A stretch of 64,000 bases of DNA from Candidatus Coatesiibacteriota bacterium (GTDB lineage: Bacteria > RBG-13-66-14 > B26-G2 > JAUVZD01), in the NCBI GenBank assembly GCA_030602715.1, contig JAUVZD010000003.1, positions 124,001 through 188,000 of the forward strand, read 5' to 3'. The notes under the pieces were generated by a model, which saw only the letters and a program-made list of their open reading frames with translations, was not told the origin of the DNA and searched no databases. Positions within the stretch are counted from its first letter, which is position 1; each line of letters starts with the position of its first letter. Position numbers and translations under genes: made by a program. Below, one piece after another: positions 1 through 64,000 of the stretch.

Positions 1-198
1 ATGTTCTCCCGCGTCCTTGAACTCCTCAAGGAGAACGGCGCCGACCATATATTGGTGACCGGCGGGGGCATCATCCCCGAGGAGGATATTAAGGCGCTGG
101 GCGAGATGGGCGTTGGGCGTCTGTTCGGTCCCGGCACCCCCACGGATGAGATTGTGGAATACATCCGGGGCGCTGTGGAAGAGGCTCGGGCGAAATAA
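1..198 (+). CDS. Methylmalonyl-CoA mutase B12-binding subunit (3' end only)
   Basis: The frame is open from the first base, so only the last 65 residues are visible; the Met at base 1 is probably internal. The sequence DHILVTGGGIIPEED followed by a GPGTPTDEI segment matches the C-terminal half of the cobalamin-binding domain of methylmalonyl-CoA mutase, where the Gly-rich strand lines the nucleotide tail of B12. A separate B12 chain is normal for mutases split into a catalytic chain of about 550 residues and a small chain of about 140. The catalytic chain lies four genes downstream at 3936. The carboxyltransferase gene begins 32 bases later, so the two are probably co-transcribed. The DHxxG cobalt-ligand motif would lie upstream of the window and cannot be checked. 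Confidence 0.85.
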   Translation: MFSRVLELLKENGADHILVTGGGIIPEEDIKALGEMGVGRLFGPGTPTDEIVEYIRGAVEEARAK

Positions 199-230
199 AC
201 CAAACCATTTCTCACAGAACAGGAGCTGTC

Positions 231-1781
231 GTGTCCAATCAAGATAAATATCGCCTGTTGGAGAAGAAGCGCCAGCAAGCCCTGCTGGGAGGTGGTAAGG
301 AGCGCATTGACGCCCAGCATAAGAAGGGCAAGCTGACCGCCAGGGAACGGATTGATATTCTCATGGATGAGGGCACATTTCAGGAGCTGGATGCGCTGGT
401 GGAACACCGCTGTCATTATATGGGTATGGAGAAAAACCGCATCCCCGGCGACGGGGTGGTTACCGGTTACGGGAAGATAGGCGGACGGTTGACATTTATC
501 TATGCCCAGGACTTCACCACCTTTGGAGGGTCCTTATCCAAAGCCAACAGTGAGAAGATAAACAAAGTGATGGATCTGGCAATCCGTCAGGGTGCGCCGG
601 TGATTGGGTTGAACGACTCCGGCGGAGCTCGCATCCAGGAGGGGGTGGACAGTCTGGCCGGCTATGCGGAGTTCTTCCTGCGCAACGTGCTCGCCAGCGG
701 GGTGGTCCCCCAGATTACCGCGGTAATGGGTCCCTGTGCCGGAGGGGCGGTCTATTCCCCGGCGCTCACCGACTTTACCCTGATGGTGGAGGAGACCAGC
801 TATATGTTCCTCACCGGACCGGATGTGGTAAAGACCGTGCTTGCCGAGGAGGTCAGCTACGAAGAGCTGGGCGGTGCTGGGGTGCATGCCTCCATAACTG
901 GCATCGCCCATTTCTCCTGCCAGGACGATGTGGAATGTCTTCAGACCATCCGCAAACTGCTCTCCTATCTTCCGCAAAACAATATGGAGGACCCTCCCAT
1001 TCTAGAAAGCGAAGACGACCCCCAGCGAATGGATATGGAGTTGGATGAGGTGGTCCCGGATTCTCCAACCAAGCCTTACGATGTCCGGGAGATAATATCC
1101 CGCATCGTGGATAAAGACTCATTTCTAGAGATTCATGCCGACTATGCTCAGTCCATGGTGGTGGGCTTCGCCCGCTTTGACGGGCGGGTGGTGGGTATTA
1201 TCGCCAATCAGCCGGCGGTGCTGGCTGGTTGCCTGGATTGCGACTCCTCCATCAAAGGGGCTCGCCTCATCCGCTTCTGCGACGCCTTCAATATTCCGGT
1301 TCTGACCCTGACCGATGTCCCCGGCTTTCTCCCCGGCACCGACCAGGAACACCGAGGAGTGATCAAGCAGGGGGCAAAGTTCCTCTATGCCTACTGTGAG
1401 TGCACCGTCCCCAAGATAAATATCATCACCCGCAAGGCTTACGGGGGAGCGTATGCGGTGATGTCCAACCGCCACCACCGGGGAGATATCGTCTATGCCT
1501 GGCCTACGGCGGAGATTGCGGTGATGGGAGCGCAAGGAGCGGTGAATGTCCTCTATCGCAAGGAGCTGGCTAAGGCGAAGGAGCCGGAGAAACTGCGCCG
1601 GAAGCTGGTGGATAAGTTCACTGACAAATTCTGCAATCCCTATATCGCCGCCGAGCTGGGTTATGTTGACGAGGTCATCATGCCCCACCAGTCTCGTCCG
1701 ATGGTAATTAAGGCTCTGAGGATGCTTGAGGGAAAGCGGGACTATAATCCTCCCAAAAAACACGGCAATCCACCCCTTTAA
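231..1781 (+). CDS. pccB: Propionyl-CoA carboxylase, carboxyltransferase subunit (PccB/MmdA type)
   Basis: This 516-residue protein has the usual length of acyl-CoA carboxylase beta chains. It moves the carboxyl group from biotin to propionyl-CoA (or the reverse in methylmalonyl-CoA decarboxylases). Both crotonase-fold halves are present: the N-terminal half has GGSLSKANSEK, SGGARIQEG and GPCAGGAVYSPAL, and the C-terminal half has DVPGFLPGTDQEHRGVIKQG and KAYGGAYAVM. These hold the acyl-CoA and biotin oxyanion holes. The GTG start at 231 has AGGAGC just upstream. A biotin carboxylase and a carrier protein follow, and I see no membrane beta subunit of a sodium-pumping decarboxylase nearby, so propionyl-CoA carboxylase is the better reading. 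Substrate choice is inferred from the mutase and epimerase genes around it. Confidence 0.93.
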   Translation: MSNQDKYRLLEKKRQQALLGGGKERIDAQHKKGKLTARERIDILMDEGTFQELDALVEHRCHYMGMEKNRIPGDGVVTGYGKIGGRLTFIYAQDFTTFGGSLSKANSEKINKVMDLAIRQGAPVIGLNDSGGARIQEGVDSLAGYAEFFLRNVLASGVVPQITAVMGPCAGGAVYSPALTDFTLMVEETSYMFLTGPDVVKTVLAEEVSYEELGGAGVHASITGIAHFSCQDDVECLQTIRKLLSYLPQNNMEDPPILESEDDPQRMDMELDEVVPDSPTKPYDVREIISRIVDKDSFLEIHADYAQSMVVGFARFDGRVVGIIANQPAVLAGCLDCDSSIKGARLIRFCDAFNIPVLTLTDVPGFLPGTDQEHRGVIKQGAKFLYAYCECTVPKINIITRKAYGGAYAVMSNRHHRGDIVYAWPTAEIAVMGAQGAVNVLYRKELAKAKEPEKLRRKLVDKFTDKFCNPYIAAELGYVDEVIMPHQSRPMVIKALRMLEGKRDYNPPKKHGNPPL

Positions 1782-1888
1782 AATCGGTGAAAATTATGTT
1801 TATTTTTCTGGGATATTTTGATATAATTTTCACAAATGTCCCCTACTCATAACTGGAATGATTAAGAAAAGGAGCTTGAGCGAAGACC

Positions 1889-3412
1889 GTGGCTCGTCCG
1901 CCGTTTAAGAAGATTCTGATCGCCAACAGGGGCGAGATCGCCATGCGTGTCCTGCGCACCTGCCGGGAGATGGGCATTATAAGTGTGGCGGTCTATTCCG
2001 AGGTAGACCGACCGACCCTCCATGTGCGCTATGCGGATGAGGTGCACTGCATAGGTCCTCCACCGAGCACAGAATCATATCTGCGGATAGATAAGGTCGT
2101 AGAGGTGGCTCTGGAACATAAAGCGGAAGCCATCCACCCCGGCTACGGCTTCCTGGCGGAAAACCCGGAATTCGCCCGTGCCTGCCGGGATGCAGGCATC
2201 GCCTTCATCGGTCCTACGCCTGAAGCTCTGGAAGCGATGGGCGACAAGGTGGGGGCCAGGAAGAGTATGTCCTCGGTGGGTTTGCCGATTATCCCCGGTG
2301 CGGACCCCACCCTGAAGACCGACAAAGCGATAATCTCCGCGGCGAAGAAGATGGGCTTCCCGGTGATGATCAAGGCTGCCGCCGGTGGTGGGGGGAAGGG
2401 GATGCGCATAGCAAATGATGCAGAAGCGATGCCCTCATTGCTTAAGGCGGCTCGCAGTGAGGCTTCCACCGCTTTCGGCGATGAGCGTATCTTCGTAGAG
2501 AAATATATTCCCGCTCCTCGCCATGTGGAGTTTCAGATTCTTGCCGACGAGATGGGGAATGTGATTCATCTGGGCGAGCGGGAATGCTCCATCCAGCGCA
2601 GGCATCAGAAATTGATAGAGGAGTCGCCCTCCCCGGCGCTCACCCCCGGACTTCGCACACAGATGGCGGAGGCGGCGGTCCTGGCCGCCAAGACCGCCAA
2701 CTACACCAACGCCGGCACGGTAGAGTTTCTGCTGGATGGGGAGGGAAGCTTCTACTTTTTGGAGATGAATACCCGCCTGCAGGTGGAGCATCCGGTAACC
2801 GAGCTGGTCACCGGGATGGACCTGGTCAAGGAGCAGATACTGATCGCCGGTGGGCGCAAGCTGGCTTATAAACAGAGCGATATCCTCCATCGGGGTCATG
2901 CCATAGAGTGCCGTATCTGTGCCGAAGACCCGGATAATAACTTTCTCCCCTCGGCGGGAGCCATCTCTCGCCTGCGCCATCCTCTGGGACCCGGGGTGCG
3001 CATGGACAGCGGTATCTATCAGGGTTATGAAGTGCCTCTATACTATGACCCCCTGATTGCCAAGTTGGTGGTGTGGGCTGAGGACCGACCCACGGCGGTG
3101 CTCAGAATGTCTAGGGCTTTATCCGAATACATCATAGAAGGCGTTGCCACCACCATACCGTTTCACCGCTGGGTGATGAATCATCCCCAGTTTAAGAAGG
3201 GTCAATACGATACCCACTTCATAGCCGACCACTATAAGCCTGAGGAGATAGACCTCACCGAATGGGAGTCAGCGGCGGCGGTGCTCTGTGCCCTCCTGAC
3301 CGAGACGGACACAGGTCTATCCCGCCCCACCGAGCAGGTGGACGGGCAGAAGGAGAGTTACAGTCCCTGGAAGTTTGCCGCCCGCCGGGAGATGGGGAGA
3401 AGGAGGGTATGA
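1889..3412 (+). CDS. accC: Biotin carboxylase subunit of acyl-CoA carboxylase
   Basis: This protein carboxylates biotin with ATP and bicarbonate. It opens with KKILIANRGEIAMRVLRTC, the family's N-terminal signature. It has the ATP-grasp glycine loop KAAAGGGGKGMRI and the catalytic segment FLEMNTRLQVEHPVTE. At 507 residues it is about 50 longer than a plain AccC; the extra C-terminal part after the core is of unclear role but is common in propionyl-CoA carboxylase type chains. The GTG start at 1889 is preceded by AAGGAGC about 13 bases upstream. A TATAAT box at 1822-1827 in the 107-base gap might give a separate promoter, but no clear -35 is seen. The stop overlaps the next start by four bases (ATGA), indicating translational coupling with the biotin carrier. 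Confidence 0.93.
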   Translation: MARPPFKKILIANRGEIAMRVLRTCREMGIISVAVYSEVDRPTLHVRYADEVHCIGPPPSTESYLRIDKVVEVALEHKAEAIHPGYGFLAENPEFARACRDAGIAFIGPTPEALEAMGDKVGARKSMSSVGLPIIPGADPTLKTDKAIISAAKKMGFPVMIKAAAGGGGKGMRIANDAEAMPSLLKAARSEASTAFGDERIFVEKYIPAPRHVEFQILADEMGNVIHLGERECSIQRRHQKLIEESPSPALTPGLRTQMAEAAVLAAKTANYTNAGTVEFLLDGEGSFYFLEMNTRLQVEHPVTELVTGMDLVKEQILIAGGRKLAYKQSDILHRGHAIECRICAEDPDNNFLPSAGAISRLRHPLGPGVRMDSGIYQGYEVPLYYDPLIAKLVVWAEDRPTAVLRMSRALSEYIIEGVATTIPFHRWVMNHPQFKKGQYDTHFIADHYKPEEIDLTEWESAAAVLCALLTETDTGLSRPTEQVDGQKESYSPWKFAARREMGRRRV

Positions 3413-3915
3413 AATATATCGCCGAGATAGGGGAACACGTTTACACCATAGAGGTAACCCACGAGGACGGGAAGCCTAAGGTCTCCTTGGACGGTAAGCC
3501 CTCTCAGGTGGACCTCTGCGAGGTCTCACCGGGGGCGCTTTACTCGCTCATTCTGAACGGAAACTCCTACGAGCTGTGGGCAAGACACACTGATGAGGGC
3601 TGGGAGGTCTTCGGCGGGGGGAGGAGTTTTCGCCTGCAGTTGGCTGATGAGCGAGCCCACAGCATAGCAAGCCTGCGGAGAGCCTCCCAGACGAAGACTG
3701 AAGTAGTGGCGGTCGCTTCCCCCATGCCGGCGCAGGTGGTGGAGGTCAAGGTCTCCCCCGGGCAGGAAGTGGTTAAGGGTGAGGCGCTGATAATCGTGGA
3801 AGCTATGAAGATGGAGAACGAGCTTACCGCCCCCCGGGCCGGCAAGGTGCGGGAGGTGCTGGTTGAGCCTGAGCAGGGCGTGGAGAAGGAGCAGGCTCTG
3901 ATAATCATTGAGTGA
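3409..3915 (+). CDS. Biotin carboxyl carrier protein
   Basis: This 168-residue protein carries biotin between the carboxylase and the carboxyltransferase. The C-terminal 70 residues form a biotinyl domain with the biotinylation motif EAMKMEN (Lys is the modified residue), framed by SPMPAQVVEVKVSPGQEV and a mirrored repeat ending in EQALIIIE. The first 90 residues are a beta-rich region seen in carriers of propionyl-CoA carboxylase type enzymes. The ATG at 3409 overlaps the accC stop and has AGGAGG directly upstream, so I prefer it to the in-frame codon at 3262, which lies inside accC. The stop overlaps a GTG that could start the next gene, so the whole carboxylase-mutase set looks like one operon. 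Confidence 0.92.
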   Translation: MKYIAEIGEHVYTIEVTHEDGKPKVSLDGKPSQVDLCEVSPGALYSLILNGNSYELWARHTDEGWEVFGGGRSFRLQLADERAHSIASLRRASQTKTEVVAVASPMPAQVVEVKVSPGQEVVKGEALIIVEAMKMENELTAPRAGKVREVLVEPEQGVEKEQALIIIE

Positions 3916-3935
3916 GGAGAGCGATAAGTAAGCCG

Positions 3936-5594
3936 ATGAGCGATGATATCAAGAAGGGTTATAAGCGCTGGGAGAAGGAGAAGCTTTCTCCGACCGCTGC
4001 CAGGCGTCCCCTGCGCAAGGAGTCCTTCAAGACCACTTCCGAGATTGAGCTTAAGACGCTATATACTCCCCTGGATCTGGGGGATGGAGACTATTTAGAT
4101 GAGCTCGGCTTTCCCGGTGAATATCCGTTTGCACGGGGGATTTATCCCACTATGTATAGGGGAAGGCTGTGGACCATGCGCCAGTATGCCGGCTACGGCT
4201 CGGCGACTGAGACCAACGCCCGCTTCCGCTATCTCCTATCTCAAGGACAGACCGGGCTATCGGTAGCCTTTGACCTACCCACCCAGATGGGCTACGACTC
4301 CGACCATCCCCGCGCCGAGGGGGAGGTGGGCAGAGTGGGGGTGGCGGTATCTACCATAGATGATATGGAGGAGCTTTTTGCGGATATTGACCTCTCCAGG
4401 GTCTCCACCTCCATGACCATAAACTCCACCGCTTCAATCCTGCTGGCTATGTATGTCGCCCTGGCGAGAAGGAGGGGCATAGACACGAAAAGCCTCTCCG
4501 GGACGGTGCAGAACGATATATTGAAGGAATATATCGCCCGGGGGACATATATCTTCCCCCCCAAGCCCAGTATGCATCTGGCGATAGACCTGATCGGTTA
4601 TACCACCGACAATCTGCCCCGCTGGCATCCCATAAGCATCTCCGGTTATCATATCCGTGAAGCCGGTGCAACTGCGGTGCAGGAGTTAGCCTTCACCCTG
4701 GCGGACGGAATCGCCTACGTGCAAGAGGCTACCAGCGGTGGGCTTGCTGTGGATGATTTTGCCCCTCGCATATCCTTCTTCTTCTGCGCCCATAATAACC
4801 TGCTGGAGGAGGTGGCTAAGTTCCGTGCCGCTCGCCTGCTGTGGGCGAGGATAATGAAAGAGAGATTCGGAGCAAAAAATCCGCAGTCTATGCAGCTTCG
4901 CTTTCACACCCAGACCGCAGGCTGTGCCCTCACCGGTCAACAGCCCCAGAACAATGTGGTCCGGGTCGCAATCCAGGCGATGGCTGCGGTATTGGGAGGC
5001 ACTCAGAGCCTGCACACCAACTCCCGGGACGAGGCGCTCAGTCTGCCCAGCGAGGAGTCGGTGCGCATAGCCCTGCGCACCCAGCAGATAATCGCTGAGG
5101 AGAGCGGGCTGTCTGAGGTGGTGGACCCCCTGGGAGGTTCATACTGCATTGAGTCGCTGACCGAGGATATCTGCCGACGGGTGGAGGAATATCTGGAGAA
5201 GATAGACGACTTGGGTGGGGCGGTATTGGCGGTGGAGAGCGGCTTCTTTCAGCAGGAGATAGCCGACTCCGCCTACAGATACCAGAAGGAGGTTGAGGCG
5301 GGCGTTAGGGTGGTGGTGGGGGTGAATGAATATCAGATAGAGGAGGAGGTGCCCCTAAAGGTGCTTCGGGTGGATGAGGCACTGGAAAAAGAGAGGGCAG
5401 AGAGGTTGGCTGAATTTCGCAGAAGGCGGGGAAGTGTAGAACGGTATCTTTCCGCCTTGAAGGAGAGGGCGAGGGATGGTGAGGCGATGATGGAGTTTCT
5501 GGTGGAGGGGGTGGAGCTGGGCGCCACCGTGGGGGAGATATGCTCGGCTCTGGGCGAGGTCTATGGGAGCTATGAGTCTTCGGCAAGTATATAG
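3936..5594 (+). CDS. mcmA1: Methylmalonyl-CoA mutase, catalytic (large) subunit
   Basis: This enzyme interconverts (R)-methylmalonyl-CoA and succinyl-CoA by a B12 radical mechanism. The 552 residues correspond to the TIM-barrel substrate domain alone, as in split mutases; the B12 domain is the separate chain at base 1. Diagnostic segments include GIYPTMYRGRLWTMRQYAG, GLSVAFDLPTQMGYDSDHP, MTINSTASILLAMYVALA, GTVQNDILKEY, ISGYHIREAGATAVQELAF and GGTQSLHTNSRDEAL. The ATG at 3936 gives an N-terminus typical of the family. A GTG at 3912, overlapping the carrier stop, is the alternative and adds eight residues. The epimerase follows 29 bases later. Confidence 0.93.
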   Translation: MSDDIKKGYKRWEKEKLSPTAARRPLRKESFKTTSEIELKTLYTPLDLGDGDYLDELGFPGEYPFARGIYPTMYRGRLWTMRQYAGYGSATETNARFRYLLSQGQTGLSVAFDLPTQMGYDSDHPRAEGEVGRVGVAVSTIDDMEELFADIDLSRVSTSMTINSTASILLAMYVALARRRGIDTKSLSGTVQNDILKEYIARGTYIFPPKPSMHLAIDLIGYTTDNLPRWHPISISGYHIREAGATAVQELAFTLADGIAYVQEATSGGLAVDDFAPRISFFFCAHNNLLEEVAKFRAARLLWARIMKERFGAKNPQSMQLRFHTQTAGCALTGQQPQNNVVRVAIQAMAAVLGGTQSLHTNSRDEALSLPSEESVRIALRTQQIIAEESGLSEVVDPLGGSYCIESLTEDICRRVEEYLEKIDDLGGAVLAVESGFFQQEIADSAYRYQKEVEAGVRVVVGVNEYQIEEEVPLKVLRVDEALEKERAERLAEFRRRRGSVERYLSALKERARDGEAMMEFLVEGVELGATVGEICSALGEVYGSYESSASI

Positions 5595-5623
5595 GTGGGT
5601 GGAAAGAATGGTAGGGAGAGTTG

Positions 5624-6025
5624 ATGTTTGTAAATCTTGACCATATAGCCATAGCGGTTAAGAATCTGGATGAGAGCATAAGCATCTATACGGACAAGCT
5701 GGGCTTTGAGCTGGTCGCAGAAGAGGAGCTTGAGGAGAGGGGCTTGCGCCTGGCAGTTCTTTCCGGCGCAGGGGCGCCCATAGAGCTTCTGGAGGATACC
5801 ACCGGCGAAGGCACCGTGGCAAAGTTTATCGCTAAACACGGTCCCGGTCTCCACCATCTAGCCTTCAATGTGGAGGACATAGGCAAGGCGATGGAGGAGC
5901 TTAAGGCTCGGGGAATGGAGTTTACCACATCCGAGCCCAACAAAGGGGCGGGGGGAAAGCTGATAGCCTTCATTCATCCCCGTTCCACCGGGGGTTTGAT
6001 GATAGAGCTGGTGCAAAAAATATGA
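5624..6025 (+). CDS. mce: Methylmalonyl-CoA epimerase
   Basis: This vicinal oxygen chelate protein of 133 residues racemises (S)- and (R)-methylmalonyl-CoA and links the carboxylase product to the mutase. Metal-ligand positions are visible: His7 in LDHIAIAV, a His in the GPGLHHLAFNVED segment, and the Glu near the end in GLMIELVQ. Two beta-alpha-beta-beta-beta modules are evident. I chose ATG 5624, preceded by GGGAGAG; a TTG directly before it is also possible. Its place between the mutase and crotonase genes supports the assignment. Family length is 130-150, so the protein is complete. Confidence 0.92.
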   Translation: MFVNLDHIAIAVKNLDESISIYTDKLGFELVAEEELEERGLRLAVLSGAGAPIELLEDTTGEGTVAKFIAKHGPGLHHLAFNVEDIGKAMEELKARGMEFTTSEPNKGAGGKLIAFIHPRSTGGLMIELVQKI

Positions 6026-6054
6026 CTGTTTTTAGCATATAGGAAGGAGGAGTG

Positions 6055-6825
6055 ATGGGTTTTTTGGATGTCAGCAAGGACGGTCCGTTGGCGATGGTGA
6101 AGGTCAATCGTCCGGACGCCCTGAATGCGCTGAACAGTGAGGTCTTGGGCGAGATTCGGGAGACAATGGAAGCGCTGGATGCGGATTCGGCGGTGCGGGT
6201 GGTGATAATCACCGGCGAAGGAAAGGCTTTCGTGGCCGGGGCCGATGTCGCCGAGATGGTGGATATGAGCGGAGGTGAGGCGGAGAAACTTTCCCTGCAC
6301 GGTCAGAGGGCTTTCCTGCAGATTGAGAGGATGGGAACGGTGGTCATCGCCGCCATAAACGGCTTTGCCCTGGGTGGGGGGCTGGAGCTTGCCCTAGCCT
6401 GCGACCTGCGCTATGCATCCGAGAGGGCTAAGCTCGGTCAGCCGGAGGTCACCCTGGGGGTAACCCCGGGATTTGCCGGCACCCAAAGGCTTCCCAGGAT
6501 AGTCGGTCTTCCTCGGGCTAAGGAGATGCTTCTTACCGGGGATTTGATTGATGCTAAACGTGCCGAGGAGATAGGGCTGGTAAACGGCGTCTTCGGCGCC
6601 GAGGAGCTTATGGAGAGGGTAACTGAAATTGCCCTAAAGATTGCCTCTCGGGGACCGCTTTCAGTCAAGCTGGTAAAGAAAGCGATAAACGAAGGGCTGG
6701 TGCTTGGCTCCCAGGAGGGGGGGGCGATAGAGGCAAAATATTTCGGCGAGTGCTTCGCCTCCGGGGAGACTGGTGAGGGTATGCGGGCTTTTTTGGAGAA
6801 GAGGGAGCCCTCGTGGAAGGAATGA
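6055..6825 (+). CDS. crt: Enoyl-CoA hydratase / 3-hydroxybutyryl-CoA dehydratase (crotonase)
   Basis: A 256-residue crotonase that hydrates short-chain 2-enoyl-CoA. Both catalytic glutamates of true hydratases are in place, one in the ALGGGLELALACDLRYAS segment and one in LGQPEVTLGVTPG, followed by GTQRLPRIVG. The NALN and GKAFVAGADVAEM motifs form the acyl-CoA pocket. The ATG at 6055 follows an excellent AGGAAGGAGG site; the GTG one codon earlier is less well spaced. With the thiolase and dehydrogenase downstream it completes three of the four steps between acetyl-CoA and butyryl-CoA; no acyl-CoA dehydrogenase is in view. The direction of the pathway cannot be read from sequence. Confidence 0.92.
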   Translation: MGFLDVSKDGPLAMVKVNRPDALNALNSEVLGEIRETMEALDADSAVRVVIITGEGKAFVAGADVAEMVDMSGGEAEKLSLHGQRAFLQIERMGTVVIAAINGFALGGGLELALACDLRYASERAKLGQPEVTLGVTPGFAGTQRLPRIVGLPRAKEMLLTGDLIDAKRAEEIGLVNGVFGAEELMERVTEIALKIASRGPLSVKLVKKAINEGLVLGSQEGGAIEAKYFGECFASGETGEGMRAFLEKREPSWKE

Positions 6826-6862
6826 AACCGAAAAACATTAACATAGAGAAAGAGAGGAAGAG

Positions 6863-8044
6863 ATGAAAAGAGATGTGGTACTTGCTGGCGCCTGCCGCAC
6901 GGCTATAGGTCGCTTCTTGGGAGGACTGGCGACCGTATCGGCACCGGATTTAGGTGCGGTAGTGGTCAAAGAAGCGGTCAAGAGGGCGGGGATCAAGCCC
7001 GAAGTGATTGAAGAGGTAATTATGGGCAATGTGGTCTCCGCAGGAACGGGACAGTCTCCCGCCCGCCAGGCGGCAGTCAAAGGTGGTATCCCTCCAACAA
7101 TCAGCGGGATGACCATAAACAAAGTCTGCGGTTCGGGTCTGCGTGCGGTCTCACTTGCCGCCCAGATAATCCAACTCGGAGAAGCGGATGTCATCCTGGC
7201 TGGTGGGTTGGAGTCCATGTCCAATGTCCCCCACTATTTCTATAAGGGACGAACCGGCCAGAAGTTCGGTGACATGAAACTGGTAGATGGTATGATTCAC
7301 GATGGTCTGTGGTGCGTCTTCAATGATTGTCACATGGGCGTTCTGGGCGACTTTACCGCCGAGAATTCGGGTATCAGCCGGGAGGAACAGGACGCCTGGG
7401 CGGCGGGAAGCCACGCTAAAGCTATCGCCGCCATCAAAGGGGGAAAGTTCAAGGAGGAGATAACCCCGGTAATGGTCCCCCAGCGTAAAGGCGACCCCAT
7501 CCCCTTTGAGGTGGATGAGGGTCCCCGGGAGGATACCACTGAGGAGGTTCTGGCAAAATTGAGGCCCGCTTTCTCCAAGGAGGGCACCATTACCCCCGGA
7601 AACGCCCCCGGTCTAAATGACGGAGCGGCGGCGGTCATCGTGATGTCAGCGGACAAAGCCGAGGAGCTGAAGGTGGAACCGCAGGCTAAAATCACCGGCT
7701 ATGCCACCGGTGCGGTGGAGCCCAAGATGCTCTTCTATGCTCCCATTGAGGCGGTGCGCAATTTAATGAAGAAGACCGGGGACAAGATTGATGACTATGA
7801 CCTGATAGAGATCAACGAGGCTTTCTCCGCTCAGGTGCTTGCCGACGGCAAAGAGCTGGGCTTCAATTGGGACATTGTGAATGTGAATGGTGCCTCCGTC
7901 GCCATGGGCCATCCCATCGGAGCAAGTGGCTGCCGTATTCTGGTAACCCTGATATACGCCATGAAGGACCGCAAGGCGAAGAAGGGGCTGGCTACGCTCT
8001 GTCTGGGTGGCGGCGATGCGGTCGCAATGAGCATTGAGATGTAA
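6863..8044 (+). CDS. thlA: Acetyl-CoA acetyltransferase (thiolase)
   Basis: A 393-residue thiolase of normal length that condenses two acetyl-CoA to acetoacetyl-CoA or performs the reverse cleavage. The acylated Cys lies in [17 protein letters not shown]. The catalytic His is in [14 protein letters not shown] and the second Cys is in [26 protein letters not shown] is also characteristic. The ATG at 6863 is preceded by a purine-rich GAGGAAGAG. It is 37 bases from the crotonase and 25 from the dehydrogenase, consistent with one transcript. The degradative versus biosynthetic role cannot be decided from the sequence. Confidence 0.93.
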
Positions 8045-8069
8045 ATAAACCATTAAGGAGGAGAGGATT

Positions 8070-8930
8070 ATGGCTATCAAGAATGTTGCGGTAGTGGGTG
8101 GAGGCACAATGGGAAATGGCATAGCCCAGGTCTTCGCCCAATCGGGATATGCGGTTACCCTGATAGATACGGAGCAGTCTTACCTTGACCGGGCGATGAA
8201 GACAATAGAGAAGAACCTGGGGCGGATGGTGAGCAAGGAGAAGATCAGCCAGGAGGATGCCGATGCGGCACTGAAGCTGATAAAGCCGTCGCTGAAACTG
8301 GCGGATGCCAAGGATGCCGACCTGGTAGTGGAGGCGGTATTTGAGGACCGGGAGTTGAAGAAGGACATCTTCGTCAAGCTGGATAAGCAGTCATCACCCG
8401 ATGCTATTTTTGCTTCCAACACCAGCTCCATCCCCATAACCGAGATTGCCGCCATCACAAATCGTCCGGACAAAGTAATCGGTATGCACTTTATGAACCC
8501 GGTGCCGGTGATGAAGTTAGTGGAGCTGATTAGGGCAATAGAGACCTCCGATGAGTGCTTCAAGACGGTATGGGAGGTTACCGAAAAACTGGGGAAGACC
8601 CCGGTGGAGGTAAACGACTTTCCCGGCTTCATCTCCAATCGGGTGCTCATGCCCATGATTAACGAGGCGGTCTTCGCCCTCTACGAGGGTGTGGCAACCA
8701 AAGAGGCGATTGACAATGTGATGATGTTGGGAATGAATCACCCTATGGGTCCTCTGGCGCTTGCTGACCTGATAGGTCTGGATATCTGTCTGGACATAAT
8801 GGATGTGCTCTATAACGGCTTCGGTGACAGCAAATACCGTCCCTGTCCCTTACTGCGCAAAATGGTGCAGGCAGGCTATCTTGGACGAAAGACCAAACGG
8901 GGCTTCTACGATTATTCCGAGAAGAAATAG
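8070..8930 (+). CDS. hbd: 3-hydroxybutyryl-CoA dehydrogenase
   Basis: A 286-residue NAD(P)-dependent 3-hydroxyacyl-CoA dehydrogenase. The Rossmann start is [19 protein letters not shown]. Catalytic His is in [18 protein letters not shown] and the Asn in the [18 protein letters not shown] segment. The C-terminal dimer domain ends in [10 protein letters not shown]. The length matches single-domain bacterial Hbd and not fused FadB. AAGGAGGAGAGG precedes ATG 8070. This is the last gene of the operon, followed by a clear terminator. Confidence 0.94.
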
Positions 8931-8950
8931 CCGCTTTTATGTTGCCGACA

Positions 8951-8980
8951 ACCCCCAGTAGGTATCTGCTGGGGGTTTTT
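8951..8980 (+). terminator. Rho-independent terminator of the acyl-CoA operon
   Basis: A 10-bp stem (arms 8951-8960 and 8967-8976, one mismatch) with loop GGTATC is followed directly by TTTTT. It lies 20 bases after hbd and closes the operon that begins upstream of base 1. Confidence 0.88.
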
Positions 8981-9076
8981 ATGATCTTTTTGGGGGAAAA
9001 TTCTTAAAAAATGTGGAGTATCGGAGTTTTTTGGGTGGTTTGATTAGCTTTCTTGAAAATAAACGATTTTTTTCAC

Positions 9077-9105
9077 TTGACAGGGGTTGAGGGTGATGAT
9101 ATATT
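9077..9105 (+). promoter_or_regulatory. Sigma-70-type promoter for the lamin-tail protein
   Basis: Perfect TTGACA at 9077-9082, a 17-base spacer, and TATATT at 9100-9105, with AT-rich DNA upstream. The gene starts about 30 bases downstream. Confidence 0.8.
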
Positions 9106-9132
9106 AGATTAGCGTAAGTATAAATTGAGGAG

Positions 9133-9807
9133 GTGGTTACTCTGAGAATTTCGTCTCTTTGTATTCTCCTGCTCCTGGTATCTTCGTTTGCCTTCGCCAG
9201 TGACTTTCATCTGGTCATAGGCGAAATTTACTCGCATACGGTTATGAGCGAGGAAGGCGCCCGCTTCGTGGAGTTATATAATCCCTTGGAATATAGTGTG
9301 GACCTCAGCGGCTGGCGCCTGGAGATTCTCAGTTCGGAAGAGGAAGGGTTGAACGCAGTATATTTTGACGAAGGTAGTATCATTCCCACCTACGGTTTTT
9401 TCCTCATCGCCATAAGCACCGATATGGGAACCTGGCCCGGCGATTGGCCCTTCCCCGATATCATCACCTACGACATTCCAATGGATTCGCTGGATAGCGG
9501 GGTCCGCCTGGTGGCCGGCGAGGATGACATAGTTGATACCATAGGTTGGGGTGCGGTCTCCGATAGCGAATTCTATGAGGAGGCGCCGCAGATTAACCCT
9601 GCTATGGGCTCCTCCATTGAGCGAAAGAGCGGGATGGTCCATAGCGAATATCAGGGAAATAGCTGGGATACGGACAATAACTTCAACGACACATTTATTC
9701 GTGAGGAACCACAGCCGCAGAACACGGACTCTCCTCCCGAAGACCCCTCGGCAAGTATAGAAGAACACTCCGTCGGTATTCTCAAGGCTCTGTATGGAAT
9801 TCCTTAA
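9133..9807 (+). CDS. Exported lamin-tail-domain (LTD) protein
   Basis: A 224-residue protein with a signal peptide (core SLCILLLLVSSFAFA) followed by one lamin-tail immunoglobulin-like domain. Signs are VIGEIYSH, RFVELYNPLEYSVDLSGWRL, the later DTIGWG and GSSIERKSG, and DTDNNFNDTF near the end. Such domains in bacteria sit in secreted or surface proteins, often with nucleases or adhesins; here no second domain is present. The GTG at 9133 overlaps the ribosome site GAGGAGG (9127-9133). An in-frame CTG at 9142 has ideal spacing and would give a shorter, more typical signal peptide, so the true start may be CTG. The gene has its own promoter and a probable terminator, so it is monocistronic. Confidence 0.82.
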   Translation: MVTLRISSLCILLLLVSSFAFASDFHLVIGEIYSHTVMSEEGARFVELYNPLEYSVDLSGWRLEILSSEEEGLNAVYFDEGSIIPTYGFFLIAISTDMGTWPGDWPFPDIITYDIPMDSLDSGVRLVAGEDDIVDTIGWGAVSDSEFYEEAPQINPAMGSSIERKSGMVHSEYQGNSWDTDNNFNDTFIREEPQPQNTDSPPEDPSASIEEHSVGILKALYGIP

Positions 9808-9817
9808 ATACCAGCCT

Positions 9818-9871
9818 AGCCCCGGCGATGATAATGTGCACCCCTAAAGATACTCCGGGGGCTGTTTTTTT
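9818..9871 (+). terminator. Probable terminator after the lamin-tail gene
   Basis: Arms AGCCCCGG (9818-9825) and CCGGGGGCT (9855-9863) pair with one bulge around a long loop and are followed by seven T. The long loop weakens the call. Confidence 0.42.
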
Positions 9872-9919
9872 AATCGGATAAATACCCAATCGTTCAAATT
9901 CAAGGTGGAATGATCCCTT

Positions 9920-11170
9920 ATGACCGAGAAGAGGCTTTCCCCCCAAGAGGAAGTAGCCCGGATTGCCAAGGGAGCCGATGAGTTGATATCCCCCGAGGAG
10001 CTACTGAACAAGATAGAGAGAGGGCGCAGTGAGAAGAGACCACTGCGCATAAAATACGGCGCCGACCCCTCTGCGCCGGACATCCATCTGGGTCATGCGG
10101 TCAGCCTCTTCAAGCTGAAACAACTGCAGGATTTGGGGCATCACATCATCTTCCTCATCGGTGACTTCACCGGTATGATCGGCGACCCCTCCGGTCGCTC
10201 CAAGACTCGTTCCCCGCTCTCCCGGGAGGAGGTGGAGAAGAACGCAGAAACCTATCGGGCGCAGGTCTCCATGATACTGGATGTGGAACGCACCGAGGTG
10301 GCTTACAACTCCGAATGGTGCTCCAAGCTCAGTTTTGAGGATGTCATCCGCCTCTGCTCCTCCACCACCGTAGCCCGCATGCTGGAGAGGGACGACTTTT
10401 TAATGCGCTACCAGAATGAGGTGCCCATCTCCCTGCACGAGTTCCTCTATCCCATCGCCCAGGGATACGACTCCGTATGCCTGAAGGCGGATATGGAGAT
10501 AGGGGGGACCGACCAGAAGTTCAATTTTCTCCTCGCCCGTCAGATGCAGAGGGACCATGGTCAGGAACCGCAGATTATCCTCACCGTACCCCTTCTGGTG
10601 GGCACCGACGGAGAGCAGAAGATGAGCAAGTCGCAAGGCAACTACATCTGCATTACCGAGTCCGCGGTGGACATATTCGGCAAGGTGATGTCCATCCCAG
10701 ATTCGGCTATGGAGAGCTACTACCGACTGGCGAGCAGACTGCCGGGTGCCGAGGTGGATAAGATACTTGCCGAGGTAAAAAGTGGAAAGATGCACCCTAT
10801 GGAGGCTAAGAAGCGCCTGGCGCGTGCCATAACCTCCCTCTACGCCGGGGAGGAGGGAGCCAGACGGGGGGAGGAGGAGTTCGCCCGCGTCTTTCAGGAG
10901 GGGGAGGACCCCAGCGCCATGCCTTTGATACATGTTGACGTCCCGCCCCCGCCAAAGGCGGGGCGGGGGGGGCGCATATGGATAGTGGAGCTGGTCTGCT
11001 CGGTGGGCTTTGCGGAGAGCAAGGGCAAAGCCAGGCGCCTGGTGGAGCAGGGGGCGGTCAGCCTGGACGGGGAGCGGATAAGCGACGCCGACGCCCAGGT
11101 GGACATCTCCCGGGAGAGGGTGCTGAGGGTGGGCAAGCGCAGGTTTGCCCGGGTGGTGGCGAGGGGGTAA
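9920..11170 (+). CDS. tyrS: Tyrosyl-tRNA synthetase
   Basis: This enzyme charges tRNA-Tyr. Class I signature HLGH lies near residue 55 (DPSAPDIHLGHAVSLFKL) and KMSKS near residue 234. The RNA-binding S4 domain covers about residues 352-410 (SKGKARRLVEQGAVSLDG). The DPSAPDIHLGH form resembles the TyrZ branch more than E. coli TyrS. AGGTGGA precedes ATG 9920. A GC palindrome at 10947-10963 lies in frame in the linker between the catalytic and S4 domains and is translated as part of PPPPKAGRGG. Family members run straight through here, so this looks like an insertion tolerated in a flexible linker. Confidence 0.95.
   Translation: MTEKRLSPQEEVARIAKGADELISPEELLNKIERGRSEKRPLRIKYGADPSAPDIHLGHAVSLFKLKQLQDLGHHIIFLIGDFTGMIGDPSGRSKTRSPLSREEVEKNAETYRAQVSMILDVERTEVAYNSEWCSKLSFEDVIRLCSSTTVARMLERDDFLMRYQNEVPISLHEFLYPIAQGYDSVCLKADMEIGGTDQKFNFLLARQMQRDHGQEPQIILTVPLLVGTDGEQKMSKSQGNYICITESAVDIFGKVMSIPDSAMESYYRLASRLPGAEVDKILAEVKSGKMHPMEAKKRLARAITSLYAGEEGARRGEEEFARVFQEGEDPSAMPLIHVDVPPPPKAGRGGRIWIVELVCSVGFAESKGKARRLVEQGAVSLDGERISDADAQVDISRERVLRVGKRRFARVVARG
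10947..10963. repeat. GC palindrome, in-frame copy in tyrS
   Basis: CCCCGCC-AAA-GGCGGGG, the exact reverse complement of the copies at 42780 and 44463. It lies inside the tyrS frame at the junction of catalytic and S4 domains. Confidence 0.8.
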
Positions 11171-11220
11171 TTTTTATGCTATAGTGTGCATATCTATGTC
11201 TTACCGGTAGGAGGATATAA

Positions 11221-14200
11221 TTGCAGGCGCCGGACACTATATTCAAGTTAGTTGAACGATTTAATAGTAATATTGACCAATACCGCTCCCCGCGCTACAA
11301 CGAAGCCCAATTGCGCACCGAATTCGCCAATCCCTTCTTCATCGCTCTGGGCTGGGATGTATTCAACGAGAAGGGATATGCGGAGGCATACAAAGAGGTG
11401 GTGCACGAAGCTGTGGTCAAGGTGGGTGGAGCCACCAAAGCCCCGGACTACAGCTTCCGCATCGGTGGGACGCGCAAGTTCTTCGTGGAGACCAAGAAAC
11501 CGGCGGTCAACCTGAGCGTTGACCCTCTCCCCGCCTTCCAACTGCGCCGATACGCCTGGTCGGCGAAACTGCCCCTCTCCATCCTGACCGACTTTGAGGA
11601 GTTTGCGGTCTATGACACCCGCATAAAGCCGGCGAAAAACGACAAAGCCTCGGTGGGGCGGATAATCAACCTCACTTACTGCGACTACACCGACCGCTGG
11701 GAGGAGATAGCCGACATCTTCTCCCCCACCGCAATACGCAAGGGCTCCTTTGATAAGTATGTAGAATCCACCCGCAAGAAGAAGGGCACCGCCGAGGTGG
11801 ACGACGCCTTCCTCAAGGATATAGAGTCCTGGCGGGACGAACTGGCGCGTAACATCGCCTTGCGCAATCCCGGTCTCTCCACCCGGGAGCTGAACTTCGC
11901 CGTCCAGCGCATAATTGACCGCATCATCTTTCTGCGCATCTGCGAGGATAGGGGGATAGAGGAATACGGCGAGCTACAATCCCTACTCAAAGAAGCGGAC
12001 ATCTACTCCCGTCTGGTGGCGCTCTTCAACCGCGCCGACGAGCGCTACAACTCCGGGCTCTTCCACTTCAACCGGGAGCGGGGACGACCTCAAAAGCCGG
12101 ACACCCTCACCCCCACCCTTAAGATTGACGACAGGGTTCCCAAAGAGATCATCAAGGAACTTTACTACCCGGAGAGCCCCTACGAGTTCTCGGTCCTGCC
12201 GGCGGACATACTGGGGCAGGTATATGAGCAGTTTCTGGGCAAGGTGATACGGCTGACCCCCGGGCATCGGGCGGTGGTGGAGGAGAAGCCGGAGGTCAAG
12301 AAAGCCGGCGGGGTCTATTATACCCCCACCTACATAGTTGACTACATAGTGGAGAACACCGTGGGCAAGCTGTTGGAGGGAAAGACGCCGCGGCAGGTCT
12401 CCAAGCTGCGCATACTGGACCCGGCCTGCGGATCGGGGTCCTTTCTCATCGGGGCCTATCAGAAGCTGTTGGACTGGCACCAGGAGTGGTATGTTCACCC
12501 CCCCGCCTCTGGCGGGGGCGGGGGGCCGGAGAAGTGGCGTAAGGTTCTGTATGAGGGACCCGAGGGGGAGTGGCGGCTGACCACTGCGGAGCGGAGGCGA
12601 ATATTGCTGAACAACATCTACGGGGTGGACATAGACCCCCAGGCGGTGGAGGTGACCAAGCTCTCGCTACTGCTGAAGGTGTTGGAGGGGGAGAGCGGGG
12701 AGGTCCTCAACCGCCAGTTGGAGATATTCAGGGAGCGGGCACTGCCTGACCTGGCAACCAACATAAAATGCGGTAACTCGCTCATCGGACCGGACTTCTA
12801 CCAGGGCAAGCAGATGAGCCTTTTAAGCGACGAGGAGCGGTTGCGCATAAATGCATTTGACTGGAATGAGGAGTTTAAGGAGATAATGGAGCCCCGCCCC
12901 CCCGCCGATGGCGGGGCAAAGGCGGGGTTTGACGCGGTGATAGGGAACCCGCCGTATGTGAGACAGGAGGGGTTAGGGGAATGGAAGGAATATTTTAAAA
13001 GCCATTATAAGACTTATGCCGGAACAGCAGATTTATATACATATTTTATAGAGAAAGCATTGACCAAATTAAAGCAAAATGGCTATTTTGGATATATTGT
13101 CTCAAATAAGTGGATGAGAGCAAGGTATGGAGAAAAGCTACGGAAATTTGTGAAGCAATATCAAATAGAGCAGTTAATTAATTTTGGAGAGTTGAGGGTT
13201 TTTCAGAATGCAGCGACTTTTCCTTTAATTGTGATTATTAGGAAGACAGAACCGAAGGTAAAAGCGATATATGCGCCAATAAAGAGACTTAGTTTTCAGA
13301 ATCTGACAGAAGAAGTGAAAAATATAGGTTATGAACTAGAAGATAACGCATTGTCTGACGAAGGATTTAGCCTTGTTGTTAATGATTATCAAAATATCAT
13401 TGATAAAATGAAGTCAATTGGAATTCCTCTTGGAGATTATGCAAATGGTAAAATATATAGAGGAGGAGTTACTGGTTTTAATAAAGCTTTTATAATAGAT
13501 AAGAAAACAAGAAACAGGCTTATTTCGGAGGATCCAAAATCAATTGAGATATTAAAACCTATTGTAATAGGAGATGATGTTAGAAGATATTTTTTACATT
13601 TTCGCGATAGATATTTAATATTTGCCAAACACGGTATAGATATAGAGAAATACCCAGCTATCTTAAGTCATTTATCAAAATGGAAAAAGGAATTAACACC
13701 TAAAAAGGATAGAGAAGATAGATATGGAAGAGCAAAAGGCAATTATGAGTGGTTTGAACTGCAATCTGGTGTTGGTTGTCATGTTTATTTTGAAAAACCT
13801 AAAATAATCTATCCTGATATTGCCAAAGAAAGTAGATTTGCATTTGATAAAAATGGACTTTATGTTGATTGTACTGTTTTTATTATACCTTTAAATGATT
13901 ATTATTTATTAGGATTACTAAATTCAAAGCTAATATGGAAATATTTAAAATCATTATGCTATGTTTTAGGTGATCCTGAGAAGAAAGGAAGATTAAGATT
14001 AAAAAGAATTTTTTTGGTAAAAGTTCCCATCCGCACCATTGACTTTGACGACCCGGATGATGTCAAAATGCACGACCGGATGGTGGCGTTGGTGGAGGAG
14101 ATGCTTTCGCTGCACAAGAAGGTTGCCTCCGCCCGCACCGACCACCCCGCCAGGGCGGGGCAACGCCAGATAGACGCCACCGACGGGCAGATAGATAAAC

Positions 14201-14259
14201 TTGTATATGAGCTGTATGGCTTGAGTGAAGAGGAGATAAGGGTGGTGGAGGGGCGGTAG
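11221..14259 (+). CDS. Type IIG (Eco57I-like) restriction-modification enzyme
   Basis: A 1012-residue single-chain restriction endonuclease and N6-adenine methyltransferase. The N-terminal nuclease has a PD-(D/E)xK pattern with Asp76 in APDYSF and Glu90-x-Lys92 in FVETKKP. The methyltransferase has motif I DPACGSGSF near residue 400 and motif IV NPPY near residue 577. The target-recognition region follows, and the C-terminus has KLVYELYGLSEEEIRVVEGR. TTG 11221 has TAGGAGG 6 bases upstream. Bases about 12980-14025 are sharply AT-rich against GC-rich flanks, which suggests a swapped recognition domain. Three GC palindromes (12501, 12900, 14145) lie in frame in linkers. A separate specificity subunit is not seen. 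Target site unknown. Confidence 0.9.
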   Translation: MQAPDTIFKLVERFNSNIDQYRSPRYNEAQLRTEFANPFFIALGWDVFNEKGYAEAYKEVVHEAVVKVGGATKAPDYSFRIGGTRKFFVETKKPAVNLSVDPLPAFQLRRYAWSAKLPLSILTDFEEFAVYDTRIKPAKNDKASVGRIINLTYCDYTDRWEEIADIFSPTAIRKGSFDKYVESTRKKKGTAEVDDAFLKDIESWRDELARNIALRNPGLSTRELNFAVQRIIDRIIFLRICEDRGIEEYGELQSLLKEADIYSRLVALFNRADERYNSGLFHFNRERGRPQKPDTLTPTLKIDDRVPKEIIKELYYPESPYEFSVLPADILGQVYEQFLGKVIRLTPGHRAVVEEKPEVKKAGGVYYTPTYIVDYIVENTVGKLLEGKTPRQVSKLRILDPACGSGSFLIGAYQKLLDWHQEWYVHPPASGGGGGPEKWRKVLYEGPEGEWRLTTAERRRILLNNIYGVDIDPQAVEVTKLSLLLKVLEGESGEVLNRQLEIFRERALPDLATNIKCGNSLIGPDFYQGKQMSLLSDEERLRINAFDWNEEFKEIMEPRPPADGGAKAGFDAVIGNPPYVRQEGLGEWKEYFKSHYKTYAGTADLYTYFIEKALTKLKQNGYFGYIVSNKWMRARYGEKLRKFVKQYQIEQLINFGELRVFQNAATFPLIVIIRKTEPKVKAIYAPIKRLSFQNLTEEVKNIGYELEDNALSDEGFSLVVNDYQNIIDKMKSIGIPLGDYANGKIYRGGVTGFNKAFIIDKKTRNRLISEDPKSIEILKPIVIGDDVRRYFLHFRDRYLIFAKHGIDIEKYPAILSHLSKWKKELTPKKDREDRYGRAKGNYEWFELQSGVGCHVYFEKPKIIYPDIAKESRFAFDKNGLYVDCTVFIIPLNDYYLLGLLNSKLIWKYLKSLCYVLGDPEKKGRLRLKRIFLVKVPIRTIDFDDPDDVKMHDRMVALVEEMLSLHKKVASARTDHPARAGQRQIDATDGQIDKLVYELYGLSEEEIRVVEGR
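12501..12517. repeat. GC palindrome, in-frame copy 1 in the type IIG gene
   Basis: CCCCGCC-TCT-GGCGGGG, translated within HPPASGGGGGPEK between methyltransferase motif I and the next conserved block. Confidence 0.78.
12900..12916. repeat. GC palindrome, in-frame copy 2 in the type IIG gene
   Basis: CCCCGCC-GAT-GGCGGGG with extra half-arms on both sides (12892-12898 and 12921-12927). Translated as PRPPADGGAKAGFDAV just before NPPY. Confidence 0.78.
14145..14160. repeat. GC palindrome, in-frame copy 3 in the type IIG gene
   Basis: CCCCGCC-AG-GGCGGGG with a two-base loop. Translated in TDHPARAGQRQID just before the conserved C-terminal tail. Confidence 0.7.
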
Positions 14260-14422
14260 GGGGGAAAAAAGTAATAAAATCACATTATTTTTTATAATCA
14301 TTTGAAATAAATACTAATATAGGGTATTTCTTGCTTGACAAAAGGGTTGCTTTTATGTTAGGGTTATAGTAATTTTTGAAATAAATGTTAAACAATGGTA
14401 GAGCAAAGGATGAAAAGTAAAA

Positions 14423-14869
14423 ATGGCAAAAAAGAATGAAGAAGAGAAGAAAGAAGAAGTTAAATACGAAATTTACATTAAAGAAAGAGAGTCGTTAGTA
14501 AGTGCGAGATTACAAGTAGCAACCTCTTTAGATAAATACGTTTTAACATTATCGGGGGCGGCTCTCGGTTTATCGATTACGTTTATCAGCAATATAGTCG
14601 GAGAATCAGGGCCTAAGTCGTTAGAATTACTGAAATATGGTTGGTTATGTTTTATTATATCTATTTTGTCAACTTTAATTTCATTATTAGCAAGCCAAAA
14701 AGCATATGATAAGCAGATAGAAATCTTGGAAAAGGTATACATAGAAGTTTTTTGTTACGAACCAAAGAACCGTTACTCTATTACAACTACATTACTAAAT
14801 ATTTTCTCGGTCGTTTCTTTCGTTGTAGGTGCAATATTTTTAGCTCTTTTTGCAATTAAAAATATCTAG
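14423..14869 (+). CDS. Small three-helix membrane protein, function unknown
   Basis: A 148-residue protein with a highly charged N-terminus and three predicted membrane helices at about residues 38-58 (LTLSGAALGLSITFISNIV), 69-88 and 122-146. A cytoplasmic amphipathic stretch between helices 2 and 3 is possible. I do not recognise a family. The gene is AT-rich, like the inserted part of the restriction gene upstream, and is followed seven bases later by a small proline/lysine-rich protein with its own ribosome site, so the two probably form a unit. Being next to a restriction system makes a defence or mobile-element role possible but unproven. Confidence 0.72.
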   Translation: MAKKNEEEKKEEVKYEIYIKERESLVSARLQVATSLDKYVLTLSGAALGLSITFISNIVGESGPKSLELLKYGWLCFIISILSTLISLLASQKAYDKQIEILEKVYIEVFCYEPKNRYSITTTLLNIFSVVSFVVGAIFLALFAIKNI

Positions 14870-14876
14870 GAGCGAA

Positions 14877-15095
14877 ATGTCAGAAACTGAAAATAGAAGC
14901 CCCAAACCACCTGCGTCTGAACATAGAGGCCCCAAACCACCTGCGTCTCCTAAACCACCGCCACCAAAGAAACCATCTAATTCGCCAAGAAAACCAAGAC
15001 AACAGAATCAAACAAAATCATCTGGCAAGAGATCCAAAAAGGGAGGGGCTACACCACCAAAAACCCCCAAAAAACCACCTAAGAGAAAGAAATAG
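14877..15095 (+). CDS. Small basic proline/lysine-rich protein
   Basis: A 72-residue, low-complexity, strongly basic protein, rich in Pro, Lys, Ser and Arg. The ATG at 14877 has AGGAGC upstream. A 20-base direct repeat encodes PKPPAS twice near the N-terminus. No hydrophobic segment is present. The composition suggests a disordered, possibly nucleic-acid- or membrane-surface-binding protein paired with the upstream membrane protein. No family recognised. A spurious frame is not excluded, but the ribosome site, tight spacing and full-length openness argue for a gene. Confidence 0.55.
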   Translation: MSETENRSPKPPASEHRGPKPPASPKPPPPKKPSNSPRKPRQQNQTKSSGKRSKKGGATPPKTPKKPPKRKK

Positions 15096-15162
15096 CTTTC
15101 TACATTACTTTTAGGTATTTGCTTAAGACTTTATGGTAGACCAATAAACGTTCACCGCTGCC

Positions 15163-15288
15163 GTGAGCGACGCCGACCGCAAGCACTTCGACCGCGCCAT
15201 AAAAACCACCTACCGAAAAATAAACGCTCTGGTCTATGAATTGTATGGGATGACGTAGAAGGAGATAAGGGTGGTGGAGACCAGATAA
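15163..15288 (+). pseudogene. Remnant of a type IIG restriction gene 3' end
   Basis: In this frame the DNA reads INALVYELYGMT, then a stop at 15256-15258, then KEIRVVETR and a second stop. This is a diverged copy of the C-terminal tail of the enzyme at 11221-14259 (KLVYELYGLSEEEIRVVEGR). No methyltransferase motifs precede it, so it is the leftover end of a deleted or recombined restriction gene. Confidence 0.75.
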
Positions 15289-15364
15289 TACCGCACGGTT
15301 CAGCGTTCGGTCCTTAACCGGGCTTAAGCCTCGGGTCCCGACTTCAGAAGGAGGGAAGTTTTAT

Positions 15365-15925
15365 ATGCTAGTCACAATATGGGTAATTTTAATTGTATTG
15401 GCAATATTGTTGCTGTTTACGTTTGGCAATATTTTATTTAAAATAATCCGGCGGGATTATGAAAAGTTATTCGACCGGGTCGCTATTCTTATAGCGATGA
15501 TAGGGTCATTTGCTGCTGTCGTGGGGGTAATGCTTGTATACCAGGATATGGAGTTGAAGAATAGGCCATACGTGTATGCGGAAACTAAGATAATTGAACA
15601 TTCAGGTAATACGTTCTTTTCTGAAACTTCTATAAAAAATTGCGGGAACACGCCAGCTTATAAAGTTGTCATTACTCCGAAACTGTGCGTTAACGGAAAC
15701 GAAATCTCAGCTCCCCCGCCGGAATCAAAAGGTTTTTCCCTTTATCCAAACGGCGTCCAGTACCACCATTTTAGTATAAATTTCAACCCCGGCGATAAAA
15801 TAGAATATTCTATTGACATAGATTATAAGGACTCAACGGGTAAGAAGTTTCATTATTCTGGCGTAAGTAAATTTTGGGACATGGGTGAAGGTTGTTACTC
15901 GTGGAAAACTATTTATAGCGAATAA
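15365..15925 (+). CDS. Membrane-anchored protein with a C-terminal beta domain
   Basis: A 186-residue protein with two N-terminal membrane helices (about residues 3-27 and 42-62) and a soluble domain of about 120 residues. The domain looks like an immunoglobulin-type beta sandwich (FSETSIKNCGNTPAYKV is typical of such domains in hypothetical membrane proteins). AAGGAGGG precedes ATG 15365. Function is unknown. It is the last gene of the first accessory island and is followed by three palindromes, the last of which is probably its terminator. Confidence 0.72.
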   Translation: MLVTIWVILIVLAILLLFTFGNILFKIIRRDYEKLFDRVAILIAMIGSFAAVVGVMLVYQDMELKNRPYVYAETKIIEHSGNTFFSETSIKNCGNTPAYKVVITPKLCVNGNEISAPPPESKGFSLYPNGVQYHHFSINFNPGDKIEYSIDIDYKDSTGKKFHYSGVSKFWDMGEGCYSWKTIYSE

Positions 15926-15944
15926 AACTACGGTTAAAAAAAGT

Positions 15945-15967
15945 AGCGGAGATTTCAAATCTCCGCT
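15945..15967. repeat. AT-tipped palindrome 1 of a trio
   Basis: Perfect 11-base arms AGCGGAGATTT / AAATCTCCGCT around a single C, 17 bases after the preceding stop codon. Confidence 0.7.
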
Positions 15968-15994
15968 GGTGGTGCAGGGGGAGGTAGTTTTAGA

Positions 15995-16018
15995 GGGCGA
16001 CGATACCCATCGTCGCCC
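15995..16018. repeat. AT-tipped palindrome 2 of a trio
   Basis: Perfect 10-base arms GGGCGACGAT / ATCGTCGCCC with loop ACCC. Confidence 0.7.
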
Positions 16019-16036
16019 ACGAAAAACAAACGTTTC

Positions 16037-16071
16037 GGCGAGGATTGGTATCCTCGCCTTCTTGTTTTTTT
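16037..16071 (+). terminator. Palindrome 3 of a trio, likely terminator
   Basis: Arms GGCGAGGAT / ATCCTCGCC (16037-16058, loop TGGT) are followed by TTCTTG and seven T. It separates the plus-strand island from the convergent minus-strand gene that ends at 16090. The same GGCGAGGAT arms recur at 27500 and, with one base changed (AGCGAGGAT), at 29714. Confidence 0.75.
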
Positions 16072-16089
16072 AATCCCCTCAAACCCCCC

Positions 16090-16671
16090 CTACTGCTTAA
16101 ACAATATCGCCTCCGCCTTCTCCCCGTCCAGGGTCAGTATCACCAGCTCCCCGCCGGCGATGAGGATGGAGAACTCGTGCTGGGGCTCCTCGTCGGTGAA
16201 CATCACCCGCTGATATTTATAGTCGGTTGTGTAGGTGTCCTTGACCTTGCGGATGACCTCCACCTCCAGCGCATAGTTCCCTTTGGGGCAGTGTATCATC
16301 TCCTGCAGAGCCACCGACTGGGTGTTGAACTCTCTGGTCACATTTAACTCGCCGTATTCCGAACCTACCCCCACCAGAGCCACACGGAAATGCCAGTAGA
16401 ATTCCCTGGGGGGCTTGTCCCAGTTCAGGGCGCTGTAGTGGGCGTCAATGGTCACCACCAAGCCCATGCCCTCAAAACCGCCGGTATATGGCTCCACGCC
16501 CTCGGTATCCCCGGTGGTGGGCAGAAGGGCTCCGCAGTGCATACAATATTTCATGGTGTCGGAGTTCTGCCTATCGCAGACAGGGCAGGTCTTCACCGCC
16601 AGGGCAATGGTGGATGTGAGCAGTATTGCCAGAAGGGCGAACAGGGTAAAGAGTACCAGGTTCCTGCTCAT
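16090..16671 (-). CDS. Exported zinc-ribbon protein with beta domain
   Basis: A 193-residue protein starting with a hydrophobic signal or anchor (LVLFTLFALLAILLTSTIALA), then a zinc ribbon CPVC-x12-CMHC, then about 140 residues of beta-rich sequence. Zinc ribbons right after a membrane segment are common in small bacterial membrane proteins of unknown role. AAGGAGAAG precedes its ATG. It lies 50 bases downstream of the phosphoglycerate mutase on the same strand and may share its transcript. No enzymatic motif is visible. Confidence 0.75.
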   Translation of the reverse strand: MSRNLVLFTLFALLAILLTSTIALAVKTCPVCDRQNSDTMKYCMHCGALLPTTGDTEGVEPYTGGFEGMGLVVTIDAHYSALNWDKPPREFYWHFRVALVGVGSEYGELNVTREFNTQSVALQEMIHCPKGNYALEVEVIRKVKDTYTTDYKYQRVMFTDEEPQHEFSILIAGGELVILTLDGEKAEAILFKQ

Positions 16672-16721
16672 CTTCTTCTCCTTTTCGGATTATTTGTCTC
16701 AAATTCCGAGATTATTTCGGG

Positions 16722-17954
16722 TTATGCTCCAAACTTCTCAGATGCCCCCATCAGGTTGAGCATAATGGGCATCAGGTCCATTCCCCGGATTCGTCCCAAT
16801 CCTCCCCCGCTGCACGGTCGCTCGCCGAAGCCGGTGACCCCATCTGGGCGGGTCATCTTCCCCCAGACCGCTATGGGGACGGAGTCGCCGGTGTGATCGC
16901 GGAAGGCTACCGGCGTGGAATGGTCGGCAAGGACGGCGATGTGGGTGTCGCTCTCCTTTATCCCTTCGTAGATTATCCCCAGCATCCTGTCCGCTTTCTC
17001 AATGGCGGAGATCTTCTTTATGGCGTCGCCGTCGTGCCCGCCCAGGTCCGGGGCTTTGATGTTGGTGAACACCAGGTCATACTTCTTGAGTGCTGTTAGC
17101 ACCGCCCGGGCAAGGGCTTTCTCGTCGGTGTCGTAGCCCCCGGTGGCGGTGGGCACATCTATCAACGCCAAGCCCAGAAAACGGGCTATTCCCCGAATCA
17201 ACCCCACCTCAACCACAGCGGAACCCTTGATACCATAGCGCTCACTGAAGGGCTGAACCCGGGGGGCTATTCCGGCTCCACGCAGGAGTATGCAGTTGGC
17301 AGTCGGCTTTCCCTCCTTTTGGCGTTTTTTGTTGATGGGATGGTCGCCAAAAAGCTCCTTTGCCCTCTCTATCAGCTTATCCACCAACCCGGCGGTGCGC
17401 TCCGCCTCCTCGGTCAAAGGGCGAGCTTTGGGGATGGGACTGCCCTCACGGTGGGGGTCGGCGTCCTCTATTTCGCCGGAAAGGTCCTCTCCCCTCAGAA
17501 TCACCGCACCTCTGTGGGCGGTGGAGGCTTTGCACAATATCTTCACTCCGTCTATCTCCAAGCCATTGAGCAGGGATGCCAGCTCATCGGTGCCCTCGTC
17601 CTCCTGGATGCGTCCGGCACGGCGGTCAATCACCACTCCCTTATCGTCAATGGTGGCGAAATTCATGCGCAGAGCCACATCCCCGCCTTTTACCTCAAGC
17701 CCCGCTCCTATGGCTTCAAAGGGACCTCGCCCGGTGTAATATTGATAGGGGTCGTAACCGAAGAGGGCTAAGTGGGCGGTATCCGAACCGGGTCGCACAC
17801 CGGGGGCGATGGGGTCAAGAATTCCACATTCTCCTTGCTCCGCTATCAAGTCCATGTTGGGGGTTTCGGCGGCTTCTATGGTGGTTGCGCCGCCCAGCTC
17901 GGCGAGGGGGCGTCCAGCCATACCATCGGCGATGAAGATAATGCCTTTTGCCAT
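16722..17954 (-). CDS. apgM: 2,3-bisphosphoglycerate-independent phosphoglycerate mutase, archaeal type
   Basis: A 410-residue alkaline-phosphatase-superfamily enzyme that interconverts 3- and 2-phosphoglycerate. The start IIFIADGMAGRPLAELGG and the nucleophile segment RPGSDTAHLALFGYDP (Ser) identify the archaeal-type (aPGAM) branch, which is shorter than the bacterial GpmI of about 510 residues. Later metal-ligand segments include DLGGHDGD and LADHSTPV. AGGAG precedes its ATG, and a TTGCAT-17-TATACT promoter lies upstream. It is divergent from proS, also of an archaeal-like type. Confidence 0.93.
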   Translation of the reverse strand: MAKGIIFIADGMAGRPLAELGGATTIEAAETPNMDLIAEQGECGILDPIAPGVRPGSDTAHLALFGYDPYQYYTGRGPFEAIGAGLEVKGGDVALRMNFATIDDKGVVIDRRAGRIQEDEGTDELASLLNGLEIDGVKILCKASTAHRGAVILRGEDLSGEIEDADPHREGSPIPKARPLTEEAERTAGLVDKLIERAKELFGDHPINKKRQKEGKPTANCILLRGAGIAPRVQPFSERYGIKGSAVVEVGLIRGIARFLGLALIDVPTATGGYDTDEKALARAVLTALKKYDLVFTNIKAPDLGGHDGDAIKKISAIEKADRMLGIIYEGIKESDTHIAVLADHSTPVAFRDHTGDSVPIAVWGKMTRPDGVTGFGERPCSGGGLGRIRGMDLMPIMLNLMGASEKFGA

Positions 17955-17986
17955 ACGACTTGCTCCTGTTGGATGGATTTTTGCAT

Positions 17987-18015
17987 AGTATATAACTCGG
18001 CGGCGGGCAATGCAA
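17987..18015 (-). promoter_or_regulatory. Promoter for the phosphoglycerate mutase gene
   Basis: On the minus strand TTGCAT (18015-18010), 17 bases, TATACT (17992-17987), with the start codon about 33 bases downstream. Confidence 0.6.
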
Positions 18016-18055
18016 GGGCAAATGTCAACTTGTGGGCTTTGAGGTCAGAAAAATC

Positions 18056-18083
18056 TTGTGCTTATGGATTATTCTGATATAAT
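18056..18083 (+). promoter_or_regulatory. Promoter for proS
   Basis: TTGTGC (18056-18061), 16 bases, perfect TATAAT (18078-18083). Transcription would begin near 18090, which rules out any proS start upstream of that point. Confidence 0.62.
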
Positions 18084-18129
18084 CGCTCCTATAAAATTTT
18101 TTCCGGTGATAGTCCGAAGGAGAATCGCT

Positions 18130-19575
18130 ATGGAAGAGAAGAAGATGGTCACTGCAATCACCGGTCAGGCGGAGGATTTTTCCCAGTGGTATGTGGATGT
18201 CATTCGCAAGGCTGAACTTGCCGACTACGCCCCGGTGCGGGGTTGTATGGTCATCCGTCCCTACGGCTTTGGCATCTGGGAGCGAGCGCGGGACTTGTTG
18301 GATTTGCGCATCAAGCGGGACGCCGGTTGCCAGAACGCTTACTTTCCTCTATTTATCCCGCAATCGTATTTAGAGAAGGAAGCCGAACATGTGGAGGGCT
18401 TCGCACCGGAGGTGGCTTGGGTCACCCACGGGGGAGACGAGGAGCTGGAGGAGCGGTTGGCTATCCGACCGACTTCGGAAGCTATCATCTGTTCTATGTA
18501 TTCCAAATGGATTTCCTCCTATCGGGACCTGCCCCTGCTCATCAATCAATGGTCCAATGTGGTCCGTTGGGAGAAGGTCACCCGCCCCTTCTTACGCACC
18601 ACCGAGTTTCTCTGGCAGGAGGGGCATACCGTTCACCAAAGCGAGGAGGAAGCCGAGGAATATACCCTGATGATTTTACAGATGTATAAGGATTTCTTCT
18701 GGGAGGATCTGGCTATACCGGTTATTGACGGCATAAAGAGCGAGCGGGAGAAGTTCGCCGGAGCTTTACGCACCTACGCTGTGGAGGCGATGATGCCCGA
18801 CGGACGGTCTTTGCAAGCCGGCACCAGCCATAACCTGGGACAGCACTTCGCCAAGGTCTTTGATATCAAATATCTGGACGAGAAGCAGAAGGAGGTCTAT
18901 GCCTGGCAGACCTCCTGGGGGGTCTCCAGCAGGATTATCGGGGCTTTGATAATGACCCACGGTGACGACAGCGGGCTGATGCTTCCGCCCAAAGTGGCAC
19001 CGGTTCAGGTGGTGGTGGTGCCCATCATCTTTGACGCCACCAAGGAGAAGGTTCTTGCGGAATCCCGCAAGCTGGCAGAGGAGCTGAACTCCGAGGGGAT
19101 TGCTTGCAAGGTGGATGACCGAGAGGGGCAGACCGCGGGATGGAAGTTTGCCGAATGGGAGATGCGGGGTGTGCCCCTGCGTCTGGAGGTGGGTCCCAAG
19201 GACCTGGAGAAGGGAACGGTGCTCTCAGTTCGCCGGGACAACCGCAAGAAGGAGTTTATTCCCCGGGATGGCGTCTCCGCTTTCATAAAAGACTTTCTGC
19301 CCGCCTTCCAGCAGGACCTGCTAAAGCGGGCTGAGGAGCGGCAGGAGGCTCTGACTCAGGTGGTGGAGGATTATGGAGAGTTCAAGCACTTGATGGAGGG
19401 TCGCCCCGGCTTTCTAATCTCCGGCTGGTGCGGAGATGATGCCTGTGAGGGCAAAATCCAGGAGGAGACCAAAGCTACGGTGCGGGTCATCCCCCTGGAT
19501 GAGATGGATTTTCCCAAAAAGTGTCTCTGTGGTAAGAAGGCGAAGAGGGCGGCTTATTATGCCAAGGCTTATTAG
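18130..19575 (+). CDS. proS: Prolyl-tRNA synthetase, type 3 (archaeal/eukaryotic-like)
   Basis: This class II synthetase charges tRNA-Pro. The 481 residues match type 3 enzymes, which lack the editing insertion of the longer E. coli type. Motif 2 is seen around RWEKVTRPFLRTTEFLWQEG and motif 3 follows later. The C-terminal zinc-binding domain is present (CGDDACEGK, then KKCLCGKKAKRAAYYAKAY) and ends in Tyr as in this branch. ATG 18130 has AAGGAGA upstream and lies after the mapped promoter, so earlier in-frame codons are excluded. Confidence 0.95.
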   Translation: MEEKKMVTAITGQAEDFSQWYVDVIRKAELADYAPVRGCMVIRPYGFGIWERARDLLDLRIKRDAGCQNAYFPLFIPQSYLEKEAEHVEGFAPEVAWVTHGGDEELEERLAIRPTSEAIICSMYSKWISSYRDLPLLINQWSNVVRWEKVTRPFLRTTEFLWQEGHTVHQSEEEAEEYTLMILQMYKDFFWEDLAIPVIDGIKSEREKFAGALRTYAVEAMMPDGRSLQAGTSHNLGQHFAKVFDIKYLDEKQKEVYAWQTSWGVSSRIIGALIMTHGDDSGLMLPPKVAPVQVVVVPIIFDATKEKVLAESRKLAEELNSEGIACKVDDREGQTAGWKFAEWEMRGVPLRLEVGPKDLEKGTVLSVRRDNRKKEFIPRDGVSAFIKDFLPAFQQDLLKRAEERQEALTQVVEDYGEFKHLMEGRPGFLISGWCGDDACEGKIQEETKATVRVIPLDEMDFPKKCLCGKKAKRAAYYAKAY

Positions 19576-19601
19576 CTGGTGGAATAATTGACTTATAATT
19601 T

Positions 19602-19635
19602 TGTGGCGGAGAGTTGAACTCTCCGCCACAGTTTT
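19602..19635 (+). terminator. Perfect palindrome / terminator after proS
   Basis: Arms of 14 bases (19602-19615 and 19617-19630, starting TGTGGCGGAGA) around a single G are followed by GTTTTT. It lies between convergent proS and the glycosyltransferase, so it may act on both strands. It shares the GCGGAGA core with the palindrome at 15945. Confidence 0.78.
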
Positions 19636-19644
19636 TATGTCCAT

Positions 19645-20814
19645 TTACTTATCCTCCCGCCCTTCCTTGCCCCAGGCGACCTTCTGGGTGCCGAAAAGGA
19701 AGCGGAAGAATCCCACCACCAGGCTGAAGTTGATGGCGGTGAAGTAGAAGGGCATTCCCAGAACGCCTGTGCGCACCTTTGCAAGTTGCAAAAGTCCCCC
19801 GACGAAGGATAAACCATAGAAGCCCACCTGGACCCAGAAGATTATCTGATATAGCAGTTGGTGATAGTGGAAGCCCAGAAAGTATGAGATGATGAAGGCA
19901 CCCGCTAAGAAGAGGGGAGCCAACCAGCGAAGCACCTTATGCCCGAAGAAGGTGTAAGCAAGCAGACGGTATTTGGGGGAGAGGATGTAACCCAGGCGGA
20001 GGAGCGATTGGTAGTTGCCCACCCCGATGCGAAACATGCGCTTCATCTGGTCCCGCATCCGTTCGGAGGTCTGCTCCACGCCGATTGAATCCCCCTGATA
20101 GACGCAGGCAAAACCTTCGGCGCATATCTTCATGGGCAGGAAGAAATCCTCGGTGATCATGCCCCGTGGAATTTCTTGAAAGAGCTTTTGGCGGAAGGCG
20201 TAGTTTCCACCGTTTGCCCCCACCAGGACACCCATATCCCCTTCCAACCGCTTCAGCTTCTTCTCAAAACGCCAGTAGAGACTTTCACCTCTGGCTTGAG
20301 TTCCACCTCCCACGGGAACGAGATCCATCCTTCCGCAGACCACCCCTACCCTTGGGTCGGCAAAGGGGCTTACCATCTCCCGCACCGCCCGGGTGTTCTG
20401 GATGGTGTTGGCGTCGGAGAGGTAGATGAGCTCCCCTTTCGCCTCTTTCACGCAGTCGCTTATCACCGCCAATTTGCCCCTGTTTTGGGGGAACTCTATC
20501 AGGCGGATGCGCTCGTCGCCTGCCTGACGGATAATCTCGCCGGTGTTGTCAGTGCATCCGTCCAAGCCGATGATAATCTCCAGCTTGCCCGCCGGATAAT
20601 CAAGAGCTTGCAGATTGGCAAGTCTCTCACCGATGACCTTCTCCTCGTTATAGGCGGTGATAATGAGGGAGACGGTGGGGAGATATTCCTCGTCCTCAGC
20701 CAGCTTGAGCCGACGGAAGGGGTGGAGGATGAGCAATACCAGAGGATGGAAAAGGTAGGGATAGACGATTAATGCTGTCAGTGTCCAGAAGACGATATTT
20801 AGGGTTAGATACAA
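19645..20814 (-). CDS. Membrane glycosyltransferase, family 2
   Basis: A 389-residue processive-type glycosyltransferase. An N-terminal membrane helix is followed by the GT-A domain with VSLIITAYNEEKVIGERL, the nucleotide Asp in IIGLDGCTDN, and the metal-binding DxD-like LIYLSDANT. QMKRM lies at the place of the Q/RxxRW motif but lacks the Trp. Two or three membrane helices close the protein. TTG at 20814 follows GAGGAAAA. It is third in a ridA-mtaB-GT set (37 bases after mtaB). Sugar donor and product, such as a polysaccharide or glycolipid, are not readable. Confidence 0.85.
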   Translation of the reverse strand: MYLTLNIVFWTLTALIVYPYLFHPLVLLILHPFRRLKLAEDEEYLPTVSLIITAYNEEKVIGERLANLQALDYPAGKLEIIIGLDGCTDNTGEIIRQAGDERIRLIEFPQNRGKLAVISDCVKEAKGELIYLSDANTIQNTRAVREMVSPFADPRVGVVCGRMDLVPVGGGTQARGESLYWRFEKKLKRLEGDMGVLVGANGGNYAFRQKLFQEIPRGMITEDFFLPMKICAEGFACVYQGDSIGVEQTSERMRDQMKRMFRIGVGNYQSLLRLGYILSPKYRLLAYTFFGHKVLRWLAPLFLAGAFIISYFLGFHYHQLLYQIIFWVQVGFYGLSFVGGLLQLAKVRTGVLGMPFYFTAINFSLVVGFFRFLFGTQKVAWGKEGREDK

Positions 20815-20851
20815 GGCTTTTCCTCATTTCAGCTCTGTCTTTGCCGACTGT

Positions 20852-22132
20852 TTACCAGGCATCTCCCACCGCCCGGGCGGTTGTCCCGCTCTCCTCAATG
20901 GAGTCAATTTTCACCGGGATGAAGCGGTTGTGAAAGCCGACCGTTCCCGGCAGGCGCACTCGCAGGTAGTTCTCGGAAAGTCCCTCGGCTTCGGCGGGAG
21001 GAGAACTTTCCACCAGTATGGTCAGCTCGGTCCCCAGCATAGCTTGCTGGAAAAGTAGGTTTTTCTCTTTTCCCAGGGTGCGCAGGCTTTCACTGCGAGC
21101 TTTCTTTGTCTGGGGTTCTACCCGTCCATCCATCCCGGCGGCTGGGGTTCCCGGGCGATGGGAGTAGCTGAATACATGCAGGTAGGTGACGGGCAGACGC
21201 TCTATGAGCTGAACGGTTAAAGCAAAGTCGTCATCGGTCTCGCCGGGGAAACCGACTATGACATCGGCGCCGATTCCAATCCCCGGCACCCTCTCCGCCA
21301 ACTCCTCCACCAATGAGGTGAAGTGCTGGGGTGTGTATCGCCGCCCCATCAGGCGCAATATCCGTTCCGAGCCGCTTTGCAGGGGAAGATGGATGTGGGC
21401 GGCAAGTTTTCCCTTTTCCGCAAGCATCTCCTTTATCGCTGGGGTGACCAGATTGGGTTCAATGGAGGAGAGGCGTAGCCGCCCCAGTCCGGGGAGATTC
21501 ATCAGTCGCTCTAAAAGCCCCGCCAGGTCAACCCCATTGCTCTGGTAACCACCCAGATTGATGCCGGTCAGCACTATCTCCCGATAATCCCCATCTATCA
21601 GCACCCGAGCCGCCTCCAGCACTCTGGGCAGGGGTTCGCTCTTGGGCTTACCCCGTGCCAGCCGAACCTTGCAGAATGTGCAGGTGAAATCGCAACCCTC
21701 CTGCACCTTTAGAAAAGCACGACTGCGCCCGCTGAAACCACGAACCAGAGGTCGGGGTGAGCCGTTGGGCTTAATGCCGTAGGGGGCTAGCCGTTCCACC
21801 AGCAACCCCTTTTCGCTTAAGGGCAGGACCAGACCCACACCGTCAATTTCGGCTAGTTCCTCGGGGTTGGTGGTGGCATAACAGCCGGTGACCACCACCA
21901 GGGCTTGGGGGTTGGTGCGGTGGGCACGACGGGCAAGCTGTCTGCTCTTATAATCGGCTCGGGAGGTGACCGTGCAGGTGTTGACTATATAAACATCCGC
22001 CTCGGCGTTGAAGGGGACAATGCAGGCGCCGGCGGAGGTGAGCGACTCCCGCATACCCTCGGTCTCATACTGGTTGAGTTTACAGCCGATGGTGGCTAAG
22101 GCTACCCTGGGGCTTTCCCTGATTCCACTCAC
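20852..22132 (-). CDS. mtaB: tRNA threonylcarbamoyladenosine methylthiotransferase
   Basis: A 426-residue radical SAM methylthiotransferase that converts t6A37 to ms2t6A in tRNAs. The N-terminal MTTase domain has three cluster cysteines, at Cys17 in IGCKLNQYE, Cys53 in NTCTVTSRAD and one in TGCYATT. The radical SAM cluster motif is CDFTCTFC near residue 150, followed by ARGKPKSEPL. A C-terminal TRAM-like beta domain is present. IGCKLNQYE is the MtaB form and differs from MiaB. The GTG start at 22132 lies 13 bases after the ridA stop. Confidence 0.93.
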   Translation of the reverse strand: MSGIRESPRVALATIGCKLNQYETEGMRESLTSAGACIVPFNAEADVYIVNTCTVTSRADYKSRQLARRAHRTNPQALVVVTGCYATTNPEELAEIDGVGLVLPLSEKGLLVERLAPYGIKPNGSPRPLVRGFSGRSRAFLKVQEGCDFTCTFCKVRLARGKPKSEPLPRVLEAARVLIDGDYREIVLTGINLGGYQSNGVDLAGLLERLMNLPGLGRLRLSSIEPNLVTPAIKEMLAEKGKLAAHIHLPLQSGSERILRLMGRRYTPQHFTSLVEELAERVPGIGIGADVIVGFPGETDDDFALTVQLIERLPVTYLHVFSYSHRPGTPAAGMDGRVEPQTKKARSESLRTLGKEKNLLFQQAMLGTELTILVESSPPAEAEGLSENYLRVRLPGTVGFHNRFIPVKIDSIEESGTTARAVGDAW

Positions 22133-22145
22133 TTCTCGCTCCGGA

Positions 22146-22523
22146 TTATGCCATCACCGCAATGCAGTCTATCTCCACCAACGCCCCTTTGGGCAGGTCT
22201 GATACCTGCACCGTGGCTCTAGCCGGCAGGGTCTTCTCAAAGAACTGGGCATAGACGGCGTTCATGACGCCGAAATCGTCCAGGTCTTTAAGGAAAACGG
22301 TGGTCTTTACCACGCCGTCCAGGCTGGCGCCGCTTGCCCCCAGAATGGCGGCGATGTTGCTCAGGGCTTGGTGGGTCTGGCTTTCAATGGTCGCCCCGGC
22401 AAGCTCATCCGTGGCTGGGTCTATGCCCAGCTGACCGCTGACGAAGACCAGCCCCCCGGCGGCGATTCCCTGCGAATAGGGACCAACGGCTTTGGGGGCG
22501 TCTTTGGTGGATATGTGATGCAT
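22146..22523 (-). CDS. ridA: RidA family 2-iminobutanoate/2-iminopropanoate deaminase
   Basis: A 125-residue YjgF/RidA protein that hydrolyses reactive enamine/imine products of pyridoxal enzymes. Family signatures are [20 protein letters not shown] and [21 protein letters not shown], which includes the substrate-binding Arg. GAGGTGGGAAG precedes the ATG. It leads the ridA-mtaB-glycosyltransferase operon and has a strong promoter with an inverted repeat over the expected transcription start. Confidence 0.94.
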
Positions 22524-22541
22524 CTTCCCACCTCACTTGGG

Positions 22542-22560
22542 TGTTTACACTAAGTAAACA
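22542..22560 (-). promoter_or_regulatory. Operator-like inverted repeat at the ridA promoter
   Basis: TGTTTAC-ACTAA-GTAAACA, perfect 7-base arms with a 5-base spacer. It begins two bases downstream of the -10 box, over the predicted +1, a standard position for a repressor. No matching regulator is in the window. Confidence 0.5.
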
Positions 22561-22562
22561 GA

Positions 22563-22591
22563 ATTTTATCTAATCGTTGCGGTAATGTCAA
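22563..22591 (-). promoter_or_regulatory. Promoter of the ridA operon
   Basis: On the minus strand TTGACA (22591-22586), 17 bases, TAAAAT (22568-22563). Confidence 0.75.
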
Positions 22592-22640
22592 GGGTGAGAA
22601 GATGTTGTGGTTTTTGCTGTAGCTTGTTAAAAACCCTGCA

Positions 22641-22671
22641 ATAAAGCCCCCCATCCTTCGGGGGGCTTTAT
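22641..22671 (-). terminator. Terminator after clpC
   Basis: Twelve-base arms ATAAAGCCCCCC / GGGGGGCTTTAT around a 7-base loop, 35 bases past the clpC stop. A T-run follows on the minus strand after a few bases. Confidence 0.8.
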
Positions 22672-22705
22672 CTTTCTTTGATAATCAAATCACTCCCGTG
22701 CCAAC

Positions 22706-25123
22706 CTACCCAAACACCAGCTTTCCATCCTTCACCCCCACCTTTACCTCATCCCCGGGCTTGTATTCGCCCTTCAGTATGGCGTTTGCCAGAGGGGTTG
22801 ACACCAGCCGGTCCACCGCCCGTTTTAACGGTCTAGCGCCGAAGGCGGGGTCGTAGCCCTCCTCTGCCAGAAGCTCCTTGGCGGGCTCGCTCACCTCCAG
22901 GGTAATCTCCTTCTCGGAAAGCCTCTCCTCCACATCGGAGAGGAACAGGTCAACAATCTGTTTTATCTCTGCCTTGCTCAATGCGGTGAAGACGATGATG
23001 TCGTCCACGCGGTTCAGGAACTCCGGACGGAAGTGGCGGTGCACCTCCTCCAGCACCTCATTCTTCATCCGCTCGTAGGCTGATTTATCCTCGGCGAAGT
23101 CCGGTCGCTCGCTCATCTGTCGTATCCGCTCCGCCCCGATGTTGGAGGTCATGATGATGATGGTATTGCGGAAGTCAACCACCCGACCGTGGCTGTCGGT
23201 CAGCCGCCCCTCATCCAGCACCTGAAGCAGGATGTTGAAGACATCCGGATGGGCTTTCTCAATCTCGTCCAACAGGATCACGGAGTAAGGCTTTCTGCGC
23301 ACCGCCTCGGTAAGCTGTCCGCCCTCCTCGTAGCCCACATAGCCCGGAGGCGCCCCCACCAGTCGGGATACATTGAACGCCTCCATATATTCGCTCATGT
23401 CTAGGCGCACGATTGCCTCCTCGCTGCCGTAGAGGAAGCGAGCCAGCGAGCGGGCAAGTTCGGTCTTGCCCACGCCGGTGGGACCCAGGAAGATGAAGGA
23501 GCCGGAGGGACGATTGGGGTCGGAGAGACCGGCTCTGGCGTTACGCACCACCTGGGAGACCGCATTTACCGCAGTATCCTGGCCGATAAGCCGTTTGTGG
23601 ATGAACTCCTCCATATGCAGTAGCCTTTCCGACTCCTCCTCGGTCAGCTCGGTTATGGGGATGCCGGTCCATTTGCTGATTACCTCAGCCACATTCTCCC
23701 GCCCCACCACAGCCTTTTTTGCGGTCTCCGCTTTGGTCTTCTCCCACTCCTGTTTGACCTGGTTGAGCTTGGCGGAGAGCTCCAGCTCCTGGACGTGGAG
23801 ACGCTGGGCGGTCTCAAAGTCCTGTCTGCTGATCGCCGACTCCTTCTCCATGTTCAGGCGGGCAATCTCCTCCTCCTTCTCACGCAGGTCAGGGGGGATG
23901 ATGAGGTTTGCCAGGCGCACCGAGGCAGCGGCTTCATCAATGCAATCTATGGCTTTGTCCGGCAGGTATCGTCCGCTGATGTAGCGAGCGGAGAGGGTTG
24001 CGGCGGCGTTTATCGCCTCGTCGGAGATGGTAACCTTGTGGTGGGCTTCGTAGCGGTCGCGCAGTCCTTTGAGTATCTCCACAGTCTCCTCCACCGTCGG
24101 TTCGTCCACAATAATCGTCTGGAACCTGCGCTCCAGAGCGGCGTCCTTCTCAATATATTTCCGATATTCGTCCAGGGTGGTAGCGCCGATTGCCTGCAGG
24201 TCGCCCCGGGCGAGAGCCGGCTTGAGGATGTTTGCCGCATCTATGGCTCCTTCGGCGGCGCCGGCACCCACCAGGGTGTGCATCTCGTCTATGAAGAGGA
24301 TGACATCGCCGGACTTGGTCACCTCCTCCACCACATTCTTCAGTCGGTCCTCAAACTCACCTCGGAACTTGGTGCCGGCTACCAGTCCCGCTAGATCCAG
24401 GTTGATGACCCGCTTGTCGGCAATCACCTCCGGCACCTCATTCTCTGCAATCTTGCGGGCGAGCCCCTCAACGATGGCGGTCTTGCCCACCCCCGGCTCG
24501 CCGATGAGCACCGGGTTGTTCTTGGTTCGGCGGGATAGTATATGTATGACCCGCTCAATCTCATCATCCCGACCGATGACCGGGTCCAGCTTATCCTTGC
24601 GCGCCAGGTCGGTCAGGTCCCGCCCGAAGGCGTCCAGCGCCGGTGTCTCGCTCTCCGGGCTTGCTCCGTAGCGACCTTTGTCCTCCATGCTGGCGTGCTT
24701 GAACAGGGAGGCTCTCACCTTGGAGGGGTCGGCACCCAGGTTGGTCAGAGCTCGCTTGGCGGTGCTATCCGGCTCCTCCAGGATGCCTATCATCAGGTGT
24801 TCCACACCGACATATTTTTGACCGCTTGCTCCCGCCTCGTCCACCGCCCGGCGGATGACCGACTTCGCACGGGGGGAGAACTCAAGATACTGCACCCCGG
24901 TGGTGGGAGGGGGCTCCTCGGCACAGAGGCGCTCCACTTCCCGGCGGACGGCGTCAAAGGTTATCCCCTCCTCCTCCAGTGCCGACCGCACCGGGGATTT
25001 GATATCCCTGGCACAGCCCACCAGCAGGTGTTCTGTGCCTATCTGGGGCATGCCCAGGGCTCTCGCCTCGTCCTGAGCGAAGCGGATAGCCTCCTGAGCC
25101 ATGGGGTTGAAATACTCTTCCAT
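22706..25123 (-). CDS. clpC: ClpC-type AAA+ unfoldase, ATPase subunit of Clp protease
   Basis: An 805-residue Hsp100 protein that unfolds substrates for ClpP. The N-domain with two Clp repeats covers residues 1-145. The first AAA module has Walker A GEPGVGKT near residue 210. A UVR motif follows at about 425-460 ([19 protein letters not shown]), which marks ClpC and distinguishes it from ClpB with its long coiled-coil middle domain. The second module has GPTGVGKT near residue 545 and ends in the D2-small domain. An extended -10 (TGGTATAAT on the minus strand at 25163-25171) lies upstream. No clpP, mcsA/B or ctsR is adjacent. Confidence 0.94.
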
Positions 25124-25243
25124 CTATGTCAACCTTTCTCTGGTTAAAATGAACTTCGTTGGATTATACCATAATTTTTCGCTGGAGATGGGGCAAAAGA
25201 TATGCCAGGGGGTGGATGGGATCCCCGATTTCCCCGTTGCTCC

Positions 25244-25272
25244 TTGACAAGGTTGTTCAATAATTGTAGATT
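25244..25272 (+). promoter_or_regulatory. Promoter for the FHA genes
   Basis: TTGACA (25244-25249), 17 bases, TAGATT (25267-25272), divergent from clpC. Confidence 0.65.
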
Positions 25273-25326
25273 ATGTTTATTCAAGGTTGGGCTGATTTCC
25301 AGCTTTATTCGTAAAAGGAGAACACC

Positions 25327-25833
25327 ATGAAAGACGACGATTCTGACTTTTATACCCGTGGTGAGAAGTCCGGTAAGGATGAGCCCCGAAGGAGGGGCAA
25401 AGCTCCCAGGGGAAAGCCCGGCGATGATGCCCTCACCCGCAAGGCGGCGGAGGATGAGTTTGAGTTTGAGACCGGCAAGGTTGATGTGGACGCCGAGACC
25501 AAAGTCATGGGCAGGCAGGAAGGGGCGGTCGGGGAACCCACCTTTGCCTGGCTGGTAATCGTGGAGGGGGACGGTCGGGGAATCAAGTTTGACATCTTCA
25601 CCGACCAGAATATCATCGGCAGGGGCGAGCAGTGCCACATCCAACTGGAGGACTCCTATGCCTCCGAGCTACATGCCATAATCGCCGAGAAAGAGGGGGT
25701 CTTCCATGCCTGGGATCTGGGCAGTAAGAACGGCACCAAGCTGAACGATGAGGAACTGCTCGGTCATAGCGAGCTTTCCGACGGCGATACCATAGAGATA
25801 GGCAAGACCAAGCTGGTCTTCAAAAAGGTCTAG
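25327..25833 (+). CDS. FHA-domain protein
   Basis: A 168-residue protein with a charged, probably disordered first 70 residues and a forkhead-associated domain in the last 90. The FHA core is complete, with IIGRGEQCHIQLED, SYASELHAII and GSKNGTKLNDEEL, including the Arg, Ser and Asn that contact phosphothreonine. It is cytoplasmic, with no signal peptide. A second FHA protein follows 54 bases later on the same strand. No Ser/Thr kinase is in the window, so the partner is unknown. Confidence 0.88.
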   Translation: MKDDDSDFYTRGEKSGKDEPRRRGKAPRGKPGDDALTRKAAEDEFEFETGKVDVDAETKVMGRQEGAVGEPTFAWLVIVEGDGRGIKFDIFTDQNIIGRGEQCHIQLEDSYASELHAIIAEKEGVFHAWDLGSKNGTKLNDEELLGHSELSDGDTIEIGKTKLVFKKV

Positions 25834-25887
25834 GAGATTATTTTACAATTCCTTTGACCGATTGCACTTTTTATAGGAGACGGAGTC

Positions 25888-27471
25888 ATGAATAGATTCC
25901 AGAGGATTATCCCCCTTCTGCTCTTTGCGGTGGCGGTTTCGGCTTGGGCTGATTCCGGGAGCACCACCACCGGTCCCAGCTTGAGCATCGTGAGCATCCT
26001 CCCCGATGAGCAGGTCGGGGAAGTGACCGTTATCCTGAGCATAACCAATATGGAGCAGTTGCCGGTGGAGGGGCTGAAGGCAAAATCCTTTACGGTTACC
26101 GACAGCGGGGAGGAGATAGGGGATTTCAGCATAACCCCCCTCTCCAAGGAGCTTTCCCCGGCGACCATAGCCCTGCTCATTGATACCTCCGGCTCTATGG
26201 AATATGGTAAGAAGCTGGAGTATGCGAAGTCGGCGGCGACGCAGTTCTGCAAAAAGCTTCCCACCGGCTACCAGTGTGGTATCTTCGCCTTCAACGAGCG
26301 TGTCTATTCGGTGCAGGGGTTCACCGAAAACAGATCCGACCTGACCGCTCGCATCGCCACCCTTTCGGTGGAGCGGAAGAACACCTTCCTCTTTGATGCC
26401 CTGAATACGGTCATTGAGCAGATGGCGGTGGTGGACAGCCCCCGCAAGATAATCATCACCCTCTCCGACGGCTTGGATACCGCCGCCGAGGGTGGAGTCA
26501 GGACTCAGGGGTTAACCGTGCAGGATAACGTCAAGAAGGCGGGTGAGGCGGGGGTGGTCATCTACACCATCGGCTTGGGGTTTGATGTGGATAAGGCAAA
26601 TCTGCAGAGTCTGGCGGAGCAGACCTGTGGAGATTACTTCTTCTGCGGTAAGCCTGATGAGTTGAGCAGACAATACGATAAAATCTTTCGGCAACTGCTC
26701 GGTCAGTATTCCCTGACCTATAATCTTGCCCAGCAGGAACTTTCGGCGGAGGATGAGGATGCATACCTGGCAAAAGGCGAGCGCATCTTAAAGATTACCG
26801 TGAAGACCAACCAGGGCACGGTGAGCGCCGAGCGTTCCTACCGAGCCGAGTTCCGGGTTGAGAAGGGCGTGCAGGAGCTTTTTGCCCAGTGGTGGTTCTG
26901 GCTGATCGTGGGAAGTGGATTCATTCTGCTGGTGGTGATAATCCTCCTGCTGGTTATGGCTGGACGAAGGCGGCGCAGACTGGCGGAAGCCGGCTTGGAG
27001 GAGGAGGTCTCCGAGGAACCTGCGCCGGACTCCTTTGATATGGACAGGGATATGGTCGCCGGCTACGAAGCGGTTACATCAGGTCAGGAAAGGGTGGCGG
27101 TGGAAGAAGCGCCCGGAGCGGAGGAAGGGGCGGTGGCTGAGCTGGTGGTCATCCGCTCACCGGGCAGACCTCTTGCGGGTGCGTCTGTTTTAATCGCCAA
27201 GGATGAGGTGCTGATCGGCAGGGACCCGGCGTGCGACATTCACATTGACTCCGATAAGGTCTCCCGAAAGCACGCCCGTCTAATCCACAGGCGGGGAAAG
27301 TTCCTCATAGAGGACATGGATTCACTCAACGGCACCTATGTGGCTCGGAGAGGAGGCAGGACCTTCCACAAGCAAGGGCGGGTGGAGGTCTTCCCCGGCG
27401 ACCTGCTGGCTTTCAGCCGGGAGTTTATCGTAGAACTTCGCACCCTGCGGGATGTTACCCGGGCATTTTAG
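25888..27471 (+). CDS. Membrane protein: von Willebrand A domain outside, FHA domain inside
   Basis: A 527-residue protein with a signal peptide (residues 1-21), a short beta domain, then a VWA domain whose MIDAS is DTSGS at residues 99-103. A membrane helix lies at about 335-358 (WFWLIVGSGFILLVVII) followed by an Arg-rich stop. An acidic linker leads to a cytoplasmic FHA domain near residues 440-500 (LIGRDPACDIHI, SRKHARL, DSLNGTYV). The layout suggests that metal-dependent ligand binding in the periplasm is tied to phosphopeptide binding in the cytoplasm; that link is inference. AGGAGA precedes ATG 25888. It probably shares a transcript with the FHA gene upstream. Confidence 0.88.
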   Translation: MNRFQRIIPLLLFAVAVSAWADSGSTTTGPSLSIVSILPDEQVGEVTVILSITNMEQLPVEGLKAKSFTVTDSGEEIGDFSITPLSKELSPATIALLIDTSGSMEYGKKLEYAKSAATQFCKKLPTGYQCGIFAFNERVYSVQGFTENRSDLTARIATLSVERKNTFLFDALNTVIEQMAVVDSPRKIIITLSDGLDTAAEGGVRTQGLTVQDNVKKAGEAGVVIYTIGLGFDVDKANLQSLAEQTCGDYFFCGKPDELSRQYDKIFRQLLGQYSLTYNLAQQELSAEDEDAYLAKGERILKITVKTNQGTVSAERSYRAEFRVEKGVQELFAQWWFWLIVGSGFILLVVIILLLVMAGRRRRRLAEAGLEEEVSEEPAPDSFDMDRDMVAGYEAVTSGQERVAVEEAPGAEEGAVAELVVIRSPGRPLAGASVLIAKDEVLIGRDPACDIHIDSDKVSRKHARLIHRRGKFLIEDMDSLNGTYVARRGGRTFHKQGRVEVFPGDLLAFSREFIVELRTLRDVTRAF

Positions 27472-27499
27472 CTTTTTCAGGGAAGATGAGAGGAAGAAA

Positions 27500-27527
27500 G
27501 AAGGCGAGGATGGATATCCTCGCCTTC
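27500..27527. terminator. Palindrome between convergent genes, probable terminator
   Basis: Perfect 12-base arms GAAGGCGAGGAT / ATCCTCGCCTTC with loop GGAT. A second hairpin (GGCGACA / TGTCGCC, 27545-27566) follows. Both lie between the plus-strand VWA/FHA gene and the minus-strand repeat gene. There is only a weak T-run on the minus side. Confidence 0.6.
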
Positions 27528-27575
27528 TGTGAAATTGTGGTGTAGGCGACAGTATGTGTTGTCGCCCGCTTTGTT

Positions 27576-29294
27576 TTACCTGATAATCACCGCCCTGGCG
27601 CTCACCTCAGCGCCGTAGTAAGACGCCCGCAAGGTATAAACCCCGCTTGCCAGCATGGAGACATCAAGCGTCGCTTCCAGCTCGGTGGGCTCGGTAGCCT
27701 CAAGTTGTTGTTTAAGCACTAGCCGCCCCGAAAGGTCGTATAGCGTAAGCTGCACAATTCCAACCTCAGGCATAGCCAGCAGGCAGGTCAGCATGTCGGA
27801 CGCCGGGTTGGGATAGAGGGCTAAGATGGCGAAGGAGGCTGGTGGTAGTCCGGCGGTGGCTTGAGTGGTGCCCAGGGTCTCCGGGCTGTCATCGGCGAGC
27901 ACCGCCTCCAGCTTGTATTCGTAGGCGACGCCGGACTCCACGCTGGAATCGGTGTAGGAGAAGGGGTTTTGGCCGGTGATGAGGGAAGTGTTGATCTTAA
28001 GCCAATAGTCCAGGCGAGAATATGTATTCTCGCCTTCGGGGGAGAGGGGACGGCGATAGAGGTTGAAGCCGGCGATATGCTCGTCCCCCGCCATAGGCGG
28101 GGTGATCTCCACACTCCAGTTAAGGACAATTGCGGAGTCATTTGGTTTTGTAGAGAAATATTCAAGGATGATATCCACAAATGGGTCGCCGTACCAGGCA
28201 TACTTGAGGTTTGTATTGCCCTGGTCGAAATAAGATATGTGTGGTATGTCATTTGAATCCAACGCAAGCGAGGTATATTGCCCAACATAAGCATGTGAAT
28301 CAACGGTTTGGGTATCCCACTCACTGCCTGTCCAGCGGGCATATTTAAGATTGTTATTATCGTCATCAAAATATGAGATATGGGGATAATTTTGTGAATC
28401 AATGGCTATGGAGGTATATCCACACACACATTCGGAGTCCACGACTTGGATTTCCCATTCGCTACCTGTCCACCGTGCATACTTGAGGTAGCCGCCTCCT
28501 CTATAAGATATATTTGGATGGTTTTGGTTGTCAAGTGCGATAGATGAATAATAGCCCACATTACCAGAAGATTCTACGGTTTGTATTTCCCATCCACTAA
28601 TTGTTTTGTGTGCATACTTAAGGTCTTCCACGTTTTTATCACAATACGAAATATGTGGGTAGTCTTGGCTATCCAGAGCAATTGATATGTACCGGAACTT
28701 ATCACCTGTTGAGTCAATTGTCTGGAATGCCCACGTGCTACCGGTCCAGTGGTTATATCCAAGCCTGTTTGGGGTATGGTGTTCTTTATACTGATAAGAG
28801 AGATGGGGATGATCTTGGCTATCCAAACCAATACAGCAATATTTTCCCAAGGAGTAAGGTTCCCAAAAAGGATGTGATTCACCTAAGACTGTAATATCCC
28901 ACGCACTACCTGTCCATCTGGCATAGTTTATCCTATCACAGTCATACCACATTTCAAGAAAATGGCAATAAGTATAAAAGTTGTAATAATACGAGATGTG
29001 GGGGTAATCCTGGCTATCTAAGGCAATAGATGTAAACCGATATGTGTCCCCAAAGGTATAAACGGTCTGTATTTCCCATCCATCACCAGTCCATTTGGCA
29101 TACTTTAGGCTTTCGTTAGTGGAGTCATTATACGAGATGTGTGGGTGGTCCTGACTATCTAGGGCTATAGATGTGTAACGTCCTACAGACCCTCCGGAGT
29201 CCACAGTGGTGTATTGCCAATCATCAGCAGAAGATGTTCCGGTTGTCAAAGATACTAGAGTAATAAATGAAACTATAGCTACTAAATACCTCAT
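27576..29294 (-). CDS. Secreted seven-repeat T9SS cargo protein, copy A
   Basis: A 572-residue protein with a signal peptide (residues 1-23), seven repeats of about 43-64 residues each starting SIALDSQDxPHISY and containing LKYARWTGSEW, a fibronectin-like region, and a C-terminal T9SS type A sorting domain (LYPNPASDMLTCLL, LYDLSGRLVLKQQ, SGVYTLRA). Seven similar units suggest a seven-bladed beta-propeller. Export through the outer membrane by T9SS is expected from the C-terminal domain. It is a paralogue of 29756-31471, and the upstream regions match too. Two palindromes (28013 and 28086) sit in the frame and are translated. A TTGACA-17-TAGAAT promoter precedes it. Confidence 0.88.
   Translation of the reverse strand: MRYLVAIVSFITLVSLTTGTSSADDWQYTTVDSGGSVGRYTSIALDSQDHPHISYNDSTNESLKYAKWTGDGWEIQTVYTFGDTYRFTSIALDSQDYPHISYYYNFYTYCHFLEMWYDCDRINYARWTGSAWDITVLGESHPFWEPYSLGKYCCIGLDSQDHPHLSYQYKEHHTPNRLGYNHWTGSTWAFQTIDSTGDKFRYISIALDSQDYPHISYCDKNVEDLKYAHKTISGWEIQTVESSGNVGYYSSIALDNQNHPNISYRGGGYLKYARWTGSEWEIQVVDSECVCGYTSIAIDSQNYPHISYFDDDNNNLKYARWTGSEWDTQTVDSHAYVGQYTSLALDSNDIPHISYFDQGNTNLKYAWYGDPFVDIILEYFSTKPNDSAIVLNWSVEITPPMAGDEHIAGFNLYRRPLSPEGENTYSRLDYWLKINTSLITGQNPFSYTDSSVESGVAYEYKLEAVLADDSPETLGTTQATAGLPPASFAILALYPNPASDMLTCLLAMPEVGIVQLTLYDLSGRLVLKQQLEATEPTELEATLDVSMLASGVYTLRASYYGAEVSARAVIIR
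28013..28034. repeat. AT-tipped palindrome inside cargo gene A
   Basis: Perfect 10-base arms GGCGAGAATA / TATTCTCGCC around TG. Translated (minus strand) as part of PEGENTYSRLD, at the same position in the protein where copy B carries a different palindrome (30217). Confidence 0.8.
28086..28102. repeat. GC palindrome inside cargo gene A
   Basis: CCCCGCC-ATA-GGCGGGG, translated as ITPPMAGDEHI. The paralogue has TTEDEHI with four residues fewer, so the palindrome is an insertion. Confidence 0.82.
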
Positions 29295-29340
29295 CGTAGA
29301 ACCCCCTTGATATAGTTGTTTTTATTGTTACTCTAATTTA

Positions 29341-29369
29341 ATTCTATCATACCTGAATATTTCTGTCAA
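29341..29369 (-). promoter_or_regulatory. Promoter of cargo gene A
   Basis: Minus strand TTGACA (29369-29364), 17 bases, TAGAAT (29346-29341). Confidence 0.72.
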
Positions 29370-29502
29370 GTATTTTAAATATCCACAATTTTCTCATATC
29401 TTCTGAAAACCATCAATACCCCCCAAAAATTCTCAATGGGCCCATAGTTTATGCTATCATTCACTTTAATGGAGATAATATAAACCTTAAACAGATGAGT
29501 CT

Positions 29503-29553
29503 ATGGGTAATCTCAAATGTATCATCATAGCTTCGCTGGTGGCATTGTTTGGC
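29503..29553 (+). pseudogene. Truncated head of a copy of the 31679 gene
   Basis: From ATG 29503 the reading MGNLKCIIIASLVALFG matches MVNLKYIIIPSLVALFG, the start of the intact gene at 31679. Identity ends at TTTGGC (29553), where unrelated DNA begins. The signal peptide is cut in the middle. Confidence 0.75.
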
Positions 29554-29619
29554 GAAAGCCGACGACAGGGAAAGGGCTGCAATCGCAATAAGCCCTATCA
29601 TTACATATAGCATTTTCAT
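29554..29619 (-). pseudogene. Truncated head of another exported protein gene
   Basis: On the minus strand ATG 29619 (GAGGAAAAGAAG upstream) begins MKMLYVMIGLIAIAALSLSS followed by AFA, a complete signal peptide. It then runs into the antisense of the truncated plus-strand gene at 29553. Only the leader survives. A frame continues to 29461 but reads antisense sequence, so it is not a real product. Confidence 0.55.
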
Positions 29620-29713
29620 CTTCTTTTCCTCATCCCCTATAGTGTATGTTGATAGATATATCTTCATTTGTTATTTTGCCACTTATATGTCAAAATGTTA
29701 ATGGAAAAGTAGC

Positions 29714-29747
29714 AAGCGAGGATTTATATCCTCGCTTTCGGTTTTTT
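29714..29747 (+). terminator. Hairpin with T-run in a relic region
   Basis: Ten-base arms AAGCGAGGAT / ATCCTCGCTT (29714-29737, loop TTAT), then TCGG and seven T. It is oriented to stop plus-strand transcription, although no intact plus-strand gene lies upstream, so it may have served the deleted gene. Between 29620 and 29713 I see nothing else. Confidence 0.6.
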
Positions 29748-29755
29748 TCTGATTT

Positions 29756-31471
29756 TCATCTCACAACCACCGCCACCCCGCCACAGGCGGGGCTCACCTC
29801 AGCGCCGTCGTAAGACGCCCGCAGGGTGTAAATCCCGCTTGCCAGCGCGGAGACATCAAACATCGCTTCCAGCTCGGAGGGCTCGGTAGCCTCAAGTGGT
29901 TGGTTGAGCACCAGCCGCCCCGACAGGTCGTATAGCGTAAGATCCACAATTCCAACCTCAGGCATAGCCAGCAGACAGGTCAGCATGTCGGATGCCGGAT
30001 TGGGATAGAGGGCTAGGATGGCGAAGGAGGCTGGTGGTAGTCCGGCGGTGGCTTGAGTTGTGCCCAGGGTCTCCGGGCTGTCATCTGCGAGCACCGCCTC
30101 CAGTTTGTATTCGTAGGCGACGCCTGCCTCCACATCTGAGTCGGTGTAGGTGTAGGGGTTTTCGCCGGTGATGAGGGAGGTGTTGATCTTAGTCCAGATG
30201 TCTGTTTCGTTTTCCCGTAAGGGCGGATGGCCATCCGCCCTTACACCGCCCCCGCCCACGCGATCTTCCATCTTCATCTCCCGGCGATAGAGGTTGAAGC
30301 CCAGGATATGCTCGTCCTCGGTTGTCTGGACGGACCAGTTTATGGAGATGGCGGAGTCTTCAGGGTGTGCGGAGAAGGAAATTAAGTCTATGTCAAGTGG
30401 GTCGCCGTAGTAGGCATATTTAATGTCTCGGGTGAGGTCACGACTGGCAAGTTCATAATAAGATATATGGGGATTATCAGATGTGTCAAGAGCGATGGAG
30501 GTACAATAACCCACATCCCCATAGGAATCCACAGAATAGGTTTCCCAAACGCTTCCCGTCCAGTGGGTGTACATGAGGGCGCTGTAGTAAGGACCGACAT
30601 GATGTGAGATGTGGGGGTAGTCCTGGCTGTCAAGGGCAATGGATGTGCTCCCGCCCTCCAACACATAGTCACCTATGGTTTGGATTTCCCAAGTAGTTCC
30701 TGTCCATTTGGCATAACAGAGATAACATTCGTGTTCGTTAGTCTCTTTATAGTACGAAATATGAGAATAGTCTTGGCTGTCCAAGGCGATAGAGGGAGAA
30801 TAGCAACCCCAGTAGGCGGAGTCCAATGTTTGTATTTCCCATTCACTACCTGTCCATCGGGCATACTTTAGGTCGTAGTCATAACTATCTGAGTTGTAGG
30901 AAGAATATGAAATATGCGGATAGTCCTGACTGTCCAGGGCGATGGATGTATAAGAGCCTATATAATCTTCAGAGTCCACAATCTGTATATTCCATTCGCT
31001 TCCAGTCCAGCGAGCATACTTCAGGTAGCCGTTACCATAATCCCTATAAGAGATATGAGGATGTCCTTGGTCGTCTAATGCTATGGAAGTGGAAGAACCA
31101 ACGTATCCTTCAGAATCTACGGTCTGGATTAACCATTCACTTCCAGTCCAACGGGCATACCTTAAGTCATAACTATAATCGTGAGAAAAGTGATAGGAGA
31201 TATGGGGGTAGTCTTGGGAATCCAAGGCGATAGATGTATCGGTGCCGCCCTCGGGGTCAACGATTTGAATATCCCATTCCGTTCCTGTCCACTTAGCGAA
31301 CCTAATACCGGGGTAAGATATGTTTGGGTGGTCTTGACTGTCTATTGCGATGGAGGTGTTAGCACCACATTCATGGTCTACAGTGGTAATATACCAGTCA
31401 TAAGCAGAAGATGTCCCGGTTGCCAAAGATACAAGGGTACAAAATAAAACTATAGCTACTAAATACCTCAT
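29756..31471 (-). CDS. Secreted seven-repeat T9SS cargo protein, copy B
   Basis: A 571-residue paralogue of 27576-29294 with the same order: signal peptide MRYLVAIVLFCTLVSLATG, seven SIALDSQDYPHISY repeats, a fibronectin-like segment (SDVEAGVAYEYKLEAVLADD) and a T9SS type A C-terminal domain. The last third is almost identical between copies, while the repeats have diverged. Palindromes at 30217 and 29776 add residues absent from copy A, the second of them (PACGGV) within the last dozen residues of the sorting domain. TTGACA-17-TAAAAT lies upstream. Ligand unknown. Confidence 0.88.
   Translation of the reverse strand: MRYLVAIVLFCTLVSLATGTSSAYDWYITTVDHECGANTSIAIDSQDHPNISYPGIRFAKWTGTEWDIQIVDPEGGTDTSIALDSQDYPHISYHFSHDYSYDLRYARWTGSEWLIQTVDSEGYVGSSTSIALDDQGHPHISYRDYGNGYLKYARWTGSEWNIQIVDSEDYIGSYTSIALDSQDYPHISYSSYNSDSYDYDLKYARWTGSEWEIQTLDSAYWGCYSPSIALDSQDYSHISYYKETNEHECYLCYAKWTGTTWEIQTIGDYVLEGGSTSIALDSQDYPHISHHVGPYYSALMYTHWTGSVWETYSVDSYGDVGYCTSIALDTSDNPHISYYELASRDLTRDIKYAYYGDPLDIDLISFSAHPEDSAISINWSVQTTEDEHILGFNLYRREMKMEDRVGGGGVRADGHPPLRENETDIWTKINTSLITGENPYTYTDSDVEAGVAYEYKLEAVLADDSPETLGTTQATAGLPPASFAILALYPNPASDMLTCLLAMPEVGIVDLTLYDLSGRLVLNQPLEATEPSELEAMFDVSALASGIYTLRASYDGAEVSPACGGVAVVVR
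29776..29792. repeat. GC palindrome in the C-terminal codons of cargo gene B
   Basis: CCCCGCC-ACA-GGCGGGG, translated in EVSPACGGVAVVVR. Copy A ends EVSARAVIIR, so this is an insertion in the sorting domain. Confidence 0.82.
30217..30244. repeat. 28-base perfect palindrome in cargo gene B
   Basis: Arms GTAAGGGCGGATGG / CCATCCGCCCTTAC with no loop, translated within GGVRADGHPPLREN. Copy A has the unrelated palindrome 28013 at the equivalent site. Confidence 0.85.
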
Positions 31472-31517
31472 TGTAGAACCCCCTTGATATAGTTGTTTTT
31501 ATTGTTCCTCCAATTTC

Positions 31518-31546
31518 ATTTTACCATACCTGAATATTTCTGTCAA
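31518..31546 (-). promoter_or_regulatory. Promoter of cargo gene B
   Basis: Minus strand TTGACA (31546-31541), 17 bases, TAAAAT (31523-31518). Same layout as the promoter of copy A. Confidence 0.72.
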
Positions 31547-31678
31547 GTTTTTAAATATCCACAATTTTTTCATATCTTCTTAAAATTACCAATACCTCCC
31601 AAAAATTCTCAATGGGTCCATAGTTTATGCTATCATTCACTTTAATGGAGATAAACTAAACCTTAAACAGAGGAGCCC

Positions 31679-33100
31679 ATGGTTAATCTCAAATACATCA
31701 TCATACCTTCACTGGTGGCATTGTTTGGCTTCTCTTCCGCTTTTGCTTTAACCCCCTATCCGTATCACTTAGCCCTCAAGGGGGAAGGGAGCACTCTGGC
31801 AGGTGAAACCCTCTCCTTGGGGATTAACGGTATCGCCACTTACGGTGACCACATCTGGATAGCCACTTCCAACGGTCTCGGTCATTCACCGGACGGGGGG
31901 GAGACCTGGCAGGCATACTTTGCTTACCACGGCTTGGGGGATGATGTTCTCCCCTGCGTGGATGCGGTGGGGGATACCTGGTGGGTGGGGTGTATTGACG
32001 AGGAGAGCGAGGGCATACAGTATATTGGCGCCGGGGTCTCCATCACCACCGACGGGGGGCGCACCTGGCGCACCATCGGCAACGATGAAGGGTTACCCGT
32101 TGAGGGTCTGTTTAAGGTGCCCTGGGACATACTGCTGGCAAGCGACTACACCTGGGTTGCCACCTGGACCGATGGGGTGGGGAGGAGCGCAGACGGAGGG
32201 GACTCGTGGACTATGTTCATCCCCGAAAACGACCTGGGGGAGAAGATTTATTACACCTATGCCTTCGCCGAAGCCGACGATTATCTCTGGGTGGGGACGG
32301 AGATGGGTATAGCCCGCACACCGGACGCCGGTTTGACCTGGCAGGTCTTTGACAGAAGCGACGGTCTTCTGGGGCTTTTCTACCCCACCATCCATCTGCA
32401 GGCTCCGGGGGTCCTCTGGGGGGGAACGGGGTATGAGCTGGTTGGGGAGCACACCATAGCCAGCCATGGGGCGGTGTTGACCCAGGATAATGGAGAGACC
32501 TGGACTACATTTCTGGCCGGCTTGAGCGGTCTCTCCTCCAATGTTATCTATGACATCACCTCCGTCGGCGAGTGGGCTTTCCTGGCCACGCCTGAGGGTA
32601 TTAATTATACCAACATCTTCCAGGTTACAATTACTTTTGAGCAGATCACCACCGCAAACGGTCTCCCCTCAAATGAGGTATACTCCCTTGCCGCCGACGA
32701 CAATGGGGTGTTGTGGGCCGGGACCGGCAACGGGCTGGCAAAATCCGAGGATCTGGGGGAGAGCTGGACGATAATAGACTATCGCCCGGAGACCGGAGAG
32801 CTTGATGTGCCCCAGACCTATGCCTATCCCTCTCCCTTTTCGCCGAGGGTTGACGGCGCATGCACCATCGTTTATTCACTGTTTTATCCCCATAATGTTT
32901 CCATCCTCATCTACGACTTTGCCGGGGAGCTGGTGAAGACGGTGGTTGACGGTGAGCTGCGAGGTCCCGGCGATAATCTGGAGGAGAAGTGGTATGGCAT
33001 AAACGACCGGGGTGAGGATGTTGCCAACGGAGTCTATTTCTATGTCATCAAGGTGGATGGCGAGGTGTCCGCATATGGAAAGGTGGCGGTTCTGCAATGA
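31679..33100 (+). CDS. Secreted beta-propeller protein with FlgD-like C-terminal domain
   Basis: A 473-residue protein with a signal peptide ending SSAFA. Repeated blades of the BNR/YCF48 style follow (IWIATSNGLGHSPDGGETWQ, WVATWTDGVGRSADGGDSW, LWAGTGNGLAKSEDLGESW). A C-terminal FlgD-like immunoglobulin domain (YPSPFSPRVDG, ILIYDFAGELVKTV, GVYFYVIKVDGE) is of the kind used for T9SS export in FCB bacteria. AGGAG precedes ATG 31679. The stop overlaps the PorV-like gene by four bases, so the two are translationally coupled. This supports a link between cargo and the outer-membrane shuttle. Confidence 0.87.
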   Translation: MVNLKYIIIPSLVALFGFSSAFALTPYPYHLALKGEGSTLAGETLSLGINGIATYGDHIWIATSNGLGHSPDGGETWQAYFAYHGLGDDVLPCVDAVGDTWWVGCIDEESEGIQYIGAGVSITTDGGRTWRTIGNDEGLPVEGLFKVPWDILLASDYTWVATWTDGVGRSADGGDSWTMFIPENDLGEKIYYTYAFAEADDYLWVGTEMGIARTPDAGLTWQVFDRSDGLLGLFYPTIHLQAPGVLWGGTGYELVGEHTIASHGAVLTQDNGETWTTFLAGLSGLSSNVIYDITSVGEWAFLATPEGINYTNIFQVTITFEQITTANGLPSNEVYSLAADDNGVLWAGTGNGLAKSEDLGESWTIIDYRPETGELDVPQTYAYPSPFSPRVDGACTIVYSLFYPHNVSILIYDFAGELVKTVVDGELRGPGDNLEEKWYGINDRGEDVANGVYFYVIKVDGEVSAYGKVAVLQ

Positions 33101-34017
33101 AAAGGCTGATACTCCTTCTGCTTGCTTGGTCGGCGCTCCTCTCCAGCCACCCGGCAATGGCGGATGAGGGAGAGGGAGGGATGGCTGGCGCCTTTCTGCG
33201 CATATCGCCTGACCCCCGCTCCGCCGCTATGGGTGGGGCTTATACCTCCGTCGCCGGTGGGGCTTGCGCTTCAATCTGGAATCCAGCCCAACTCGGCTAT
33301 CTGCAGGGTTATGTGCTGGAGACCTCACTTGCCCGCCTTTCAATGGAACGCAACCTGGGTTATATTACCGGTGTCGCCCCGCTTTCCGGGGACGCTGGAA
33401 TGGGTGGGGGCTGGCTTCGGGCTTGGGTAGATGACCTGCCTCGCTACGACAGTGGGGGCTCCAGGGTGGGCGAATTCTCATTCTCCCAGAATGCCTTCTT
33501 CCTCTCCTTCGGCAGGCGCATCATCCCCCAGCTCTCGGCGGGCTTGACCGTCAAGTTCTTCTATCACTTCCTAGACGGTGTCGGCGCCACCGGCTTATCG
33601 TTTGATGTGGGAATAATGGCTAAGCCCATCGCTCCTCTCTCTCTGGGGCTGGTCTTTCAGGATGTGCACGGTCAGGAGACCTGGGATTCCGCATATCTTT
33701 ACGGAAGCGGTAAAAAGGACGAGATACCGCTGACCATCCGTGGCGGGGCGAGCTACTCCCTTCTGGATGAGAGACTTATCTTGGTCGGCGAGATATCCGG
33801 GCAAATTCACAGGAGTCCGGCTTATCATCTGGGCCTGGAGGTTTGGCCGAGGTGGGACCTGGCACTGCGGGCAGGCTACGACGATGGATTTCTGAGCGCC
33901 GGTGGGGGGCTTCTATTCCCCATAAACAACATGGTGCTCTCCGTGGATTATGCATACACCCAGGATTCCCTGCAGGTCTCCCCCGGGCATCGCTTCAGTC
34001 TGGGTTTCATTTTCTGA
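33097..34017 (+). CDS. PorV/PorQ-family outer membrane beta-barrel protein
   Basis: A 306-residue outer membrane protein. After the signal peptide (to about residue 22) comes the family N-terminal signature FLRISPDPRSAAMGGAYTSV and SIWNPAQLGYL. Amphipathic strands follow and the protein ends in Phe (FSLGFIF). PorV in T9SS carries cargo from the translocon to the attachment complex; many FCB candidate phyla carry several paralogues. Coupling (ATGA) to a FlgD-domain secreted protein fits that role, but a general lipid-transport role is also known for the wider family. Confidence 0.85.
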   Translation: MKRLILLLLAWSALLSSHPAMADEGEGGMAGAFLRISPDPRSAAMGGAYTSVAGGACASIWNPAQLGYLQGYVLETSLARLSMERNLGYITGVAPLSGDAGMGGGWLRAWVDDLPRYDSGGSRVGEFSFSQNAFFLSFGRRIIPQLSAGLTVKFFYHFLDGVGATGLSFDVGIMAKPIAPLSLGLVFQDVHGQETWDSAYLYGSGKKDEIPLTIRGGASYSLLDERLILVGEISGQIHRSPAYHLGLEVWPRWDLALRAGYDDGFLSAGGGLLFPINNMVLSVDYAYTQDSLQVSPGHRFSLGFIF

Positions 34018-34045
34018 TGGTTTTATCGGATTAACAACAGGCGGG

Positions 34046-34540
34046 ATGGGCATAAAAACGAGGAGAAAGAAACCCGTAGTTTCAAGGGATATGTCTGAGG
34101 AGGATAGTGGATACCCCTCAAGGGCTTCCACCATTCGGGTGGTGAAAGGGGTTGCGGTTCTTTATGGGCTCTCCTTTATCCCTCAGATCGTTGAGCTTAC
34201 AACCGTCATCGGTGTATCCGCCACCACAAGGTGGCTCTACTTGATACTTGTCTCTTTCGCCTGCCTGACTCCCATCGCCGCGGTAATGCTGTGGATGCGC
34301 CTCTCCGCTGGAAGGATACTGGCGCTTGTTCTTTGCGTCCTTCAGCTCTTATTTCGGGCGTTCTTTGTCCCCATGACGGAGCCGTATAACGCCGTCATCC
34401 TGGTGGTTATGTTCTGTGTGGTTATCGTCCTTTTCTCCGACGGCGTTGACCGTGTCTTTGGGAAGAGGGGGAAGGACACCAGGGTGGAGAAGGAGGAGCC
34501 GAAGGGGGCTTCTTTGAAACAGAGGAAACCAAACAAGTGA
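34046..34540 (+). CDS. Four-helix membrane protein, function unknown
   Basis: A 164-residue protein with a basic cytoplasmic N-terminus (IKTRRKKPVVSRD), about four membrane helices between residues 33 and 140, and a charged C-terminal tail. No family recognised. ATG 34046 lies 28 bases after the PorV-like gene; ATG 34091 is an alternative. The upstream ribosome site is weak (CAGGCGGG). It sits in the plus-strand run that leads into the cytochrome and metal-transporter genes. Confidence 0.6.
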   Translation: MGIKTRRKKPVVSRDMSEEDSGYPSRASTIRVVKGVAVLYGLSFIPQIVELTTVIGVSATTRWLYLILVSFACLTPIAAVMLWMRLSAGRILALVLCVLQLLFRAFFVPMTEPYNAVILVVMFCVVIVLFSDGVDRVFGKRGKDTRVEKEEPKGASLKQRKPNK

Positions 34541-34592
34541 GTTTGGGGTTATAATCTTGAGGAATGGGGGGATTTGATTTGGAGGTTGATGG

Positions 34593-34994
34593 ATGAGAAA
34601 CGCCGGTCTTTTATTGGTCGTTTTCGTTTTGGCGCTATCTACCTTGATGGTTCTCACTTCCTGCGCCAGGAAGGTTGCGCCGACCCCTCAAGCGCTCCAG
34701 GGGGGAGACTACTACTCTCATCACTGTTCGCCGTGCCACGGATTGGAGCTTGGTGGAGGGGTGGCTCCTGCACTTGTCGGCAGACATTTCATTGAGGAAG
34801 CTCGGGAACACGGATATGACAACGCCGGCGAGTTATATGAATTTATCACCGAAAATATGCCCCCCTCAGCGCCAGGTTCTCTCTCCACTGAGAAGTATTG
34901 GGCAATCGTGGCTCATATCCTCAGAGAGAACGGCATTGAGTTGCCCTCCAACCTGACCGAGGGAAATGCCGGGGGGGTGAATATCCATTTATGA
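34593..34994 (+). CDS. Cytochrome c lipoprotein
   Basis: A 133-residue protein with an N-terminal lipoprotein signal (lipobox LTSC at about residues 21-24) and one haem-binding CSPCH motif. An axial Met lies in ENMPPSAPG, as in class I mono-haem cytochromes. It should be a periplasm-facing, lipid-anchored electron carrier. GGAGG lies 7 bases before ATG 34593. Its stop overlaps the ZnuA start by four bases, an unusual coupling of a cytochrome with a metal-uptake operon. Confidence 0.85.
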   Translation: MRNAGLLLVVFVLALSTLMVLTSCARKVAPTPQALQGGDYYSHHCSPCHGLELGGGVAPALVGRHFIEEAREHGYDNAGELYEFITENMPPSAPGSLSTEKYWAIVAHILRENGIELPSNLTEGNAGGVNIHL

Positions 34995-35950
34995 GTCTCT
35001 CATTTCGTAAAAAAGCCCTGCTCGTAGCTTTGTCGGTAATATTTTCTATCGTTTTCGTTGTCGGCTGTGGCAGGAGAGCCGAAAGAGACGACGAACTTTT
35101 GATTGTGGTGGCTACAATCTATCCCCTTTATGACCTGGCCAGGGAGGTGGGAGGGGATTATATTCAAGCTACCTGTCTCCTTCCCCCCGGGGCGAGCCCC
35201 CATATTTATCATCCTACACCGCAGGACATTATGGTTTTGGAGCAGGCAGAGCTGGTGCTCTGCGTCGGGGAGGGTGTGGACGGTTGGCTTACCCCGATGC
35301 TTTCCGCCGACGAGGATGCGCAGATGATCACCATGATGGAGTTGGTGGAGCTTCTGCCGGCTGTAGATTACAGCTGGAGCTTTGAGGAGGAAGGTGGGGA
35401 GCATGACCAGGACCATCAGCACGGCACCTGCGACCCCCATGTGTGGATGGACCCGCTTAATATGAAAGTAATGGCTCGGTATGTGGCGGTGGAACTGTCC
35501 AAGCTTGATGGGGAACATATAGAGGATTACCGGCGGACGGCGGATGATTACATCGCCCGCTTGGAGGGGTTGGACGAGGAGTATGAACGGGCTACAGCCG
35601 GCTTTTCCCGGAAGAGCTTCGTCGCCTTCCACTCCTCATTGACCTACCTGGCGGAGAGATACGGATGGGAGCAGGCGGCGGTTATTGAGGTTGCCCCGGG
35701 GGTGAACCCGGACCCCCGTTACCTTGCCGAGCTGATTGACTTCATCAAGGAAAGCGATGTCGCCTGTGTGCTCGCCGAACCGCAGTTCAATCCCCAACTG
35801 GCAAAGACCGTATCTTCGGAATCCGGCGTTCCGCTGGTAACGGTGGATCCCATCGGCGACCCCAACCACCCCGATCGGGACACATATATTGAAAATATGC
35901 AGGCAAATCTGGAGGCGTTAAAGGAGGTATTTGGTGAGAAGAGGGATTGA
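34991..35950 (+). CDS. znuA: Zn/Mn ABC transporter substrate-binding lipoprotein (ZnuA-like)
   Basis: A 319-residue cluster A-I metal-binding protein. A lipoprotein signal (VVGCG) leads into VVATIYPLYDLAREVGGD. Metal ligands lie in GASPHIYHPTPQD, CDPHVWMDP and the VAFHSSLTYLAERYG segment, plus an Asp near the end. An acidic His-rich loop (EHDQDHQHGTCD) before the second ligand is typical of zinc-specific members, which is why I favour zinc. Coupled to the cytochrome upstream and overlapping znuC downstream. Confidence 0.92.
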   Translation: MSLSFRKKALLVALSVIFSIVFVVGCGRRAERDDELLIVVATIYPLYDLAREVGGDYIQATCLLPPGASPHIYHPTPQDIMVLEQAELVLCVGEGVDGWLTPMLSADEDAQMITMMELVELLPAVDYSWSFEEEGGEHDQDHQHGTCDPHVWMDPLNMKVMARYVAVELSKLDGEHIEDYRRTADDYIARLEGLDEEYERATAGFSRKSFVAFHSSLTYLAERYGWEQAAVIEVAPGVNPDPRYLAELIDFIKESDVACVLAEPQFNPQLAKTVSSESGVPLVTVDPIGDPNHPDRDTYIENMQANLEALKEVFGEKRD

Positions 35951-36725
35951 CATATCTTTGCAGATACCTGCGGTTAAGATCAGGGACCTCTCCTTCAGTT
36001 ATAACCATAAGCAGGTGTTGAAAGATATCAAACTTGAGGTTCGCCAGGGGGAGATTATGGTTATTATCGGTCCTAACGGCGGGGGAAAGACGACGCTTTT
36101 GCGAATCATCCTCGGTCTGCTCTCCGGCTATGAGGGTGAGGTGGAGGTTTTCGGGCGCCCGGCGCGTGAGACCCCCAAGAGGAGAGGTTTGGTCGGCTAT
36201 CTACCTCAGCACCACCAGATGGAGTTGCGGTTTCCTATTCTGGTCAAAGAGGTAATAGGCTTGGGATTTTACGGACCCCTGGGGCTGGTGCGCCGACCGG
36301 GCAGAGCGGAGATGGATGAGGTGTCGGCAACAGCGGAGCGAATGGGCATTAGCGACCTGCTGGATATGCCCCTGGGTGAGCTTTCCACCGGCCAACAGCA
36401 AAGGGTTTTTCTGGCTAGGGCGATAGTCGCCCATCCCCATATGTTGCTTCTTGACGAACCGATGGTCGGCGTGGATGAGAGCGGGCAGGCGCATCTTCTG
36501 GACAACCTCCTGCATCTTAATAAGGATGAGGGGGTCACCATCCTGTCCGCCACCCACAATATTCTCTCACTGGGAAAGTTGGCTGATAAGGTGGCTTGCC
36601 TGGATATGTGCATTCATTTCCACGATATCCCCGGGCGGCTGACAAGAGAGAAGCTCCTGGAGGTTTATAAGTGCGATTACGCTATGTTTGAGGAGTTGGC
36701 TCGGGTAAGTGAAGGTGAGGAGTAG
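35934..36725 (+). CDS. znuC: Zn/Mn ABC transporter ATP-binding protein (ZnuC-like)
   Basis: A 263-residue ABC ATPase with Walker A IGPNGGGKTTLL, signature LSTGQQQRVFLARAI and Walker B MLLLDEPMVGVD. GTG 35934 has AAGGAGG six bases upstream; a TTG one codon earlier is less well spaced. It overlaps the znuA end by 17 bases. It energises uptake through the downstream permease. Confidence 0.93.
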   Translation: MRRGIDISLQIPAVKIRDLSFSYNHKQVLKDIKLEVRQGEIMVIIGPNGGGKTTLLRIILGLLSGYEGEVEVFGRPARETPKRRGLVGYLPQHHQMELRFPILVKEVIGLGFYGPLGLVRRPGRAEMDEVSATAERMGISDLLDMPLGELSTGQQQRVFLARAIVAHPHMLLLDEPMVGVDESGQAHLLDNLLHLNKDEGVTILSATHNILSLGKLADKVACLDMCIHFHDIPGRLTREKLLEVYKCDYAMFEELARVSEGEE

Positions 36726-36728
36726 GGT

Positions 36729-37535
36729 TTGCTTGAGGTTCTAAGCCATCCTTTTATGCAGAGAGCGGTTCTTGCTGGGGTAGCCTGCGCCTTAGCCTGT
36801 TCAATTCTTTCGGTATATATCGTCCTAAAGCGCATGGCTTTCATCGGCGAGGGGATAGCCCACTCCGCCTTCGGAGGGGTAGCCCTGGCAATCCTTATGG
36901 GCTGGAATATCACTATCACCACTATGGTCTTCGCAGTGGTAGTGGCTATACTTATTGGAGTAACCGCACGGGACAGGAGAATATCAGAGGATTCCGCCAT
37001 CGGCATCTTCCTTACCACCTCCATGGCTTTGGGGGTGGTCTTTCTTAATATCCATCGCCAGTTCACTGCGGATATCTTCGGTTACCTCTTCGGCAATATC
37101 TTGGCTGTGGATGTGAGCAACCTCATAGCGGTGGCTATATTGGCGGTGGTGGTCATTGCTTTGGTGGCGGTTTTCTACAAGGAGCTTCTCTTCTTTACCT
37201 TTGATGAGGAGATGGCAAAAGCCAGCGGCATGCCCACCAACTTAATATACTTTCTACTGCTTTTCTTAGTGTCGCTGACCGTGGTGCTCTCCATAAAAAT
37301 GGTGGGTTTGATCCTGGTCAGTGCTCTGCTTATCATCCCGGGCGCCGCCGCCTTGTTGGTGACCCGCAGTTTGCGCTGGATGATTATAGTGGCGGTGATT
37401 TTGGGCGTGGGGGCGGCGATTAGTGGCTTGGTGGGCTCGTATTATCTGCGCCTCGGGAGCGGGGCGGTGATGGTGCTCTGTCTCTTCGCCGCCTTCGTCG
37501 TTTTAAGGTTGGTGCGGGCTCTGCGCCGGGGCTGA
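36729..37535 (+). CDS. znuB: Zn/Mn ABC transporter permease (ZnuB-like)
   Basis: A 268-residue ABC-3 family permease with about eight membrane helices. Typical segments are GVACALACSILSVYIVLKR, FIGEGIAHSAFGGVA and LLIIPGAAALLV. The start is TTG 36729, four bases after the znuC stop, with AGGAG upstream. It is followed by a strong terminator, ending the operon. No Zur/Fur-type regulator gene is in the window. Confidence 0.92.
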   Translation: MLEVLSHPFMQRAVLAGVACALACSILSVYIVLKRMAFIGEGIAHSAFGGVALAILMGWNITITTMVFAVVVAILIGVTARDRRISEDSAIGIFLTTSMALGVVFLNIHRQFTADIFGYLFGNILAVDVSNLIAVAILAVVVIALVAVFYKELLFFTFDEEMAKASGMPTNLIYFLLLFLVSLTVVLSIKMVGLILVSALLIIPGAAALLVTRSLRWMIIVAVILGVGAAISGLVGSYYLRLGSGAVMVLCLFAAFVVLRLVRALRRG

Positions 37536-37572
37536 ATTGATAGAACCATACTCGCTTCAGACTTCCTTAGTA

Positions 37573-37606
37573 GAAAAACCCCTCCCGGAAGCGGGAAGGG
37601 TTTTTA
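37573..37606. terminator. Bidirectional terminator
   Basis: Stem AAAAACCCCTCCCG / CGGGAAGGGTTTTT (one mismatch) with loop GAAG lies between convergent znuB and the DUF4097 gene. A-run and T-run allow function on both strands. Confidence 0.85.
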
Positions 37607-37639
37607 AAGTGGTCCCGATTTCTTCGCCCGGATACACTA

Positions 37640-38455
37640 TTATTCGGTGATGATTTTGACCGACCCGCTGACGGTTGAGATGGATATCTGGTTATCTCCG
37701 GCGCCGGCTCTAGCGTTGTATTCGGCTCCGACGAAACCGCCGGTTTTCTCCAGGGGAAGGTCGGAATCTACCGACCCACTTATGGTGTCTACGTTTATGT
37801 CGTAGTTTTCAGTGCTTCCCTGAATAGTAAGCTTTATAGCGCCTGAGACCGCCGACAGGGAATACTTGCCTCCTGATTCCGGTAGGGAGACGCTTAGTTC
37901 TATTTCGCCGTTGACCGCTGAGACGTTCAGATTTTCGGAAGCTTTGCCCGTGTTGTCAATCTTGATGTCTCCACTCACCACGGAAACATTGATATCTTCA
38001 AACCCTTTGGAGATATTTATATCACCGTTTACCGATTCAATTTCCATAACCGCAACGCCGTCAACTGAAATATCGCCGCTAACTGAATGAGTGATCAGCT
38101 TTATTCCCTCAGGCAGTGTAATGTAGAAATTGACACGGACATCCTTAAGCCCGGTGAGCACCTTCGGGTAATCAACGACAACTTCAACCTTATCCGGCTT
38201 TTCTTCCACCTTGATGGAGACTTTCTCCAGGCCCTTTACCGCCTCGGTCTCGCTGTCGCTTTTAGCGACCTTTGTCGCCTTGATTACAATTAAATCTCCG
38301 CCTGTGGTTACCTTTATCTCTCCGCTTAAATTGGTGACCTCAAGAATCTTTGCGCCAGCCCCCCCGGACCACTCAAAGCCCTCTGTCTTTTCCACGGCTA
38401 GTGCGGGGACTGCAATTAGCGCAATCATGACAAGCATCAACATTTCTTGGACCAT
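37640..38455 (-). CDS. Exported DUF4097-type beta-helix protein
   Basis: A 271-residue protein with a signal peptide (MLVMIALIAVPALA) and a right-handed beta-helix-like repeat region with recurring short units (VSGDISVDG, VNGDINIS, VSGDIKID, VNGEIELS, VSGAIKLTI, VSGSVKIITE). This pattern defines DUF4097 (putative adhesin-like) proteins. ATG 38455 has GGAGG at good spacing; GTG 38461 overlaps the ribosome site. Role unknown; probably periplasmic or surface. Confidence 0.8.
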   Translation of the reverse strand: MVQEMLMLVMIALIAVPALAVEKTEGFEWSGGAGAKILEVTNLSGEIKVTTGGDLIVIKATKVAKSDSETEAVKGLEKVSIKVEEKPDKVEVVVDYPKVLTGLKDVRVNFYITLPEGIKLITHSVSGDISVDGVAVMEIESVNGDINISKGFEDINVSVVSGDIKIDNTGKASENLNVSAVNGEIELSVSLPESGGKYSLSAVSGAIKLTIQGSTENYDINVDTISGSVDSDLPLEKTGGFVGAEYNARAGAGDNQISISTVSGSVKIITE

Positions 38456-39106
38456 GTGCACCTCCAGGTTAGAATTTTTAGATACTCCGTTTTGAGCTTA
38501 GTTAACTGCCTCTTGTTTAATTTTCTCTTTGGAAAAGAACATCACTAAATAAGATAGTAACATATTGGGATGATCTGTATTCATAAATCCCTCTTATCTG
38601 GGGACTTTATTTTCTGAAGATAGTGATGGAATATTCCACCGCTAAAACTTTGAAATCTCAAGGGGTTATGGCATTTAGCCTTACTTTTCCACAACTTATC
38701 AACAGGGGTTTATTTGGAGAACTTAGGTCGTTAAATGTTCCTGCGGGTTTTAAGGTTTGGGGGAGAGATCATTGGGTGGCTAGTTTTACGAGTGAAGATT
38801 TATAAATTACAGTGAATGGTTTGATGCTTATTCAACTATCGCCCATTATTGCGTAACCTGTTGAGAATTCAAGAGTTATAATGCACCGGTCCTTTTCAGA
38901 GATATTTGCCTCCAACTATCGGATGGGAGGCGCCCACCGCCCTGTAAGAGATGGCAGAAGGTGAACTTATTGTTATCATAATGTTAAAGGCTGATGTTCC
39001 TTTGAATAAAGCATAAGACAAAGTTTTTTTGCATGTTGAAAGCGTGTTGAAAAATTTTAAGGCGGATAATTGACTCCTGCTGCTAAATTATAGGTTTTTC
39101 AATGGG
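38456..39106. other. Gene-poor 650-base stretch with possible small RNA
   Basis: No convincing protein gene. It holds two near-consensus DnaA-box-like 9-mers in tandem, TTTTCCACA (38685-38693) and TTATCAACA (38696-38704). It also holds a TATAAT box (38877-38882) followed from about 38889 by a stretch with a hairpin GCCTCC / GGAGGC (38918-38941), and a run of seven T near 39024-39030. A short plus-strand RNA of about 140 bases is possible but there is no good -35, and no RNA family is recognised. Confidence 0.3.
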
Positions 39107-39871
39107 TTATGACTTGGGTGTTGAAAGCTCCTTGGGGATTTGCTTTCGCCCGGAGAGCTCCCACAGGGCTACTGCGGCGGCGACGGAGACATTGAGGGAT
39201 TCCGTGGGCTCGCATATTGGAATTTTCAGAAGGCTGTCGCAGTTGCGCTCTACCAGTGGGGGGAGCCCTTTCCCCTCCGAGCCCAACACCAGAGCCAAAG
39301 GATAGGCGCTTTTGAAATCAAGGATGGATTCGGAGGTGTTTGCGGAGAGCCCCACCACCCAGAAGCCGGCCTTTTTAACCCTGTCTATTGTCTGGTTGAT
39401 GTTGGCTACCCGGCAGATGGACAGATACTCCGCCGCCCCTGCTGCCGCTTTGAGCGCCGTCGGGGAGAGGCTTGCCGCTCGCCTTCTGCGCAGTATCACC
39501 CCACCGCTGCCAAAGGCAAGCGACGAGCGCAGGATGGCGCCCAGATTTTGAGGGTCCTCTATCCCCTCCAGGATAAGCAGGGGTGAGGGGGGCTTCTTGG
39601 CTGAAGAATCAAGCAGCTCTTTTAGACCGATGTAGGGGAAAGGTTCCGCTCTGGCGACGATGCCCTGGTGGTTTGAGGAGTTGCATATGTCGGTCAGCTC
39701 CTCGCGGCTTTTTGCTATTACCGGCACGCCTTTCTCGGAGGCTGAATTCTCAGCTTCTCGGAGGACGGTGCTTTTCGCTTGCGGTAGGATATAGAGCTCA
39801 AAGATGCGCCGCCGTCCGGCACGGAGGGCGGCGACGACGGCGTTTGCGCCCATTATGTATTCACCACTCAT
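39107..39871 (-). CDS. rlmB: TrmH/SpoU family rRNA 2'-O-methyltransferase (RlmB-like)
   Basis: A 254-residue SPOUT enzyme. The N-terminal RNA-binding domain starts EYIMGANAVVAALRAGRRR. The knotted catalytic domain shows all three SpoU motifs: LEGIEDPQNLGAILRS, LVLGSEGKGL and ESLNVSVAAAVALWEL. RlmB methylates G2251 of 23S rRNA; other TrmH paralogues have similar motifs, so the exact target is inferred from length and N-domain. It is the last gene of the ispF-TPR-rlmB run, 9 bases after the TPR gene. Confidence 0.87.
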   Translation of the reverse strand: MSGEYIMGANAVVAALRAGRRRIFELYILPQAKSTVLREAENSASEKGVPVIAKSREELTDICNSSNHQGIVARAEPFPYIGLKELLDSSAKKPPSPLLILEGIEDPQNLGAILRSSLAFGSGGVILRRRRAASLSPTALKAAAGAAEYLSICRVANINQTIDRVKKAGFWVVGLSANTSESILDFKSAYPLALVLGSEGKGLPPLVERNCDSLLKIPICEPTESLNVSVAAAVALWELSGRKQIPKELSTPKS

Positions 39872-39880
39872 TATCGCACT

Positions 39881-40843
39881 CTATTCTTCCTTGAAACGCA
39901 TCTCTATGGGAACCTCGTAGTAGCGGTCCACCTGGAAGAGGAAGTTTATCGCCTCCTGTTCTTTATTGGGATCTCCTCCGCCGTACTGTAAGTAGGCGGA
40001 GTAATGGTCGCCGGCTTTCTGCAGTTCATCCAGACCGAGATAAGCGCAAGCCAGACTGAAATGGGCCTCGGCGAAGTCCTGGCGCTTCTTGATGACCATG
40101 GAGAGGGCGTCCACCGCCTCCTCAAAACGATACTGTTCTATCAAAGCGATGCCCAGATTGTTGTAGGCGGTGTAGTTGCCCGGGTTTCTGCTTATCGCCT
40201 CCCGGGAGATTCTATCCACCTCCTTGATCTTGCCCAACTCCAATAGCACCAGGGTGAGGTTGTTGACCGCATTCTCGTCTTCTGCATCAAGCTCCAAAGC
40301 CTTGCGCAGGCTGACCTCCGATTCCTCCAGGTAGCCCAGACGATACTGGGTGATGCCCAGGTTGACCAGATTGTCCACAGTGGGCTTCAGCTCGGTTACC
40401 ATCCTATACTCTTCTATGGCTTCCTGGTCCATACCCAGGTTCACATAGCAGAATGCCAGCCAATCATGGATCTCCATCAGAGTGTTGTCTATATGCAGCG
40501 CCTCCTTGAATTTCTCCACCGCCAGCTCATACTCAAACCAGTTGGCAAGCTCCACCCCTTCATCGTAAGCGATCTGGATGAGGCAGGTGTCCAGCCATTC
40601 CTGAGCCACGGTGAGGTCCGGCTCAAGCTCCAGCACCTTGCGGAAATACTCAGCAGAGGTCTGGTAATTTCCGGCTTCAAAAGCCTTCTGAGCCCGCTTG
40701 AAATATTCCCTTGCCTCCTTGCAGATGGATGCGGTAACCGTATCTGCAAAGCTTGTTGAGGGGGAGTATAGAAGGCTCACCAGCAATGCTGGAATGAGCA
40801 GGAATATTCCCCATCTAATATTATGACTTTTGACATCGCCCAT
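39881..40843 (-). CDS. Exported TPR-repeat protein
   Basis: A 320-residue protein with a signal peptide (IFLLIPALLVSLLYSPSTSFA) and about seven tetratricopeptide repeats, the first recognisable as AREYFKRAQKAFEAGNYQTS. Such proteins scaffold complexes in the periplasm or at the outer membrane. I chose ATG 40843, which has GAGGTGA five bases upstream; a GTG at 40852 overlaps that site and the ispF stop. No enzymatic domain is present. Confidence 0.83.
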   Translation of the reverse strand: MGDVKSHNIRWGIFLLIPALLVSLLYSPSTSFADTVTASICKEAREYFKRAQKAFEAGNYQTSAEYFRKVLELEPDLTVAQEWLDTCLIQIAYDEGVELANWFEYELAVEKFKEALHIDNTLMEIHDWLAFCYVNLGMDQEAIEEYRMVTELKPTVDNLVNLGITQYRLGYLEESEVSLRKALELDAEDENAVNNLTLVLLELGKIKEVDRISREAISRNPGNYTAYNNLGIALIEQYRFEEAVDALSMVIKKRQDFAEAHFSLACAYLGLDELQKAGDHYSAYLQYGGGDPNKEQEAINFLFQVDRYYEVPIEMRFKEE

Positions 40844-40848
40844 TGCGC

Positions 40849-41481
40849 TCACCTCACTAAATTTTTATATCCTGGTCGGTTCTTATATTTGAAGAGCAAC
40901 GCCGAGGCTATAACCGCTACGCCCTCCCCCCGACCGATGAATCCCATGCCTTCGTTGCTCTTCCCTTTGATGCTCACCTGTTCCGGCTCCAGGTCCAGCG
41001 CCTCCATTATTCTCTTGCGCATTGCCGGGGTGTGCGGAGAAATCTTAGGCTCCTCGGTGATTATGGTGATGTCCACATTGACACTGCGATATCCCTGCTT
41101 GTCTATCATCTCAGCCGCCTGAAGAAGAAGGGAGAAGCTGTCAATATCCTTATACTGTGGGTCGTCGGGAGGGAATTGCTGTCCGATATCCGCAAGCCCC
41201 GAGGCGCCGAGCAGTGCGTCAATGAGGGCGTGGAGAACCGCATCCCCGTCAGAGTGTCCCAGAAGCCCCTTGGGATGGTCAATCTTTACCCCGCCCAGGA
41301 ATAGCTTCCTTCCCTCAGAAAATCGGTGGGAGTCGTAGCCCATCCCGATACGATAAGGCAGACTCCCCCATTCCAGAAACTCAGCCGGCGGTTTTGCCCG
41401 GCGTGCCTTCCTCCCCCTGGTGGTCTCCTCAGACGATGACCTTTTCCCTTTACCTTCCGTTCCCTCAAATTTCTCGGTCAT
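40849..41481 (-). CDS. ispF: 2-C-methyl-D-erythritol 2,4-cyclodiphosphate synthase
   Basis: An MEP-pathway enzyme for isoprenoid synthesis. Metal and substrate residues are present in GMGYDSHRFSEGRKLFLGG, LLGHSDGDAVLHALIDALLG and IKGKSNEGMGFIGRGEG. The core is about 160 residues, but this protein has 210 because of a charged N-terminal extension of about 45 residues rich in Lys, Arg, Glu and Ser. ATG 41481 is supported by AAGGAAA; TTG 41496 is an alternative. No start codon lies close to the core, so the extension is probably real. ispD is not adjacent. Confidence 0.93.
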   Translation of the reverse strand: MTEKFEGTEGKGKRSSSEETTRGRKARRAKPPAEFLEWGSLPYRIGMGYDSHRFSEGRKLFLGGVKIDHPKGLLGHSDGDAVLHALIDALLGASGLADIGQQFPPDDPQYKDIDSFSLLLQAAEMIDKQGYRSVNVDITIITEEPKISPHTPAMRKRIMEALDLEPEQVSIKGKSNEGMGFIGRGEGVAVIASALLFKYKNRPGYKNLVR

Positions 41482-41524
41482 ATTGGTTTCCTTCAAAGCG
41501 GATTAGGCGTCTTTTTGGATATTA

Positions 41525-42736
41525 TTATACCACACTTGGACTTTCGGGGTGATACTTTGACAGCACCTGACGATAGAGCTCCAGGGTGCGTCCACCGGAG
41601 TAGGAGATAAGACCATATTCCTCAAGGAAGCGAAGATACCGTTTTCTCTCCGCTTTCGTCGGCTTGGTCTGGAGAATCTCAACTATCGCTTTTACCATCC
41701 GCTCCCTGTCGTCAAAGTTGAAGAGGGTGATGGGACAGCCTTTGGAGGCTAGATACTCCGGTCCCCCGCTCCTGCTTGCCAGCACCGACCTTCCGCAAGC
41801 GAGCCCCTCAAAGATCACTCTGCCCAAGCCCTCCTCTCGGGAGGGGATTAACAGGAGGTCCAGGTTGGCGATGTAGTCCGGGAAAGCCTCTCGGAAACCG
41901 AGGAAATGAATCCTTTCTGCAAGTTGCGGTTGGGAGGCGAGTTCTTCCAACCTACGGCGAAACCTGGTTCTCTCTCTGGGCGAGCCATAGTAGTCGCCGA
42001 TAAAGAGAATGTGGGAGTCCCGCACCTGGGAGAGGATCTCCGGGGCGGATTGCAGGACCAGGTCCTGTCCCTTCAAATGGTGCAGGTTGCCGACGACGCC
42101 GATCAACTTGCTTTGCGGGTCGGAGAGGGAGGGGTGGTCGCCTGCGAAGACGACACTGCGGGGCTTGGCTTCAGGGAGTCGGTCGGTTGTTAGGGGTAAG
42201 CCGTCGTGTATGGTGAAGATTTTTTTATGGTGTAAGGATTTCAGGAAGAGCTTGGTTATCGCCGGGGAGATGGAGATGACCGCATCGGTCAGGATGAGGG
42301 TAATGTGGGTGATGACCCTTCTTTTAGTGAGGTCTCGTTTATGGGCGATCAGGGGGAAGGTGCGAAATATCTTGGTGAGAGCCGCCGCCTGCCAGGCGAG
42401 GAAGGTGTTGGCGTGGATGAGATGAGGCTCTATATCGGTTAGGGCTCTATAAAGCCAGGCTACCGCTCTTGCCAGTAATATCAGCTTCTTGAAGGGGTCC
42501 GCTTCGGCAAATTGATTGGTATTAAGGGGAAAGGGGAGTATCCGCTCCCCGGGCAGGGGTGCGTTTTTGGCTGGAGCCGAGTTCGGGGGGCAGGCAAGCC
42601 AGCACTCAACTCTACCAGAGTCCTCCATGAACTCCACCAGCTCCAGAAGACAGCGCTGACCGCCGTATAGTTGGTCGCCGGTCTCCAGATACAGAACCCT
42701 GATGGGGGAATGGGAATCTGTCCCGATAGACACCAT
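41525..42736 (-). CDS. Glycosyltransferase family 4 (GT-B)
   Basis: A 403-residue GT-B enzyme. The N-domain begins RVLYLETGDQLYGGQRCLLE, which fits an acceptor-site glycine loop. The C-domain has the donor-binding IPSREEGLGRVIFEGLACG with the EX7E pattern, followed by SGGPEYL. It probably acts in envelope polysaccharide or lipid glycosylation. The ribosome site before ATG 42736 is weak. No other envelope sugar gene is adjacent. Confidence 0.85.
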   Translation of the reverse strand: MVSIGTDSHSPIRVLYLETGDQLYGGQRCLLELVEFMEDSGRVECWLACPPNSAPAKNAPLPGERILPFPLNTNQFAEADPFKKLILLARAVAWLYRALTDIEPHLIHANTFLAWQAAALTKIFRTFPLIAHKRDLTKRRVITHITLILTDAVISISPAITKLFLKSLHHKKIFTIHDGLPLTTDRLPEAKPRSVVFAGDHPSLSDPQSKLIGVVGNLHHLKGQDLVLQSAPEILSQVRDSHILFIGDYYGSPRERTRFRRRLEELASQPQLAERIHFLGFREAFPDYIANLDLLLIPSREEGLGRVIFEGLACGRSVLASRSGGPEYLASKGCPITLFNFDDRERMVKAIVEILQTKPTKAERKRYLRFLEEYGLISYSGGRTLELYRQVLSKYHPESPSVV

Positions 42737-42779
42737 TATTCAATCTTATGGCAGGCAGGGGCGAAAGTCAAACGAAAAA

Positions 42780-42796
42780 CCCCGCCTTTGGCGGGG
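42780..42796. repeat. GC palindrome, intergenic copy
   Basis: CCCCGCC-TTT-GGCGGGG followed by TTTTT on the minus strand, so it could also terminate. The only copy of this 17-mer type found outside a reading frame here. Confidence 0.8.
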
Positions 42797-42959
42797 TGGT
42801 GATTATTGCGGGGCTTTTAAGGTGTGATAATGTAGAAGATGTCCGGGGTATTCCCTCTTTAGTGTATTCTATCATTAAAATGGTCAGAGGGAAATAGCTA
42901 CATTTCAATATATGGCTGATTTTATCTAGAATCAGGTGAGGGTAATATTCTTCCCTGCC

Positions 42960-42988
42960 TTGACAATCCCCTTGGAAAATCATAATAT
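42960..42988 (+). promoter_or_regulatory. Promoter for the GlsB-like gene
   Basis: TTGACA (42960-42965), 17 bases, TAATAT (42983-42988), 29 bases before the start codon. Confidence 0.72.
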
Positions 42989-43017
42989 GTATTCTCCAGG
43001 TATCCACAGGAGGGGTA

Positions 43018-43296
43018 ATGACTTTTATAGAGTTGGTTATACTGTTCGCTGTAGCCTTCGTTATCGGACTCATAGCTCAGCTCATCGTCGGCTTTGACCG
43101 TAAGGGCTGTCTGGTGACCGTCGCCATCGGGTTTATCGGTGCGGTGTTGGGAAGTTTTCTGGTCTCCAGCTTCAATCTTCCCGAGCTCTTCGCACCAACC
43201 ATCGGCTCCAAACAGATTCCCTTGGTCTGGGGGATAATCGGTGCGGTGTTCTTTATATTGATAGTCTCATTGATTTTGGGAAGAAGGAGGAAATAG
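43018..43296 (+). CDS. GlsB/YeaQ/YmgE family small membrane protein
   Basis: A 92-residue protein with three membrane helices (residues 2-22, 32-53 and 67-87), glycine-rich as in transglycosylase-associated stress proteins (LIAQLIVGFDRKG, VAIGFIGAVLGSFLV, GIIGAVFFILIVSLIL). Family members are stress-induced; the role is unknown. AGGAGGGG precedes ATG 43018. Confidence 0.85.
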   Translation: MTFIELVILFAVAFVIGLIAQLIVGFDRKGCLVTVAIGFIGAVLGSFLVSSFNLPELFAPTIGSKQIPLVWGIIGAVFFILIVSLILGRRRK

Positions 43297-43317
43297 TTGT
43301 GGATGAGGAGGGATTCT

Positions 43318-43968
43318 ATGGCTGATTTTGAAGAGATATGTGCCTGGTATGCTGGGGAGCGGGCAAAACAGGTGATCGCCGGCTTAAAGGGACGACAGAT
43401 GAACGGTTACTATGCAAAAGACGGCCATGAGGCTTGCAAACTCGCCCTCTCTTTGATTCCTGAGGGCAGTGAGGTGGGTCTGGGGGGAAGTATGACCGTC
43501 ACTCAGATTGGGCTGTTGGATGCTCTGGTTTCCGGCAATTACAATCTTCATAACCAGTATGAGCGGGGAATTGACCGGGAGGAATCTCTACGCTGCCGCA
43601 CTCTGGGCACTCAGGCTGAAGTCTATGTGAGCGGTTGTAATGCCATCACCCTGGACGGGATTCTCATCAACCAGGACGGCACCGGCAATCGGGTGTCCGC
43701 ATTCTGCTACGGTCCGCAGAAGGTCATCCATCTGGTGGGCTATAACAAGATCGTTGCCGATATTCCCGAAGGCTTGGAACGAATCAGGTTGTATGCCGCT
43801 CCCGCCAACGCCAAACGGCTGGAGTTGCCTACGCCCTGCGCAACCGACACCGTCTGCACAGACTGCCGCTCCGAGCGTAGAATCTGTAACTATACCCTCA
43901 TTCAGGAATACTCCATATTTCCCGACCGCACTCATGTAATCATCATCGGCGAGGTTCTGGGTCTTTAA
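43318..43968 (+). CDS. LUD-domain protein (LutC/DUF162 type)
   Basis: A 216-residue stand-alone LUD protein. Markers are GLGGSMTVTQIGLLDAL, SGCNAITLDGILINQDGTG and YGPQKVIHLVGYNKIVADI, with a C-terminal Cys cluster CTDCRSERRICN. LUD proteins belong with iron-sulfur lactate-oxidation proteins (LutABC), but single-gene members like this have no assigned reaction. ATG 43318 follows GAGGAGGG at good spacing. A radical SAM gene follows 3 bases after the stop. Confidence 0.88.
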   Translation: MADFEEICAWYAGERAKQVIAGLKGRQMNGYYAKDGHEACKLALSLIPEGSEVGLGGSMTVTQIGLLDALVSGNYNLHNQYERGIDREESLRCRTLGTQAEVYVSGCNAITLDGILINQDGTGNRVSAFCYGPQKVIHLVGYNKIVADIPEGLERIRLYAAPANAKRLELPTPCATDTVCTDCRSERRICNYTLIQEYSIFPDRTHVIIIGEVLGL

Positions 43969-43971
43969 TAG

Positions 43972-45426
43972 ATGCAGATACTTTTACTAAATCCCCCCTT
44001 CCTGCCCCGCTTCTCCCGTGAACAGCGCAGTCCGGCGGTCACCAAAAGCGGGACGCTCTACTATCCCATGTGGCTCTCCTATGCCTGCGCCCTACTGGAG
44101 GAGAGGGGTTACGAATGTACTCTGATAGACGGCGTGGTCCCCGGCGGGGAGGAGAGGCTGGCGGAGTATATGAAGCGGAGCCGACCGTCGCTGGTCGTCA
44201 TCGCCACCTCCACGCCCAGCATAGAGAACGACCTGGAGTGGGTGAGGAGGCTTGATGCAAAATTCCCCGATGCCTTCATCCTTGCCGTGGGTCCCCATGT
44301 CTCCGCTCTGGGCCACGAAGTGCTCAAGCTCTGTCCCCAACTGGACGGGGTGGCGCTCGGCGAGTATGAGCTGACCACCTGCGAGCTTGCCGAAGCCCTC
44401 GCCAGAGGAAAGAGACCGCGGAGTCTGGTGGGGGCAATACTGCGCAAAGGTAAAAAGCTTAGCCCCGCCTTTGGCGGGGGCGGACGGCGACCCTTATTGC
44501 GCAATTTAGATGAATTGCCCTTCGCAACCCCGGTCTATAAGAAGCATCTCAACTATACAGATTATTTCTACGCCCACAGCAAACATCCCATGGTTACCAT
44601 CCTCTCGGCGCGGGGCTGTCCCAATCGGTGCATCTACTGCGTCTATCCGCAGACTTTCACCGGTCATCTCTATCGCACCCGCTCCATAGACAACATCTGC
44701 GAGGAGATCGCTTATATCAAACGCACCTTCCAGCCCCTGAGCGAGTTGATGTTTGAGGACGACACCTTCACCATAGACCAGGGGCGGACTCAAGCCCTCT
44801 GCGAGGAGATGGTGCGCAGGGGGCTTTCCATGCCCTTCTCCGCAAACGCCCGGGTGGACATCGGTTATGATACCCTGCGGGCGATGAAAGCCGCCGGCTG
44901 TCGTCTGATGTGCGTGGGAATAGAGAGCGGGGACCAGGGGGTGCTGGACAACATCGGCAAGGGGACGAATCTGGCGCAGATAGAGCGCTTTTTCCGGGAT
45001 GCTCGTCGGGCGGGCATACTCATCCACGGCTGTTTCATGGTGGGAAACCCGGGAGAAGACAGGAACACTCTTGAGAAGACTATGGCTTTCGCCATGAAGC
45101 TTGAGCCGGACACGGCACAGTTCTTTCCGGTGATGAGCTACCCCGGCACCCGCCTGCATAAGTGGGCTCTGGAACACGGCTACATAACCGCCCGGAGCTA
45201 CTCGGAGTGGCTGAACGAGGAAGGGGGGCATAACTGCGTGGTCTCCCGCCCGGGCTTGACCAGCGACGACCTGGTGCGCTTCTGCGATTCGGCAAGGAGG
45301 CGCTTCTACCTGGCGCCAAGCTATCTACTGAGAAAGCTCCTGCAGAGCTGTCTAAAGCCCCAGGAGGCGCTCCGCACCCTGAAGTCGGCGAGGAGGTTTT
45401 TTTGGCACCTAGTGAAGGGGAGGTAG
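43972..45426 (+). CDS. B12-binding-domain radical SAM enzyme
   Basis: A 484-residue BchE-like class B radical SAM protein. The N-terminal cobalamin-binding domain (LLLNPPFLPRFSREQRSP, residues 1-150) precedes the radical SAM barrel, with cluster motif CPNRCIYC in SARGCPNRCIYCVYP near residue 220. FMVGNPGEDRNTLEKT is typical of the family. Members methylate or rearrange carbon centres; the substrate is not inferable. A GC palindrome at 44463-44479 is translated in KLSPAFGGGGRRPL in the linker between the domains. The stop region GTGAAGGGGAGGTAG is repeated in a relic at 46257. Confidence 0.88.
   Translation: MQILLLNPPFLPRFSREQRSPAVTKSGTLYYPMWLSYACALLEERGYECTLIDGVVPGGEERLAEYMKRSRPSLVVIATSTPSIENDLEWVRRLDAKFPDAFILAVGPHVSALGHEVLKLCPQLDGVALGEYELTTCELAEALARGKRPRSLVGAILRKGKKLSPAFGGGGRRPLLRNLDELPFATPVYKKHLNYTDYFYAHSKHPMVTILSARGCPNRCIYCVYPQTFTGHLYRTRSIDNICEEIAYIKRTFQPLSELMFEDDTFTIDQGRTQALCEEMVRRGLSMPFSANARVDIGYDTLRAMKAAGCRLMCVGIESGDQGVLDNIGKGTNLAQIERFFRDARRAGILIHGCFMVGNPGEDRNTLEKTMAFAMKLEPDTAQFFPVMSYPGTRLHKWALEHGYITARSYSEWLNEEGGHNCVVSRPGLTSDDLVRFCDSARRRFYLAPSYLLRKLLQSCLKPQEALRTLKSARRFFWHLVKGR
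44463..44479. repeat. GC palindrome inside the radical SAM gene
   Basis: CCCCGCC-TTT-GGCGGGG, identical to the intergenic copy at 42780 and inverted relative to 10947. Falls in the linker between B12 and radical SAM domains. Confidence 0.82.
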
Positions 45427-45489
45427 GGGAGGGGAATTATGTATTGAAAAGCAATGATTTTTTTCTAATAATGAGGTGAGGAATTGAAT

Positions 45490-45804
45490 ATGAATCCGCA
45501 TATACAGGTTGATAAGGAACGGATAACCGAGTTTTGCAGGAAATATCGCATACGCAGTATGTCCTTTTTCGGTTCAGTTCTCAGGGAGGATTTTAGTGGG
45601 GAAAGCGATGTGGATGTGATGGTGAGCTTCAATGAGGATGCCCATTGGAGCCTTCTTGACTTAGTGAATATGCAGGAGGAGCTTGCGGGTATCCTCGGTC
45701 GGGAGGTGGATTTAGTTGAACGTGAGGCGATTGAAGCAAGCGAGAACTATATCCGACGCCGGCACATCCTGCAAACCGAGGAGCCGATATATGTGGAGGG
45801 ATGA
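45490..45804 (+). CDS. mntA: MntA-type nucleotidyltransferase antitoxin
   Basis: A 104-residue minimal nucleotidyltransferase. The active-site pattern is FFGSVLREDFSGESDVDVMV, which includes GS and the D-x-D metal pair. In HEPN-MNT systems the MNT protein adds AMP to a tyrosine of the HEPN toxin to silence it. ATG 45490 has GAGGTGAGG eight bases upstream. The next gene begins inside its last codons, the usual toxin-antitoxin order. Confidence 0.88.
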   Translation: MNPHIQVDKERITEFCRKYRIRSMSFFGSVLREDFSGESDVDVMVSFNEDAHWSLLDLVNMQEELAGILGREVDLVEREAIEASENYIRRRHILQTEEPIYVEG

Positions 45805-46147
45805 TGCATATTTGTTGGATATGCTTCTGGCGTCGAGAAAGATTCTTCAATTTACAAAAGATACGACCCTAGAGCAGTTCCGAACGGATGAAATGATGCA
45901 GCATGCCATAATGCGGTTGATACAAATCATCGGGGAGGCGGCGAGAAAAATATCAACACAATTTACTGAGTCACACCCGGAAATTCCCTGGAAAGGGATA
46001 ATCGGGATGCGACATAGACTGATACATGAGTATTTCCGTGTAAACCCAGATAAAGTATGGGAGGTAGTTGAAAAGGATATTCCTGTGCTTATTCCTCTTA
46101 TTGAACCGCTTGTTCCATCTGATGAATCCCCTGAAGAAAATAGGTGA
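45791..46147 (+). CDS. hepT: HEPN (DUF86) RNase toxin
   Basis: A 118-residue all-alpha HEPN protein with the catalytic Rx4HxY motif RHRLIHEY (Arg and His cut RNA, Tyr is the AMPylation site). Flanking segments IIGEAARKIS and IPWKGIIGMRHRLIHEYF are standard for HepT. It overlaps mntA by 14 bases. Neither gene shows truncation, so the pair may be active. It sits between a radical SAM gene and a relic zone in the second accessory island. Confidence 0.9.
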   Translation: MWRDDAYLLDMLLASRKILQFTKDTTLEQFRTDEMMQHAIMRLIQIIGEAARKISTQFTESHPEIPWKGIIGMRHRLIHEYFRVNPDKVWEVVEKDIPVLIPLIEPLVPSDESPEENR

Positions 46148-46230
46148 TGCATTCAAGTTCTACCTTTGCATGTGAAAATTGGTTCAATAAGATTGTGGTT
46201 GATGACAATCTAGTGGAAACTGCAAACACC

Positions 46231-46278
46231 ATGCGCTCAGCTAGGTCGTTTGAAAGGCATCTGGTGAAGGGGAGGTAG
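46231..46278 (+). pseudogene. Leftover 3' end of a radical SAM gene
   Basis: This frame reads MRSARSFERHLVKGR then stop, matching the end of the enzyme at 43972 (KSARRFFWHLVKGR). No upstream domain remains. A second shorter echo (HLVK) follows at 46291 in another frame. Confidence 0.62.
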
Positions 46279-46289
46279 AGGGGGGCAGG

Positions 46290-46406
46290 GCATTTAGTGA
46301 AGCCCTCAAACGCCGGATAGACGCCACCGACAGGCGGATAGACAATCTGGTCTATGAGCTGTATGGGCTGACCGAGGAGGAGATAAGGGTAGTGGAGGGG
46401 AGGTAG
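46290..46406 (+). pseudogene. Leftover 3' end of a type IIG restriction gene
   Basis: This frame reads AFSEALKRRIDATDRRIDNL then VYELYGLTEEEIRVVEGR and stop. It closely matches the tail of the enzyme at 11221 and is the third copy of that tail in the window. The rest of 46148-46458 shows decayed sequence without a gene. Confidence 0.78.
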
Positions 46407-46458
46407 AGGGGGGGACAATCCGTAATAGACCTAAAATGATATAAATGTATGATGGTTT

Positions 46459-47505
46459 TTACTTATGTCTATATTCGTTTCTAACCTGATTGCTATAGAT
46501 TTTTAATTCTTCCAAATCCTTAATTACTTTTTCATTTTGTCTTGCCTTATCAGACGAAAAATATTTTGGTGTGTTCAAGATTATTTTCTTTAGATCACTT
46601 ATATATTTTGTATTTTCACCGTTATTGTCTGTTTTTGTAAATTTTACAACCGAGTTTAGCATTCTCGTTTCTTTTGGTTTCTTGTAATATTCGTACACAT
46701 AAATATCATGGTGTTCACAGTTCCAACCATTATCTTTTGCCGATGAGATAATAAAAGTTTTTGCGAAACCAAAAACCCGCCTCTTCAATTCTTCTATTTC
46801 ATCATACAATGCTGTTCCATATTCTTTTAATAATAATTCTTCTAATTTTGGGTAATTATAAATGTTTTTAGAAATATCTCGTTTGAAATTTGCTTCAACA
46901 TCATTATGTATTTCAGAAAAATCCGTTGTTAAGAATAATAAGAAAGAGTTTATCCCCTTTTGAAGTGTGAATATTTTATTGTAGGCTTTATACATTTCAT
47001 TGTCCTCAAAGATAGTATTAACTAGGCACTCGTATGGATCAAAATTAATGATATCGAACGGAAATAAACTTTCTAATTCTTTATTCTTGCTTTTATAATA
47101 TACATAATCTCGAATTTCAATTGAGTCGACATCTGTATCATCTTTTCGTAATTGCATTTCAACCTCTTCGGATTCTTCAAAATTAAGTATTTTCTGTAGT
47201 TCTCCAACAATGAGACCAGCATTTAATGGTGGACGAACATCTCTATCAATATCAGCTGCTGCAGATTGATCAGATTCGCATATGTGTACATCAATTAAAT
47301 AACCATCACTATCTCTAAATAAGATCTTTGCTTTTTCTAACATAAATATATCTATACCTTCCCTTGCACAGAGTGTGAAATACTTTAATATTTTCTTCTG
47401 GTTCTCTTTTTTGAACTTTTTACTAGCGGGTAACCAACCGTAGTATCGAACACAATGTTTTTCAATATATTCCCAATAATCTATGTTTGGATAGTCATTT
47501 TTCAC
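46459..47505 (-). CDS. Unrecognised protein of the DndC-GHKL operon, weakly methyltransferase-like
   Basis: A 348-residue AT-rich gene product with no firm family match. Three spaced segments recall a class I methyltransferase: YFTLCAREGIDIFML (42-56), VHICESDQ (73-80, an acidic residue after a strand) and FDIINFDPY (150-158, resembling motif IV). No glycine-rich motif I is clear, so this is only a suggestion; a three-Cys-motif-partner-like fold is one possibility. The C-terminal half is charged and helical. Its start overlaps the GHKL ATPase stop by four bases, so it is the last gene of a coupled three-gene operon. Confidence 0.7.
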   Translation of the reverse strand: MKNDYPNIDYWEYIEKHCVRYYGWLPASKKFKKENQKKILKYFTLCAREGIDIFMLEKAKILFRDSDGYLIDVHICESDQSAAADIDRDVRPPLNAGLIVGELQKILNFEESEEVEMQLRKDDTDVDSIEIRDYVYYKSKNKELESLFPFDIINFDPYECLVNTIFEDNEMYKAYNKIFTLQKGINSFLLFLTTDFSEIHNDVEANFKRDISKNIYNYPKLEELLLKEYGTALYDEIEELKRRVFGFAKTFIISSAKDNGWNCEHHDIYVYEYYKKPKETRMLNSVVKFTKTDNNGENTKYISDLKKIILNTPKYFSSDKARQNEKVIKDLEELKIYSNQVRNEYRHK

Positions 47506-49142
47506 AATAGAACCTCCATAAATTGTATTAATATATCTTGAAAAATATTATGCCTCTCTTCTTCATCTTCTGCAATTTGCTCAGCGATTGAATATGTAAG
47601 TTCTACTGCTCTAATTATTGATTTCACTCTCTTTCTTGTTGAAGGAAGTGAAGAAGTATTTAAAATTATCTCACCTTTTTCTTCATTAACTTTAATTATG
47701 GGTTCATCTCTTTTAAGTGCTTTTTCTAATAGTTTATATTTTCCGTTTGAATGTTTATATATAATGTCTTTTAGATCCTTTTTAAATTTTTTTTCTTTTC
47801 GTTGTCGTTTTTTTTCTTGACTCTTATCTGCAATCGAACTTATTTTAGAAAAAATTTCATTTAATTCTTGATGTAGTTCAAATTTTAACTTTTTATAATG
47901 TTCATTATGTTCATTGAAGCTGTCTCTATCAATATTCAAAGCATCTTCTAACCCTTCATCAACGAAAATTTCACCTGATAACCACCTTTCTTTTACAGTT
48001 GGAATTTTTCTAAAAAATTTCAAAAATGTTTGGTCATAAACTCCAATCCCCACTTCTTTAAGCCTTATTTGAACTCCAGTTATTTCTAATGGTCTAATTG
48101 CTCTATGTATTTGGGCAAACAAGTAACCAGAAAATTTCAAACGTTCATTACCAATTATCTGGTCAAAATTTATAAAATATAACCTGGGAATAATATCATT
48201 CTTTCTTTCACTGGGTAGTATTATTAATCGGCGTAAATCTATACCTTCAAATATTATTCTGAAATTATAAGATAAAAATGTCTTTTGGCGTTCTTCTATA
48301 AACTCTTTTGCTCTTTGAAAATCCTCTCTTTCATTTTCATCCATTTCAACTTTATTAAAAGAACTAATATTGATTGGGAAATTGTCAGAACTTCCAAAAT
48401 AGGGTAAAGGTGAAAGAATAGATAATTCCCATATAGTTTCAAGATACGATTTCCATTCCTGTATGGATTTCTTTTTGTCAAAAAACCTGGTTTGTAAGTC
48501 TTCTTGTTTAAAGGGTATTCTATTAATATTCTTTTTACATAAATCATCCGGTAAACCCTTTTTCATCTCTTTTTTAAAAGTAGAGCGTACATCTTTTGAA
48601 TAAATCCGGAAACCCTTCTTACGTTTGTCAAATTCAATTTCATCCAATAACCAAGTACCAACTTTTATTTCCTTTTGTTTTCCATTTTTCAGATTATCTT
48701 TAATTTTCGGTATTTCTGTGTCTAAAAGTATAATGTGCGCTTTAAAAGCTTTACCTACACCATTTTCAAAATAATGAGACTCCATGAAAAAACTATTACA
48801 AATCTGTCCAATAGATATCATTCCTATTCCTAATCTACCGATTATTGGCCGTTTAAATCTGCCAGTTTCTATATTACCAGCTCTTTTTACGCAACTTCCT
48901 ATTCCTTCTTTAACAAAATACCTTTCAAATTCATTTCTTGTCATTCCATCGCCATTATCAACACAAGATATAAAATCAAAATAAGGGAAATTAAGACTAA
49001 TCCTTACTTCTGTTGCACCAGCATCGTATGAATTATTTACTAATTCTTTTAAAACTGCTGCACTACTCCTATAAACACCACGGCTTAAATGGTCTAGAGT
49101 TATTGATGATACTTTTATGTCTTTATAATTGTTTCTCTTCAT
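47502..49142 (-). CDS. GHKL (Hsp90/MutL/MORC-like) ATPase
   Basis: A 546-residue protein with a GHKL ATPase domain at residues 10-120. The N-box is ELVNNSYDAGA (Glu33, Asn37), followed by DNGDGM (62-67) and GRLGIGM (102-108). A second alpha-beta domain and a Lys-rich coiled region (about 430-480) follow. Similar ATPases appear in MORC proteins, MutL and several defence systems, where nucleotide binding drives dimer clamp closure. It lacks the MutL endonuclease motif. It overlaps both neighbours, giving strict co-expression with the DndC-like gene. AT-rich, unlike the flanking chromosome. Confidence 0.85.
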   Translation of the reverse strand: MKRNNYKDIKVSSITLDHLSRGVYRSSAAVLKELVNNSYDAGATEVRISLNFPYFDFISCVDNGDGMTRNEFERYFVKEGIGSCVKRAGNIETGRFKRPIIGRLGIGMISIGQICNSFFMESHYFENGVGKAFKAHIILLDTEIPKIKDNLKNGKQKEIKVGTWLLDEIEFDKRKKGFRIYSKDVRSTFKKEMKKGLPDDLCKKNINRIPFKQEDLQTRFFDKKKSIQEWKSYLETIWELSILSPLPYFGSSDNFPINISSFNKVEMDENEREDFQRAKEFIEERQKTFLSYNFRIIFEGIDLRRLIILPSERKNDIIPRLYFINFDQIIGNERLKFSGYLFAQIHRAIRPLEITGVQIRLKEVGIGVYDQTFLKFFRKIPTVKERWLSGEIFVDEGLEDALNIDRDSFNEHNEHYKKLKFELHQELNEIFSKISSIADKSQEKKRQRKEKKFKKDLKDIIYKHSNGKYKLLEKALKRDEPIIKVNEEKGEIILNTSSLPSTRKRVKSIIRAVELTYSIAEQIAEDEEERHNIFQDILIQFMEVLL

Positions 49143-50373
49143 AGTACATTACTCGTTTAGAATCTAAGTAAAGAGGAGAAGCTTTTCTTACTTTCAATAA
49201 TTTACATTCCCCCAAATGTAATGGACCTAATCTTTTCCGGGGAGAAGTAATGATATTATAATCAGATATAGCTGTATATTTTTTGCCATTTGCTAGCCTA
49301 AATTTAAATTGTTTCATTCCATCAATTGCTTCCGTTTTGTACTCAATTTTTAATAAGTAATTTATGTAAGCTAATTCTTCTTTTGATATTAAATCGAAAT
49401 TCAAAGATTCCTGGATCTTTAGCAATTTTGTTAAAATTTCCAATCGTGTTCTTAACAAAAAAGCTCCAAATTTTACTTTATTTTCTACACTTTTAGGGAC
49501 ATATTGGTTTTTTTGTTGGCGTATATCAAAAAGCCAATTTCTAAAATCCAAAAGTATTTGCATTTTTTCTTCTCCGTTGTCGATGATATTTTCCATTGAA
49601 ACATCTTTATCAACTACAGTACACACCCAACAACCAAATCTTGATTTACCACAACTCTGCTGTTTAATATCTATTACATATGGGCATTCTCCTCCTCTAG
49701 AAGCGTTACGGTATAAATTGAGGAGATTGTGGTTATCATAACCCCACGGATTTGGTGATGTTAGAAGATATGCCCATACATCATTGTTTGATAAATCTGC
49801 TATTGGAGCGAAGACTTTTAAATTGCGTGATTTGTGTTTTAAGTAACGCCCACCCTTTCTGTGATTTCTAATTGATATAGCACGATTAGCTGATTCAGAA
49901 CTTCTAATTCCAAGTATAACAATCACTGTTTTAGAATTCCCAAAAGTATTTATTATATAATCATTCGTAGGTTTAATCTTAAGACGATCTGTACACCACC
50001 GGAACCACCTATTTGGCGATGGATAACCTCTTCCTATCAAATTAACCCAAAAAGTATCTTCTATCTTAGGTGTGACTTTTTTAACATTAAATAAGAGAGG
50101 ATTGTGTTTGAAAAGCTGTTCTTTCCCTGCTTTTTTAATAAACATCAACTGTTTATCAATATATTCAATTATCATAGGATTTTCAACTAGTGTATCATTA
50201 GATATTACATGTAATTCTTTTTTCAATTTGTTCCCTGGCAATGTTTTAAGTGCATAAAATATAAATTGCAATAATGCTGTGCTATCTTTTCCACCTGAAA
50301 AACCAATAACCCAAGGAAAAGAATTTCTAAGGTATGTTTCTTTTATGTCATCAATGATTTTTTTATATATCAT
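49123..50373 (-). CDS. DndC/PAPS-reductase-family sulfurtransferase
   Basis: A 416-residue ATP-pyrophosphatase of the PAPS reductase family, closest in layout to DndC, which delivers sulfur to the DNA backbone. The PP-loop is GFSGGKDSTALL (SGGKDS at 26-31). Cysteines that could hold an iron-sulfur cluster lie in RWCTDRLK and in SCGKSRFGCWVC, four in all as in DndC. DndB, DndD, DndE and a cysteine desulfurase are absent; a GHKL ATPase and an unknown protein take their place. AAGGAGGGG precedes ATG 50373, with a good promoter. First gene of the operon. DNA or another nucleic acid as substrate is inference. Confidence 0.85.
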   Translation of the reverse strand: MIYKKIIDDIKETYLRNSFPWVIGFSGGKDSTALLQFIFYALKTLPGNKLKKELHVISNDTLVENPMIIEYIDKQLMFIKKAGKEQLFKHNPLLFNVKKVTPKIEDTFWVNLIGRGYPSPNRWFRWCTDRLKIKPTNDYIINTFGNSKTVIVILGIRSSESANRAISIRNHRKGGRYLKHKSRNLKVFAPIADLSNNDVWAYLLTSPNPWGYDNHNLLNLYRNASRGGECPYVIDIKQQSCGKSRFGCWVCTVVDKDVSMENIIDNGEEKMQILLDFRNWLFDIRQQKNQYVPKSVENKVKFGAFLLRTRLEILTKLLKIQESLNFDLISKEELAYINYLLKIEYKTEAIDGMKQFKFRLANGKKYTAISDYNIITSPRKRLGPLHLGECKLLKVRKASPLYLDSKRVMYYEEKQL

Positions 50374-50393
50374 AATCCCCTCCTTTTATTTAT

Positions 50394-50422
50394 ATTGTAA
50401 CATTTTATTTCTCAGAGATCAA
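50394..50422 (-). promoter_or_regulatory. Promoter of the DndC-GHKL operon
   Basis: Minus strand TTGATC (50422-50417), 17 bases, TACAAT (50399-50394), 21 bases before the start codon. Confidence 0.62.
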
Positions 50423-50500
50423 CATAATTATTGTTTTTTTCAATGAATGGTCCGCAAAATACTTTTCTGGCATTTCCTTTTATTCATATATACACCCCCA

Positions 50501-52438
<1,938 letters not shown>

Positions 52439-52467
52439 TCAGACCAGCGTTTTGCCATTAATAGATA

Positions 52468-52496
52468 ATTTTAACACAGGGGTGTGCAAATCTCAA
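52468..52496 (-). promoter_or_regulatory. Promoter of gyrB
   Basis: Minus strand TTGAGA (52496-52491), 17 bases, TAAAAT (52473-52468). Confidence 0.7.
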
Positions 52497-52531
52497 GTAA
52501 TTTCGGCGGTCTCTTGCCCATTAAGTGATGA

Positions 52532-52557
52532 GCCGAGCCTGAAATTTAAAGCTCGGC
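52532..52557 (-). terminator. Hairpin between gyrB and the small gene upstream
   Basis: Arms GCCGAGC / GCTCGGC around a 12-base AT-rich loop. It follows the stop of the 76-residue gene on the minus strand; no T-run, so termination is uncertain. Confidence 0.45.
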
Positions 52558-52584
52558 ACACATATTTTTGCATGATTCATCGGG

Positions 52585-52815
52585 TTACATAAATTGTTTG
52601 GAGATCTCCACCTCAAATATATCCGGGGCGTCTGTCAGTTCGGGGGAGATCTGGGCAAGGAACTTTTCCTTGGCATTTGCAATCTGGGAGGCGTAGATGG
52701 AGGTAGCCATTCCCATTTTCTTGGCTTCGTTCACCTCTTTCTTGCCAATCTCCGAGATCAGGTCGGCGATTATATTTCTGGCAAGTATCTTCGCCTCTTT
52801 CTTGTTCTCAATCAT
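52585..52815 (-). CDS. Small acidic/basic helical protein, unknown
   Basis: A 76-residue protein with alternating charge and heptad-like spacing (EAKILARNIIADLISEIGKK), probably helical, without signal or membrane segments. TGGAGAG precedes its ATG. No family recognised. It sits between gyrB and the DUF3343 gene on the same strand, about 75 bases from the latter. Confidence 0.55.
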   Translation of the reverse strand: MIENKKEAKILARNIIADLISEIGKKEVNEAKKMGMATSIYASQIANAKEKFLAQISPELTDAPDIFEVEISKQFM

Positions 52816-52891
52816 CTCTCCACACTCAGAACGGTTGGGGGAGGATTTTCCCGTCTGTCGGGAATTTTAACACAAAAGAGCGAATCGGCAA

Positions 52892-53206
52892 TCACTTTTC
52901 TGCCCCCAAACTTTTATCTTTTTCATCCCCAGGGTTGATAACAGCCTGCCTCTCCACCTCTTGAAGCTTTTCGCCGTCATCAAGGTAGAGGTTGGTGATG
53001 GAGACTCCCAGGTCAACTAACAACCCCAAAGCCTCCCTTCCCTCCTCCCAGGGGACGGAGAGCACCACGCCACATTCCCCATGAATGGTCTGGGGTTTGG
53101 GGATGACCTCCACAGTGATGCCCTCCTGCAGAAGTTTTCTTTCCCCGCCGATGACCTGGTGGGTGGTCTTCAATGCCAGTATCAGCCTGTGTTTGTGTGT
53201 GCCCAA
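52892..53206 (-). CDS. DUF3343 family protein
   Basis: A 104-residue protein with the DUF3343 layout: a start like HRLILALKTTHQVIGGERKL, then GITVEVIPKPQTIHGECGVVL with the conserved Cys, then a helix and a final strand. Family members are suspected sulfur or selenium carriers, but this is not proven. The TTG at 53206 has AAGGGA upstream; an in-frame codon at 53284 would overlap the kinase gene by 59 bases and lengthen the protein with non-conserved sequence, so I rejected it. Confidence 0.72.
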   Translation of the reverse strand: MGTHKHRLILALKTTHQVIGGERKLLQEGITVEVIPKPQTIHGECGVVLSVPWEEGREALGLLVDLGVSITNLYLDDGEKLQEVERQAVINPGDEKDKSLGAEK

Positions 53207-53225
53207 AGGTTTTCCCTTAGTCTGC

Positions 53226-54545
53226 TTATTTTTTCCCTCTGCCCAGGGGCAGATGGAGGATGAAGATAGTGCCGATGCCCTCACTGGAGCTTACCTCTAT
53301 CCGACCGGCGTGATATTCCTCAACTATACGCTTGACCAGGGAGAGACCCATGCCCCAGCCACGGCGTTTGGTGGTGAAGCCGGGCTCGAAGATGTGGCGC
53401 AAGGTGGAGGAGGGGATGCCCACGCCGTCGTCGCTGATCTCAATCAGGGCTTCATCGCGATTGGTGTCCTCCTCTATGCTGATGCGGATGTTGCTGTGGC
53501 TTCTGCCGCTTATGGCGGTGACCGCATTCTTGAGCAGGTTTTCACAGCACCAGCCTATCTGCTCTGTGTTTATAGGTAGGACGAGCTGGGGAGGATATTT
53601 CTCCGCTATGGCGACGCCCTTGGCTTCAAAGTCAAAGCGGGTGCGGTAGTAGTCCACCGCTCGGCGCACGCAGCCCACTAAGTCCGCATTGCGCAATGTG
53701 GGGCGGGTGCCGATGGAGCCGAAACGCTCGGCGATACGGCGCAGGCGATTTACATCCCAGCCGATCTCCTTCAATGCGGTTTTCACCAGCTCCTGGTCGC
53801 TTTTCTTCAGGGCGGAGTAGTCCACATCCCGAAGGAGTTCCAGCCATCCAAAAAGGGAGGAGGTGGGGGTGCCCAGTTGGTGGGCGGTCTCCTTAGCCAT
53901 ACCAGCCCACAGGGCGGACTGTTCCCCCCGTTTAAGGCCACGGTAGGTGAGCACGCCGATGAGGATGAAGGCTATCACCAGGGCGATCTGAGCCACAGGT
54001 AACCACTTTAGCAGGGTGATGACCGCCGGCTCCTGGTAGTGAAATAGGAACGCTTTCTGCTCCATAAGCTCGCGGGTGTTGGGATTCATATGATAACGGA
54101 TGATGGGGATGGGGTCGTTGGCGGAATCCATTTTGGCTATCAGCTCTTTCACTCGCTCCAAGTCCTGCGGGTCATTCTCGTCAATCTCAAAGCCCAAATT
54201 CTTTCCGGCGATGTAGTTACCTTCGTTGTCGGTCAAAACTGAGGGGAAGTTCATGGTCTCGCCGATATCCGAAGCCAGTTTGTCGGTTACCTCCTCAACC
54301 TTGGAGGATATGAGCATGGAGGAGACGATGGCGTAAGCGGTGGATGTCTTCTTATATTCCTCCTTCAGGCGGTTGATGACCAGTTGACTGTAGGTGAACA
54401 TTAACACAGCAATTATTGCCATGCCGATGACGAAATATGTCTGGATGAAGTATCCCCGCCTGGGGGGCTTGAGCTCGTAGGCGCTGATTTTAAACCCACG
54501 GCGGACTCTTGACTTATCGGAGCTGTTTTTACTCGGCTTGGTCAC
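53226..54545 (-). CDS. Membrane sensor histidine kinase (orphan)
   Basis: A 439-residue kinase with two membrane helices (about 33-55 and 180-201) around a periplasmic sensor region of about 125 residues. The phospho-acceptor is His222 in KETAHQLGTPTSSLFGW, a form of the H-box. The catalytic domain has N-box ENLLKNAVTAI, then DDGVGIP and GWGMGLSLVKRI. GTG 54545 follows GAGGAAA. No response regulator gene is near, so the partner is elsewhere. The stop lies 20 bases before the DUF3343 start. Confidence 0.9.
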   Translation of the reverse strand: MTKPSKNSSDKSRVRRGFKISAYELKPPRRGYFIQTYFVIGMAIIAVLMFTYSQLVINRLKEEYKKTSTAYAIVSSMLISSKVEEVTDKLASDIGETMNFPSVLTDNEGNYIAGKNLGFEIDENDPQDLERVKELIAKMDSANDPIPIIRYHMNPNTRELMEQKAFLFHYQEPAVITLLKWLPVAQIALVIAFILIGVLTYRGLKRGEQSALWAGMAKETAHQLGTPTSSLFGWLELLRDVDYSALKKSDQELVKTALKEIGWDVNRLRRIAERFGSIGTRPTLRNADLVGCVRRAVDYYRTRFDFEAKGVAIAEKYPPQLVLPINTEQIGWCCENLLKNAVTAISGRSHSNIRISIEEDTNRDEALIEISDDGVGIPSSTLRHIFEPGFTTKRRGWGMGLSLVKRIVEEYHAGRIEVSSSEGIGTIFILHLPLGRGKK

Positions 54546-54558
54546 TTTTCCTCAACCT

Positions 54559-55179
54559 CTAGAATATCGCTGCTCCCAGACCAAACTGCACATACCATCC
54601 ATTGCGTCTGAAGATAGGCTCCCGGTTATCGGTGTTGAATTGGCGCAGGTCACCCAGGATGAAGTGGAACTTGATGCCAAGGTCAAGTAGCAGATGGCTG
54701 GAGACATAGTAGTCCGCTCCTAAAGCGAAGTGGGTGGTGATATTAAAGTTGGTCTGGTAGAGGATGGTTTCGTCGGTTTTGATATTCCATGCCAGGAGAC
54801 CACCGCCGAAGCCGAGATAAGGATGCACCTTTGCCCTGGGGAAGATGGTGGCGTAGATGGTGGCGTGAAGAGGGATATATGTGTTCTCTATGAAATTTTC
54901 CACCTCGGCGTCCTTCTTGGTCTTGGTAACGCCCAAGCCAATCTCAGCCTTTAGGGAGAAGAGATGTTTTAGCGGATTTCCTATCCATTCTCCCTTAAAT
55001 ATGAGCTCAACTCCCGGAGCGATGGGCAGGTCGGCATCCAGTTCCCTGCTGAACTTGCTGACCCCGATATATAATCCCCCACCGAGCTGGAACTGGCCCA
55101 CTTTGAAAGCCCAGACAGAACCGCTGATAAGCGCAATCGTCAGAACTGCTGCCAGCATGACTGTAATCTGCCTGTTCAT
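54559..55179 (-). CDS. Outer membrane beta-barrel protein
   Basis: A 206-residue protein with a signal peptide (MLAAVLTIALISGSVWA) and about eight amphipathic strands separated by Gly/Asp turns, e.g. HPYLGFGGGLLAWNI and FALGADYYVSSHLLLDLGI. It ends GLGAAIF with the terminal aromatic typical of barrels. Size fits an eight-stranded OmpA/OmpW-like barrel. It precedes the kinase by 13 bases on the same strand. Confidence 0.82.
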   Translation of the reverse strand: MNRQITVMLAAVLTIALISGSVWAFKVGQFQLGGGLYIGVSKFSRELDADLPIAPGVELIFKGEWIGNPLKHLFSLKAEIGLGVTKTKKDAEVENFIENTYIPLHATIYATIFPRAKVHPYLGFGGGLLAWNIKTDETILYQTNFNITTHFALGADYYVSSHLLLDLGIKFHFILGDLRQFNTDNREPIFRRNGWYVQFGLGAAIF

Positions 55180-55260
55180 CGCCGATTCCTTTTTTTAACT
55201 TCACTCTTTCTGTGAAATCATTATATGGTTATAGGTGATTGGTGATGGTTTGACCTTGTC

Positions 55261-55905
55261 TTATCTTTTCCGAGAACGAATGAGGCTTACGAACATGATG
55301 AGCAATATTACCGCCAGAGCGCCGATTATCAAATATAATATAAAAGGACGCTCCTCTCTCTTTTTCTGCTCAGTCAGAACCTGAGCTTGTATCTTGTCCA
55401 TAGCAGATTTTGCCGCCATACGCACCTGTGGGCTCTTGTCGTGGCGATAGATATTCCGCAGGTGTTCCAACGCCGAAGGGTCGCCTATCTCTCCTAAAGC
55501 CCAACACGCCTTCTCCCGCACATCCGATTGGGGGAGTTTCAACGCCTTGACCAATGAATTCAGGGCGTCTTCGCCCAGCTCGGGGATTTTTACCCAGTCC
55601 TTCTTGGCGATGAGATACTGCGCCTCTATCGGCTCAGAAGGTGGTTTCCAGCCCCTCTTCTCCAGGGCTTTCACCGCCGCTAACCGAACCGCTTCGTCCT
55701 GGTCCCAGAGCCTTCCAATGAGAACGGTGGTGGTTTGCTGGTCATCGTATTTGGCAAGTATCTCAATTCCCGCCAGGCGCTCCTCGGGGGTCTTGCCTTC
55801 CTGCGCAGTTTTAATAGCCTCCTCCAATTCACCGGCTTGAGAAAGCCCCAGACATAAGAAGGCGCACAGCAGTATGGACATGGTTGATAGGAGGGGTAGC
55901 TTCAA
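55261..55905 (-). CDS. HEAT-repeat protein with signal peptide and C-terminal membrane anchor
   Basis: A 214-residue protein: signal peptide (to LGLSQAG), about four HEAT/PBS-lyase repeats (DQDEAVRLAAVKALEKRG, DVREKACWALGEIGDPSALE, SPQVRMAAKSAMDKI) and a membrane helix near the end (FILYLIIGALAVILLIMFVSL) with a basic tail. The repeats would lie in the periplasm. Fourth of four HEAT genes in a row. Confidence 0.84.
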   Translation of the reverse strand: MKLPLLSTMSILLCAFLCLGLSQAGELEEAIKTAQEGKTPEERLAGIEILAKYDDQQTTTVLIGRLWDQDEAVRLAAVKALEKRGWKPPSEPIEAQYLIAKKDWVKIPELGEDALNSLVKALKLPQSDVREKACWALGEIGDPSALEHLRNIYRHDKSPQVRMAAKSAMDKIQAQVLTEQKKREERPFILYLIIGALAVILLIMFVSLIRSRKR

Positions 55906-55996
55906 GGGCGTGTCCTTCAGGATATGGGTTTAGAAAATTTGCCGCCTGCGGGCGGCGTAGGGATTGTAGCATAGCTCTCTCAGGGATTGCAAGTTA

Positions 55997-56206
55997 TTAA
56001 CAGGCTATCACCGCCAGCCTGAGTTGGTAGACCGCGCCGTTTTTTTTGGGGTTGTCCTCGGAGAAGAAGTCGCCGTAGTAGCGGTCGGTGATGTGGTTTA
56101 TTAGCAAGAACAGTGATATGGGGTTAAAATAGAATATAGAATTCAGTTTACTTTTACAATCCCTCTCTTCGGTGGAAATTACCGGGTAAGTAAGGTGGGG
56201 GAAGGA
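55997..56206 (-). pseudogene. Possible leftover C-terminus of a beta-barrel gene
   Basis: The minus-strand frame directly after the HEAT stop at 56207 stays open for about 69 codons and ends NGAVYQLRLAVIAC and stop. Alternating hydrophobic strands (LNSIFYFNPISLFLLINHI) resemble an outer membrane protein end. No start codon or ribosome site is apparent, so I read it as a relic. A GC hairpin GCCGCC / GGCGGC (55942-55957) follows. The rest of 55906-56206 is empty. Confidence 0.35.
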
Positions 56207-57391
56207 TCAACTCTTCTCAAGCCACTTCTCCAACCATTTTTTGGACTTTCGGTCGGTGGGGGGCGGAGGTGTCACCCCCAATACCTCCTCCATATTGAAA
56301 GCCTGACGGGTTTCGGGGGTGTCTTTGACCATCAGTATCTCCAAGGCTCCCGGGGTGCCGATTCGGGCGAGAGCCACTGCCACCTTCCTTCGCACCTCAG
56401 GGTCGGCATCGTCCAGCTTTTTTGCCAATGCGGGTATCGCTTGGGGGTTTCCTATCTCCCCCAGAGCCCAGGCAGCCAGACTGCGGAAATACTCTTCATC
56501 ATTCTCCAGGTGTTTGCACAGGAAGCTGACTGCGTGTTTGTTGTCCAGCTTACCCAGCGCTTTGGCGGCGGATTCGTGGATATCGGTCAGTGCCCGCAGG
56601 AGGGGGATGACCGCAAGGATATCGCCGATCTCACCTAAAGCCCAGGCTGCCGCCCGACGAACAACGATAGAGCTGTCATCCTGCATGAGGTCTATGAGTT
56701 TTCCCACAGCCTTTTTTCCCCTCAGGCGACCGAGAGCTTTGGCTGAGGAGGCACGGACCCGCTTTCGGCGGTCGTGGAGGGTGGAAAGCAGATGGGGTAT
56801 GGCGCTTTTCCCCAGTCTCTCCAGTGACCAGGATGCTTCGTCCGGGAACTCGCCCAGCATCTTGGTCAGTTCCTCAGCAGAGCTGGAATCCCCGATACGT
56901 CCCAGGGCGGTTATCGCCGCCCGGCGCACCGCTTTGTTGTTATCCTCTAGGGAGACGATGAGAATCTTTAGAACATCGGGTTTACCGATATTGCCCAAGA
57001 TAGTGGCTATCAGAGCACGGATTTGCGGGCGGCTGTCAAGCATAGCCACTGCCAGTTGGGAGACAGCGTTCTTGCCCATTTGTGTGAGTGAGTTGGCAGC
57101 GGCGTTTTGGATGCTTTTGCGGTCGCTTCCCAGCTTCTCAATCAGGGCGGGGATAGAATCGGATTCTCCTATCCGTCCCAGCGCTTCACAGGCGGAGAGG
57201 ACCACTTCTCGGCGAGGGTCGGCGAGCAGTCTCTCAACAGCTCTAGCTGACTTCTTGCCCTTTATGTTGGCGATGGCTCTGGTTGCATAAGAACGAATGG
57301 TTGTACGTCGGTCCTGCAATGCCTCTATCAGCTCGTCCACATTGCGTTCTCTAACCAGTTTGTCAATCTTTTCTTTGCTGTAATGATTCAT
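56207..57391 (-). CDS. HEAT-repeat protein, cytoplasmic
   Basis: A 394-residue protein made almost wholly of about eleven HEAT/PBS-lyase repeats of about 31 residues, each with an ALGRIG-type turn (VVLSACEALGRIGESDS, AVRRAAITALGRIGDSSS, VVRRAAAWALGEIGD). There is no signal peptide or membrane segment, unlike its three neighbours, so it should stay in the cytoplasm. The ribosome site is weak. A PBS-lyase function is not implied because no phycobilisomes are expected; a scaffold role is likely. Confidence 0.86.
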   Translation of the reverse strand: MNHYSKEKIDKLVRERNVDELIEALQDRRTTIRSYATRAIANIKGKKSARAVERLLADPRREVVLSACEALGRIGESDSIPALIEKLGSDRKSIQNAAANSLTQMGKNAVSQLAVAMLDSRPQIRALIATILGNIGKPDVLKILIVSLEDNNKAVRRAAITALGRIGDSSSAEELTKMLGEFPDEASWSLERLGKSAIPHLLSTLHDRRKRVRASSAKALGRLRGKKAVGKLIDLMQDDSSIVVRRAAAWALGEIGDILAVIPLLRALTDIHESAAKALGKLDNKHAVSFLCKHLENDEEYFRSLAAWALGEIGNPQAIPALAKKLDDADPEVRRKVAVALARIGTPGALEILMVKDTPETRQAFNMEEVLGVTPPPPTDRKSKKWLEKWLEKS

Positions 57392-57474
57392 ATTGATAGG
57401 TTTTTAGAAAGGAGTGAAGGTTTGCGTTTTAGCGAATTGTAAAAAAGTATGGGACTTAACTCATTTCCTGAGCG

Positions 57475-58626
57475 TCAAAATTCGTCCTCAGATTCTTCCT
57501 CTTCAAGGAAGATGGTTTTTCCTTCTACCTCCATCTTCTTGTCTTTCATTTTGGCTTTGTATTCGTTTATGATGTCCAACGCCTCAGGAGTGCTTATCTC
57601 ATTGAGAGCTGAGAGAATAGCCCCCTGCAACCTGGAGGAGGGGTTCTGGCTTAAAGCTGTCTTGAGGGAGCCGATAGCCTCAGGAGAGGCGATTTTTCCC
57701 AGGGCTCTGGAAGCACGCAGGCAGATGGTCTCATCGGGGTCATCCAGGAGTTTGGTGAGGGCAGTAACCGCTTTGGGGTCACCTAGATTGCCCAGGCTTT
57801 TGATTGTACTTATGCGGACACGTGTGCTTGCATCATTCAGGACCGGAATGAGCGCTTCCACTACACCTTCCAGGGGATAGTTCCCCAGTGCCCTGGCGGA
57901 TTGCAAACGGACTTTCTCGTTTGCATCCTCAAGTGCGTTTATTAGATATGGCACCGCCCTATCGTCGCCCAGTTTTCCCATACCGAAGGCAGCCATCTTG
58001 CGCACCATATTATCTTCAGATTGTATTGCCCAAACCAGTGAGTCAAAGCCTTTGGGGTCACCGAGCCGACCAATGCCGGCGGCGGCGTAGTGGTGACCGG
58101 GGACATCGCTATACAGGAATTCAATCAGCGCATCCAGGGCTCGCTTGTTTTTAGACAAGCCCAAAGCCCGAGCCGCAAGGGTGCGCAGTTCCGCACCCAG
58201 GCTCTCATCACGCACTATGGAGATCAATCTCTCCAGGGCTTCGTCAGATTTCTTGGCGAACTTGACGGAGGCTTTGAAGACAACATCGTTCAAAATGTCG
58301 TTCTTGCCGAAGTAGGAGATGACCAAATCAAAGGCTTTAACATTTCCTATTTCCCCCAAAGCCAGAATACAGTTGATCTGCACCGCTTCCTCATCATTCT
58401 GCAAAACCTCCATCAGCACATCAACGGTCTCCGGGTCAGCTAAGGAGCCCAGTTGGAAGGAAGCCTCTATCCGCTCTATTAAGTCCGGGCTGTATTTGAG
58501 CTTGCTAACCGCAAGAGCGGTCTCGGGATTGGTGAAGTTCTCATCCCCTTTTGAACCACAGCCGAGCAAGAGCAAAAGGCAGAGGGAGATGAGAGAGATA
58601 AATGTAAGGCGATAGGGCTGTCTCAT
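57475..58626 (-). CDS. HEAT-repeat lipoprotein
   Basis: A 383-residue protein with a lipoprotein signal (LISLCLLLLLGCGS) and about ten HEAT repeats (AVQINCILALGEIGNVKA, KVRLQSARALGNYPLEGV, TICLRASRALGKIASPEA), then an acidic, Lys-rich C-terminal tail. AAGGGG precedes its ATG, 29 bases after the next upstream gene. It is expected on the periplasmic face of a membrane. Confidence 0.87.
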   Translation of the reverse strand: MRQPYRLTFISLISLCLLLLLGCGSKGDENFTNPETALAVSKLKYSPDLIERIEASFQLGSLADPETVDVLMEVLQNDEEAVQINCILALGEIGNVKAFDLVISYFGKNDILNDVVFKASVKFAKKSDEALERLISIVRDESLGAELRTLAARALGLSKNKRALDALIEFLYSDVPGHHYAAAGIGRLGDPKGFDSLVWAIQSEDNMVRKMAAFGMGKLGDDRAVPYLINALEDANEKVRLQSARALGNYPLEGVVEALIPVLNDASTRVRISTIKSLGNLGDPKAVTALTKLLDDPDETICLRASRALGKIASPEAIGSLKTALSQNPSSRLQGAILSALNEISTPEALDIINEYKAKMKDKKMEVEGKTIFLEEEESEDEF

Positions 58627-58655
58627 TTTTCCCCTTTATAAGGTTTGATAACTGT

Positions 58656-60110
58656 TCAGCCCTTTTCTTCCCATTCGGCAAGAATTTCCTGTGCTTCGCT
58701 GGTTCCAATTTTCTCTAGAGCATCCCACACACGAGCGCGGGTAATCTCGTCGTCGTCCTCTATCATCATGGCTATGGGGCGAACGGTGGACGGGTCCCCG
58801 ATTTCGCCCAGAGCCCAGACCGCGTTCTGGCGCACCACCACATCCTGGTCCTTGAGGGCGGTCAGTAGCACCTCGGTCGCCGTCTGCGAGCCCAGTTGAC
58901 CCAGGGCATAGGCACAGGCTCTGCGGACATTCTCAAATCTATCGTTCATCTTCTCTATCAACCCCTCCACAGCGGAGGGGTCGCCGATCTCCCCCAGAGC
59001 AATCGCTGACGCTTCCCGCAGTTCGTTCTCCTTGCTTTTGAGCGCTTCAAGCAGTCCTTCCACCGCCTCCGGGTCGCCAATCTTTCCCAGAGCGGTGGCG
59101 GCAGCCACTCTCAGGGAGGTGGTTTCGGCGTCCAGCAGGGGAATCAAGATTGGTGTAGCCACATCTGACCCAATTAAGCCGAGTGCATTTACAGCGGAGA
59201 TCATTGTTATCAAGTCTTCTTCAACCATGGCCGAAATCACGGAGGTAAGGGCAGGCTCACCGATTGCTCCCAAAGCCACAGCCGCCATCCTGCGGGTGAC
59301 CTCATCACTGTCGGAGAGGGCTTTGATGAGGGGGAGGATGGCTTCCTCGTCTTTCATCAAGCCCAGAATATCGGCACAGCTTCTTCGTATCTCAACATTG
59401 TCGCTCTCAAGCCCGGCGATGAGGGCGGGCAGAGCCGGCGAACCTATCTCCAGAATGGCTTGCTTTGCCTGGGTCTGGACGAAGAAGTCCGACGAAGCCG
59501 ACTTCTCAATCAGGGAGGAGACCGCTGAACTCTGGTCCAGGTGAGCTAAGGCGCTGCTCGCCGCCAGGCTTACCTGTGTGTCCGGGTCCTGCAGTAGAGC
59601 TTTGATGGCTTCCGTCGTCTGCGGGTCTCCGATTAGCCCAAGAGTGGTAACCGCACTCTCCCTCACCCCCGGGCTTTCGCTTGAAAGAAGGGGTAGGATG
59701 GAGTTTACCGCCTCACTGCCGAACTGCAGTAAAGCGTCTATCGCCGCTTTACGAATCCAAACGTCGTGTGAGCAGAGTTTCTCCACCAGGGGCTCAACAG
59801 CCCGGGTGTCGCCGATCTCCCCCAAGGCGGTTATCGCCGCCCGGTGCACTGAGAAGGTGTCGTCGTTTAGCGCTTTAAGAAGGTATTCCACCGCCTGGGT
59901 GTCGCCAATCTTACCCAGTTGGTAACAAGCCTCCCGCCGCTCAATTTCGGTGCCGGTCTGCAACATACCGATATACTTGAGCAGAGCCCTTTCCTCGGGG
60001 CTCAGTTCTTCATCCCCCGGGGTGAGGGCATAACTGGTGGGGGACAGAGCTACCACCGATAAAACAATTATGAGAGAGCATTTTAGAATTTTCCTTTTGG
60101 TCAAAAGCAT
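58656..60110 (-). CDS. Exported HEAT-repeat protein
   Basis: A 484-residue protein with a cleavable signal peptide (LIIVLSVVALSPTSYA) and about fourteen HEAT/PBS-lyase repeats, many nearly identical (REASAIALGEIGDPSAVEGL, VRRACAYALGQLGSQTATEV, VRQNAVWALGEIGDPSTV). GGAGAGGAT precedes its ATG. First of four consecutive HEAT genes on this strand. Soluble periplasmic or secreted. Confidence 0.88.
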   Translation of the reverse strand: MLLTKRKILKCSLIIVLSVVALSPTSYALTPGDEELSPEERALLKYIGMLQTGTEIERREACYQLGKIGDTQAVEYLLKALNDDTFSVHRAAITALGEIGDTRAVEPLVEKLCSHDVWIRKAAIDALLQFGSEAVNSILPLLSSESPGVRESAVTTLGLIGDPQTTEAIKALLQDPDTQVSLAASSALAHLDQSSAVSSLIEKSASSDFFVQTQAKQAILEIGSPALPALIAGLESDNVEIRRSCADILGLMKDEEAILPLIKALSDSDEVTRRMAAVALGAIGEPALTSVISAMVEEDLITMISAVNALGLIGSDVATPILIPLLDAETTSLRVAAATALGKIGDPEAVEGLLEALKSKENELREASAIALGEIGDPSAVEGLIEKMNDRFENVRRACAYALGQLGSQTATEVLLTALKDQDVVVRQNAVWALGEIGDPSTVRPIAMMIEDDDEITRARVWDALEKIGTSEAQEILAEWEEKG

Positions 60111-60154
60111 ATCCTCTCCGAGGCTTTAGCGGTTTTTATCTTCCACCGGTCGGG

Positions 60155-60271
60155 TATGTTGAGGAAAATGTTGGTGAGATGATAACAAGGGAGTGGGAGA
60201 TAATCAATGAAAAAGTCATGCCACGAGCGGACTACATCAAGGACCTTTCCAGCAGGGGAATGGTGAAATAG
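60155..60271 (+). pseudogene. Possible gene-end fragment on the plus strand
   Basis: An open plus-strand frame reads YVEENVGEMITREWEIINEK then VMPRADYIKDLSSRGMVK and stop. It is charged and helix-like, unlike random noise, but has no start and overlaps the permease end by 40 bases. Family not recognised. Confidence 0.3.
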
Positions 60272-61612
60272 ATTAGGAAACCTAGGGTAATCACATACAT
60301 CAGTGGGTGGATGTCCCGCAGACGACCACTAATTATCTTCATGAAAGTGAAGGTGGTAAATCCTGCGCCGATGCCGTTGGTTATGGAATAAGTGAAGGGC
60401 ATCATGATGATGATGATGAAGGCGGGGATAGCTTCGTCCATTTCCTCAAAGTTAATATCTACCACCAGAGTGGTCATTAGAAAGCCGACCAGGATGAGCG
60501 CCGGTGCTGTGGCTTCCGGGGGGATGATGCTTATAATCGGATGGAAGAAGATAGCCAGAAAGAAGAGCAGACCCACGATCACCGCCATCATTCCACTCCT
60601 TCCTCCGCTGGCTACCCCGGCGGCACTTTCCACATAGGAGGTTACCGAACTGGCACCGAAGGCGCCGCCGCCAGACTGTCCACAAAGAGAATGGTGCGCA
60701 GGCGGGGTATCTTGCCCTTTTTGTCCATAAGCCCCGACTTGGCGCCGATGCCCACCACTGTGCCAATGGTGTCAAAGAAGTCGGAGAGCATTACGCTGAA
60801 GATGGTCAAGGAGGCGCCGAGTATACCCAGGTAGGAGAAGACGGAGAAGTCAAAGTAGCCGAAGGTGGAGAAGTCGGGTTTGGCTATTAACGATGAGGGC
60901 AGGACGGCAGTTCCCGCCGTTAAACCCAGCGTCCCTACGCCAGCCTCATCCACCCCGGAGATGTAGTTGGCGGCTATGGCGATGACGGTGGTAAACAGTA
61001 TTCCGATGAGGATGGCTCCGGGCACTTTTCTCGCCATAAGCACTGCGGTTAAGACGAATCCCACTAAAACGATGAAGACCGGAAACGATGTGGGGTCGCC
61101 CAGTGTAATCAGGGTGTCCTTGCTGGGGGTGATAAGGCCCCCATTTTGGAGACCGATGAAGGCGATGAACATGCCGATGCCCACGCCGATGGCTATCTTC
61201 ATGGACATGGGTATGGCGTTCATCACCGCCTCTCGGAAGCGGGTGAGCACCAGGATGTGATGATCAAACCCTCAATGACGAAGACGCCGAAAGCCGGCTT
61301 GAAGGAGCCCATCACGGCGGCAAGTTGGTAAGCGGCGATGGCGTTTAAGCCCATGCCACTTGCCAGGGCTAGAGGGAAGTTGGAGAGCAAGCCCATGAGG
61401 ATGCACATCAGACCGGAGGCGAGACAGGTGGCGGTCACCGAGGCGGAGATAGGCAGGGCGATGTCGGACATTTCCGGGTCGCCGAAGAAGGAGAGGAACT
61501 GGGGATTGACGAAGATGATGTATGCCATGGTGACGAAGGTGGTCAGTCCGGCGACCACCTCAATGCGCATATTGGTGCCTAGCTCCTGGAATTTGAAGAA
61601 GCGGGAGAACAT
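60232..61612 (-). pseudogene. azgA: AzgA-type NCS2 purine permease with two frameshifts
   Basis: Three minus-strand frames join into one AzgA-like guanine/hypoxanthine transporter: residues from 61612 (FVTMAYIIFVNPQFLS, SGMGLNAIAAYQLA), then from about 61250 (LTRFREAVMNAIP, SVMLSDFFDTIGTVVGIG), then from about 60650 (GASSVTSYVESAAGVASGGR to the end). Frames change near 61245-61260 and near 60645-60660, the second in a GGCGGCGGC run. Every core motif is present once in order, so either two recent single-base indels inactivated it or these are assembly errors. About 12-14 membrane helices. Confidence 0.82.
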
Positions 61613-61829
61613 AGTCCATCTTTTGGGATAAAGGAGAACATGTTTGGGTTTATGTAATAAAATATCATTAAAGATGGTTTAGGTCAAGGGAGGCAACATG
61701 ATTGATGGGGATATTTCCCTCGGGCTCTATTTTGGGAGTTTTTCAACTTACTCTGTGGTCCGGAGTGGTGGAAGCGCTATGCTGTCGCTGATTCAGCCAG
61801 GACAATGGGGGAATAGCCATAATTTTTCA

Positions 61830-62492
61830 TCACCATCTCCTCGCCCATATGGTGAGGTTTAGCCCCACCTGGTGCAGATTCCCCCCATTTGCGTCCTTGA
61901 GACCCAAGTATAGCAACCGACCGGCAACCCACCCCTCTCGGGCGAAAATTCCTATGGATAGATTCTCCGCCATATTAATCTGGAGATTGAACTCGCTGAA
62001 AAGATATAAATTAGCGTGAATGGTGTCCAGGTCGTAACCCTCCTGTTGCCAGTCCTTCTTTCCCGAATGACCGCTTATAAGGGGACCGAGTCCCCCTCTA
62101 ATTTGGAGGCTTAAGGGAGAGTGGGGGAGGAGCTCCAGTCCCAAAGAAGGCGTCAGGATGATAGCCTGATCCTTATATTCACCCCTGGGGGGGAATTCCA
62201 CCTTATTTGCCAGGTAGAGGAAGTCTATCTGCAGGAAGAGGGCGGCTTTCTTTGTCTTCAGGCTGGGGGTTATTGGTTTTAAGACGATATATCCTCCGGT
62301 GCAGGCACCGTTGCCGGGGAAGAGGCTGAAGTCCGCATCCGGACGCATCAACCCAAAACAGAAGCCGACCCCCATCTCTACTGAGGGTTCGCTCTCACTT
62401 ACCCGCAGACCCCACACAGTAATGGAGGTGAATAATAGGAGAAGTATTGAAAGGGTGGGGATGATTACGGATGATCTATTGACAACCTGCAT
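61830..62492 (-). CDS. Outer membrane beta-barrel protein
   Basis: A 220-residue protein with a signal peptide (IPTLSILLLLFTSITVWG) and repeated amphipathic strands (GVGFCFGLMRPDADF, LSLQIRGGLGPLISG, NLSIGIFAREGWVAGRL). It ends with a strand GLNLTIWARRW. Probably an eight- to ten-stranded barrel. No specific family recognised. The 217 bases between it and the permease hold only a doubtful 54-codon frame. Confidence 0.75.
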   Translation of the reverse strand: MQVVNRSSVIIPTLSILLLLFTSITVWGLRVSESEPSVEMGVGFCFGLMRPDADFSLFPGNGACTGGYIVLKPITPSLKTKKAALFLQIDFLYLANKVEFPPRGEYKDQAIILTPSLGLELLPHSPLSLQIRGGLGPLISGHSGKKDWQQEGYDLDTIHANLYLFSEFNLQINMAENLSIGIFAREGWVAGRLLYLGLKDANGGNLHQVGLNLTIWARRW

Positions 62493-62610
62493 GGAGACTC
62501 CCTCATCTGAGCCGAGACGGGAAGGGGGCTGTCCTCACCGGCTATATTTAATATTATCATAATTCCATAACCAAGACAAGTGAATGAAATGGATGCTTCT
62601 TTAGGGTTGA

Positions 62611-62850
62611 TGGAAATCTCCTTTTCCATTAAACCCCACGTGGTGGGCGCCTGTCTATTTCAACGGATAAGGGGGAAGAATATTTCTGGGTAGGGAGATA
62701 TGGATCTTGGTCCTGTAAAGGACCTGCTACCAGCGAGCCGGAGGGAGGTTGATCCCCTGAGGGGTTGATCCCTCCCTCCAAATTTTTTCCCCGCCATCTT
62801 CTCAAAGTAACGCTGTCTTTTATCGCCCCATAGTTGGGGCTTTTATTTTT
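62611..62850 (+). ncRNA. Hairpin-rich stretch with two terminators, possible small RNA
   Basis: In the 410-base gap 62493-62902 there are successive hairpins: TGGAAA/TTTCCA (62611-62628), GGTCCT/AGGACC (62709-62724), GGAGGGAGG/CCTCCCTCC with inner CCCC/GGGG (62740-62779) followed by six T, and GCCCCA/TGGGGC (62825-62840) followed by TTTTATTTTT. The last two are plus-strand terminators, yet no plus-strand gene lies within about 2 kb upstream. A structured small RNA would explain them. No known RNA family is recognised. Confidence 0.35.
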
Positions 62851-62902
62851 CTTGCGGACGGCGTCTTTTTTGTGGTAATATGATATATTGAATCCAAGGA
62901 CT

Positions 62903-63304
62903 ATGTGGGACCGGGAACAGGATGAGTTTTTCGCCGCTCGGGAGCTGACCGAGGAGAAGCGGATTGAGCTTTTGGAGCGAATCGCCCAGGAGGTGGTGGA
63001 GCGGAATTTGACCGCTCCGGCGGTCTTCGTTCTGGAGGTGGCGCGCCCCTTCACCTTCATCGGCTCCCAGACGATGGTCTTTCTGGAGCCCATCATCCAG
63101 TCCATCTTCAACTGGAGGAACTACACCTATGTGCGCAAACTCCTTGAGGACCGCAAGAATCTGGATGAGTTACTCCTGCGCATAGAGGATTATGACGAGA
63201 AGTTCTGGGGGGAGATAAAGGAGAAAAAGAAGGCGGAGAAGGAGGGGCGCAAGAGGCGGAGGAAGGAGAAGCAGGAGGCGAAGAAGCGGGGGTTTGGTCA
63301 GTAA
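62903..63304 (+). CDS. Charged helical protein, unknown
   Basis: A 133-residue protein. The first 90 residues carry a mixed hydrophobic/charged sequence including RPFTFIGSQTMVFLEPIIQS, and the tail is a Lys/Glu/Arg-rich coil (EKKKAEKEGRKRRRKEKQE). No family recognised. I chose ATG 62903, with AAGGA close upstream; TTG 62888 would add five residues. It could be a peripheral membrane protein. Confidence 0.62.
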   Translation: MWDREQDEFFAARELTEEKRIELLERIAQEVVERNLTAPAVFVLEVARPFTFIGSQTMVFLEPIIQSIFNWRNYTYVRKLLEDRKNLDELLLRIEDYDEKFWGEIKEKKKAEKEGRKRRRKEKQEAKKRGFGQ

Positions 63305-63334
63305 GGGGGAACGGTAGCATCTATCGGTTTCAGC

Positions 63335-64000
63335 ATGGCAAGATTAATGAAAATAGGAATTGGGATATTAATTACAATCGCATTCCTTTTCTCTTTTGCG
63401 TTATTAGGCTTAGCAGAGGAGAAGGCAAATTATTACCGGCATATAACCGTGGACGGAACTTATTCGATAGTAGGCAGATATCCTATTGATGACGAGTTAG
63501 CTGATGAGGTGAATTGCTATCATTTTGTATATGACAATATCGGGAGGCTGAGAAAGGTTGAATATCTTGAATGTGGTAATCTATCAATAGATCCTTTCTT
63601 CGAAGTTGCTCAAGTTTCAATAGAATACGAACAAGGATATGAGAATAGAATATACTTAGATACTCAAGATAATCCAACAGCTGGTTATAATGGTGTCTAT
63701 TCTATTCGATTGAAACTAAATGAAAATGGATATCCTATATCGAAGTTCAACTATAACCAAGAAGGACAGTTAGTAAAAGATATTTATTGCGTTGTGCAAT
63801 ATATCTTCACTCTCGATGATAAAGGTAGAAGGATTGTAACTATATTCTGTGATGAAAATGGAAATAGAATAGAAAATATATATGAATCTTTTAAGGTGAT
63901 TAAGAAATATGATAAGAACGGGAATGTTGAGGAGAAAAGCTTTTATGGTAAAGAAGAAAAGCTAAAAGACCATAAAAAATATGGTGTAGCTATTATTAAA
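63335..64000 (+). CDS. Exported protein with YDxxGN-type repeats (cut by window end)
   Basis: The frame from ATG 63335 stays open to the window end (222 codons). It starts with a signal peptide (IGIGILITIAFLFSFALLGLA), then shows RHS-like short repeats (YDNIGRLRKVEY, FTLDDKGRRIV, DENGNRIENIY, YDKNGNVEEKSFYGKEEK, KYGVAIIK). Such repeats are found in secreted proteins with many copies of a 20-30 residue unit. The AT-rich composition differs from the neighbour gene. ATG 63347 is an alternative start giving a tidier signal peptide. Confidence 0.68.
   Translation, partial: MARLMKIGIGILITIAFLFSFALLGLAEEKANYYRHITVDGTYSIVGRYPIDDELADEVNCYHFVYDNIGRLRKVEYLECGNLSIDPFFEVAQVSIEYEQGYENRIYLDTQDNPTAGYNGVYSIRLKLNENGYPISKFNYNQEGQLVKDIYCVVQYIFTLDDKGRRIVTIFCDENGNRIENIYESFKVIKKYDKNGNVEEKSFYGKEEKLKDHKKYGVAIIK

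Follow-up and report, generated by a model that had tools for sequence, protein, structure and literature searches.

A trio of DndC, GHKL ATPase and methyltransferase-fold genes that looks like an undescribed kind of DNA defence module

A three-gene operon in an AT-rich island

The window, a stretch of 64,000 nucleotides, carries on its minus strand three overlapping genes that encode DndC, a GHKL-S5 ATPase and a protein with a predicted methyltransferase fold. The genes adjoining this trio are gyrB, an MntA/HepT pair and a radical SAM gene. The trio and its immediate context comprise the following features:

49123-50373, minus strand: DndC, first gene (416 aa, ATG start)
47502-49142, minus strand: GHKL-S5 ATPase, MORC/paraMORC-like, second gene (546 aa, ATG start)
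46459-47505, minus strand: predicted methyltransferase-fold protein, third gene (348 aa, GTG start)
45484-46147, plus strand: MntA/HepT-type toxin-antitoxin genes (HepT-like 100 bits, NTP_transf_2 51 bits), context outside the trio
46290-46406, plus strand: relic of an Eco57I/TaqI-type restriction-methylase C-terminus, context

The dndC and GHKL genes overlap by exactly 20 bp (49123-49142) and the GHKL and third genes by exactly 4 bp (47502-47505); Shine-Dalgarno-like leaders were found for dndC (AGGAGGGG) and for the third gene (GGAGG), and all three open reading frames are intact with conserved catalytic residues. The GC content of the trio is 29-31%, against ~52% for the window, and the relic peptide shares 74% identity across 35 aa with the C-terminal end of the Eco57I/TaqI-type enzyme encoded in the window itself (11221-14259). 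An earlier sequence-only reading of this DNA, which described an AT-rich block of genes coupled by 20- and 4-base overlaps in an island with a toxin-antitoxin pair and restriction-gene relics, is thus borne out on all these points.

DndC and its missing partners

The first gene encodes a true DndC. Its product scores 376 bits with TIGR03183 (cut-off 290.4) and, in PADLOC, 402 bits with DndC vs 48 and 50 bits with SspD and BrxP, and a tree places it inside DndC, with dndD-linked DndC as the sister clade. These results rule out both SspD/BrxP and a metabolic PAPS/APS reductase, and agree with the DndC-like label originally given to the protein. Three segments of the gene are considered below:

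50281-50298, minus strand: PP-loop SGGKDS, DndC residues 26-31, invariant in 6 DndC
49996-50028, minus strand: DndC "specificity loop" GYPSPNRWFRW, residues 116-126, with the triplet N-R-W, aligned to GYPAPTRSFRW of E. coli
49126-49281, minus strand: DndC C-terminal tail, ~residues 365-416, in place of the DndD-binding segment of canonical DndC

The PP-loop had been recognized from the outset, as had the DndC-like layout of cysteines; the spacing is indeed identical to that of E. coli DndC, but the cysteines number five (C127, C230, C241, C248 and C251) and not four, and the Fe-S and dyad cysteines are retained. The specificity loop is the one defined in PMC12193691; its NRW triplet is unusable as evidence of common specificity because NRWFRWC served as a search pattern. 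Related proteins were found by an alignment-based DndC scan, while exact 8-mer single-protein scans of genome and viral contigs gave nothing.

The C-terminal part of the protein departs from canonical DndC. A profile of E. coli DndC residues 433-482 gives 2.8 bits for the window protein, vs a canonical median of 48, and the DndD-contact segment of the published model is lost in 4/4 DndC of the window clade and kept in the sister clade. The window-clade proteins share a different C-terminal tail that is conserved across phyla. The same tail occurs in the DndC of a further locus (L101), in whose metagenome-assembled genome (MAG) GHKL was not found, and the DndC of a Saprospiraceae trio (L117) retains the DndD-contact segment in the absence of DndD.

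The usual DndC partners, reported missing in the sequence-only reading, are indeed lacking. Neither DndD nor DndE (PF08870) has a match in the four trio genomes, which are that of the window (G000, 100% complete) and G629, G630 and G631, and the same searches find both in Poribacteria (G632/G633); SspB/SspC and PglZ/BrxL are not among the genes adjoining the trio. Compared with DndABCDE, the operon therefore has an orthologous DndC with a replaced DndD-contact segment, and a GHKL and methyltransferase-fold pair in place of DndD, DndE and DndB. Cysteine desulfurases are available in G000, as unlinked IscS/NifS-like (L189) and SufS-like (L185) genes. Since phosphorothioation in S. lividans requires both DndD and DndE (PMC2653506), a DndC lacking them may not modify DNA. 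Some phage contigs that lack a dnd cluster also encode compact DndC-like proteins (L027, L041 and L042).

The GHKL ATPase and the methyltransferase-fold protein

Two short segments characterize the other proteins:

47898-47912, minus strand: ExxxH motif in the S5 region of the GHKL protein, E411-H415, invariant in 6 relatives
47029-47049, minus strand: segment INFDPYE of the third protein, residues 153-159, of which N154 and D156 alone are invariant in the family

The second protein matches HATPase_c_3 with 46 bits (cut-off 25), and its ATP-site residues are invariant in 7 relatives; the fold matches of its model confirm the superfamily only, because of low confidence (pLDDT 64). Pfam, PADLOC, NCBIfam and fold comparison detect no nuclease domain in either this or the third protein. 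The match to the BbrUII/HgiDII family (NF050001) reaches 89 bits vs a cut-off of 550, covers the N-terminal 200 aa and stops before the nuclease, and the PADLOC matches to REase_II are likewise weak and N-terminal. BbrUII and HgiDII, type II restriction enzymes that combine GHKL and nuclease behind a C5-methyltransferase (paraMORC3/Shedu I-D), resemble the trio in having a related N-terminal GHKL ATPase placed after the modification gene, whereas the GHKL protein of the trio has no C-terminal PD-(D/E)XK nuclease and the trio adds a methyltransferase-fold protein and has DndC rather than a C5-methyltransferase. By motif and architecture, the protein is likened to paraMORC2, with which it shares GHKL plus S5, the published ExxxH signature of the S5 region and neighborhoods of the restriction-modification type (PMC2292703); linkage to DndC is unmentioned in the text of that paper. 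Other GHKL (paraMORC) proteins belong to restriction-modification systems (PMC2292703), and one GHKL-nuclease protein has been proven anti-phage (PMC12137116).

The AlphaFold2 model of the third protein (pLDDT 88) is predicted to be a class I Rossmann methyltransferase fold: the top PDB matches in Foldseek are SAM methyltransferases, with E-values from 8e-4 to 0.04 and TM-scores by target mostly of 0.3-0.5. The methyltransferase-like character first suspected from sequence is thereby backed; the GxG SAM loop, however, is missing, as motif I is eroded and the loop reads TLCAxEAID. The proposed motif-IV-like NFDPY did not hold up, since relatives read NFDAY, NFDPC, NFDIV and NLDVC and keep only IIN-x-D, which rules out a DPPY-type amino-methyltransferase motif. 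With 41 bits vs a cut-off of 200, reached with 316 bits by the homologue in a gammaproteobacterium (L174), the protein is, by profile comparison, a remote homologue only of NF047698 (PP_RS20740 family). An N-terminal KH...W and a DP[FY]G-like pattern had raised suspicion of a Three-Cys-motif partner (TcmP, TIGR04474), which was rejected at an hhalign probability of 2%.

No named system or paper was found for the trio, and its comparison with already named systems yielded no match: PADLOC returned DndC for the first gene, weak REase_II for the second and nothing for the third. SspABCD and BREX type 4 (SspD/BrxP) likewise have a PAPS-reductase-like sulfurtransferase that stands in for methylation or adds to it, but the first gene here is DndC and no PglZ, BrxL, SspB or SspC adjoins it.

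Recurrence of the trio and its likely role

Two WOR-3 genomes and a Saprospiraceae genome also carry the trio with unchanged gene order (L102, L103 and L117); it is known from four genomes only, the three besides that of the window being MAGs, and each of the four has a single full-length GHKL family member. In the Saprospiraceae operon, an HNH protein that resembles phosphorothioate-dependent restriction enzymes lies between DndC and GHKL (NF045808, 94 bits, below the cut-off of 180). In Poribacteria (L114/L116), complete dndCDE is convergent to a third-GHKL pair plus a dnd_assoc_4-like gene. The gammaproteobacterial operon (L174) has homologous GHKL (24% identity, 2e-37) and third proteins in the same order as the trio (C5-cytosine methyltransferase, GHKL, NF047698), but with the methyltransferase as mark gene instead of DndC and a third protein that is remotely similar only; in its GHKL the E of ExxxH is replaced by H. 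Its methyltransferase resembles DruM, but the neighbors match no DruF, DruG or DruE, and Druantia II was rejected. As judged from these gene orders, the GHKL and third-protein pair is constant and the modification gene is exchanged. The third protein has no match in plasmids, phages or viral contigs, and surveys for it and for NF047698 encountered them no more often than once per few hundred genomes; a weak match in one genome (G104, L013) was attributed to chance.

The trio thus has the appearance of a so far undescribed type of self/non-self DNA defence module, and the suggestion of nucleic-acid modification or defence made at the start is backed by context (C5-methyltransferase, dndCDE, phosphorothioate-type HNH and restriction-modification neighbors), the activity being predicted only. 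We favor, with a probability of roughly 0.52, a restriction-modification-like module in which a constant pair of GHKL-S5 and methyltransferase-fold proteins is served by an exchangeable DNA-marking enzyme, here DndC. An unlinked IscS-like desulfurase would supply the sulphur, which DndC would transfer to DNA at a site recognized by its specificity loop. The GHKL protein would be a clamp driven by ATP, in the manner of MutL, with the methyltransferase-fold protein as its DNA- or mark-reading partner, and the pair would tell marked self from unmarked foreign DNA and act on the latter directly or via a recruited nuclease. In the window clade, the pair probably also provides a platform for DndC that replaces DndD/DndE. 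Trio synteny, the swap of the mark gene, the absence of DndD/DndE, loss of the DndD interface, the phosphorothioate-type HNH, the retained specificity loop and Fe-S/dyad cysteines and the desulfurases of G000 speak for this module. Against it stand the lack of a recognizable nuclease in the window trio, the requirement for DndD and DndE in S. lividans, the third protein without a GxG SAM loop, the sub-threshold score of the HNH, the occurrence of the tail without GHKL in the L101 MAG and the small number of trio genomes.

The pair could instead serve modification only, GHKL replacing the DndD ATPase and the methyltransferase-fold protein replacing DndE, with restriction elsewhere or absent; this would add a third phosphorothioation machine to DndCDE and SspBCD. 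In known systems, DndC depends on an ATPase/DNA-scanning partner (PMC2653506, PMC10853773), its lost DndD interface and conserved new tail fit such a replacement, and the HNH is separate in the Saprospiraceae operon while the window trio has no nuclease. Nevertheless, the pair also follows a C5-methyltransferase, an enzyme type that works alone, and stands beside complete dndCDE in Poribacteria, two settings where modification should not depend on it; the Saprospiraceae DndC, moreover, keeps its DndD-contact segment despite loss of DndD. We regard this alternative as rather unlikely. Distinctly less probable is a different chemistry or target, in which DndC would target RNA, nucleotides or protein, or would be an effector that a GHKL/third-protein sensor activates: the missing DndD/DndE and the compact phage-contig proteins would suit it, but the DNA specificity loop, the Fe-S cysteines and the DndC dyad are all kept, and it is hard to reconcile with the phosphorothioate-type HNH and with a C5-methyltransferase at the same operon position. 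A degraded dnd cluster, with a leftover DndC adjoining an unrelated pair by chance, would account for the AT-rich island, the restriction-gene relic and the absence of DndD/DndE, but is highly improbable and largely refuted already because two further phyla have the trio in the same order, with intact, overlapping reading frames, conserved catalytic residues, a clade-specific tail conserved across phyla and a pair that recurs beside other DNA-modification genes.

A broader and more tentative proposal, which we hold to be somewhat less likely than not to be correct, is that the trio represents a third, minimal DNA phosphorothioation machine, in which DndC, without DndD/DndE, would use a MutL/MORC-like GHKL clamp and a methyltransferase-fold DNA reader, within a modular restriction-modification class where either sulphur in the backbone or methylation of cytosine could serve one GHKL core as the self mark. 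A reappraisal from 2024 considers the DndD/DndE pair the functional core of Dnd, without which the modification component would not function (PMC10853773). With a recurrent DndC that lacks DndD/DndE and the DndD-contact segment and is joined by a GHKL pair, the capabilities of DndC itself can be tested in compact form. Mark swapping has been reported for DndDE cores; the exchange of DndC and C5-methyltransferase on one pair is its counterpart on the GHKL side, and sensing of a DNA backbone mark may be a new role for prokaryotic MORC-like ATPases.

The trio locus and its gene products

The three minus-strand ORFs lie exactly where the sequence-only reading had placed them, with overlaps of 20 and 4 bases, and the AT-rich character that it noted is evident from a GC content of 29-31% for the trio vs 52% for the window. 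Shine-Dalgarno-like leaders precede genes 1 and 3. The restriction-gene relic postulated nearby was recovered as a peptide (46290-46406) that, over 35 aa, is 74% identical to the C-terminus of the Eco57I/TaqI-type enzyme encoded elsewhere in the window. A 59-bp direct repeat (45375-45433 and 46227-46285, 73% identical) is found on either side of the toxin-antitoxin pair.

Features of the locus
11221-14259, plus strand: Eco57I/TaqI-type restriction-methylase ORF, C-terminus matching the 46290-46406 relic
MntA/HepT toxin-antitoxin pair, flanking the trio on the side away from gyrB
46459-47505, minus strand: gene 3 (third protein)
47502-49142, minus strand: gene 2 (GHKL)
49123-50373, minus strand: gene 1 (DndC)
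50501-52435: gyrB, flanking the trio on the other side

Gene 1 is identified by profile comparison as DndC, passing the curated TIGR03183 cut-off (376 bits; cut-off 290) and scoring 402 bits with the PADLOC DndC model vs 48 for SspD and 50 for BrxP. The PP-loop and DndC-like cysteine spacing previously described were borne out, but the cysteines number five, not four: C127, then 230, 241, 248 and 251, spaced as E. coli C146, then 262, 273, 280 and 283, which have been assigned to an Fe-S cluster and a DndC-specific pair (PMC12193691). The loop proposed as the DNA-sequence reader (GYPSPNRWFRW) is also retained. The PADLOC model PDLC03333, named 'Type II methyltransferase', matches DndC at 252 bits and probably represents a sulfurtransferase under the wrong label.

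Gene 2 encodes an ATPase of the GHKL-S5 type: its HATPase_c_3 match exceeds the cut-off, a fold search with a low-confidence model retrieved MutL, Hsp90 and topoisomerases, and seven relatives preserve without change the ATP-site residues E33, N37, D62, G64, G66, G102, G105 and G107. Six relatives also share without exception an ExxxH motif (E411, H415), described as the signature of the paraMORC2 family, members of which are found in restriction-modification operons (PMC2292703); in the gammaproteobacterial locus L174, H replaces E. In contrast to BbrUII/HgiDII enzymes, which carry a C-terminal nuclease, gene 2 has none.

The gene 3 product is predicted to have a METHYLTRANSFERASE fold, based on an AlphaFold2 model built from six relatives (pLDDT 88), whose best matches among solved structures, SAM-dependent methyltransferases, reach modest TM scores. 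E77 (end of strand 2), N154 and D156 (both after strand 4) do not vary among six relatives, nor do the latter two among seven; the sequence TLCAxEAID takes the place of the glycine loop. The protein may be a binding subunit, not an enzyme. Among named families, it shows kinship only to NF047698 (PP_RS20740), at 41 bits (cut-off 200).

Recurrence and associated modification genes

A profile of DndC, scanned against 84,980 species, revealed the identical gene order in two WOR-3 genomes (L102, L103) and one Saprospiraceae genome (L117), a recurrence that the sequence-only reading had proposed to check; identities are 43-53% for GHKL and 35-39% for the third protein, and each trio genome has one full-length GHKL-family copy. 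In L102, the trio has the end of a restriction subunit on one side and a DNA adenine methyltransferase on the other. The L117 locus also encodes, between DndC and GHKL, an HNH protein similar to phosphorothioate-dependent restriction enzymes (NF045808, 94 bits; cut-off 180). The absence of Dnd partners reported earlier held for DndD and DndE: profile searches that detected both in two Poribacteria genomes gave no match in any of the four trio genomes, of which the window's is 100% complete. Cysteine desulfurases are encoded in the window's genome, unlinked to the trio, a situation common for Dnd systems (PMC10853773).

Other loci with the GHKL-third protein pair
L114:6947-15141 and L116:6923-15049 (Poribacteria): dndCDE facing a convergent run of third protein, GHKL, dnd_assoc_4 and SMC-like ATPase genes
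L174:8005-12252, minus strand (gammaproteobacterium): operon of C5-cytosine methyltransferase, GHKL and NF047698, in this order

In both Poribacteria genomes, the pair is convergent to a complete dndCDE, with a dnd_assoc_4-like gene beside it, and is possibly the restriction partner of the full Dnd system. In L174, the GHKL match has 24% identity (2e-37) and the third gene matches NF047698 at 316 bits. Given these dndCDE and C5-methyltransferase contexts, the pair is constant and the mark gene exchangeable, with three kinds of modification gene found. The GHKL and third-protein trees have identical topology, with weak inner supports.

DndC phylogeny and the DndD-contact segment

The DndC proteins of the window, L102, L103 and L101 (a Bacillota MAG) form a clade (support 100/100) that branches within dndD-linked DndC. 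The L117 DndC falls in a different clade; therefore, the DndC trio arose at least twice, or DndC was swapped. In a published model, the DndD-contacting parts of E. coli DndC are residues 433-482 and the C-terminal helix (PMC12193691). Scored by a leave-one-out profile of residues 433-482, 44 DndD-linked DndC have a median of 48 bits (5 under 12), the sister clade 41-44 and L117 43, with all four window-clade members under 3. An alternative tail, RKRLGPLHL...STRVMYY, is common to the window clade, which spans three phyla. The segment loss and new tail are as expected if window-clade DndC has come to dock on a partner other than DndD. The L101 MAG, which is fragmentary, has the new tail and no detected GHKL gene of the trio's family, calling for caution about a partner switch. 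There (L101:1717-3871), DndC is followed by a ParB-like gene.

DndC-like genes also occur in viral DNA. The provirus L041:2106-7017 carries consecutive genes for a Shedu-type GHKL, a protein resembling C5-MTases, a likely membrane protein and a DndC-like protein of compact size (346 aa); the last two recur as a pair in L040. In three phage contigs (L027:5977-7017, L046:1352-2392, L037:478-1344), a compact DndC-like gene lies directly 3' of a polymerase-like gene, with no dnd cluster around it; these are possible phage-encoded sulfurtransferases.

Proposed mechanism

Among openly accessible journal papers, none joining DndC with GHKL or MORC proteins in such a sense was found, and the texts of the 2024 Dnd reappraisal (PMC10853773) and a 2026 BREX survey mention neither GHKL nor MORC. 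In Streptomyces lividans, DNA sulphuration needs all four of dndA, C, D and E (PMC2653506). What the sequences show is which genes these are and how they are linked, that the trio recurs, that DndD/DndE have been lost together with the part of DndC that contacts DndD, and that DndC is interchanged with a C5-methyltransferase; from this we infer DNA sulphuration, mark reading and restriction. In the most likely working, DndC would mark self DNA with sulphur from a housekeeping desulfurase, and the GHKL and methyltransferase-fold proteins would assemble into a clamp powered by ATP, reading the mark and acting on DNA that lacks it. This scheme is weakest in that none of the three window genes shows a recognisable nuclease. 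The clamp pair perhaps doubles as a platform for DndC. For the PP_RS20740 family, the genomic context in L174 suggests that it belongs to a restriction-modification-like system.
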